Positions 1 through 39,231 of a DNA stretch of 39,231 nucleotides are shown here, piece by piece. A program made the translations under genes and the position numbers. The notes under the pieces are model-generated. The model did not search any database. It was not told the DNA's origin and saw only the letters and a list, made by a program, of their open reading frames with translations. The DNA comes from Candidatus Pacearchaeota archaeon (GTDB lineage: Archaea > Nanobdellota > Nanobdellia > Pacearchaeales > GW2011-AR1). The stretch covers positions 1-39,231 of the forward strand of contig JAFCFJ010000012.1 of assembly GCA_017608705.1 (NCBI GenBank), read 5' to 3'. Numbering within the stretch: position 1 is the stretch's first letter; each line of letters opens with the position of its first letter.

Positions 1-774
1 TTCCCAGTAGCTCTTGTCATTTACTTTGCTTGCATCATAGATATTTGCTATGTTGCCACATGAATCAACGAAGTAAACTTCATCCTTACCTTCCACGCAG
101 GTGGTTTGTGTTGTGGGCTTGCAAGTAGTATTGAGCGATTCAGCGGTACAAAGATAACCTTCATGAAACTTGCCACCATCTCTCAAACATTCTGCCAGTG
201 TAGTCATTACACAATCGCGTTCGTTTTCTCTCTCGAGAACACATGCCCCATAACTTTGATTTTTAGCCAGCAAAATACACTCGGGCTCTGTTTCTATGCT
301 CGGTCTGAAGTCGAGAGACAAACCATATGTTGCTGCTAATGCCTTACATCTTTGTTCTGTAACGAATGCTACCTCTGTACCGAGAACACAGCAGCCAAGC
401 TTACATTGGAGCAAGCCAGTGCAAGAGCCATCGCTTGTTTCTTGCCATGTGCCACCGCTTGCTTCACACTTGAATTTTGGAACGTTTGCCATGCAAATAC
501 CTTCTCTAGTGTCGTAGCAACAGCCAAGCTTACATTCGCTATAATCATTTCGCTCGCCCTGAAAACATGCTGTCTTGCACATCTCGTTGCATTCATTCAT
601 AGCATATTCTTGACATATGTTTCCTTCCCTATCTTCTTTACATGTCCATCTTGGTTCTCTTGCCTTTGCTAGGCTTGGTACTGAGAGAAAGTAAGCAAAT
701 GAGAATAAGGCAACGATGAGAAGACAAATCTCACTACTTGCCATGCTTTTTGTGAATAGTCGCTTGCCAGACAT
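1..774 (-). CDS. Secreted Cys-rich surface protein (3' end off the window)
   Basis: Open from an ATG at 774 to the left edge: 258 codons without a stop, so the C-terminus is missing. A hydrophobic stretch at about residues 14-27 ends in SLAKA and reads as a Sec signal peptide; a start at Met11 (744) is an alternative. The exported part is rich in paired cysteines. The unit C-K-L-G-C-C occurs twice (517-534 and 388-405) and shares a 14-base identical DNA core, suggesting an internal module duplication. The ATG is one base after the stop of the upstream gene, so the two are probably one operon. No enzymatic motif is visible. It is likely a cell-surface or extracellular structural protein, but the family was not recognised. 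Confidence 0.75.
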   Translation of the reverse strand, partial: MSGKRLFTKSMASSEICLLIVALFSFAYFLSVPSLAKAREPRWTCKEDREGNICQEYAMNECNEMCKTACFQGERNDYSECKLGCCYDTREGICMANVPKFKCEASGGTWQETSDGSCTGLLQCKLGCCVLGTEVAFVTEQRCKALAATYGLSLDFRPSIETEPECILLAKNQSYGACVLERENERDCVMTTLAECLRDGGKFHEGYLCTAESLNTTCKPTTQTTCVEGKDEVYFVDSCGNIANIYDASKVNDKSYWE

Positions 775-775
775 T

Positions 776-1567
776 TTAAAGTGGTGCGGGCACACAAGAT
801 TTTATTGCAATATACATTTCTTGCCCACTCTGCACATCTCTTATAGTGTATATCTTGGTTTCATCTCCAAGTTTTTTTCTCTCTATTTTTATTTTATTAT
901 GGTGTAGTACTGTATAGCCCAGGTCCTCAAAATGACACCATTTCGCTTCAGAGTTAACAATTTCCTGCGCAATAGCAGCCAGATCATAAATTGGAGATTT
1001 TATTCTTATGCTAAAATCTGAAAATCTTTGCGAGCTTTCTTCTTTTCTTATGATAGTGTCTCTCTTTATTATGAACTCCGCTGTTCTTGGTTTCAGCCAC
1101 ACGTAGAATTCAAGGGTTCCGAGGCTAACTTCATAGCTTTTTGCCTCAAATTCCTTTCTGGCAAGACTGAAACAATTTTCTATCTCTGCTTGCAGGTAAT
1201 CTCTGAGCTCTTCTTCTATATGCTCTATCAGTAAGGGCTCTTGATTTATGCATGCTTCATAATAATTTCTTGTATAGCAGAGATAAGCAACAGGAATATT
1301 ATTGTAAAGCTTATATGCTCTTGGATTTATGTAGCCTCCCTGTTTCATTACCAACTCTATGGCCTCATCTATATATGGCCTAATACAACTTACAAGGGTT
1401 GTTTTGAAATCATCTGCATGGGTAACTTGTGGTTTTGGTTGTGGTTTTCTTATCATAAATAGCAATGCAATAACGCTAACCACAATAAGCAACGCTAGGA
1501 TGATGAAAATTGTTGCTTGTGCTTTTTTCCATATTTTATCTCTAGTTTGTATCATTTCTTCATCCAT
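776..1567 (-). CDS. Pilin-like single-pass membrane protein
   Basis: A 263-residue protein with a short charged N-terminus (RDKIWKKAQ) followed by one hydrophobic helix at about residues 18-39. This resembles archaeal type IV pilin-like class III signals. The long C-terminal part should face outside; it contains a KQGGYI stretch and a few cysteines. Similar QGGYI proteins recur in DPANN genomes without an assigned function, as far as I recall. Its start overlaps the end of the winged-helix gene by 16 bases, and the next gene starts one base after its stop, so all three look co-transcribed. Function unknown; export or surface assembly is an inference. Confidence 0.75.
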   Translation of the reverse strand: MDEEMIQTRDKIWKKAQATIFIILALLIVVSVIALLFMIRKPQPKPQVTHADDFKTTLVSCIRPYIDEAIELVMKQGGYINPRAYKLYNNIPVAYLCYTRNYYEACINQEPLLIEHIEEELRDYLQAEIENCFSLARKEFEAKSYEVSLGTLEFYVWLKPRTAEFIIKRDTIIRKEESSQRFSDFSIRIKSPIYDLAAIAQEIVNSEAKWCHFEDLGYTVLHHNKIKIERKKLGDETKIYTIRDVQSGQEMYIAIKSCVPAPL

Positions 1568-1743
1568 ATGGTAATCTTGCCTTTTTTTATTCTCTCCACC
1601 TTCTTTTCTAAGGCGAGCTCAAGCAAATAACGTTCGGCAGTGTTCCATGAAATATTAAGAAAGCGCGAAATCTCAGCTGATGTTGTGATCTTATGCTTTT
1701 TGAGAAATTCCATAATCATATGTTTTATGTTATGTTTTGTCAT
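1552..1743 (-). CDS. Small winged-helix DNA-binding protein
   Basis: A 63-residue protein that is almost entirely one helix-turn-helix/winged-helix domain. It has an initial helix (MIMEFLKKHK), a turn plus recognition helix (TSAEISRFLNISWNTAERYLLELALEKK) and a basic wing (VERIKKGKITIWMKK). It is the first gene of a three-gene operon with a pilin-like and a Cys-rich secreted protein. The start codon lies inside a 13-bp inverted repeat, so autoregulation is likely. The exact family (ArsR-like or MarR-like) cannot be told from the sequence alone. Confidence 0.75.
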   Translation of the reverse strand: MTKHNIKHMIMEFLKKHKITTSAEISRFLNISWNTAERYLLELALEKKVERIKKGKITIWMKK

Positions 1744-1782
1744 ATTATCTAACCTAAATTTTATAATATGTTAAATAATATG
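1741..1782 (-). promoter_or_regulatory. Inverted-repeat operator overlapping the wHTH start codon
   Basis: Arms catattatctaac (1741-1753) and gttaaataatatg (1770-1782) are reverse complements at 12 of 13 positions, separated by 16 A/T-rich bases. One arm contains the start codon. The region up to about 1805 is A/T-rich with TATA-like strings. A homodimer of the encoded protein binding here would block its own leaderless transcript; that role is inferred. Confidence 0.55.
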
Positions 1783-1866
1783 ATTAAATATAAATATAGT
1801 TTAAATATTTTTCTGCAAGGCAGTAACAATCTAAGACAGTGTTGAGAAAGTGCAGGGCTGAAATTA

Positions 1867-2592
1867 TTATTCTTCCTCAACACGCGGAGCGAGAATAAAG
1901 GCCATTTCTATTTCACTGGTCTTGAACTCAAGCTTCATAGGATAGTCGGTTGAAAACTCGACTGTTGCTTTTTCGCTGAACTTTGAAGCTTTAATAAACT
2001 TTTCGAGATATTCTATGCTGTATTTCGCTCTTGCTTCCTTTCCTTCTATTTTGGCCTCATCACTAGAAAATTCTGCCCTTGTTGAGTTAAGACTTCCTTT
2101 GGCCTCTATTATGAATTTCCCATCTTTCACTTCAAATACACATGAATCAGCTACCACAGCACAGTCATTAATTATGTCAACGAGGTCCTGGCTATTAAGC
2201 TCTACTTTACAGCCAAACTCTAGGCTCGGCATAGCTTTTTCCTCCGCTTCTATGTTTATGAGGGAAAGCGCGAACTCGCGCCTTATTTTATCCTGGATTA
2301 TTACTTTGAGCATATTCTCTTCTGTTTGCAGAACTATCGGTGTGCTTGAGCCAGCCCTTTTCAACACAGCTTTAAAACTTTCAAGGTTTAAGCCAATTAC
2401 CTCCTCATCTGCTTCGAATTCTGTGAAGGTTTCACGCGGCAGCCTGAAAGAAACAAGTGCTACGTTAGCAGGATCAATTGCCACTATGCTAAGGCCGTTT
2501 TTGTCTACACGCAGTCTCACCTCTATAACAAGCTCCGAGATGATCGCTATGGCCTCAGCAAGCAGTTTTGGTTTTTCTATACGTAGCAACAT
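1867..2592 (-). CDS. pcn: DNA polymerase sliding clamp (PCNA)
   Basis: A 241-residue protein close to the usual archaeal PCNA length (about 245-250). It shows the two-domain clamp pattern: an N-terminal domain with DKNGLSIVAIDPANVALVSFRLP, the interdomain region around residues 115-130, and a C-terminal domain ending MKLEFKTSEIEMAFILAPRVEEE. It forms a ring trimer that tethers replicative polymerase, ligase and Fen1 to DNA. It is transcribed divergently from primase with 87 bases between the start codons, so replication genes share one control region. It appears complete, with no anomaly. Confidence 0.97.
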   Translation of the reverse strand: MLLRIEKPKLLAEAIAIISELVIEVRLRVDKNGLSIVAIDPANVALVSFRLPRETFTEFEADEEVIGLNLESFKAVLKRAGSSTPIVLQTEENMLKVIIQDKIRREFALSLINIEAEEKAMPSLEFGCKVELNSQDLVDIINDCAVVADSCVFEVKDGKFIIEAKGSLNSTRAEFSSDEAKIEGKEARAKYSIEYLEKFIKASKFSEKATVEFSTDYPMKLEFKTSEIEMAFILAPRVEEE

Positions 2593-2679
2593 TTTCTTAA
2601 TACAGAGCCACAGGTTCTTTTTAAACTTTATCTCACCCCCCCAGCAAATCTATTTAAACTTTTATTCTTTTTTCCTTAC
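2593..2679. promoter_or_regulatory. Divergent PCNA / primase promoter region
   Basis: A TATA-like tttttaaac centred near 2618 lies about 26 bases before the PCNA ATG on the minus strand. Another (atttaaact, centred near 2654) lies about 26 bases before the primase ATG on the plus strand. Both spacings fit leaderless archaeal transcripts. A run of seven C sits between the two boxes. Confidence 0.7.
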
Positions 2680-3984
2680 ATGGTTGAAAAAGAAAAGTGT
2701 GAAAAACTTAACAAGCTGGCGCTTGCTTACTACACAAGGCAGGATGTTCGCAAGGCCATATTTGAGTTTTCAAAGCAGCGCGAAGTTGTGCCTCGTTATC
2801 TCGAGGGCTTCGGCAAGCGCCCCGACATGCTTCATTATGAGGGTGATGTGATACAGTTTGTGAAAAAAGGCGCTACCTCCTTTCATTGCTCAGAAGAACT
2901 TTGGCGAGACCCTCTCGCTTTGAACACAGAGCTTAGCCGTGAGCAACTTGATGAAATGCGTGAGGGCTGGGACTTGCTTATAGACATAGATAGCAAATAT
3001 CTGGATTATAGTAAGATTGCTGCTCAGCTAATCATAGAAGCGTTGAAATTTCATGGCATAGAAAATTTTGGCATAAAATTTTCTGGTTCAAAAGGTTTCC
3101 ATATCATTGTACCATGGCAGGCATTTCCTGAGCGAGTTCATGATAAGGAAACGAGAAAGATGTTTCCAGAATGGCCTCGTGCAATATGTGCTTATTTGAA
3201 TGAGATAATAAGGCAAGACCTCGTGGAGCAGATAACAGAACTAATTTCAGAAGAGAGAAAAAGCTATGTTAAGGATTTTGATGCTGCCAAACAGGTAATG
3301 CCAGATATACAACTTGTTTCCTCACGACATCTATTCCGTTCGCCATATTCACTCCACGAAAAAACAATGCTTGCAAGTACTGTGCTTAGAGAACAGGAAC
3401 TCAAGAGGTTTGAACCACGCGATGCAGATCCGCTTGGCGTTACCGTGCGAGATTTCTTGCCAAACGCGGACAAGGATGAAGCAAAGGAATTGTTAGTGCA
3501 GGCACTTGACTGGCAAAAATCCAAACAGCAGGAAACGAGGTTATCGCGTCCTACTGCAATGCCAAAGATAGAAGCAAAACAGCTCACGCCGGAAGTTTAC
3601 CCGCCATGTATAAGAAAAATCCTTTCTGGCTTAGAAGATGGAAGAAAGCGTGCACTATTTATCCTATTGAATTTTTTTCGTATGCTTGACTTAGGTGAAG
3701 ATGAGATTATCGAGAGGGTGGAAGAATGGAATAAGCGAAATAAACAGCCGCTGAAGCAAGGTTATGTAAATTCGCAGCTGAAGTGGCATTTCAAACAGAA
3801 GAAACTTATGCCTCCTAATTGCGATAAAAGTATTTATAAAGATATATTGGTGTGTGAGCCAGATGAACTTTGCAAGCTGATTAAAAATCCGCTGAACTAC
3901 ACCACAAAGAAATTAAGATTTTCGATGCGCGCAAGGAAAGCTAAGAAAAGTAAAAATGAAGATAAAAATAAAGAGCAAAGATAA
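2680..3984 (+). CDS. priS: DNA primase, small-subunit catalytic domain fused to large-subunit Fe-S domain
   Basis: A 434-residue protein. The N-terminal two thirds is the archaeo-eukaryotic primase catalytic domain: metal-binding DID at 102-104, the SGSKGFH nucleotide-binding motif at 135-141 and a third acidic residue near D209. After a basic linker the region from about residue 305 carries four cysteines (C310, C381, C392, C398), spaced as in the 4Fe-4S C-terminal domain of PriL. The protein therefore looks like a single-chain minimal primase, an arrangement known from Nanoarchaeum and other DPANN. The last 30 residues are a Lys-rich tail. It overlaps the next gene by 29 bases. Confidence 0.92.
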   Translation: MVEKEKCEKLNKLALAYYTRQDVRKAIFEFSKQREVVPRYLEGFGKRPDMLHYEGDVIQFVKKGATSFHCSEELWRDPLALNTELSREQLDEMREGWDLLIDIDSKYLDYSKIAAQLIIEALKFHGIENFGIKFSGSKGFHIIVPWQAFPERVHDKETRKMFPEWPRAICAYLNEIIRQDLVEQITELISEERKSYVKDFDAAKQVMPDIQLVSSRHLFRSPYSLHEKTMLASTVLREQELKRFEPRDADPLGVTVRDFLPNADKDEAKELLVQALDWQKSKQQETRLSRPTAMPKIEAKQLTPEVYPPCIRKILSGLEDGRKRALFILLNFFRMLDLGEDEIIERVEEWNKRNKQPLKQGYVNSQLKWHFKQKKLMPPNCDKSIYKDILVCEPDELCKLIKNPLNYTTKKLRFSMRARKAKKSKNEDKNKEQR

Positions 3985-4327
3985 GGAGATTATAGCAGAG
4001 CTCTATGATAACAAAACAGCTAAGGCTATAGCAAGCATCTTGCCATTGAAAGCCAGAGCAAGAAGATGGGGCGACGAAATATATTTCCCTGTTCCAATTG
4101 AAATTGAAGCAGAGAATCCGAAGGCAATTGTTAAGAAAGGTGAACTCGGATTCTGGCTTGAAGGAAAGTGTTTTTGCATCTTTTTTGGTAAAACACCTAT
4201 ATCTGAATCTGACGAAGCGATCAGACCAGCATCAGAGGTTAATGTTTTTGGCAAGATAGTCAGCGGTATGGAACTCTTGCGTTCAGTCGAAGAAGGTGAT
4301 GAGATCCATATAGAGATTGTGCAGTAA
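3956..4327 (+). CDS. Cyclophilin-like fold protein (COG2164/TM1367 type)
   Basis: A 123-residue protein matching the small cyclophilin-like beta-barrel family by its characteristic strings: LYDNKTAKAIASILP, RARRWGDEIYFPVP, FCIFFGKTPIS and IRPASEVNVFGKI. These proteins resemble cyclophilins in fold, but isomerase activity is not established for the family. It starts inside the primase gene and ends just before the Cas4-like nuclease, so it is translationally coupled to both. Confident in the family, not in the role. Confidence 0.82.
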   Translation: MKIKIKSKDKEIIAELYDNKTAKAIASILPLKARARRWGDEIYFPVPIEIEAENPKAIVKKGELGFWLEGKCFCIFFGKTPISESDEAIRPASEVNVFGKIVSGMELLRSVEEGDEIHIEIVQ

Positions 4328-4328
4328 A

Positions 4329-5156
4329 ATGGAAACACAAAAGAACGAAAGAAAGACAGATTTTGTGAATGTACGCGATATCGCAGATTTTCTTTACTGT
4401 CCTCGCAAGGTTTTTTTGAGACGTGTTATGGGCAAGCGCGAAACAAGGAATAAGGCGATGGTAAAAGGTATGATAAGGCATAAGATCTATGATGAGTTCA
4501 ACAAGAGAGAACGTTTTCTTGTTATGGGTATAGACAGACCACTTGACCGTGATGCCCTTTACTCCCTTTACGAAAATATTCTTTTTGTTATCTCATCTGA
4601 GGTTTTCGAACAAAATAAGCATCTTGTTTCTGGCTATGGAATTTCTCGTGAGCTTTTTTGGCAAGAGTTTTTGGAGCGTGCTCGTGAAGATATTGTTGTT
4701 AGGGTTAATGCTCTTTTAAGGCTAATAGAACAAAACATATTTGCGGAGGAGCTTTGGCAAAAGCTTGAGCCAAAGTATTATTCCGAGTATGTCCTAAGAG
4801 ATGAAAAGCTTATGCTGAAGGGAAGAGTCGACAGACTTCTTTTGTCATCTAATCATGTTGTGCCTATAGAAATCAAGAGCTGTAATGTTCTCGAACCATA
4901 CTTCACTGATAAGGTCCAGCTTGCAGCATATGCGATGCTCGCAGAAAGCATGCTCGGAAAGAGGGCGCCAATAGGAAAGCTGAAATATGGCAACCGAATG
5001 TATACGGTTATCATCACAGATAAGCTCAAGAATAAGGTGTTGGAAGTGCTTGGAAAAATAAGAGACATGGAGAAGACAAGAGAGGAACCACCAATTAGCT
5101 CTAATTTCAGAAGATGTGAGAAATGCGGTCTGCGCACTTTTTGTTTTGGCTCATGA
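4329..5156 (+). CDS. Cas4/RecB-like PD-(D/E)XK nuclease with Fe-S cysteines
   Basis: A 275-residue protein if started at the ATG one base after the previous stop; a TTG at 4317 is less likely. It has the Cas4/Dna2-type layout: an N-terminal cysteine in FLYCPRKVF (C24), GRVDRLL with the metal-binding Asp, VPIEIKS (the E-x-K core), QLAAYAML, and three C-terminal cysteines (C263, C266, C272) that complete a four-Cys cluster. The family cuts or resects single-stranded DNA ends. There is no CRISPR array or other cas gene nearby, and the partners are primase and PCNA, so a repair or replication role is more likely than CRISPR adaptation. Confidence 0.85.
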   Translation: METQKNERKTDFVNVRDIADFLYCPRKVFLRRVMGKRETRNKAMVKGMIRHKIYDEFNKRERFLVMGIDRPLDRDALYSLYENILFVISSEVFEQNKHLVSGYGISRELFWQEFLERAREDIVVRVNALLRLIEQNIFAEELWQKLEPKYYSEYVLRDEKLMLKGRVDRLLLSSNHVVPIEIKSCNVLEPYFTDKVQLAAYAMLAESMLGKRAPIGKLKYGNRMYTVIITDKLKNKVLEVLGKIRDMEKTREEPPISSNFRRCEKCGLRTFCFGS

Positions 5157-5169
5157 AGATGTTCCGAAA

Positions 5170-5182
5170 TACTTTTAAATTG
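5170..5182 (+). promoter_or_regulatory. TATA box of the surface-protein pair
   Basis: acttttaaat (5171-5180) lies about 25 bases before the ATG at 5201, the usual archaeal TATA spacing for a leaderless or very short leader transcript. A ggtggt just before the ATG could act as a weak ribosome binding site. Confidence 0.55.
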
Positions 5183-5200
5183 GAATTACCTCTGGTGGTC

Positions 5201-6994
5201 ATGAAAAAAGGATTATTTTTTAGCCTGGCTTTTGTCTTAGTCATCATCCTTACCTCTTTTTTTGTATTAGCACAGGAAGATAGCAATGTGGATAGGGCCT
5301 ATTCTTGTCTTAAATCAAAGGTAGAGAATAATTGTGCAAAGCTTAGTCATGAGGAAATTGTTTTTTCCCTCTTAGCCTTGGCCTACGATTCAGATGTGCA
5401 GAATGAATGCAAGGATGCGCTTGAGAAAAAAGCAGATGCTGATAATTGCTGGCCCTCTGGCGCATGTACTGTTAAGTCTACAGCGCAGGCTATAATAGCA
5501 CTCAACTATGTAGGAGAGGACACAAGCGAGAGCGAGGAATGGTTGTTGAAGAATACAGGTGCAAGCGATTTGATTTGGTATCTTCAAATAGACACAAGTG
5601 GCGCGGCCAGCTGTTCCATAAAATATGACGACACAAGTGTTATGGTAACAATAGGCGAGGACAAGAAGATAAGCGGCAATACAGGAAGTTGTTTAAGCTT
5701 AGCATATGGTGATTACTGGCTTCAAATAGCAAGCAAATGTTTCGATAAAAATTTCACTATTTCTTGTGATAGCGATTTTTCTACAAATCTTCTTTATAAG
5801 AAAAAAGATAGCAACGTGATATATGTTTCAAGCGAAACAAAATCTGCTCCAGCAGACGGCAAGACAGAGCATAAAGTGAAGGCACTATGCTTCAAGAAAG
5901 GCACTTCTTGCGATTATGAAGCTACACTCTGGGCTACACTTGCGCTAGCAAAGACCGGGCATGACATATCGGCATTTGTTCCATATCTAACTGCTTATGC
6001 TAAGGAGAACGAGAAACTTATGTCCTATGCATTTCTCTACATTCTCACAGGTTATGAAGAATATCTCAACGAGCTCGTGTTGATGCAAAAACAGAATAAG
6101 TATTGGATGGAATCTGATAATAAGTATTATGATACTGCCCTTGCTCTGCTGGCATTACAGAGCACTTCTGTCCAGGAGGCAGCTAGTGCTAAAGAATGGC
6201 TGTTGAGCGTTCAGACAGATGAGGGATGTTGGCACAATAACAATATTCGCGATACTGGATTTTTGCTTTATGCTGGCTGGCCAAAAGAGCCGAGCATTGG
6301 TGGGGCAGGTGGAAAGATAGAATATTGTAATGATTATGGATATTATTGTGCGGCAAGGCAAGAATGTACTGATATTGGTGGCGAAATCTTGGAAAATTAT
6401 TTCTGCGATGGCATGGAGGTGTGCTGTAGCAAACAACCACCTGAGCAAACATGTGAGGAGAAAGGTGGGATAATTTGCAGTGAAGGTATGGAATGTACCG
6501 GTGCCTTAGTTGAGGCCAGCGATACGACAGAATGCTGTATGGGAAGTTGTGTTGTCCAAGAGAAGCCAGTAACAGAGAGTGAATGTGAGATTAGGGGCTA
6601 TACATGTAGATTTGGGTGCTTGGCTGATGAAATAGAACAAGCATATGAGTGTGATGGCGATAAGGTATGCTGTGCTCCCACACCAAGAGAAAAAAAGAGC
6701 TACTGGTGGATATGGTTGCTTATTATCCTCATAATTCTTACAGCATTGGCGATAGTATTCAGAAATAAGCTCCAGATATGGTTCTTCAAGATGAGAAAGG
6801 GTAAAGGTCTTGGCAGAGGAAAACCAGGACCAAAGCCACCAACGACACCAACAGTGCCTGCAGTCAGACCCAAGATCCCAATGCAAAGAACTCCTGTAAC
6901 GCCTCGCTTGCCACGACAACCCATGCCACGCAGAACAAGAACTGATAAAGAGCTCGAGGAAACGTTAAAGAAGCTAAGAGAAATAAGCAAGTAG
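5201..6994 (+). CDS. Membrane-anchored extracellular alpha/alpha-toroid protein with Cys-rich modules
   Basis: 598 residues from the ATG at 5201, chosen because it directly precedes a signal peptide (residues 1-24, ending VLAQ). The ectodomain contains repeated helical pairs such as YDTALALLALQSTSVQEAASAKEWLL followed by GCWHNNN, the pattern of prenyltransferase/terpenoid-cyclase-like toroids. Two or three Cys-rich modules follow (for example C-E-E-K-G-G-I-I-C and E-C-C-M-G-S-C), then a transmembrane helix near 500-521 and a basic Pro-rich cytoplasmic tail. The toroid may bind ligand rather than catalyse; no active-site motif is obvious. Four bases separate it from the next surface gene, so they form an operon. 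Confidence 0.8.
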   Translation: MKKGLFFSLAFVLVIILTSFFVLAQEDSNVDRAYSCLKSKVENNCAKLSHEEIVFSLLALAYDSDVQNECKDALEKKADADNCWPSGACTVKSTAQAIIALNYVGEDTSESEEWLLKNTGASDLIWYLQIDTSGAASCSIKYDDTSVMVTIGEDKKISGNTGSCLSLAYGDYWLQIASKCFDKNFTISCDSDFSTNLLYKKKDSNVIYVSSETKSAPADGKTEHKVKALCFKKGTSCDYEATLWATLALAKTGHDISAFVPYLTAYAKENEKLMSYAFLYILTGYEEYLNELVLMQKQNKYWMESDNKYYDTALALLALQSTSVQEAASAKEWLLSVQTDEGCWHNNNIRDTGFLLYAGWPKEPSIGGAGGKIEYCNDYGYYCAARQECTDIGGEILENYFCDGMEVCCSKQPPEQTCEEKGGIICSEGMECTGALVEASDTTECCMGSCVVQEKPVTESECEIRGYTCRFGCLADEIEQAYECDGDKVCCAPTPREKKSYWWIWLLIILIILTALAIVFRNKLQIWFFKMRKGKGLGRGKPGPKPPTTPTVPAVRPKIPMQRTPVTPRLPRQPMPRRTRTDKELEETLKKLREISK

Positions 6995-6997
6995 CAA

Positions 6998-8218
6998 ATG
7001 AAACTGCCACATTACTTTTTTGCTTTTGTTATGCTTTTGATTATTGCCCAAACTGTTGTAGCGCAGCCACAAATAATCCTCAAAAAGAATGTGTTTTTTC
7101 CTGGCGAAACATTACAGGCAGAAATTCATGGCGTGTTCATTGATGGCCTGGACAAGGCTAACATAGCTTTATACAGAGAGAGGCAGATCCCTGTAATTTA
7201 TGATCTTGGGAAAGTAGGAAAAAAATATCTTCTCTACATGGTCCTGCCAGAAAAACCTGGAAACTATTCCATAAGAATTAGTGGCGTAAAATATGAAACT
7301 GCGGACGGCATTAGTGATGAACCGCTCAGCGCAAATTTTAGCGTGCAGGAGAGCAATTTTTCCACATTTTCTGTGAGGCCCGGCTTTATTTTTACGTCTG
7401 GAACATTTACCATATTTATCAAGAGTCTTAAGGACAGCATTACTGTAGACATAGAGATGAACGGGACAGAAGAGAAAATAGAATTGTTGCCGAGAGAAGA
7501 AAAAAAGGTTGCACTTTCCTTGCCGTCGAATTTTTCTGTTACTTCTCTCACTGTATCGTCAGGAGAAATAAGCTACGAAATTCCTGTATTCGTGTATAAG
7601 GAGCAATCCATGAATGAAACACAGCACTTAGCAGAAAAGCCAAGAATAATGTTCATTCCTTCTGTTGTGAATGCTACAATCCTTAAGGGGCAAGAATGGT
7701 CTTATCAGGTATATCTATGGAATTACGGTAATGAAACTCTCAGCAATGTGAGTATAAATGCTGATTATGCTATAGACGTGTTTCCAGCCAACACAGCATT
7801 GGATGCAGGGGAGAAAAAAATTATCACGGTAAGATTGAGGGCAGAAAAGGATTTAGCTTTCAACATCATCGCTTTTGTCCCTGGATTTGAAAATTTTTCA
7901 GCCAAACTTTATGTAAAAATAAATGTTACAACGAACGATTCTGATGTGATGTTGCCAGAGCCTATTATTCCACCACTTACATGCAGGGAAAGGAATGGTA
8001 CTATTTGTGATACTAATGAAATATGTCAAGGCGAAGAAATTGCAACAATAGACGGAAACTGTTGTCTTGGCAAGTGTATTGAGCAAAGAGAGAACAAGAA
8101 AAAAAGGCTTGTTGGTATCTTTTTGCTGATTGTTTTGCTTATCCTTGTAGCTGTTATAGGAAAACTTTCAAAGAAAAATCCACGAGCAGGATTAAAACAA
8201 AAAGCCACAAAGAAATGA
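6998..8218 (+). CDS. Surface protein with Ig-like domains, Cys module and C-terminal anchor
   Basis: A 406-residue protein with a signal peptide (residues 1-22, ending VVAQ), beta-rich Ig/CARDB-like ectodomain segments (for example FFPGETLQAEIHG and WSYQVYLWNYGNETLSNVSI) with many N-x-S/T sequons, one Cys module (C-R-E-R-N-G-T-I-C to N-C-C-L-G-K-C) and a transmembrane helix near 366-387 with a Lys-rich cytoplasmic end. The Cys module is the same type as in the upstream gene, so the two probably act together at the cell surface. The partner or ligand is unknown. Confidence 0.78.
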   Translation: MKLPHYFFAFVMLLIIAQTVVAQPQIILKKNVFFPGETLQAEIHGVFIDGLDKANIALYRERQIPVIYDLGKVGKKYLLYMVLPEKPGNYSIRISGVKYETADGISDEPLSANFSVQESNFSTFSVRPGFIFTSGTFTIFIKSLKDSITVDIEMNGTEEKIELLPREEKKVALSLPSNFSVTSLTVSSGEISYEIPVFVYKEQSMNETQHLAEKPRIMFIPSVVNATILKGQEWSYQVYLWNYGNETLSNVSINADYAIDVFPANTALDAGEKKIITVRLRAEKDLAFNIIAFVPGFENFSAKLYVKINVTTNDSDVMLPEPIIPPLTCRERNGTICDTNEICQGEEIATIDGNCCLGKCIEQRENKKKRLVGIFLLIVLLILVAVIGKLSKKNPRAGLKQKATKK

Positions 8219-8232
8219 CTGCTATTTCTTTT
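8210..8232. terminator. Convergent hairpin terminator
   Basis: aaagaaat (8210-8217) and atttcttt (8225-8232) form an 8-bp stem with a 7-base loop. It sits between and across the stop codons of two convergent genes (stops at 8216-8218 plus and 8222-8224 minus). T-rich tracts continue on both sides, so it could end transcription in either direction. Confidence 0.5.
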
Positions 8233-8716
8233 TCCTGCCTCTTTTTTTCTTGCTCTCGTTTCCTTTTTTACTTTTATTATTTTCTTTTTTCTTCTTTCCT
8301 TCCTTCTCTTTCTCTGCTTTCTGCTTTATGCTTGAAATAAGCAATCGCAGTTTTCTGTTTTCAAAGTAGAGTGTTTTGGCTATTTCATCATACTTGTGCA
8401 GTCTTGCAATTATCTCATTAAGAAAATCTGTCAGTTCAAAATTTTTCAACATGGTTTCTTGTGGATCTATTACCTCTATATGTGACGGCATATACTTAAA
8501 GATCACATTTGCGAGCTCTTGTATCGTATCGACCTGTGCCTCTATCTCAGCAAAAGTTGTGAAAAGCCCGCCTTCTCGAGATTTTGGTTCGTGTATTTTC
8601 TTATCCAAAACCTTTACTCCTTTTTCTTCCTCTAATTTTTCGACAACCTTGTTCAGCTGTTCGACTATGAAATTTGCAGGCCTTCCAAGAATCTCTATTA
8701 TGAATGAAACATGCAT
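8222..8716 (-). CDS. Conserved archaeal protein of unknown function with Lys-rich tail
   Basis: A 164-residue protein. The first 125 residues look like a compact conserved domain (MHVSFIIEILGRP, KIHEPKSREGGLFTTFAEIEAQVD, IFKYMPSHIEVIDPQE, LNEIIARLHKYDEIAK). I recall similar proteins in DPANN genomes but know no assigned function. The last 35-40 residues are a low-complexity Lys-rich tail. It is one base from the preceding fragment (8718-9131) and probably in its operon. No signal peptide or membrane segment is present, so it is likely cytosolic; the tail suggests nucleic-acid or ribosome contact, as an inference. Confidence 0.75.
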   Translation of the reverse strand: MHVSFIIEILGRPANFIVEQLNKVVEKLEEEKGVKVLDKKIHEPKSREGGLFTTFAEIEAQVDTIQELANVIFKYMPSHIEVIDPQETMLKNFELTDFLNEIIARLHKYDEIAKTLYFENRKLRLLISSIKQKAEKEKEGKKKKENNKSKKGNESKKKRGRKKK

Positions 8717-8717
8717 C

Positions 8718-9131
8718 TTATATCTTCCTTTTTGCCATCATCACAAGGACGAAAAGCAAAAAGGCAACAAACCAGTGGATTGCATGCCTTTTAATCTTTT
8801 CGCTTCCGGCTTCATATACAACATTTTCCTTTTTACTTGGCTTACTTTGGCCAAGTTTTATCACATTGCTTGTTTTTACAATTCTCTTTTTGTTTCGTTT
8901 TCTCTCTTCCGAGTCATTACCTTTTCCTTTCTCTTCATTGTCCCTTCTTGTGGGCTCGATTTCATGTTTATTTTTTTCATTGATCTCTTTCTTTTCTTCT
9001 TCTAGGTTTTCATCTATTTTTATGCTTTCTTCACCTGTTTTTCCTGACTTTTCGCTGGCCTCAACAACTATACTATAATTTTCTTCCGCAAGGATTTTTG
9101 TTGTACCTGTTTTTCTTATTTTTAATATCAA
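8718..9131 (-). pseudogene. C-terminal part of a frameshifted surface protein
   Basis: A 137-codon frame beginning with a TTG at 9131 that overlaps the stop of the upstream frame by four bases. It starts with a short beta-like stretch (ILKIRKTGTTKILAEENYSIVVE), then a long charged low-complexity stalk, and ends in a membrane helix (HWFVAFLLFVLVMM) with a basic tail. It has no export signal of its own. Together with the upstream frame it makes a complete layout: signal, Ig-like domain, stalk, anchor. One extra T in the four-T run at the junction would join the frames. Restart at TTG, programmed slippage and sequence error all remain possible. Confidence 0.6.
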
Positions 9132-9475
9132 AATTGCATTCCGATATAATTTTCTACTTTTAGCTTAATCGAGGTATCATTTCTTTCGGGAACTTTTATA
9201 GCATTTTTAACATAGTAGAAGGTTGAGCGCCATTTTCCTTCGCTGAATACTCTGCCAATTCTCTCGCCGTTGGTTCCGAGAACTTCTGTTTTTATGTCAT
9301 AGCTTCCATCTTCTACATCATTAAGCATTACATGAACAGTAAAATTCTCACCCACACGAACAAACACAGGTGAGTTGAATTTTACCGAGACAGCGCGAGC
9401 TGTATTCATGCATAGAAGAAAAAAGGCAATAGCTATCATGACCACATACCAGCTATTTCCTCGCCACATGGACAT
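9128..9475 (-). CDS. N-terminal part of a surface protein: signal peptide plus Ig-like domain
   Basis: A 115-residue frame with a signal peptide (MWRGNSWYVVMIAIAFFLLCMNTARA) and an Ig-like beta domain (FNSPVFVRVGENFTVHVMLNDVEDGSYDIKTEVLG). It stops abruptly after YIGMQF, in the middle of what should be a beta sandwich. The next frame carries the rest of the fold, a charged stalk and a membrane anchor. The start overlaps the AmrS gene by 40 bases. A later ATG at 9439 would give a neat ATGA overlap with the AmrS stop but a signal peptide without a positive N-terminus, so the start is uncertain. Confidence 0.6.
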   Translation of the reverse strand: MSMWRGNSWYVVMIAIAFFLLCMNTARAVSVKFNSPVFVRVGENFTVHVMLNDVEDGSYDIKTEVLGTNGERIGRVFSEGKWRSTFYYVKNAIKVPERNDTSIKLKVENYIGMQF

Positions 9476-10446
9476 CTTCCTTCAATAAGATTATTTTCAA
9501 TGATTTCGAAGCCAATACGTTTAATTATAGGCTTGCCACATCTTGGGCAATAGGTTGTGCTTCCTTCCTCATCTGGTATATTTCCGGTATAGACATAGTG
9601 GAAGCCATGGTCGAGTGCCATTTTTCTTGCTTTTTTCAGTGTTGCTATGCTAGTAGGCGGTAAGTGGTTCAGTTTGTAATATGGGTAGAAGGCTGTGAAA
9701 TGCAAAGGAACGTCATGGCCAAGATTTTCTTTTACCCATTCTATAAGCTTGCTTATTTGCTCATCACTATCGTTGAGCGTCGGAATTAGCAAATTTGTTA
9801 CCTCTACCCATACACCTTGTTGTTTGAGTAACTTCAATGTCTCCAGGATAGGGGCAAGTCTCGCGTGACAAATCTCCTCGTAAAATTCTGGCGATAAGCT
9901 TTTGAGGTCTATGTTCGCGCCATCTATATATTTGCATAACTCTTTGAGCGGTTCCTTGTTAATGAAACCATTGCTTACAATTATGTTCTTTATGTTTTCT
10001 TTCTTGGCGATTTTCGCTATATCTAGCATATACTCATAGAATATTGTTGGCTCTGTGTAGGTATAAGCTATTATCTTCGCGTTATTGAGCTTGGCATCAA
10101 GCACAACTTGTTCAGGTGTCATGTTCATGTGCGGAACATCATCAACATAGGCCTGGCTTATCTCAGCATTTTGGCAATGCTTGCATGCAAGATTGCAGCC
10201 GGTTGTGGCTATGCTAAAAGCTGCTTCGCCAGGCAAGAAATGGTAGAGGGGTTTTTTCTCTATAGGATCTATCGCTATACTACACGGCTTACCATAAACA
10301 ACGCTAACGAGTTTGCCGTTTTGGTTTTGCCTTGCTTTGCATTTTCCATATTCCCCTAGCTTGAGCACGCAGAAATGGGGGCATAGCTGACATTGCACAA
10401 CGCCTTTGTCAAGCTTTCTATAAAACATTGCCTCTTTTTCTTGCAT
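9436..10446 (-). CDS. amrS: AmmeMemoRadiSam system radical SAM enzyme (AmrS)
   Basis: About 336 residues from the ATG at 10446, preferred over 10497 because GGAG lies just upstream and the family normally begins close to MQEKEAMFYRKL. It carries the family N-terminal cysteines (CQLCPHFC...GKCKARQN), the radical SAM cluster C-N-L-A-C-K-H-C, an IDLKSL segment, and a C-terminal four-Cys zinc site (CPRCGKP...CPCGEE). The family is associated with AMMECR1 and Memo proteins in a modification system that remains poorly defined. Neither partner gene is in this window. The stop overlaps the next surface gene. Confidence 0.93.
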   Translation of the reverse strand: MQEKEAMFYRKLDKGVVQCQLCPHFCVLKLGEYGKCKARQNQNGKLVSVVYGKPCSIAIDPIEKKPLYHFLPGEAAFSIATTGCNLACKHCQNAEISQAYVDDVPHMNMTPEQVVLDAKLNNAKIIAYTYTEPTIFYEYMLDIAKIAKKENIKNIIVSNGFINKEPLKELCKYIDGANIDLKSLSPEFYEEICHARLAPILETLKLLKQQGVWVEVTNLLIPTLNDSDEQISKLIEWVKENLGHDVPLHFTAFYPYYKLNHLPPTSIATLKKARKMALDHGFHYVYTGNIPDEEGSTTYCPRCGKPIIKRIGFEIIENNLIEGRCPCGEEIAGMWS

Positions 10447-10528
10447 ACTCCAGAGAAGGGAAGCTATATTTTTATTTGTTTCTGCACGCATAAACAAAGG
10501 TTAAGAAAAAAGATGAAATCAGGAAACC

Positions 10529-10915
10529 TTATGTGAAAAGCTCACCGAATCTCTTTCCTTTTTCTCTCGCTCTTTCAATAGATATGGCAAGACCTTTCCC
10601 TGTTTTTTCCAAATATTTCGGCTCAATGAAAAACCAACCTTCTCTATTGAACCTTATCGCGATCAGAGGTTTGAGACCAAAGATCTCGCTGAACACAAGA
10701 AATTGCTCTATTTGTTTTGCATCCAGATAGCGTTTTTTGTTTTTGCTTGTTTTACACTCTATAGCATATTTCTTTCTACCCCTTCCGACAATCAAATCGC
10801 AAGGACTTTCTTCTGCTAAGCCACTCCCTGCTACCCTCACAGCACGCCATCCATTCTCATAGAAAAATTTCAATAGCTCGCGCTCAGCATTGATACCTTT
10901 TCTTCGGTTCGTCAT
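10529..10915 (-). CDS. hjc: Holliday junction resolvase Hjc
   Basis: A 128-residue archaeal Hjc-type resolvase of normal length. The nuclease core is visible in order: E11 in NAERELLK, the G-S-G motif near 30-32, D40 in CDLIVG, and E53/K55 in AIECKTS. It resolves four-way junctions during recombination as a dimer. Followed by amrS and preceded by a small histone-fold gene, all on the minus strand with short spacing. It appears complete. Confidence 0.95.
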   Translation of the reverse strand: MTNRRKGINAERELLKFFYENGWRAVRVAGSGLAEESPCDLIVGRGRKKYAIECKTSKNKKRYLDAKQIEQFLVFSEIFGLKPLIAIRFNREGWFFIEPKYLEKTGKGLAISIERAREKGKRFGELFT

Positions 10916-10930
10916 CCTGAAAAAAGCAAA

Positions 10931-11083
10931 TTAGAGGTCTCTTGCCTGCAATGTTCGCCTGCCATTAGCTTTGGCTCTCTCTGCAGCCTCAAGCAAAAGT
11001 TGCTCAACTTTCTTGTTCAATGCTTCGGCAACATCGCTTGCCACATTCAAATCCTTTACGACCTCTTTTATTTTGCTTTTCAC
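10931..11083 (-). CDS. Small single histone-fold protein (DUF1931-like)
   Basis: A 50-residue protein from a GTG at 11083. It begins VKSKIKEVVKDLNVASD, continues with a long central helix (VAEALNKKVEQLLLEAAERAK) and ends A-N-G-R-R-T-L-Q-A-R-D-L, the loop-strand-helix ending typical of histone folds. This matches the DUF1931 type, usually near 55-65 residues. The frame continues a little upstream with matching residues (PNLI) but no usual start codon. The GTG lies about 28 bases after a TATA box, so a leaderless GTG start is the best choice. It probably binds DNA or a histone partner. Confidence 0.72.
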   Translation of the reverse strand: MKSKIKEVVKDLNVASDVAEALNKKVEQLLLEAAERAKANGRRTLQARDL

Positions 11084-11104
11084 GATAAGGTTAGGAACAA
11101 GAGA

Positions 11105-11117
11105 GGATTTTTAAAGC
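11105..11117 (-). promoter_or_regulatory. TATA box of the small histone-fold gene
   Basis: On the minus strand the string GCTTTAAAAATCC is centred near 11111, about 28 bases before the GTG at 11083. This spacing decides the leaderless GTG start. Confidence 0.55.
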
Positions 11118-11151
11118 TTTTTACAAACTACACATTGCAGTAACAAGTGCA

Positions 11152-12684
11152 TTACTTTTTATCCCGACTTTTTTTTATTTTGTTTTCTTCTATTGCCTTC
11201 TCACCCTCTTCCTTCGGCCTCATGAATGGGAAGAGCAACACATCACGGATGCTTGCAGAATTCGTAAGCAACATTACAAGTCTGTCAATGCCAATGCCGA
11301 GGCCTCCTGCTGGTGGCATACCATACTCCATAGCTTCAACAAAATCTTTATCGTAAGGATGTGCTTCCTCGTCGCCTTTTCTCAGCATCCTTGCCTGCTC
11401 CTCGAAAAGTTTTCTTTGTTTTACCGGATCATTGAGTTCTGAATAGGCATTACCAAGCTCCATTCCTGCAACGAAAGGTTCGAACCTTTCTATCAGCCTT
11501 GTTTTGCCTTTTTGCCCTCGTTTTTCTTTACAGAGGGGTGTTGTTTCCGCAGGATAGTCCATGATGATGGTTGGCTTTATCAGCTTTGGCTCGACAAGCT
11601 CTTCGAAGATAGCGGAGATAAGCCACCCTCTTGAGTCATGCTTCGCTTCTATCCCTTTCTCCTTCATGAATTTTTTCAGCTCTTTGTCATCCATAGCCTC
11701 CACGTCAATGCCTACATATTTCTTTATTGCATCCCTCATGGTCAGTTTTTCCCATTTGCTCAAGTCAAGCTTTTGCCCTTGGTATTCTATCTTTGTTGTT
11801 CCGAGCACCTTTTTAGCCACATACTCTACAAGCTCTGTAAATAGCTGCATCATATCTTCATAGGTAGCATAGGCTTGATAGATTTCTATCTGCAAAAATT
11901 CTGGGTTATGTAGCCTGTCAATACCTTCATTACGGAAATCCTTACTGAACTCATAAACACGTTCAAGGCCTGCAATCAACAGTCTTTTGAGATATAGCTC
12001 ATTACTTATTCTCAAATAAAGCTTCATGTCAAGTGCATTAAGATGGGTAACAAAAGGCCTTGCTGCAGCTCCGCCATAGACACTTTGCAGTATCGGTGTC
12101 TCAACCTCAAGAAAGCCACGTGCGTTAAGAAATTCACGAATAGCATCAATAATCTTTGTCCGTTTGATAAAAACATCTTTTACTTCAGGATTCATGATTA
12201 GGTCGAGATATCGTTTCCTGTAACGTTCTTCTTTGTCTTGCAAGCCATGCCATTTTTCTGGCAACGGCCTTATGGCCTTTGCGAGTATCTCAACTTTTTT
12301 TGCAAGAACAGAGAGTTCGCCACGTTTCGTCCTTATGACCTCACCTCTTACCCCGATTATATCACCTGTATCGATATATCTCTTGAAAAACTCTAACATG
12401 TTGTTAGGTGTTTCGCCTTTTTGAAGCACAACCTGGATCTTACCGCTGGCATCCTGCAACACAGCAAAAATTATCTTACCGATATCTCTCACAACCATAA
12501 TTCTTCCTGCAATACTCGCTTCATAGCCACTTTTTTCTTCAGGCTTTAACTTAGAAAACTTAGCATGCAGTTCTGCTGCTTTATCTTTTTGTTCGAATTC
12601 GCAAGCGTAGGGCTCTATGCCCTGCTTTCTTAACTCCTCTATTTTTTTCAGCCTTTCTTTGATGATTTGTTCTTCTCTGCCCAT
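11152..12684 (-). CDS. lysS: Lysyl-tRNA synthetase, class II
   Basis: A 510-residue class II LysRS of the usual length. The N-terminal OB fold (IAGRIMVVRDIGKIIFAVLQDASG) binds the anticodon. The catalytic domain carries motif 1 near FLEVETPILQ, motif 2 in FRNEGIDRLHNPEF and motif 3 in GLGIGIDRLVML. It charges tRNA-Lys with lysine using ATP. Many euryarchaea use class I LysRS instead, so this is a lineage marker. It ends in a Lys-rich tail. It follows the acylphosphatase on the same strand with 34 bases between. It appears complete. Confidence 0.96.
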   Translation of the reverse strand: MGREEQIIKERLKKIEELRKQGIEPYACEFEQKDKAAELHAKFSKLKPEEKSGYEASIAGRIMVVRDIGKIIFAVLQDASGKIQVVLQKGETPNNMLEFFKRYIDTGDIIGVRGEVIRTKRGELSVLAKKVEILAKAIRPLPEKWHGLQDKEERYRKRYLDLIMNPEVKDVFIKRTKIIDAIREFLNARGFLEVETPILQSVYGGAAARPFVTHLNALDMKLYLRISNELYLKRLLIAGLERVYEFSKDFRNEGIDRLHNPEFLQIEIYQAYATYEDMMQLFTELVEYVAKKVLGTTKIEYQGQKLDLSKWEKLTMRDAIKKYVGIDVEAMDDKELKKFMKEKGIEAKHDSRGWLISAIFEELVEPKLIKPTIIMDYPAETTPLCKEKRGQKGKTRLIERFEPFVAGMELGNAYSELNDPVKQRKLFEEQARMLRKGDEEAHPYDKDFVEAMEYGMPPAGGLGIGIDRLVMLLTNSASIRDVLLFPFMRPKEEGEKAIEENKIKKSRDKK

Positions 12685-12718
12685 ACTGAAACCTTGGCGT
12701 AATAGTTTAAATATTTAT

Positions 12719-12994
12719 TCATATCCTCAAAATTTTGAACTCCTGAAACCCTTGAAAATGTTCTTCTTTTGTCTCAACTTTGTCTACTTTTGCAAACTTT
12801 GGTCCTTGTTTGCATAAATCTATCATTTTTTCCACAGCTTCGCTATTGCCTTCTAGCCATGCTTCAACCCTACCATCCGGCAAATTTCGCACATAACCTT
12901 TTATGCCAAGCCTATCTGCATTCTCTTTCACAAAGCTTCTGAAAAATACTCCTTGTACAGTTCCGCTTATGAAAACACGAACTGAGCGTTTCAT
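12719..12994 (-). CDS. acyP: Acylphosphatase
   Basis: A 91-residue protein of standard length with the full active site: the phosphate cradle GTVQGVFFR (R19 catalytic) and N37 in YVRNLPDGRVE. It hydrolyses acyl phosphates such as 1,3-bisphosphoglycerate or carbamoyl phosphate. Its ATG overlaps the stop of a 38-codon ORF (ATGA), which itself overlaps trmY, so the three are translationally coupled. Confidence 0.95.
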   Translation of the reverse strand: MKRSVRVFISGTVQGVFFRSFVKENADRLGIKGYVRNLPDGRVEAWLEGNSEAVEKMIDLCKQGPKFAKVDKVETKEEHFQGFQEFKILRI

Positions 12995-13107
12995 TTTTTC
13001 ACGAGCTTTGTTATAAGCACTTGGTGTTTTATTCTCTTACCTAGATAGGTTTTCAGAAGCATTAATATTCTTTCCTCATAGCTTTTGAAATTGATTTCAG
13101 TCAGCAT
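12991..13107 (-). CDS. 38-residue coupled small ORF
   Basis: The frame runs from an ATG at 13107 to a TGA at 12991-12993. Its start overlaps the trmY stop by 11 bases, and its stop overlaps the acylphosphatase ATG as ATGA, filling the gap exactly. The peptide (MLTEINFKSYEERILMLL... to ...VLITKLVKK) is basic and probably helical, with no signal peptide or membrane helix. Such tight double overlap is uncommon by chance in this otherwise spaced region. The family is not recognised. It could also be the remnant of a larger protein, since trmY itself has lost a block. Confidence 0.5.
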   Translation of the reverse strand: MLTEINFKSYEERILMLLKTYLGKRIKHQVLITKLVKK

Positions 13108-13582
13108 TTTCATAAGCTTGCTCTTCACGTCTGTCAAGCTCGTTATTCACGATAGCAACAACATGAGATGCAAAATAGATCTTTTTTCCTATTGAAATCT
13201 TTTTCGCTATCTTTTTTATTCTTTTCATCTCCTTCATCGGCAATCCTTCGTGGTCCCCGAGTAAAAACACAGCGTTCCTATCAATTGTTGCCTTTCTTAT
13301 ATCCTCACCACTTCTATCCAAAATATAAATTGTCTTGCCTTGCTGAACAAGTTCATCAATCAAACTTAGCAAACTTTTTTTCTCTATGGAGCAGCCAGGG
13401 AATACCTCCCGCTTTTCTCCTTTTTTATATTTGTAAAGCATACGCTTTATCAATCCTGCTACTGACAAGAAAAATGCTGCTATGACAACATGACATGCTA
13501 TATCAAGCCTGCCAGCTTTCATCAAATCTTTGAAATTGCCTGTGGTCCATGCCTTACCTGAAAAATATATGAATTCCCGCAT
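13097..13582 (-). CDS. trmY: tRNA (pseudouridine-54-N1)-methyltransferase TrmY, internally shortened
   Basis: A SPOUT methyltransferase recognised by MREFIYFSGKAWTTGNFKDLMKAGRLDI at the N-terminus, VFLLGDHEGLP (SAM-binding knot) and FASHVVAIVNNELDRR near the C-terminus. TrmY methylates pseudouridine 54 in the T-loop of tRNA. It is 161 residues, against about 195-205 for the family. The block that normally follows A-F-F-L-S (the second strand with its V-x-x-x-L-V-L-Y-G-x-P-x-P-P stretch) is absent; the sequence goes directly to AGLIKRMLYKY. The reading frame is kept. It is either a real core deletion that should damage the fold, or missing sequence near 13452-13466. Confidence 0.85.
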   Translation of the reverse strand: MREFIYFSGKAWTTGNFKDLMKAGRLDIACHVVIAAFFLSVAGLIKRMLYKYKKGEKREVFPGCSIEKKSLLSLIDELVQQGKTIYILDRSGEDIRKATIDRNAVFLLGDHEGLPMKEMKRIKKIAKKISIGKKIYFASHVVAIVNNELDRREEQAYENAD

Positions 13583-13630
13583 GCTTTTTTCAGCATATGA
13601 TATTTTAATTATTTTTCTGACCTCTACGAG

Positions 13631-14017
13631 CTACAGAACTCTTGTCAAACAATTCTTGGCCATGTTAGAATTAAGCTCATTCGCATATGTATAATATACT
13701 ACTATCTCATTTCCATATTTCTTTCTTAATTCATCAAGCGACTGCGATATCGGATATGGAAGCCCATTCACAATATCATTCGCATAGAAACCATCGTGAT
13801 GAAGCACTATAAAATACTGATAGTTTCGTGACGTGATGATACCCACCACACGGGCTTCTATTCCACATCTATCGATTATGCTTACAATCTCTGCATTTAT
13901 CTTTTCGAACTCAGCCACGCGCTCATTTCCATACTTCTGCCTGAATTCTCTTATTTTTTCATCTCTTCCTCTGATGATAATGCTTCTTATCTTACTTACA
14001 AGATCTTCATCATCCAT
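13631..14017 (-). CDS. Uncharacterised protein downstream of Cbf5
   Basis: 128 residues from the ATG at 14017, which follows the cbf5 stop by one base; the frame remains open further upstream but that part overlaps cbf5. The first half is helical and charged (VSKIRSIIIRGRDEKIREFRQKYGNERVAEFEKINAEIV). The second half is beta-rich (ARVVGIITSRNYQYFIVLHHDG) and ends with FRKKYGN-like and YYTYANE segments. No cysteine cluster, signal or membrane helix. Family not recognised. Co-transcription with cbf5 suggests an RNA-related role, but this is only context. Confidence 0.65.
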   Translation of the reverse strand: MDDEDLVSKIRSIIIRGRDEKIREFRQKYGNERVAEFEKINAEIVSIIDRCGIEARVVGIITSRNYQYFIVLHHDGFYANDIVNGLPYPISQSLDELRKKYGNEIVVYYTYANELNSNMAKNCLTRVL

Positions 14018-14018
14018 T

Positions 14019-14921
14019 TTATTTCCTGTGCAGGTCGGTAAGCACAAACTCTGGCCTTGCTACAACACGGCCTTCTTGCGTGACTCTTGCAACCTCTACA
14101 AATTTGTTTTTGGCAAACACTGCCACGTAGCTGTCCTTTTTTAATCTTTCTGCATCGCTTTTGTTACGCAGGAAATTGATGAAAAGCGGCAATCCTTTCT
14201 TAAGCCTTGGCATGCTCCATTCCCATACCTCCAGTACTGGTAAAATCCTTGCGATTATTTCTGCAGGCATGATGATCTCTCTTAGCTTGCTCTCATCTCC
14301 GAGTTTTTGCCATGCCTCAACAGCCTTGTCGAATTCATACAAATCAACTGCTGTATCCTCACTGAATATGCCTGCTTTTATTCGCCTTAGCTCTAGCATA
14401 TGCGCTCCTCCAATTCTCTCACCGAGATCATGCACGAGTTTCCTTATGTATGTACCGGCTTCAACCTCGGCTATGAACAGCACATCCTTGCCTTTCCTCT
14501 CCAAGATTTCAAATTTATACACGTGTCTCTCCCGCTCTTCGCGCTTAACACGGCTCCTTACTGGCGGCAATTGCTTTATTTTTCCAACGAAATTTTGCAT
14601 TTCAGACCTAAGCTTTTTATCACTCACCTCGCCGTGCAGACGCATTATTCCAACATAGCACTTGTCTTTCTTTATGAAATAACCGGTTAGCCTGCAAGCC
14701 CTGTTTAATGCTATAGGCAAAACACCTGTAACCTTTGGATCGAGTGTTCCGAAATGGCTTGTTTTTCTCAATCCCAATTTTTTCTTTACATATTCTGTTA
14801 CAGCGAAACTTGTAGGGCCAGAAGGTTTGTCTATATTTATTATGCCAAATTCGAGCAGATCTTCGATCTTTTTTTCTTCCCTCAGCTTTTCAATATCTAT
14901 TGTGGTAGACATCTTTCTCAT
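14019..14921 (-). CDS. cbf5: tRNA/rRNA pseudouridine synthase Cbf5 (TruB family)
   Basis: A 300-residue protein. The TruB catalytic loop H-F-G-T-L-D-P-K-V-T-G-V-L contains D61. The motif LPPVRSRVKRE and the GTYIRKLVHDLGE segment follow. A PUA domain occupies the last 80 residues (IIMPAEIIARILPVLEVWE onward). Cbf5 works with Nop10, Gar1 and L7Ae in H/ACA guide complexes, and alone at tRNA position 55. It lies between the eL31 gene and a small uncharacterised gene on one strand. An internal start at Met4 is equally possible. Confidence 0.95.
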   Translation of the reverse strand: MRKMSTTIDIEKLREEKKIEDLLEFGIINIDKPSGPTSFAVTEYVKKKLGLRKTSHFGTLDPKVTGVLPIALNRACRLTGYFIKKDKCYVGIMRLHGEVSDKKLRSEMQNFVGKIKQLPPVRSRVKREERERHVYKFEILERKGKDVLFIAEVEAGTYIRKLVHDLGERIGGAHMLELRRIKAGIFSEDTAVDLYEFDKAVEAWQKLGDESKLREIIMPAEIIARILPVLEVWEWSMPRLKKGLPLFINFLRNKSDAERLKKDSYVAVFAKNKFVEVARVTQEGRVVARPEFVLTDLHRK

Positions 14922-14958
14922 ATGTGCTATGGCTGTTACGAAGGAAGATTATAAAAAA

Positions 14959-15519
14959 TTAGTGTCGAGAAAGAGCTTTTCTCACAGGCTGTTTTCCTTT
15001 TTGTGCTGCTTTCTCTGCTTTTTCTATTTGCTTGCCTCCTTTCGCCTCTTGCTTGGCTATTTTTTCTTCGAGCTCCTCAACAGCTTTTTCTTTTTCCTCT
15101 ACCTCCCGCGCTTCTTTCTTGTCTTTCTCTATTTCTTCTTTAGTTTTTTCCTTTTCCTCTGCTTTTTCTTCCTTTGCTGCCTTTGCTTTGGCTTCATGTC
15201 TTCTCTTTTCCCTCTCTCTCGCATATTTTATCTTCTCTGGCATTTCTGCAAGTTCTACATAGACAGTTCCATCAGCATATTTTCTTGCTTTCACTTTTAT
15301 TTTTGCTGGCGGTTTTCTCGCGCCGCGAAACCATATTTCGTTGTTTAGCCATTTATCTATTTTCACTTTCGTCACGTCCCTGTTTTCAACTTTCATATGC
15401 CTTGCTATGAATTCCTTCAGCGCTTTCACAGCTTTTTTTGCACGCTTATATCTTGGCACGACTAGCCATGCTCTTCTTAGCCCTACAGTATATTCGCGCT
15501 CAAGAACAACTTCTGCCAT
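14959..15519 (-). CDS. rpl31e: Ribosomal protein eL31 with long charged C-terminal tail
   Basis: The first 90 residues are a normal eL31: REYTVGLRRAWLVVPRYKRAKKAVKALKEFIARHM, then VKIDKWLNNEIWFRGARKPPAKIKVK and a beta-hairpin (YADGTVYVELAEMPE). The protein is 186 residues, about twice the usual archaeal length. The extra 95 residues are a Lys/Glu/Ala-rich stretch likely to form a single helix or coiled coil, ending in a basic patch. eL31 sits near the exit tunnel, so the extension could reach factors there; that is an inference. Seven bases separate it from eL39 upstream. Confidence 0.92.
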   Translation of the reverse strand: MAEVVLEREYTVGLRRAWLVVPRYKRAKKAVKALKEFIARHMKVENRDVTKVKIDKWLNNEIWFRGARKPPAKIKVKARKYADGTVYVELAEMPEKIKYAREREKRRHEAKAKAAKEEKAEEKEKTKEEIEKDKKEAREVEEKEKAVEELEEKIAKQEAKGGKQIEKAEKAAQKGKQPVRKALSRH

Positions 15520-15526
15520 CTTACCC

Positions 15527-15730
15527 TCAGCCGAGATAGTCCTTCCTTATTTTTCTTGGCTTTATCTTGAGCTTGCGTGAACGCCAGTGCCTTCTTCTAT
15601 GCGTAATTGCCGAAGGATGTACTCTCTTGCCAATACCAAACTTGCGCAGGACAGCCCAGACAGGGGCCCACTTAACATGCCTGCCATGCTTTGCCAGCTT
15701 TACCTTCTTTGCAGTTCTGTTTTTTGGCAT
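15527..15730 (-). CDS. rpl39e: Ribosomal protein eL39
   Basis: A 67-residue, strongly basic protein. The core (KVKLAKHGRHVKWAPVWAVL ... HPSAITHRRRHWRSRKLKI) matches eL39, which lines the polypeptide exit tunnel. It is longer than the usual 50-51 residues by an inserted stretch around FGIGKRVHPSA and a basic C-terminal tail. It sits between PDCD5 and eL31 in the standard archaeal gene order. Confidence 0.92.
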   Translation of the reverse strand: MPKNRTAKKVKLAKHGRHVKWAPVWAVLRKFGIGKRVHPSAITHRRRHWRSRKLKIKPRKIRKDYLG

Positions 15731-15731
15731 T

Positions 15732-16019
15732 TTATTCTAACCTTTTCAATATTTGTTTGAATTCTTCATCGCTTATATTTTCTTTCAGTCCTGCTTTGAC
15801 AGCATGAGCGATTAGCGCTATGGCTTTTATTGCTTTTTCTGGATGTGTAAGTTTCAGCGCGCCGTAACGCTGTATAGCTTCTCTTGACATTTTTGTTTTT
15901 GCTATCCTTTCAAGCTCCTGTATTTCTGCCTGTAACTTTTCCTGTTCTTCTATTTCTTTGTATATATCTTCATTATCGGTGATGCCTGCTATATTGTTAT
16001 TATTGAAGTCTTGATTCAT
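15732..16019 (-). CDS. PDCD5-family DNA-binding protein
   Basis: A 95-residue protein with the PDCD5 pattern: a long charged helix (EEQEKLQAEIQELERIAKTKMSREAIQRYGALKLTHPEKA), then IALIAHAVKAG and the ending ISDEEFKQILKRL. Archaeal homologues are small DNA-binding proteins of unclear role, and the gene regularly sits between eS19 and eL39, as here. Its ATG overlaps the eS19 stop as ATGA. The first 15 residues are Asn-rich and divergent. Confidence 0.88.
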   Translation of the reverse strand: MNQDFNNNNIAGITDNEDIYKEIEEQEKLQAEIQELERIAKTKMSREAIQRYGALKLTHPEKAIKAIALIAHAVKAGLKENISDEEFKQILKRLE

Positions 16020-16435
16020 TTTACTTTTTCAGCAATGCTCTCAAGAAATTGCTTGCCTTTTTCCGTTAGCTTCCTGCCCTTCTTTGTTCCTTCTGCCTTC
16101 TCCACGAAGCCAGCCTTCTCTGCCTGCTGTAATATGACTCTTATGATCTTACCGCTTGCCTTCCTGAATTCTTCTGGTTTTGCTCCACGGTTTTTCCTTC
16201 CTCCATATCTCGTGCGCAGTCTTTCAACACCAACTATTTTTCTTATATAGATCTGCCTCAAGATGCTCGCTGCCCTCTTGTACCACCAGTCGCTTTCTGT
16301 TGGCGGTCTTTCCTTAGCTGGTGATGTTTTCACAAATTTTGCCCATTCAGGCATCTCAAATTCCTTTATCTTTTTCAGCTCAGCAGCCAAGCTATCTATG
16401 AACTTTCCAGCATCAACCTCGATCGGCGTTACCAT
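16016..16435 (-). CDS. rps19e: Ribosomal protein eS19
   Basis: A 139-residue protein of normal length. Family features: the N-terminal helix (VDAGKFIDSLAAELK), PEWAKFVKTSPAKERPPTESDWWYKRAASILRQIY, LRTRYGGRKNRGAKPEEFRKASG and the C-terminal winged helix with LTEKGKQFLESIA. It belongs to the small ribosomal subunit head and is needed for 16S 3' maturation in eukaryotes. It heads the eS19-PDCD5-eL39-eL31 order. Confidence 0.96.
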   Translation of the reverse strand: MVTPIEVDAGKFIDSLAAELKKIKEFEMPEWAKFVKTSPAKERPPTESDWWYKRAASILRQIYIRKIVGVERLRTRYGGRKNRGAKPEEFRKASGKIIRVILQQAEKAGFVEKAEGTKKGRKLTEKGKQFLESIAEKVK

Positions 16436-16500
16436 CTTAGGAGCATAGGAACGTTCAATTAAGGCAAAATTTGCCTTTTAAACTTTTTGTTCCTGTAGGG

Positions 16501-16755
16501 TTATGCTTTTATTTTCTTTGGTGGCTTTCTCCACTTCTTTATGAAAATTGTGAAGCCAACTATACGATAAGTAAAATTTTTTCCAAGCTTGCTTACAAGC
16601 TTATCAGCTATTTCTCGCAGCTCTTGCCTATCTCTCGTTGCACTTTTCAATACAGTGACCTTGACATTTTCTCTTGTGTTAAACGCCTTTCTCAAACTTT
16701 CTATAAAATTTTCCGTCATGCCTTTCTTGCCTAGTTGCATTGTTGCACTTGCCAT
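16501..16755 (-). CDS. YhbY-like CRM-domain RNA-binding protein
   Basis: An 84-residue protein, nearly all one CRM domain: ATMQLGKKGMTENFIESLRKAF, then NVKVTVLKSATRDRQELREIADKLVSKLG and a final strand FTYRIVGFTIFIKKW. The GKKG loop corresponds to the family GxxG RNA-contact loop. Bacterial YhbY associates with pre-50S particles; a ribosome assembly role fits the neighbouring ribosomal genes. The ATG at 16755 lies 25 bases inside the preceding gene; a later ATG at 16740 would remove the first strand. Confidence 0.85.
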   Translation of the reverse strand: MASATMQLGKKGMTENFIESLRKAFNTRENVKVTVLKSATRDRQELREIADKLVSKLGKNFTYRIVGFTIFIKKWRKPPKKIKA

Positions 16756-17339
16756 TTTCCTACTGTGGGTGGCAGAACTTGCATTAGCTCATCTTTCTTT
16801 ATTTTTATTCCTTTCTCTTTCAAGGTCTTCTCTATCTTTTCTACCACAGCCTCCTTTTTCCTTTTTCCTGGATAAAGCACGCAGTAGATATCAAGCCCGG
16901 AACGGGTTGCTGTTTCTAGAGGTACTGCCCTCAGCGTGTTTTTTTGTTTAACCAAAGCGAGAATCATTCTCACGGTCTTGCTCTCAATTTTGCCCACAAC
17001 GCCAAATGTACCTTCTTTCATTTCTTTACGCTTCACTACTTGCCTACTGCTGAAAATATCAACTCTTGCTTTTGTCTTCCCTTGTTTCCACGCCTTGCTG
17101 AAACACGCGGTAAAAACCGCACTCTCATGTATATCTTCTGGCCTTAGATCTCGTGGCTCAGCAATTATCACCGCGAACGGACTACCGGGCTTGCTTGTAT
17201 GCATCATTATTCTTTCTTTTCCTCCTCGCAGTATTCTTATAACAAGCTCCTCGTTCTGCTTAGCATTCTTACCTCCAACAACAAGCTTGCCACTACTTGT
17301 ATAGAACCACCTGAATCTCTTATAGCCTGGAAATCGCAT
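16731..17339 (-). CDS. Stand-alone NFACT-R (DUF814) domain protein
   Basis: A 202-residue protein starting with the NFACT-R signature RFRWFYTSSGKLVVGGKNAKQNEELV, followed by a beta stretch (GSPFAVIIAEPRDLRPEDIHESAVFTACFSKAWKQG) and VDIFSSRQVVKRKEMKEGTFGVVG. In Rqc2/NEMF-type proteins this domain sits in the middle of a larger protein acting on stalled 60S-nascent chain complexes; here it is alone, as is common in archaea. Its end overlaps the YhbY-like gene, and the ribosomal operon follows, which supports a ribosome-linked role. Confidence 0.83.
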   Translation of the reverse strand: MRFPGYKRFRWFYTSSGKLVVGGKNAKQNEELVIRILRGGKERIMMHTSKPGSPFAVIIAEPRDLRPEDIHESAVFTACFSKAWKQGKTKARVDIFSSRQVVKRKEMKEGTFGVVGKIESKTVRMILALVKQKNTLRAVPLETATRSGLDIYCVLYPGKRKKEAVVEKIEKTLKEKGIKIKKDELMQVLPPTVGKWQVQQCN

Positions 17340-17375
17340 AAAGAAATAACGAAAAAAGGTTTTAATATTTTCCTC

Positions 17376-17810
17376 TTAGTAATTTTGTGCCAATCTGCGC
17401 TCTATGTCTTCTGGGCTAACTATCTGGCCTAACTTGTATTGTATTCCTTCTGCACCGTCAATTTCAAGATAGATTTTTTCAGCATTATTTCCAATTTCTC
17501 TGTAGCTTTGAAGAAGAGGTTCAAGTTTGTTTTTCACTTCTCTTTCATAAATTGCATAAATCACTGGATCAAGTTCTTCTGGATCGCCAAAATTTTCTTC
17601 AAGCCATTCCTTTACATTACAGATTTTCTCGAGCAAACCTGCTTTCTTTTTGGCTTCTTCCCTGTTTAGTTTTATCAACTCGATCTTGACTTTACATTCT
17701 CTCCATATAATTCCTTCATTTACAAGCTGGGGCCAATTACGCCAGCTAGCACATTCTTCTATTATGCTATTAACGTAGAATACTGTTCCGTCTTTGCTTT
17801 GCATTTCCAT
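17376..17810 (-). CDS. Uncharacterised acidic protein
   Basis: A 144-residue, mostly helical and acidic protein (KLNREEAKKKAGLLEKICNVKEWLEENFGDPEELD ... KNKLEPLLQSYREIGNNAEKIYLEIDG). The N-terminus is more beta-like and contains W-R-N-W-P-Q. No signal peptide, membrane helix or metal site. A TATA-like tttttaaatt near 17836 is about 27 bases before the ATG, suggesting its own leaderless transcript. Family not recognised. The neighbours (RuBisCO and the NFACT-R gene) give no firm clue. Confidence 0.65.
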   Translation of the reverse strand: MEMQSKDGTVFYVNSIIEECASWRNWPQLVNEGIIWRECKVKIELIKLNREEAKKKAGLLEKICNVKEWLEENFGDPEELDPVIYAIYEREVKNKLEPLLQSYREIGNNAEKIYLEIDGAEGIQYKLGQIVSPEDIERRLAQNY

Positions 17811-17869
17811 TGAAATATCTTCTTGATGGAATTTAAAAATTTTACTAGTTTACGATACTTATTTTAATT

Positions 17870-19093
17870 TTATTTTTTGAAGAAATCTAATGCTTGCCTC
17901 AGCTCTTCATGTTTTTTGGCATAGCTCTCGAGTTTCTCACCTTGCATTACTGCTTCAATTGCTTGTCTTGCAGCTCTCGCTCCTGCAAACGTGCCTTGTG
18001 GATGCGCATGAATGCCTCCACCCATTTGGATTATGACGTCAGGACCAAAAAAATCCACGAGATGCGGAACATCAAGAGGGGATAAGCCACCAGAAGCAAT
18101 TGGCATTGTCGGTTTCAGCCCGATATCTTCTTTTAGGGCTTCCACGTTCTTTTTTACCTCTTCCTTGCCTTCATGCATCTTGCCAAAGACAGCACCTACA
18201 TGTAATTGGTCTACACCAGCAAGCCTTGCCAGCTTAGCAATCACTTTCATGCTTATCCCTTGATTCTTGTTTCTTGTCAGCGCGGCATGCATTGCTCTAT
18301 GTCCATGAATTATAAGTCTTGTATTCTTGCGCAGGCTTTGTAAAGCAGAGAAGCCACAAGTTATTATGTCAATCATACAGTATCCGTTACCAAGCTTTTC
18401 TACCTTTTCTGCTCTTTCTAGCATCTCAAGTGTTTCAGCTGTCACATTGACAACATACGCCTTCTTCTCTCCAGTTTCGCGTTCAGCTTTTTCTTTAGCT
18501 TTCATTGTGATCCTTAACCTTTTCTCGAACTCGTTGAACTTTTGGCTGGCAAGATTTTCATCATCCTTGACGATATCACAACCACCAAGCCAAGCCTCAA
18601 GAGCTACACGAGCATGATCTTTGGGCTTTAGTCCGAGTTTTGGTTTTATTATGGTGCCTATGAGTGGCCTCTTTTTCACACGCATAACCTTACGTATCCC
18701 CTCTATACCATAATGTGGTCCTTCAAAGCTTTTTACAAATTTTCTTGGCATTGTTATATCCTCAAGCCTCAAACTTTGCAATTCTTTCATGCCAAAAATA
18801 TTGCCTGCCACACTGCTCAACAGGTTAGGAATATTTCCTGGCTCGAATAACTCAATAGGATAAGCTATCTTCGTGATATAGTGTTTACCTTCTTTTCTCA
18901 GAAAGAAAACCTTTGCTGCTAGCTTTTTCACATAACTTTTCTCTGTTTTTACTTCTTGCCACGTGCCTATGCTTGATTCTGCGGCAAGAGCTCCGGCAGC
19001 ACGCTTTGGGTTTTTTGCTTTGAACCTCAATACCGTTATGAGTTCTTGCTTTCGCGGTGAATAGCCAAGACACACATAGTCTTCGTATTTCAT
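17870..19093 (-). CDS. rbcL: Ribulose-1,5-bisphosphate carboxylase/oxygenase, form III type
   Basis: 407 residues from the ATG at 19093, chosen because GAGGTG lies just upstream. All key residues are present: AESSIGTW near the N-terminus, GTIIKPKLGL (K150/K152), the carbamylated lysine and metal ligands in CDIVKDDE (K176, D178, E179), H265 in HGHRAMH, H298 in QLHVGAV, loop-6 K305 in GKMHEG, S334 in IASGG and QMGGGIHAHPQG. This predicts an active enzyme. Archaeal form III enzymes consume RuBP made from AMP or nucleosides and yield 3-phosphoglycerate. AMP phosphorylase and ribose-1,5-bisphosphate isomerase are not in the window. Confidence 0.96.
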   Translation of the reverse strand: MKYEDYVCLGYSPRKQELITVLRFKAKNPKRAAGALAAESSIGTWQEVKTEKSYVKKLAAKVFFLRKEGKHYITKIAYPIELFEPGNIPNLLSSVAGNIFGMKELQSLRLEDITMPRKFVKSFEGPHYGIEGIRKVMRVKKRPLIGTIIKPKLGLKPKDHARVALEAWLGGCDIVKDDENLASQKFNEFEKRLRITMKAKEKAERETGEKKAYVVNVTAETLEMLERAEKVEKLGNGYCMIDIITCGFSALQSLRKNTRLIIHGHRAMHAALTRNKNQGISMKVIAKLARLAGVDQLHVGAVFGKMHEGKEEVKKNVEALKEDIGLKPTMPIASGGLSPLDVPHLVDFFGPDVIIQMGGGIHAHPQGTFAGARAARQAIEAVMQGEKLESYAKKHEELRQALDFFKK

Positions 19094-19095
19094 TT

Positions 19096-19140
19096 TCACC
19101 TCTTTTTTCGTTCAGGCCAGGCAAACTGTTTTTATAAATC
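19096..19140 (-). promoter_or_regulatory. RuBisCO promoter and ribosome binding site
   Basis: On the minus strand a TATA box (TTTATAAAA, about 19131-19140) is followed by a short leader and AGAGGTG, a good match to the anti-Shine-Dalgarno at the 16S 3' end, four bases before the ATG at 19093. It decides the start against the in-frame GTG at 19099, which overlaps the ribosome binding site. Confidence 0.65.
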
Positions 19141-19151
19141 TATTCCAAATC

Positions 19152-19292
19152 CTATCTCAGACAGGCAGGCAAATCACCATGCTCTCTATGATATGCAATA
19201 CATTCACAGCACTTGCCCTTGCGAGGACAGCCTGGCCAGTCGCATGGACATCGTGCAAGGTTTTCCTCCTTATTTGGACATTCTCCAGCCAT
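19152..19292 (-). CDS. Small Cys-rich protein (DUF6485-like)
   Basis: 46 residues from the ATG at 19292. The pattern CPNKEENLARCPCDWPGCPRKGKCCECIAYHREHGDLPACL places eight cysteines and two histidines in a compact metal-binding arrangement matching the small DUF6485 family. It probably binds zinc or an Fe-S cluster; the function is unknown. It starts 23 bases inside the end of the preceding pilin-like gene. It is followed by the RuBisCO promoter. Confidence 0.65.
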   Translation of the reverse strand: MAGECPNKEENLARCPCDWPGCPRKGKCCECIAYHREHGDLPACLR

Positions 19293-19791
19293 TTTCTTGT
19301 CTTGGCCCCTCCATGACATATCTTTCATTACCAAGTTTTTGTTTGAATATAAATTTTATCCTTTCTTCTTCTATTTTTATTCTTTTCCTTATCTTTTCTC
19401 TTGCCATCGTGACCACGAGTTCATTTGCTCTTGTTTCCAAGCTTTGCCCTCTTCTTACCCTTGCTTCTTTTCTCCCTGCCAGCACATAAATGTCCTCGTC
19501 AAGTAGATTTATTATTTTGGTTTTATTTTCGTGCCTGTAGAAAACAAGAAGTTCTGATTTGCTATAGTTATAGAAATTTCTGCTTACATTTTCAATCACA
19601 TCAAAGATATCTTGCTCGCTGTAAAGCGCGTATTGGGTTGCTTGTTCCAGCTCAAGCATGAAATTTCTTGATATCCAGTTTATCCCCTTTTCTTTACTGG
19701 TCTTATGCCAAACACTAACACCTGCCAAGCTGAACAGACCTGTCACTATTATGAGTGCTGCCATGATATAAAACTGACCTCTTTTTTCCAT
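19270..19791 (-). CDS. Pilin-like membrane protein
   Basis: 173 residues from the ATG at 19791; an upstream ATG at 19803 is possible. The N-terminus, MEKRGQFYIMAALIIVTGLFSLAG, has the basic, then polar G-Q-F, then hydrophobic layout common in DPANN type IV pilin-like proteins. The outer part (ISRNFMLELEQATQYALYS onward) is helical with a few N-x-S/T sites, then a charged C-terminus. It is likely membrane-anchored or assembled into a filament. No further family assignment is possible. Confidence 0.7.
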   Translation of the reverse strand: MEKRGQFYIMAALIIVTGLFSLAGVSVWHKTSKEKGINWISRNFMLELEQATQYALYSEQDIFDVIENVSRNFYNYSKSELLVFYRHENKTKIINLLDEDIYVLAGRKEARVRRGQSLETRANELVVTMAREKIRKRIKIEEERIKFIFKQKLGNERYVMEGPRQENGWRMSK

Positions 19792-19818
19792 TTTAGATAG
19801 CATTAGCTAAGCCTATTT

Positions 19819-19854
19819 TTCGCCAAAAATTGCGGCGGAAAAAATTTGGGCGAA
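19819..19854. repeat. Imperfect inverted repeat in the divergent intergenic region
   Basis: ttcgccaaaaatt (19819-19831) and aatttgggcgaa (19843-19854) are near reverse complements around a G/C-rich centre (gcggcgg). It lies between the pilin-like gene (minus) and the small membrane-protein pair (plus). It could be an operator or a transcript hairpin; no evidence decides. Confidence 0.4.
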
Positions 19855-19943
19855 AGCTTCCCAAATATGCTGGGTTTTTAAATTTTACGTTTGTGTTTTC
19901 CTATACGGATGAATCTAAATCTTGGAGTTTATCTTATTTATTT

Positions 19944-19976
19944 TACTTTAAAGTAGTGATACGAAAGATTTATAAA
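19944..19976 (+). promoter_or_regulatory. Promoter of the first tandem paralogue (repeat copy 1)
   Basis: The block tactttaaagtagtgat followed by gaaagatttataaa places a TATA box (tttataaa) about 28 bases before the ATG at 20000. The upstream half contains the palindrome tactttaaagta. Nearly the same block precedes the second paralogue at 20320-20354. Confidence 0.6.
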
Positions 19977-19999
19977 ATAGAATTCTTGTTTTTTTATTC

Positions 20000-20332
20000 A
20001 TGAGAAAATATCATAGAGTTTCAGGTCCGGTACTTGGCGCTTTTTTTGTATCATTATTTGGTGTGGGTGCAGCAGTATTATCAGTATATTGTGTATGGCA
20101 AATGATGAAAAGACAGATAGTAGAAACTAAATTAGAAAAAATAAGAGCCGAAAGAGGTTATGTACTTATAGAAGAAGACTTGAATGGAAATGGTGTGCCC
20201 GAACAATTCTATGAGATTTGTGGGAAAAAGGCATTTTTATCAGTTGATGGAAAAACTCTGGAAGAGATCGTGGAGCCTTCTTATGTAAGTACTGGGCAGG
20301 ACATCTATTATACTGACTATACTCTAAAGTAG
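20000..20332 (+). CDS. Membrane-anchored protein with DxNGNG loop, paralogue 1
   Basis: A 110-residue protein with one N-terminal membrane helix (about residues 9-34), a short basic-helical linker (KLEKIRAERGYVLI), then EEDLNGNGVPEQFYEICGKKAFLSVDGKTLEEI. The D-L-N-G-N-G-V-x-E loop resembles a calcium-binding EF-hand or dockerin-type loop. It is a paralogue of the next gene, with the same layout and about half of the C-terminal residues identical. The transcript is probably leaderless. Function unknown; a calcium-responsive or surface role is only suggested. Confidence 0.65.
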   Translation: MRKYHRVSGPVLGAFFVSLFGVGAAVLSVYCVWQMMKRQIVETKLEKIRAERGYVLIEEDLNGNGVPEQFYEICGKKAFLSVDGKTLEEIVEPSYVSTGQDIYYTDYTLK

Positions 20333-20354
20333 TAATAAACAAAAGATTTATAAA
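20320..20354 (+). promoter_or_regulatory. Promoter of the second tandem paralogue (repeat copy 2)
   Basis: tactctaaagtagtaataa followed by caaaagatttataaa repeats the upstream promoter block with few changes. It overlaps the last codons of paralogue 1, whose stop TAG is in the repeat. The TATA box is about 29 bases before the ATG at 20379, so the duplication carried its promoter along. Confidence 0.6.
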
Positions 20355-20378
20355 GTCTCAATTTTTCTTCGTCTTCAT

Positions 20379-20747
20379 ATGGAAATAAATGATCTTTTTA
20401 GACGGGCATACAATATAGTAATATCATCCTTTATTATTGCCGCGATTATTAATGTAGGGGTGATTTTATATCATCTCCCAAGAGGGGTAAGGGAGGAAAA
20501 GGAGTTAAAAAAAATAATGGCTGAAAAAGGTTATACGATTCAGAAAGTAGATCTAAATGGGAATGGTGTGGCTGAGGAATTCTATGAGATTGGTGGGAAA
20601 AAGTGTTTCGTAGCAGTTGACGGGCGAAACCTTGAAGAGCTTCTGATTAGCGAGCTTTTGAAAAGAGAATCTTCTACCGCGAATTTTAAATTAGGGATAA
20701 AGTTGCCAGGATATGAGCTCGAAGCTACAACGATGATGAAATATTAG
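20379..20747 (+). CDS. Membrane-anchored protein with DxNGNG loop, paralogue 2
   Basis: A 122-residue protein with a membrane helix at about residues 12-31 and the same C-terminal unit as its neighbour: ELKKIMAEKGYTIQKVDLNGNGVAEEFYEIGGKKCFVAVDGRNLEEL. It then extends another 30 residues (LLKRESSTANFKLGIKLPG onward) not found in paralogue 1. Tandem duplication with divergence at both ends. As in paralogue 1, the acidic DLNGNG loop may bind a metal. No enzyme motif. Confidence 0.65.
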   Translation: MEINDLFRRAYNIVISSFIIAAIINVGVILYHLPRGVREEKELKKIMAEKGYTIQKVDLNGNGVAEEFYEIGGKKCFVAVDGRNLEELLISELLKRESSTANFKLGIKLPGYELEATTMMKY

Positions 20748-20819
20748 GATATTGGACTTTACATTAGCCAAAAAATATTTCTTGATTTTTATTTGACCCA
20801 AGAAATATAGAGAATTTAC

Positions 20820-21224
20820 TTACTTTATTTTCTCAAGTAAGATTGCTGGACAAACCCGCGTTACACCTCTCAGCCTTTTTAGTTTTTTGACAAAATTTCT
20901 TAGCTTGGCAGAATTTTCAAACCAGCATTCAGCAATCAACATGTGGTCACCGCTCGATGCATGCAATGAACGCACATATTGCATTTTTTTCATCTTGTCA
21001 AGCACATCCATATAGCTTTCTGGTTTCGTGTCTATGCCGATAAGCGCCACAACTTCAAAACCAATCTTTTTTGCATCGACCTCAATGGTGTATCGCTTTA
21101 TTATACCCTCTCTTTCCATCTTACTTACACGTTTTCTCACAGCAGTTTCGCTTATGCCAAGCGCTTTCGCGATTTTAACAAATGGTATACGGGAATTTTT
21201 CATCAGCATGGCAAGAATTTTCAT
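20820..21224 (-). CDS. Lrp/AsnC-family transcription regulator
   Basis: 134 residues from the ATG at 21224. The N-terminal helix-turn-helix (ILAMLMKNSRIPFVKIAKALGISETAVRKRVSKMEREGIIKRYTIEVD) is followed by a RAM-like alpha/beta effector domain (VVALIGIDTKPESYMDVLDKM ... VRSLHASSGDHMLIAECWF). The start is placed at 21224, not 21242, because a TATA box near 21251 would start the RNA at about 21225. Divergent from rubrerythrin across 53-72 bases, so it may control that gene as well as its own. The ligand is unknown. Confidence 0.9.
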   Translation of the reverse strand: MKILAMLMKNSRIPFVKIAKALGISETAVRKRVSKMEREGIIKRYTIEVDAKKIGFEVVALIGIDTKPESYMDVLDKMKKMQYVRSLHASSGDHMLIAECWFENSAKLRNFVKKLKRLRGVTRVCPAILLEKIK

Positions 21225-21239
21225 GTTCGAATTTCGAAC
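21225..21239. promoter_or_regulatory. Perfect 15-bp palindrome, probable Lrp operator
   Basis: gttcgaatttcgaac reads the same on both strands, apart from its central base. It lies exactly between the TATA box of the Lrp gene and its leaderless start, where a bound dimer would stop RNA polymerase. Its position just before the start codon argues that the sequence is regulatory, not coding. Confidence 0.6.
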
Positions 21240-21246
21240 CATAATC

Positions 21247-21272
21247 TTTATAAATTCGGACTATTTATAAAT
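21247..21272. promoter_or_regulatory. Back-to-back TATA boxes for Lrp and rubrerythrin
   Basis: tttataaat at 21247-21255 serves the minus strand (Lrp, about 27 bases before its ATG). tttataaat at 21264-21272 serves the plus strand (rubrerythrin, about 28 bases before its ATG). Their centres are 17 bases apart, so the two initiation complexes would compete or be co-regulated. Confidence 0.65.
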
Positions 21273-21295
21273 CTTGCTACCATGAAGCTTGAAAA

Positions 21296-21886
21296 ATGGA
21301 AGAAACAATAAAAAATCTGGCCAAGGCCTTTGTTGGAGAAAGTCAAGCAAGAAACCGCTACACTTTTTACGCAAAGATAGCAAAGCAGGAAGGCTACGAG
21401 CAGATAGCGTCGATATTTTTGGAAACTGCTGAACAAGAGAAAGAGCATGCCAGTTGGCTTTTCAGACTTATCAACGAGCTCAAGAAGAAAAGCAACAAGT
21501 CTAAAGAGTTTGACGAGCTCTCTGTGCAAGCGACAGTGCCAACAACCCTTGGAACTACCGCTGAAAACTTGAGGGCTGCGATAGCTGGAGAGAACTATGA
21601 GCATACAAAGATGTATCCGGAATTTGCAGACATAGCAGAGAAGGAAGGTTTGCATGAGATAGCGGAAAGGCTAAGGGCAATAGCAAAGGCAGAGAAGCAT
21701 CACGAGGAGCGCTACAAAAAATTACTGCAGGAGGTTGAGGCAGGAACAGTTTTCAAGAAAGAGACAGAGGTTTATTGGGTTTGCAGAGAATGTGGTTATG
21801 TGCACTATGGCAAGGAACCACCGACTGTATGTCCATCATGCGGTCATCCACGAGCATTTTATCAGATTAAGTGTGAGAAATATTGA
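21296..21886 (+). CDS. rbr: Rubrerythrin
   Basis: A 196-residue protein. The N-terminal four-helix diiron domain has the ligand pattern in [26 protein letters not shown] and [16 protein letters not shown], then [15 protein letters not shown]. The C-terminal rubredoxin domain has C-R-E-C-G...C-P-S-C-G. It reduces hydrogen peroxide in anaerobes using electrons from rubredoxin or NAD(P)H. It is transcribed alone from a leaderless promoter divergent from an Lrp-type regulator. It appears complete. Confidence 0.96.
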
Positions 21887-21910
21887 TTTTTTCCTTTTTG
21901 TTTTTTCAAT

Positions 21911-22546
21911 ATGGGTATGAAAAAATTGCTTAGCGAGCTCACCAGGCTGAAAAACTCTCCTGTCTCCCATTTTGTAGCTAAGAGGCTCAAAGAATTTGCG
22001 AGAATGAAAAATGCGAGCAACGAGAAGCTATTCCAAGAGTTGTGTTTTTGTATTCTTACAGCTAATTTCAGTGCTGAACGTGCGATGTTTATACAGAAAA
22101 AACTTGCTAACGGTTTCCTGGCATTGCCACAAGAGCAACTCACAATCAAGCTGAGAGAACTCGGCCACAGATTTCCTGATGCAAGAGCCAATTATATAGT
22201 GAGAGCAAGAAAATACAGCAAAATGCTTAAGCCCAGGATCTTTTCTTTTCCTTCAGGCAGGTTGGCAAGAGAATGGCTTGTAAAGAACGTTGCTGGCATT
22301 GGCTACAAAGAGGCAAGTCATTTTTTGCGCAATATTGGCTTTGAAGATGTTGCAATAATAGATTTCCACATCATCGATTTACTTTTTGCTCATGGTCTTG
22401 TAGCCGACCGCATTAGGTCATTAGGTAAAAAGCGCTACCTCGAAATAGAAAAACTACTGACAGGCATAGCAAAACGTGCAGGCATGAATTTAGCAGAACT
22501 TGATTTATATCTTTGGTATTTGGAGACAGGAAAAGTACTGAAATAA
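21911..22546 (+). CDS. ogg: 8-oxoguanine DNA glycosylase/AP lyase, archaeal Ogg2 type
   Basis: A 211-residue protein matching archaeal Ogg2: KNASNEKLFQELCFCILTANFSAE, RELGHRFPDARANYIVRARKY, and the helix-hairpin-helix VKNVAGIGYKEASHFLRNIGF followed by VAIIDFHI with the catalytic Asp. The catalytic Lys lies in the GYKEASHF part. It removes 8-oxoguanine and nicks the strand. It begins 24 bases after rubrerythrin, so the pair may form an oxidative-damage unit. Met3 is an alternative start. Complete. Confidence 0.9.
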   Translation: MGMKKLLSELTRLKNSPVSHFVAKRLKEFARMKNASNEKLFQELCFCILTANFSAERAMFIQKKLANGFLALPQEQLTIKLRELGHRFPDARANYIVRARKYSKMLKPRIFSFPSGRLAREWLVKNVAGIGYKEASHFLRNIGFEDVAIIDFHIIDLLFAHGLVADRIRSLGKKRYLEIEKLLTGIAKRAGMNLAELDLYLWYLETGKVLK

Positions 22547-22605
22547 GGCGTTAAGAAAAATTTTAAAAATTATTTCTTGGCTTTTGTTTTTCTGACAATT
22601 GCGAG

Positions 22606-23529
22606 ATGAAAATGGAAAACACAGCTAAGCATGACGGGAAGGGAAAAAATAAGGGAAAGAAAAATAAAAGAAGTAAGAAATTTGTTGAGCTTTACAAGCG
22701 CAGAGTTTTCCGCACGATAGAAAAATACAAGCTGATGCGCGACGACGACGTAATTTTTATTGGCCTGAGTGGTGGAAAGGATAGCGGTGCAGCTGCTTAT
22801 ATGCTTGCTGAATATAAACAAGAACATAATGTTGATTGCAAGCTGTATGCTTTCCACATAAATTTCAATCTTCCGTTCTCAGAGAAGGTAGAGAATGCAG
22901 TGAAAAAGCAAGCAGAAATTCTTGACTTGCCTTTAATAAGCATTAATGTGGCAGACTATGGAATTGATATGGCAAAAGTAGCCAAACTCCCACGGCCTAT
23001 ATGTAGTTCATGTGGTGTGATAAAACGCTACTTGATGAACAAGATACCACGGGAAAAACAGGCCACGAAGCTCGCAACCGGACATCATGGTGATGACTTC
23101 CTCGTGTTCTTTTTCAAAAACCTGCTTGGCCAGAATTTTTCCTGGAGCTCTAAATTTACTCCGCTGTTGCAAACAGAAGGCAAAAGTCTTGCAAGAATAA
23201 GACCGCTGTTTTTTGTTACAGGAAAAGAAAATAAAGAGTTTTGTCAGGCAGTGGATTTTCCATACATTGAAGAAAACATATGTCCTTATGCATCTCTAAA
23301 ATATGCCATCGATACATCCCGCGCGAGATGGTATGAAATTATAGATTATATTGAGGGGAAGCAACCAAATTTCAAGATTCAGGCATTGAGAAGCATAGCA
23401 AAGCTAGCTAGGTTGCTTACAACCAATGATGAAAAGAAAAAAAGTTGCACGAGATGTGGTGAGCCAACAAATGCGGAAGTTTGTGCATTTTGCAGACTTG
23501 TAGAAGCGCAGAAAAATATCAAGATTTAA
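22606..23529 (+). CDS. ttuA: tRNA 2-thiolation enzyme, TtuA/Ncs6-like PP-loop protein
   Basis: A 307-residue protein with the ATP pyrophosphatase P-loop SGGKDS, the catalytic cysteine pair CSSC near residue 130, and TGHHGDD. These are marks of TtuA/Ncs6 enzymes that adenylate a tRNA uridine and transfer sulfur through a 4Fe-4S cluster. A four-Cys zinc site closes the protein (CTRCGEP...CAFC). The usual N-terminal zinc finger is absent, replaced by a very Lys-rich leader of about 25 residues. The target could be U34 or U54; the sequence does not decide. Convergent with and slightly overlapping the adk locus. Confidence 0.88.
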   Translation: MKMENTAKHDGKGKNKGKKNKRSKKFVELYKRRVFRTIEKYKLMRDDDVIFIGLSGGKDSGAAAYMLAEYKQEHNVDCKLYAFHINFNLPFSEKVENAVKKQAEILDLPLISINVADYGIDMAKVAKLPRPICSSCGVIKRYLMNKIPREKQATKLATGHHGDDFLVFFFKNLLGQNFSWSSKFTPLLQTEGKSLARIRPLFFVTGKENKEFCQAVDFPYIEENICPYASLKYAIDTSRARWYEIIDYIEGKQPNFKIQALRSIAKLARLLTTNDEKKKSCTRCGEPTNAEVCAFCRLVEAQKNIKI

Positions 23530-24077
23530 GAGCAAGTTTAGCCATTATTTCATTGAAAACTTCGTTCTCTGTTTTACTTCCATCCACGACAATAAGCCTG
23601 TCATGATAATACTTGAGTAAAGACTTCGTGGCCTTATAAAATTGTTCAAGCCTGATTTTTATCTTTTCTGGCTCATCATCTTCGCGCCTTACCAGCTTAA
23701 TATTACAATAATCGCATAGCATATCACGCTTTGGTTTGCGGTTCAATCCATAAATAGCGTGACATTTCGGACACTGCAGTCTCGTGGCAAGCCTTTTTAT
23801 GATAACAGCATCTGGCACATCGAGATAGATTACTTTATCTATTTTTGCTATGTTGTCAAGTAATTTTGCTTGGCTGAGCGTGCGTGGATAGCCATCAAGT
23901 ACAAAATTATCTTTAGGCAGTGTTTTTTTCAGTATAGCATTAACAATATCATCCGGCACAAGCAAGCCTTGCTTTACATATTCTTGTAGAAATATGCACA
24001 AGCCCAAGTTTCCTGGCGAGATTTTTGCTTTGCGTTCCTTTGCCAGAGCCTTGGGGGCCAAGAATAGCAAGTTTCAT
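23519..24077 (-). pseudogene. adk: Adenylate kinase, disrupted by an internal deletion and frameshift
   Basis: An ATG at 24077 opens a normal adenylate kinase start with P-loop GPQGSGKGT and LGLVHIST. The frame is then lost near 23983-23992, and the enzyme continues in another frame from [15 protein letters not shown] through VLDGYPRT and the Zn-type LID (CPKCHAIY...CDYC) to the end. About 18 residues of the NMP-binding region (the family stretch after IST, G-D-x-L-R through L-G-K) are missing, and the missing length is not a multiple of three. As written the gene cannot make the enzyme. Everything else is well conserved, so a recent lesion or missing sequence is likely. Confidence 0.88.
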
Positions 24078-24083
24078 TTCTGC

Positions 24084-25451
24084 TTAGTTTTTTATTTTCT
24101 TCACCCGAGGTCCTTCAGGCGTGTCATCAACCCAATAACCTTTTGCTTTTATTTCTTCACGTAATCTATCAGCAGTTTCCCAATCTTTCCTTGCTCTTGC
24201 TTCCTCTCTTTCTTGCACAAGCTTTATTATTTCAGCAGGAATTTCTTCTTTTGCTACAGATTCTACGTCAAGGCCAAGTACCTTGTCGAAATCCAATAGC
24301 AATGAGAATTTTTCACCCTTGCTAAGGTTTTCATCGCGCAGCATTTTCCACATTACTGCTAATGCTCTCGGTAAATCCATATCATCATTGATCGCTTCAA
24401 GAAATTGTTTCTTCCATTTCTCAACAATTCTGCTCCTTATCTTAGCCCTATCATTCTTCAGCTCAGCAGCTATATTGTACAGCCTCTCTAATGTATTGCT
24501 TGCAGCCTTTAGCTTTTCATAGCTAAACTTCAGCTGGCTTCTGTAATGTGCGCTAAGGTAAAGATACCGCAATGCTATAGGATTGTAGCCTTTTTCTAGA
24601 ATGTCATGTAATGTGATTATGTTGCCAAGACTCTTACTCATTTTTCCTTCAGGCATAACTAGATGTTCGCAGTGCAACCAATAACGTACGAATTTCTTGC
24701 CGGTAGCTGCCTCGCTCTGGGCTATCTCATTAGTGTGATGTGGAAATACAAGATCTATGCCTCCGGTATGAATATCAAAAGTTTCACCAAGATATTTCAT
24801 GCTCATTGCGCTACACTCTATATGCCAGCCAGGCCTGCCTTTACCAAGTTCTGTTTCCCAAAACACACCACCATCTTCTGCATCGTAAAATTTCCATAAG
24901 GCAAAATCCTGTATGTCTTCTTTGCCGTATTCATCAGCTCTTATTCTCGACCGCATTTTTTTCTTGTCAAGCTTAAGTCCAGCAAGTTTGCCATAATCTT
25001 TGAACTTGCTTACATCATAATATATTCCATCATCACTTTTGTATGCATAACCCTTTTCCATCAGTTTTTTTATTAATTCTACCATTTCTTTGATATGTTC
25101 TGTAGCTCTTGGCATAACATCTGGCATTATCACATTAAGGCTCTTTAGGTTTTCAAGAAATGCTTGCTCATATTTCCTTGTTAGCTCTTGCCTGCTTATT
25201 CCAAGCTTCTGCGATTTTTTTATGATCTTGTCATCAACATCTGTTATGTTCATAACATGCTTGACCTTATAGCCATTGTAGGACAAGATACGCTTTAGTA
25301 CATCCGCAAACACGAAAGAGCGTAAGTTACCTATATGTGCATAATCGTAAACAGTCGGACCACAGCTATAAATCCCAACGAAATCTTTTCTCAGCGGCTC
25401 AAAAATTTCTTTCTTTTTGCTGAATGTATTGTAGAACTTTAGTTCAACCAT
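24084..25451 (-). CDS. cysS: Cysteinyl-tRNA synthetase
   Basis: A 455-residue class I synthetase of normal length. HIGN signature in [11 protein letters not shown], zinc ligands including YSCGPT and WHIECSAMS plus FPHHTNE, and K-M-S-K-S in [12 protein letters not shown]. The C-terminal helical domain binds the tRNA-Cys anticodon and ends with the [15 protein letters not shown] motif. It charges tRNA-Cys with cysteine. Six bases lie between it and the adk start downstream. It appears complete. Confidence 0.97.
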
Positions 25452-25503
25452 TTTTCAATGAGAAAGGAAGAATTAATAAATTTTCTGTTTTGCCTCTCGT
25501 ATG

Positions 25504-26055
25504 TTAGCACATTGCTCTTTGCAAAAGTCCAGAACGAGAAATTTTGAAGTCAAGTGTTTGTGTTGAAATTGTGCTTCCTTCTCTCTTTATTTTTATTGTA
25601 AACCAAATGTTTTCCTCGGGAGCATCATCTGGAATGGAAACCCTTATTATCTTTTTTGGCGTCTCATCTCCCGGGGCCACTGTTCCGCTCCACTCATCTT
25701 GTATTATCCATCTTCTTAATTCAGATTTCGTTAATCCTGTGCCACCCCAATCTTCGAGTATTATGGAATACTTGGCTTCTCGTTTTGCTTTTATTCCACA
25801 GTAAACTATGTTCATTTTTCCTGGCTCCATTTTTATCGGCTCTCCGGCAGAACCTATACACTGGACCTCTCCTCCTGTCGAACCAAATAATCTATCTATT
25901 TCAGCTGTAACTTTGTCGTTGATATCGCCTGTCAAGCCAATTGCACTACACATAATCTTCCTTACGAAAACCATACCAAGACTAAGTAATGTTACGGCAA
26001 TAACTATAACAACAATCGTGCCTATGCTCAATTCAAGTGCTGCTTTCTTTTTCAT
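25504..26055 (-). CDS. Pilin-like membrane protein
   Basis: 183 residues from the ATG at 26055, which overlaps the preceding stop as ATGA. The N-terminus MKKKAALELSIGTIVVIVIAVTLLSLGMVFV is a basic segment followed by a hydrophobic helix with A-L-E-L-S, as in archaeal type IV pilin-like proteins. The outer domain is beta-rich (YSIILEDWGGTGLTKSELRRW, then WFTIKIKREGSTISTQTLDFKI) with a cysteine pair. No enzyme motif. A structural surface role is inferred. Confidence 0.72.
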   Translation of the reverse strand: MKKKAALELSIGTIVVIVIAVTLLSLGMVFVRKIMCSAIGLTGDINDKVTAEIDRLFGSTGGEVQCIGSAGEPIKMEPGKMNIVYCGIKAKREAKYSIILEDWGGTGLTKSELRRWIIQDEWSGTVAPGDETPKKIIRVSIPDDAPEENIWFTIKIKREGSTISTQTLDFKISRSGLLQRAMC

Positions 26056-26243
26056 TGCAACAGCCGTACAAGCGGTTTTATTCCAAATATTACGAAGAGG
26101 ATAAGCCATAACCATTTGTATAAAATTAGCTGTGGGAACAAAGCAGAGATAAATAGGCCAAGCGAAATCATGCTAAGTTTGCATAGACTCAGATCACAAA
26201 GTGAGAGATTTTTCAAGTTGTTCCTGATTTTCCCCAGACACAT
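26052..26243 (-). CDS. Small two-helix membrane protein
   Basis: A 63-residue protein: a basic start (GKIRNNLKNLSLCDLSLCKL), two hydrophobic helices (SMISLGLFISALFPQLIL and WLWLILFVIFGIKPL) and a short basic end. A TATA-like atatata near 26270 and GAGGT five bases before the ATG support this start. It overlaps the pilin-like gene by four bases, so the two are coupled. I recall similar small proteins next to pilin-like genes in DPANN genomes, with no known function. Confidence 0.7.
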   Translation of the reverse strand: MCLGKIRNNLKNLSLCDLSLCKLSMISLGLFISALFPQLILYKWLWLILFVIFGIKPLVRLLQ

Positions 26244-26305
26244 TTTACCTCTTTTTCAAAGTCCTATATATTTTTTGCTTTAAAAAGTTTGTTATTATGA
26301 GAGCA

Positions 26306-26380
26306 TGGTGGGAGCGCCGGGACTCGAACCCGGGACACCGTGGTCTTCAGCCACGTGCTCTCCCCCTGAGCTACGCTCCC
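26306..26380 (-). tRNA. tRNA-Phe (GAA)
   Basis: A 75-base cloverleaf: acceptor GGGAGCG / CGCTCCC, D-arm GCTC / GAGC, anticodon stem CGTGG / CCACG with loop CTGAAGA (anticodon GAA), and T-arm CCGGG / CCCGG with TTCGAGT. Discriminator A, then CCA encoded in the DNA (26306-26308). No intron. Confidence 0.95.
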
Positions 26381-26401
26381 ATAACGCACGCACGGCTAAG
26401 A

Positions 26402-26413
26402 GATTTTTAAATC
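26402..26413 (-). promoter_or_regulatory. TATA box of tRNA-Phe
   Basis: GATTTAAAAATC on the minus strand, centred about 28 bases before the first base of the tRNA. It shows that tRNA-Phe has its own promoter, separate from the rRNA unit upstream. Confidence 0.6.
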
Positions 26414-26479
26414 TTTTCAAGAAAACAATATTAACTTACAGCTAACTCACAAGAAAAACCGGCAAGGATTGAGAGGGTC

Positions 26480-26495
26480 TCCAAAAAGAAAAAAC
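26480..26495 (-). terminator. Oligo-T terminator after RNase P RNA
   Basis: On the minus strand the P1 stem of RNase P RNA is followed directly by GTTTTTTCTTTTTGG, the oligo-T type of archaeal terminator. It would end the rRNA-rnpB transcript. Confidence 0.6.
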
Positions 26496-26754
26496 GCGAG
26501 CAGGGATTAGGCCGCCTTCTGTCGTTCTTCCTTTCGGAAAAGAACGTGCCGACATTCGTCTATGCCTCGGAAAGAGTTGCACCAGCCAGGATGGCCGTTT
26601 CATCAAATCTCCTGCTTCATTGCTTCCCGCAAGGTTCATTGCTAGGCAGGAGCTGTGTCGTTTCTGTTCCAGAGCCCTCCCTCGGCAATTCCGGGGGTGG
26701 GCGGACCTTCCTCACTCTCCCTAACGGAGAGCGAGAGTCGGCTCCCCTGCTCGC
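26496..26754 (-). ncRNA. rnpB: RNase P RNA
   Basis: About 259 bases. The ends pair as P1 (GCGAGCAGGG with CCCTGCTCGC). P3 is the hairpin CTCTCC-GTTA-GGGAGAG. The universal P4 helix is visible: GGTCCGCC pairs with GGCGGCC leaving one U bulged, as in all RNase P RNAs. Conserved blocks follow: GGAAGGTCCGCCC near the 5' end, GAACAGAAACGACAC, GATGAAACGGCC and the 3' block ACAGAAGGCGGCCTAA. It is the catalytic RNA that makes tRNA 5' ends. It is compact compared with most archaeal type A RNAs. It starts only about 8 bases after the 23S processing stem, so it is probably part of the rRNA transcript. Confidence 0.93.
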
Positions 26755-26761
26755 TTGAGCA

Positions 26762-26784
26762 TGACATCGAGACAGGTAGAGGCA
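26762..26784 (-). other. 23S processing stem, 3' strand, with BHB elements
   Basis: TGCCTCTACCTGTCTC (26769-26784 on the minus strand) pairs perfectly over 16 bp with the 5' strand at 29531-29546. Outside it lies a 3-base bulge GAT and then GTCA, which pairs with TGAT of the 5' strand (one G-U). This gives the helix, 3-base bulge, 4-bp helix layout cut by the tRNA splicing endonuclease in archaeal pre-rRNA. The outermost helix is weak. Confidence 0.75.
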
Positions 26785-29530
<2,746 letters not shown>

Positions 29531-29550
29531 TGCCTCTACCTGTCTCATCA
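29531..29550 (-). other. 23S processing stem, 5' strand
   Basis: GAGACAGGTAGAGGCA (29531-29546, minus strand) is the perfect partner of 26769-26784. TGAT just upstream (29547-29550) pairs with GTCA beyond a 3-base bulge on the other side, giving the central 4-bp helix of a bulge-helix-bulge site. It lies about 25 bases after the recognisable part of tRNA-Ala. Confidence 0.75.
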
Positions 29551-29574
29551 GCTGAATCAATGATTATGATCCAG

Positions 29575-29648
29575 GAACCCGGGACCTCTGCCTTGCTTGG
29601 TTAATATACATGCAAGGGCAGCGCTCTAAGCCACTGAGCTACGGGCCC
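29575..29648 (-). tRNA. tRNA-Ala (UGC) with 17-base intron; 3' third missing
   Basis: The 5' part is normal: acceptor strand GGGCCCG, D-arm GCTC / GAGC, anticodon stem CTGCC / GGCAG. The anticodon loop holds an intron at 29594-29610, between positions 37 and 38. A canonical bulge-helix-bulge is visible: CTTG pairs with CAAG, with 3-base bulges CAT and CAA. Splicing gives loop CTTGCAA with anticodon TGC. The T-arm starts CCGGGTTC, but then the sequence changes to CTGGATCATAATC. The second T-stem strand, the acceptor partner CGGGCCC and the 3' end are absent, and no copy of them was found in the window. As written it cannot fold into a tRNA. Confidence 0.85.
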
Positions 29649-29746
29649 TATTCCTGCTCTATTGTCTTACTTTTTATATTTTTCTCTTTTCACTCATGGG
29701 CCACCACAGCATTTCTCGTCGTTAATGTCACGAAATTGTAATCTTA

Positions 29747-31153
<1,407 letters not shown>

Positions 31154-31353
31154 AGGAGCACGGCTCCCTCCTAGAACATAGAGCATACTGTAATCACTGG
31201 GCTAGCTGCCCTTGCATGTACATCATACCTTAATGAAGCATGATTTAAGGTACTCATTCTGGTCAGCGACATCATTACTATCGTGGAGCTGGCTTTATAA
31301 ATCTTTCGCTACTTTTTCATAGGAAATGGAAGAAATTTCCGTCGGAAAATTAG
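31154..31353 (-). promoter_or_regulatory. rRNA operon promoter and 16S leader
   Basis: The 200 bases between uS2 and 16S hold no gene. On the minus strand CGAAAGATTTATAAAG (TATA at 31294-31302 with a purine-rich upstream element) is a strong archaeal promoter, so RNA should start near 31270. The leader contains a hairpin (ACCTTAA ... TTAAGGT) and, just before 16S, GGAGC-CGT-GCTCC. No convincing pairing with the sequence after 16S was found, so a 16S processing stem could not be confirmed. Confidence 0.7.
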
Positions 31354-31968
31354 CTAAGAAACAAAATCTTCCAACTTTATTTCAACGTCCATGTTCTTTG
31401 CTTTTGCATATTCTCTCGCCAGTAAGTAAAGAACGAAACCAAGGCTTCTTGAGCTTTTGTTGTTACAAGGTACAACCATATCGAAATGTGTTGTATAGTT
31501 GTTTGTATGGCAGAATGCCATTATCTTCTTTTTCGTGATTAGTGCATCATGAATTGCATTCTTATCAAGCCAAGGATCACATACAATGACAAGTTCCGGC
31601 TCGATAAATTCTGGCAATGCAGGATTTGTTATGATGCCTGCAGGATACTTCTTTGTAAAAGCCTTTATTCCTGTTACCTCGGAAAACTTCTCGACGGGTT
31701 TCCATCCCGCCTCTCGTTTACAAACAATTATCACATCTTCAGGTTCAAATTGGGAGAGAAAATCTACCGCCTCCTTTAGCTTTTTGTCTATTTTCGTCGT
31801 ATCGAGGATGGCTATGCCATCAGCACGCCTTTTGTAAACATATGGTTTCATGTCTGGCATAATGACACGTGTGCCAAGACTCACACCATACTTCAAATAG
31901 TCTGTGAGCGGTGCCATAATTCCTTCTAGCTTTTTTTCTGCCACCGCTGTTGCTTTTTCTTTTGCCAT
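31354..31968 (-). CDS. rps2: Ribosomal protein uS2
   Basis: 204 residues from the ATG at 31968, preferred to 32022 because the conserved protein starts near MAKEKATAV and a TATA box (tttataaat, 31997-32005) would otherwise lie inside the gene. Family segments: LKYGVSLGTRVIMPDMKPYVYKRRADGIAILDTTKIDKKLKEAVDFL, PAGIITNPALPEFIEPELVIVCDP and IPxALxN-like ALITKKKIMAFCHTNN. A small-subunit protein at the head-body junction. Located after enolase as in many archaea. Complete. Confidence 0.95.
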   Translation of the reverse strand: MAKEKATAVAEKKLEGIMAPLTDYLKYGVSLGTRVIMPDMKPYVYKRRADGIAILDTTKIDKKLKEAVDFLSQFEPEDVIIVCKREAGWKPVEKFSEVTGIKAFTKKYPAGIITNPALPEFIEPELVIVCDPWLDKNAIHDALITKKKIMAFCHTNNYTTHFDMVVPCNNKSSRSLGFVLYLLAREYAKAKNMDVEIKLEDFVS

Positions 31969-32021
31969 TTTCTTATGACGAAGCGAGAAATATAGCTTTA
32001 TAAATCTTGCTGAAAATATCA

Positions 32022-33197
32022 CTATACACCCGCTTTCTTTTCAATTTCTATCAATCTTTTCAGCTTTACTTCCCTCTCTTTTCCTGCGACGCCAAACTTC
32101 ACGAAGTCAGCATGCCAGCCTATCGCTAAATCTGCAATACCTGTTTCGAGTGTTTCTCCGCTACGATGTGAAACAATAACTGCTATTCCATGTCTCTTTG
32201 CAAGCTCCACAACTTCTTCACTAGCAATAAGCGAGCCTATCTGATTTGGCTTAACTATTATTCCACTTATCGCCTTTTTCTTTATAGCTTTTTTCAGCCT
32301 TTCTGTATTTGTGACAGTAAGGTCATCGCCAACAACTAATATTTTCTTGAGTTTCTTTCGCAAAATAGCAAAGCCATCGAAATCTTCCTCGTGGAGCGGA
32401 TCTTCAAGGTAGAGAAGAGAAAACTTTTTCGCGAGCCTTGCAACAAAATTTATCTGTTCTTGTTTCCTCAATTTTACATTTTCATATACATACTTTTTGC
32501 TTCTTTTATCATAGAAGGTGGAGGCAGCAATGTCAATTCCAATGTCGACGTTCTCGCCGTATCTTTCCTTTACTTTTTCTCTAACAAGGTTTGCTATTTC
32601 TAATACTTGTTCATTGTTCAGCGTTGTTTCCCATGCATTTTCATCATTTTTCTTGCCCTTAAATCTAGGATCATACTTTTTCAATAAGCTTCGTGCAATA
32701 GAATATACTTTTTTGTTAATCAAAACCGCTTTCCCCATGTGTCGCGTTCTCGGCGAGAAAAGAAACTCCTGAAATTCAGGTTTTCTTGCAGAGCTATGCA
32801 TTCCGCCACCAATGACATTACCGAGCATTCTCACTGGTTTGAACCTTCTTGTGAATAACTGCCATAACTCACATCCTTGCTTTTTTGCCAGTGCCTTGAG
32901 TAATGCAAGCTGTAAGGCAAGCATGCTATTAGCCCCAATCTTACCTCGCAGTTTCTTTTCAACATAGATTATATCGAGCCTATGCTTTATATCCAGAACT
33001 CGCACATCTAGTGCATTAATAATCCTGACATCATGCTCAACATTTTCAACAAAAGCATTAGCTTCGTGTATTCCACGGCTTTTGCCAAAGGGTGCGCTTG
33101 CATTTACAACACCTTTTTCTGTTTTGACAATAACCTCTATAGTTTCTTCTCCACGAGAATTTTTCAGCTTTTTTGCATACACGCTCCTTACCAGCAT
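32022..33197 (-). CDS. eno: Enolase (divergent archaeal type)
   Basis: 391 residues from the ATG at 33197 (MLVRSVYAKKLKNSRGEETIEV, matching the usual enolase start); the longer frame to 33248 would add an unexpected hydrophobic leader. Catalytic segments: GANSMLALQLALLKA, IGGGMHSS, IDIAASTFYD, LLYLEDPLHEED, VVGDDLTVTN with the metal-binding Asp, IVKPNQIGSL with the catalytic Lys and VSHRSGETLET. It converts 2-phosphoglycerate to phosphoenolpyruvate, so it can use the RuBisCO product after mutase action. Somewhat shorter than the usual 415-430. It is followed by uS2. Confidence 0.95.
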   Translation of the reverse strand: MLVRSVYAKKLKNSRGEETIEVIVKTEKGVVNASAPFGKSRGIHEANAFVENVEHDVRIINALDVRVLDIKHRLDIIYVEKKLRGKIGANSMLALQLALLKALAKKQGCELWQLFTRRFKPVRMLGNVIGGGMHSSARKPEFQEFLFSPRTRHMGKAVLINKKVYSIARSLLKKYDPRFKGKKNDENAWETTLNNEQVLEIANLVREKVKERYGENVDIGIDIAASTFYDKRSKKYVYENVKLRKQEQINFVARLAKKFSLLYLEDPLHEEDFDGFAILRKKLKKILVVGDDLTVTNTERLKKAIKKKAISGIIVKPNQIGSLIASEEVVELAKRHGIAVIVSHRSGETLETGIADLAIGWHADFVKFGVAGKEREVKLKRLIEIEKKAGV

Positions 33198-33254
33198 CAG
33201 AAAACTAAGCAGAAGTATTATAAAAACTTTTATACAATAACTACTCACACCTTG

Positions 33255-33638
33255 CTATATTTCTATCCCCTCCTCCTCGCTCTCGGTCGTTTCCTCTTCA
33301 GTCTCGTCCTCCGGCTTAGCCAGCTCCATGATCTCTCCCTCTTCCGCGATTTCTTGCGTTTCTCTCTCTTCCAATTCTATCTTTTTCTTCTCTTCTTCCT
33401 CAGTTTCCTCTTTTTCAGCAACAAGTTTTTCTTCTCTTTTCTTTGGCAGCGGTCGCCTTACTGTAATTGGCAACACTCCTGCCTGGAATTCCTTCTCGGC
33501 GATTTTTATCACGTCATAGTTTAGCTTTTCCAGTTCTTCCTTATCAAGCTTGAGCAAAATTGGCGCACCCATTGCTAACTGCAAGGCTCTTGCCCCAATA
33601 ATCCTTGCCACCTCATATTTTGTGAATTCCTCATTCAT
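33255..33638 (-). CDS. rpoK: RNA polymerase subunit K (omega/RPB6) with acidic tail
   Basis: A 127-residue protein. Residues 1-68 are a standard Rpo[24 protein letters not shown] and then [17 protein letters not shown]. The remaining 60 residues are a very Glu-rich tail ([16 protein letters not shown] ... [12 protein letters not shown]), not part of typical RpoK, which is usually 55-95 residues. RpoK stabilises the largest polymerase subunit. Its ATG overlaps the Rrp42 stop as ATGA. Confidence 0.93.
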
Positions 33639-34407
33639 TTTATCTCTTTCTCAACAAGCCTCAAGAGTTCTTTACATTTCTTTTGCGCATTTTCAAGCAT
33701 ATAAAAAATTTCCTCTTCTTCTAATGCTGCCTCATTTCCTTTTTGTAGAGCATTTATCCTTTCCCCTTTCTTTGTGAAAGACACAGCAATGCTAAGCCTT
33801 GCCACACTCGCCTCCTCTTCCTCACGTATCGGGTCAACAACAATTTTGTCGTTTATCTTATGAAATGTTACTGTTATAGGCATGCTTTCTGTAAGCGGTA
33901 ATTTCTTATTTGTGAATTCTCCATATATTACTCTTTCTTTTTTCTCGTCATATTTTGGCATTCGTGCAACCTTCAATGCTGTCACAGCAGCTAGACAACA
34001 AGCATCTATCAAGTTTCCATCATCATTTATGGAATATATGTCAAGGTAGATAATCCAAACCTTTTCACCTTTCTTTATGCATAATTTCTTGAAATCTATA
34101 TATCCGCTTTCGCGAATGCCCCTGTCAACAATTCGTGCGAGTTCTATAGCATCTATTTTTGGCGGACCAGGTTCAAATTCTTCTGAGCTAAGAGGTAAAA
34201 GCTCTACTGTCGTGATGAGCACGCCCTCATCCTCACTGTCTGGATAGGGCTCGCCAACATCATTACTCTTGCAGATCCTTCAGCATTTTTTGACACATTT
34301 GTCTCTATCTCTATCTTTCTATAGTCAAGCAGTCCGCGCCCATCAAATCGCTTTTCGCGCTTCAAATATTCTTCTATTCTTTTTTTCGTGAGGTTTGGTG
34401 TTTCCAT
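33635..34407 (-). pseudogene. rrp42: Exosome subunit Rrp42, disrupted by a short deletion and frameshift
   Basis: The first frame (ATG 34407) gives a normal start: RFDGRGLLDYRKIEIETNVSKNAEGSARV. The sequence then jumps near 34256-34268. The protein continues in another frame with VGEPYPDSEDEGVLITTVELLPL and on through FEPGPPKIDAIELARIVDRGIRES to a normal C-terminus. About 12-13 residues (the family stretch with K-L-G-N-T and a G-V-K) are absent. Rrp42 is the non-catalytic partner of Rrp41 in the exosome ring. Everything else is well preserved and the neighbours are intact, so missing sequence or a very recent lesion is likely. Confidence 0.88.
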
Positions 34408-34408
34408 T

Positions 34409-35104
34409 TTACTCCTTAACTTTTTTCAGAGCCTTAATTTGCTCTTGATAGACTTTTTTTGCAGCTTTTTTTCCAAGCGCTATAGCTTTCTTGAGTTCCT
34501 CTGGCGATATCTTGCCGTCGAGCTGCAACAAGCTAATTTTCCCGCTCTCGCTGAGAAAAGCCATAGGAATATCAGTAGCGCCTTCACCTTCCTCATAGCT
34601 TTCTTCTTCCTTGCAGACATCAACAACAAGTTGCTTGTCTATCTTTCCCACTGAAACAGAAGAGACAAGCTCTTTCATAGGAACGCCAGCATGTGCAAGC
34701 GCGAGCGCGGCAGCATTTATCCCGGCACATCTCGTTGAAGCATCGGCTTGCGTTATGATTATGAAAACATCTATCACCGCGTTGGGGAAATTTTCGAGCA
34801 TAACAACAGGGGCAAGTGCCCATTCTGTTACCTTGCTTATCTCATAGCTTCTTCTTGTTGGGCCTGGCTTTTTTCTCTCAGCCACAGAAAAACTCGCTAA
34901 ATCATAATAGCAGCGAAGCAATGCCTTTTGTGGATCTTGTAAGTGTTGCGGATGGAGTTGTCTTGGTCCATATACAGCAGCTATCGCAGTTGTGCTTCCG
35001 AAACTAAACCTTGCTGAGCCAAAGGCACGTGGGACTACGCCAACTTCTGCCTTTATCTCCCGCATCTCATCGAATGCTCTACCATCTACTCTTTTGTATA
35101 CCAT
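34409..35104 (-). CDS. rrp41: Archaeal exosome catalytic subunit Rrp41
   Basis: A 231-residue RNase PH-type protein. Start KRVDGRAFDEMREIKAEVGVV, then AIAAVYGPRQLHPQHLQDPQKALLRCYYDLASFSVAERKKPGPTRRSYEISKV, NAVIDVFIIITQADASTRCAGINAAALALAHAGVPM and VGKIDKQLVVDVCKEEE with the catalytic acidic residue. With Rrp42 it forms the hexameric ring that degrades or tails RNA 3' ends. Located between Rrp4 and Rrp42 in the classical archaeal order, 2 bases from each. Complete. Confidence 0.96.
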   Translation of the reverse strand: MVYKRVDGRAFDEMREIKAEVGVVPRAFGSARFSFGSTTAIAAVYGPRQLHPQHLQDPQKALLRCYYDLASFSVAERKKPGPTRRSYEISKVTEWALAPVVMLENFPNAVIDVFIIITQADASTRCAGINAAALALAHAGVPMKELVSSVSVGKIDKQLVVDVCKEEESYEEGEGATDIPMAFLSESGKISLLQLDGKISPEELKKAIALGKKAAKKVYQEQIKALKKVKE

Positions 35105-35105
35105 T

Positions 35106-35771
35106 TTAACCTTTATTCAGAAATTCTTGTACCATTTCTGTAAGTCCTTCGATAAACGATTTTTCTGTAACGAGTCGTATGGCTTTCGCAGCAAGAAGCT
35201 CACTCTCTATACTTTTACCTTTTATCCATACCACACCGTTTTGGCCTACAATTATATTACATTCTGTCTCATTCTTTATGAGGTTAACCATGCTTCCTCC
35301 TTTGCCAATAACTCTCGGAACTTTGCTTGGATTGATGATTATTATCAAACCATCTTTGATTTTCCCAAGGCCACGGCCCTTTACAGTCACATCTATACCG
35401 CGATGCTTCACAAGCGCAACTTTTGCTATTATCATGTCACCTATATCAAAGTATTCTGTCAGGTCTGTTTTATCTATAAAAAATGGGCACTCGCTTATTG
35501 GAAGAAAAGCAAGATAAGGTGCATTGATGTCGAGGAGCCAGCCATTGAATGTGATATCTATAACCTTACCTATTATAGTGTTCCCTTTTCTTGGCATATA
35601 AACTCCTGAAAGCGGAATGACGCGAACAAGCTTTTCGTTTATATCTGCCAGTCCAAACCTTGTTGCTATGATCGCATTTCCTTCTTTTCTTGTTCCTTCT
35701 CCTGGAAGATAACCTGGCTCGGTAGTTATCGTTTCTCCGGGCACCACGATCTTTCTTTTTTCCTCACTCAT
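35106..35771 (-). CDS. rrp4: Archaeal exosome RNA-binding cap subunit Rrp4
   Basis: 221 residues from the ATG at 35771, which overlaps the SBDS stop by 8 bases and gives the usual N-terminus (VVPGETITTEPGYLPGEGTRKEG). An S1 domain (IIGKVIDITFNGWLLDINAPYLAFLPISECPF) is followed by a KH domain (INPSKVPRVIGKGGSMVNLIKNET). Three such subunits cap the Rrp41/42 ring and feed substrate into it. Complete. Confidence 0.95.
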   Translation of the reverse strand: MSEEKRKIVVPGETITTEPGYLPGEGTRKEGNAIIATRFGLADINEKLVRVIPLSGVYMPRKGNTIIGKVIDITFNGWLLDINAPYLAFLPISECPFFIDKTDLTEYFDIGDMIIAKVALVKHRGIDVTVKGRGLGKIKDGLIIIINPSKVPRVIGKGGSMVNLIKNETECNIIVGQNGVVWIKGKSIESELLAAKAIRLVTEKSFIEGLTEMVQEFLNKG

Positions 35772-36444
35772 TTTCTTTAACCTCCTTCGTAACAGCTGTT
35801 CCATCTGTTAGCTTGTTTAACTTATCATAGAACTCCGACTGCAATCCTGTAGGAACAGCAACTACACATTTTAGGCTGCCATCATCGAGCCATTCCTCAT
35901 TCTCTTTGTATTGTTGCAACACACCATACACTTTGCCAACATACATCGGCGGGATAATTATTTCAAGCTTTTTTATTTCAAGTTTTATTGGCAATACTTT
36001 GCTTAATTGTTCTATTATTTTTGGTATCTGTTCTTCAATAGGTCTATTTTCTATATTTACCCCTGCCTCTTCAATAGCCCTTTTTATTCTCTCTGGTGTA
36101 TGTGGGGTTCCAGTTCTTGGATCAGTCGCATGTCTGGCAAGAAAATCTACAACTTGTTTTATTTTTTCTTCTCTTTCTTTTTCTCTGTATTCAGCCGGCA
36201 ACAAAATTTCGCCTTCTTTTACTATTCTTTCAGCTATGGCATACAAATCTGTAGTGCCAAAAGCTTCTTTCATATCCTGCTCGCTCGCATGCATTCCTTT
36301 TTTTGAATCAGTAAATATGGCGTCTATAGCGAGTGTCTCGTGAATACTGCCTTGACCTTCTTTTAACTTAAGTGCGCTATCTAAGTCGACAACAATTTCA
36401 AAATTCTTTCCTCTAACCTTAAGTCTAGCTACTGTGTTGACCAT
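35764..36444 (-). CDS. sdo1: SBDS/Sdo1 ribosome maturation protein
   Basis: A 226-residue protein. N-terminal SBDS domain: ARLKVRGKNFEIVVDLDSALKLKEGQGSIHETLAIDAIFTDSKKGMHAS, then FGTTDLYAIAERIVKEGEILLPAEYRE. Helical middle: FLARHATDPRTGTPHTPERIKRAIEEAG. C-terminal ferredoxin-like domain: IIPPMYVGKVYGVL. In eukaryotes the family releases eIF6 from the 60S subunit. Placed between PsmA and Rrp4, the common archaeal order. Complete. Confidence 0.96.
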   Translation of the reverse strand: MVNTVARLKVRGKNFEIVVDLDSALKLKEGQGSIHETLAIDAIFTDSKKGMHASEQDMKEAFGTTDLYAIAERIVKEGEILLPAEYREKEREEKIKQVVDFLARHATDPRTGTPHTPERIKRAIEEAGVNIENRPIEEQIPKIIEQLSKVLPIKLEIKKLEIIIPPMYVGKVYGVLQQYKENEEWLDDGSLKCVVAVPTGLQSEFYDKLNKLTDGTAVTKEVKENE

Positions 36445-36445
36445 T

Positions 36446-37168
36446 TTATTTCATGTAACGCTTGAGTTCTTCTCCACTAAGTCTCTTTATTTTTTCTCCC
36501 TCCTTAATCCATGCTACATCAAATCTTCTTATGTCAAAATTTTTGCCAAGAATTTCTTTGAAAATTTTTATCGAGAGTTTTATTCCTTCCTCTATTGTGA
36601 TGTCATCCTTATATTTTTCCCTCAGCTTTTCTTTTATTTTCTCGTCGTTTTCACCTATTGCAGTAGCTTTATAGGCGAAATAGTTTCCTATAACATCAGT
36701 TACATATAGAGATTTCTTTTTGTTTTCTACTCCTGCTATCATTATTGATACGCCAAACGGCCTGGCTCCTCCATATTGGGTAAACATCTGCTTCGTTGAC
36801 GCGATTTCTTTTATTACTGCCTCTACGTCTATTGGTGTGTCATATACAACACGGTGCTGTTGCGCTACTAATTGTGCTCTCTCTATAAGTACGCGGGCAT
36901 CACTTAAGATTCCTGCAGCTGTCGCGATGATGTGTTCATCAATTTCATATATCTTGCTAGCCGATTCAGGAACAAGAAGCTTATCCTTTATCCTTTTGTC
37001 AGCTACTATGAGCACACCATCTTTGCAAACCATGCCTATGCTTGCTGAACCAAGCTTTACAGTTTTCTCTGCATATTCTACTTGCAAGAGATATCCCTCT
37101 GGCGAAAACATTGTTGCTGTCCGGTCATAACCCATTATCTGGTGTTGCATATCTATTGGCATTTCCAT
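36446..37168 (-). CDS. psmA: Proteasome alpha subunit
   Basis: A 240-residue protein with the alpha-subunit signature GYDRTATMFSPEGYLLQVEYAEKTVKLGSASIGM, the gate-forming N-terminus, then VLIVADKRIKDKLLVPESASKIYEIDEHIIATAAGILSDARVLIERAQ and RPFGVSIMIAG. It forms the outer rings of the 20S proteasome; the beta subunit is not in the window. Met7 or Met12 could be the real start. A TATA-like atttaaaaat near 37235 gives a leader of about 45 bases. Complete. Confidence 0.96.
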   Translation of the reverse strand: MEMPIDMQHQIMGYDRTATMFSPEGYLLQVEYAEKTVKLGSASIGMVCKDGVLIVADKRIKDKLLVPESASKIYEIDEHIIATAAGILSDARVLIERAQLVAQQHRVVYDTPIDVEAVIKEIASTKQMFTQYGGARPFGVSIMIAGVENKKKSLYVTDVIGNYFAYKATAIGENDEKIKEKLREKYKDDITIEEGIKLSIKIFKEILGKNFDIRRFDVAWIKEGEKIKRLSGEELKRYMK

Positions 37169-37270
37169 CTCAGAACCGGAATTAATCCGACAATATTATT
37201 TTTTCTATTTCCGCATATATCACAAGCGAGGTTTATTTTTAAATCTTTGCCTTTGTTTCAGAAGTAAGAA

Positions 37271-37558
37271 TTAGCGAGTGATGACTTCTTTTATTTTTTT
37301 TAGGGTTCCGCTTTTGAGTTTTACTTTCATATCTTTACCGCTGAGCAGCAGGGCCGTAACAACGTCATCCACGTATTTCCTATTTACGGCAAGAACAATA
37401 TTTTTGTCTTTTTTTTCTACAACAAGTGGAGAGGCCTTTGCATAGCCTAACTCTCCTAAGAATTTCAATATAACATCTTCTAGAGTTTTACTGGTTTCTC
37501 TTGTTTCTATCAGCAAATAACGTTTCTTTTCACGCTGGCTCGGTAATAGCTTTTTCAT
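37271..37558 (-). CDS. rnp2: RNase P protein component 2 (Pop5)
   Basis: A 95-residue Pop5/Rpp14-type protein: KKLLPSQREKKRYLLIETRE, then FLGELGYAKASPLVVEKKDKNIVLAVNRKYVDDVVTALLL and SGTLKKIKEVITR. It is somewhat shorter than the usual 110-125, mostly in the N-terminal half. With the other protein subunits it binds the RNase P RNA, which is encoded in this window at 26496-26754. Its ATG overlaps the stop of the subtilase-type gene (ATGA). The position before PsmA is classical. Confidence 0.88.
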   Translation of the reverse strand: MKKLLPSQREKKRYLLIETRETSKTLEDVILKFLGELGYAKASPLVVEKKDKNIVLAVNRKYVDDVVTALLLSGKDMKVKLKSGTLKKIKEVITR

Positions 37559-39231
37559 TCTTTAACCTTTATTCTTATATTTTCTGATTTTTTAACCCTT
37601 TTCTTTTTGCTCTGTTTCAATGCGGTAATTACTAAGAAGGCTATGATGATAACAAGGATCACAATAAAATTATTTAGAAGTAACCTCACAATTTTTAAGC
37701 TTGCATTCTCTTCTGTGTTTTCACCTTTTTCCGTGATATTTTCAGTTTTATTTACAGCCTCTTCCTCAGCTTTTTCTTGCTTTTCTTGTTCGTGAATTAG
37801 CCGGATTTTTATTACTGCCTTACCATTCTCTATGTTTTCCAGCTTTATCCATAAGTCATAGAAATTATCGTTATCAAGTTTCACCTTAATCTCATCTCCG
37901 ATGTAGAGTGTATAATCACTTGGTGTGGAGTTTATTGTCAGCACAACAAGCGTGGCAAGCACAGTTTTGGCATAAATACTATGGTTTTCTCCAGAGAATT
38001 CAAATAATACCTTTTCTCCTTGTTTCATTCTTATCTCAGCCACTTCCTGGAGGTTTGTTTTGCTTAGCCATATTATGCTTTCCCGGGTTTCATTTTGTTC
38101 GCTTTCATTGCTCCTACTACTGGCTGTGCTTGCGCTTCCACCGCTACTACCGCCGCCATTGATGGGCTGATAATTCACTGTAAGTAACCATGTGGCGCTT
38201 GTATTGCAATTCCTTGCTTTATCACAACACTGCACGCTCCAGTTATGCTGTCCATTGCCAAGACTGACAGTCGTGGTGTATGTGCCAGAACTTTCTCCAA
38301 TGCTAATGTTGTCTTTTAATTCATGATCTACGAATATTGAGCAATAGTTAAGCAAGAAATTGTCACTTGCATTAAATCTGAATGTTACGCTGTTGCTTTG
38401 TTGCCATGTGCTTGCGTTTTCTGGCGACACAAGAGTAGCGTTTGGACTGGTAATATCATAGGTAAGCGTGAAGTTTTTAGAAGCGAAGCTTGAGCTGCTT
38501 TCATTATTATAGCTCAGGCAGTTCCATACATATGCATACTCTGGAAGATTGAGAGAAGAGAAATTTATTGTGAAATTTGTTATCTTCTCAGTTCCGCTTA
38601 TATCTTGGGTTATGTTGTAAGCAAGTCCTGTACTATTCCATAACATCAACGTTACATTTGTTAGGTTTGTGCCAGGCTTTGTCTTGCTCTGGCATGTTAT
38701 ATTGATTGTTTCATTTGTGAAACTGTTGTTTGCCGGCGCCACCAGCCAAGTAGCTACTTCTGCTATTGTTAGGCTGAAATTGACGCTGGTGCCTTTATTA
38801 CCTGCTATGTCATAAGCTATGCACTGCCATTTATAATCCCCTGCGCTCATCTCAGTAACATTGAAGCTTGTTTCATTTGTAAATCCGCTTATATTTTTGC
38901 TTTTGCTGTAGTAAAGCGTTGAAGAATTCCAGAGTCTAAGTGTAATATTTTTCAGGCCAACCTCATCGCTTGCATTGCATGTAAAGGTTACATTGCTTAA
39001 CAGCCCATATATGCTTTGGTTCTCTGGTTCAACAAGCCAAACCTGCGGTGCTGTTTCATCGAGAGAAACAAGGGCTGAGAATATATCTATGCGCGAGAAA
39101 TTAAGCCCGCTGTCGGGGTCATATATGGTCTTGCCGTTTTCCTTCAATGCTTGCTCTGCCTGTTGCGGTTCAATGCTTGCATTTTTCTGCAACCTATAAA
39201 ATTGGTGCAGGAGAGCAAAGGCACCAGCAAC
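37555..39231 (-). CDS. Surface subtilase-type (S8) protein, N-terminal part off the window
   Basis: Open to the right edge; 558 codons are visible. The first visible residues, VAGAFALLHQFYRLQ then GKTIYDPDSGLNFSRIDIFSAL, match the end of an S8 subtilisin catalytic domain, just after the catalytic Ser helix, which would lie beyond the edge. Then come two or three Ig-like repeats beginning P-E-N-Q-S or P-A-N-N-S with paired cysteines and many N-x-S/T sites, a Gly/Ser linker, a further beta domain, a charged stalk, a membrane helix (FIVILVIIIAFLVITAL) and a basic tail. A cell-surface protease is likely, but the active site cannot be seen here. Confidence 0.8.
   Translation of the reverse strand, partial: VAGAFALLHQFYRLQKNASIEPQQAEQALKENGKTIYDPDSGLNFSRIDIFSALVSLDETAPQVWLVEPENQSIYGLLSNVTFTCNASDEVGLKNITLRLWNSSTLYYSKSKNISGFTNETSFNVTEMSAGDYKWQCIAYDIAGNKGTSVNFSLTIAEVATWLVAPANNSFTNETINITCQSKTKPGTNLTNVTLMLWNSTGLAYNITQDISGTEKITNFTINFSSLNLPEYAYVWNCLSYNNESSSSFASKNFTLTYDITSPNATLVSPENASTWQQSNSVTFRFNASDNFLLNYCSIFVDHELKDNISIGESSGTYTTTVSLGNGQHNWSVQCCDKARNCNTSATWLLTVNYQPINGGGSSGGSASTASSRSNESEQNETRESIIWLSKTNLQEVAEIRMKQGEKVLFEFSGENHSIYAKTVLATLVVLTINSTPSDYTLYIGDEIKVKLDNDNFYDLWIKLENIENGKAVIKIRLIHEQEKQEKAEEEAVNKTENITEKGENTEENASLKIVRLLLNNFIVILVIIIAFLVITALKQSKKKRVKKSENIRIKVKE

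Follow-up and report, generated by a model that had tools for sequence, protein, structure and literature searches.

A 37-nucleotide loss in the rrp42 gene of a Pacearchaeota draft genome very probably reflects a local assembly error

Introduction

Pacearchaeota are members of the Cluster 2 DPANN archaea. A published survey found that archaea of this cluster lack Csl4 and encode Rrp4, Rrp41, and Rrp42 (PMC7414124), and structures of archaeal Rrp42 have been solved (PDB 2wnr_A, 2pnz_B, 2ba0_I, 2br2_A). For the interpretation of a broken gene in a draft genome, studies of assembly quality form the other point of comparison: metagenome assemblies are documented to contain local errors as well as incorrect genes where scaffolds were joined (PMC7111523), and assembly is a documented source of false pseudogenes (PMC11017572). 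Here, we describe an rrp42 gene with a frame change in a window of 39,231 nucleotides from a Candidatus Pacearchaeota archaeon, the window being an entire contig (C5) of an assembly that comprises 35 contigs and 601 kb and is 85.9% complete. Two near-closed relatives, G059 (one contig) and G011 (four contigs), served as controls.

Results

The relevant features of the window are the following:

34407 to 33635, minus strand: rrp42 as assembled, with a frame change at about 34264-34258
34261 to 34407, minus strand: 5' part of rrp42 in the first frame (METPNLTKK...NAEGSARV), 65-66% identical to Rrp42 of the two relatives and aligned with 29 relatives
34254 to 34270, minus strand: rrp42 junction, where 37 nt corresponding to the KLGNTEVIVGVK strand are absent and the frame switches, as judged from a spacing of 35 nt, compared with 72 nt in every one of the 29 relatives
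33635 to 34258, minus strand: 3' part of rrp42 in the second frame (DVGEPYPDSEDEG... to the stop), 58-62% identical to the relatives, with RNase_PH and RNase_PH_C matches
34409 to 35104, minus strand: rrp41, intact, matching each of the two relatives in one unbroken stretch over almost its entire length
35106 to 35804, minus strand: rrp4, intact, an uninterrupted ORF with uninterrupted matches to both relatives

The gene starts at 34407 with the opening protein sequence METPNLTKKRIEEYLKREKRFDGRGLLDYRKIEIETNVSKNAEGSARV and then runs out of frame. This first frame, which reads NAEGSARV at the junction, terminates after 67 residues (ORF 34204..34407), and the second frame, SNDVGEPYPDSEDEG, is open as far as the stop at 33635. 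On the minus strand, the DNA reads ...AAT GCT GAA GGA TCT GCA AGA GTA up to the junction and ATGATGTTGGCGAGCCC... from there on; the protein after the frame change is (D)VGEPYPDSEDEG, and the continuation in this other frame is DVGEPYPDSEDEGVLITTVELLP... to the stop. Profile searches with the 3' part identified both domains of archaeal Rrp42, namely RNase_PH (PF01138, E 1.6e-18, starting at profile position 38) and RNase_PH_C (PF03725, E 3.6e-14), and the 5' part can be aligned to the relatives. Apart from the junction, the gene is free of decay, with 58-66% identity to the two relatives and no additional damage. As assembled, it nevertheless does not provide a single uninterrupted frame with a complete sheet of the first domain, as 37 nt are absent and the frame is changed. 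The domain matches and the alignment to relatives thus confirm the original prediction that the gene encodes Rrp42, and the minus-strand reading bears out the frameshift that it had placed at 34254-34270, with NAEGSARV before the junction and the other frame after it.

The size of the loss was determined by spacing in 29 intact Rrp42 relatives, which were translated and aligned. The interval from the A of the AEGS motif to the P of the PYxD motif spans 24 residues (72 nt) in each of these 29 relatives, with identical spacing, whereas the same interval has 35 nt in the window, and 37 nt are therefore absent, which is 12 codons and one base. The lost segment corresponds to K-L-G-N-T-E-V-I-V-G-V-K, the KLGNTEVIVGVK strand, which is found in the solved archaeal Rrp42 structures as well. 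The earlier estimate of about 40 missing bases, removing a conserved K-L-G-N-T-V-I-x-G-V-K strand region, was thus close to the exact value, and the assignment of the missing part agrees with the alignment. Neither the missing peptide pattern nor a second rrp42 copy was found when the retrieved genome itself was searched. A deletion between direct repeats was also considered, and by eye no clear repeat of more than 1-2 nt was seen at the junction, which is only suggestive since the undeleted sequence is not known.

The window's minus strand carries, in this order, the genes for proteasome alpha, SBDS, rrp4, rrp41, rrp42, a small RNA polymerase subunit K-like gene, enolase, and ribosomal protein S2; several of these names were assigned by sequence recognition and are what we take the genes to be. 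Such a gene order is familiar in archaea. The genes rrp41 and rrp4 lie directly upstream of rrp42, in G011 and G059, too, the orthologues adjoin one another in this order, and the uninterrupted matches to both relatives support the earlier statement that these two neighbours are intact. Elsewhere in the window (24093-25445, minus strand), a cysteinyl-tRNA synthetase gene lacks 10 residues in frame (GHLTSDADEG in relatives). This 30-nt gap was dropped as a candidate lesion, as a second copy in G059 spans it in one match with 60% identity, and by sequence it looks like a natural variant.

Including the genome under study, 86 of the 92 genomes searched gave an rrp42 match, and among these nearly all relatives have one uninterrupted gene; one match contained an internal stop, and a genome with a completeness of 62% gave only a weak partial match. 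A lineage-specific loss of rrp42 could thus be ruled out, as the gene is intact in related genomes. The G011 orthologue aligns nearly full length with the solved archaeal Rrp42 proteins (E 3e-68 to 2wnr_A), and the window gene matches the orthologues of the relatives on both sides of the junction; as assembled, it differs from the solved proteins in the absence of the KLGNTEVIVGVK strand and in its frame change. Nor does the gene resemble a genuine pseudogene, as its 3' part is fully open and conserved and the loss is not common to the relatives, in which the gene is intact.

For a genome-wide comparison, the ORFs of each relative served as tblastn queries against the other genomes, and we counted the points at which the match to a single gene switched from one frame to another. 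Coverage of the genome under study was nearly whole, with the last 301 bases of contig C35 left out and contigs C2, C3, and C23 masked; these three contigs (2207-2235 bases) consist of N throughout. Frameshifting losses of 15-200 nt numbered 13 in 213 genes in the comparison with G059 and 19 in 291 genes in the comparison with G011, whereas the two relatives compared with each other gave one such loss in 227 genes and one in 222. When the count was limited to genes that all three genomes share and that are conserved over the missing segment, 12-13 losses in the genome under study stood against 0-1 (Fisher p 0.0008-0.003). Merging yielded 20 frameshift events with losses of 26-185 nt, two of which were judged weak, one on C11 near 41.8 kb in a poorly conserved region and one on C24 in a low-complexity frame. 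After reading of the junctions, 18 well-supported events in 17 genes remained, with losses of 26-140 nt. In this genome, the same comparison revealed neither insertions nor frameshifts of less than 15 nt, and the absence of such small frameshifts rules out sequencing indels as a general cause. No run of N occurs in any unmasked contig, which means that gaps of such a size are unmarked anywhere in the assembly.

Besides rrp42, frameshifts affect, among others, the genes for elongation factor EF-2, leucyl-tRNA synthetase, phenylalanyl-tRNA synthetase alpha, DNA gyrase A, CDC48, anaerobic ribonucleotide reductase, a Hef-type helicase, SecY, a DHH-family protein (two lesions), an SRP54-type GTPase, an XPG/FEN1-type nuclease, RadA, ribosomal protein L3, and a tetrapyrrole-methylase-family protein. 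In-frame losses within conserved regions were seen in the genes for DNA polymerase B (60 nt), alanyl-tRNA synthetase (45 nt), FtsZ (90 nt, starting inside the GGGTGTG motif), and ribosomal protein S3 (66 nt). Every broken copy is the best match to the respective gene in its own genome. The seventeen losses other than that of rrp42, together with the four in-frame losses, are located on contigs C4, C9, C10, C11, C12, C14, C18, C19, C25, C26, C27, C32, and C35. The gyrase gene, at 1229-3591 of C35, is of the bacterial type and carries one lesion; its G011 orthologue matches the bacterial gyrA model over the full length.

Discussion

Our comparison points very strongly to a local error in the assembly of this archaeal draft genome as the cause of the rrp42 loss; in the organism itself, rrp42 is almost certainly normal. 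Similar lesions are present in about 20 other genes, many of them essential, and hardly any in the two relatives, which argues for an assembly error and against a biological loss; repeated damage of a single type in unrelated essential genes, as seen in this assembly, is what an artefact of assembly would leave. We infer that two contig pieces would have been joined without the intervening sequence, and that 37 bases of rrp42 would have been dropped thereby. The step responsible was most likely scaffold joining, or the closing of short gaps with the gap left out and no filler inserted, and the closing of short gaps without filler is consistent with the absence of N in the unmasked contigs. One and the same fault would then have recurred about 20 times in conserved genes of the assembly. 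This resembles the faulty scaffold joins of metagenome-assembled genomes, at which incorrect or incomplete protein-coding genes occur, many per assembly (PMC7111523), with the difference that the losses described here were deduced from the comparison with relatives and not from read mapping. We found no second assembly of this species.

Taken literally, the assembled sequence would mean that rrp42 was inactivated by a genuine and recent deletion of 37 nt, in the organism or in a part of the population, and that Rrp41 and Rrp4 lack their partner in the ring; the genome indeed has no second copy of the gene that could speak against this reading. However, about 20 comparable lesions affect other genes, some of them indispensable to any cell, the remainder of rrp42 is undecayed, rrp41 and rrp4 are intact, and related genomes have kept rrp42 intact, and we therefore regard such a deletion as highly improbable. 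The original prediction had mentioned a ring without its partner as the consequence of a genuine loss; this possibility is unsupported, as the same type of lesion is present in about 20 other genes and hardly in the two relatives, and the reserve with which it was put forward was justified. Recoding, either by programmed frameshifting or by an RNA editing process that puts back the lost segment, would account for the large number of essential genes that look broken, but 12 missing residues cannot come from frameshifting, no other site in the retrieved genome codes for the missing peptide pattern, and the relatives encode the whole of rrp42 in one frame. We know of no archaeal recoding system on such a scale, and the probability of this explanation appears to us to be practically nil. 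It is also extremely unlikely that the deletions in rrp42 and in many essential genes are all real, with the proteins being made by an unknown route or the organism depending on a partner cell. No cell would be viable without all of the broken genes, among them those for EF-2, SecY, and tRNA synthetases, and the losses as a set therefore cannot be real, which does not by itself prove that the single loss in rrp42 is artefactual. If the deletions were true, the cell would have to do without intact genes for EF-2, SecY, or tRNA synthetases, which would be extraordinary, and for this reason we do not believe them.

In summary, the break in rrp42, very probably an assembly error, is no evidence for an exosome without Rrp42 but belongs to a set of about 20 short losses in a single draft assembly. 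The completeness of about 86% may be an underestimate, as marker genes could have been cut by such short losses. Broken or shortened genes in this assembly should not be taken as gene losses of a reduced archaeal genome.
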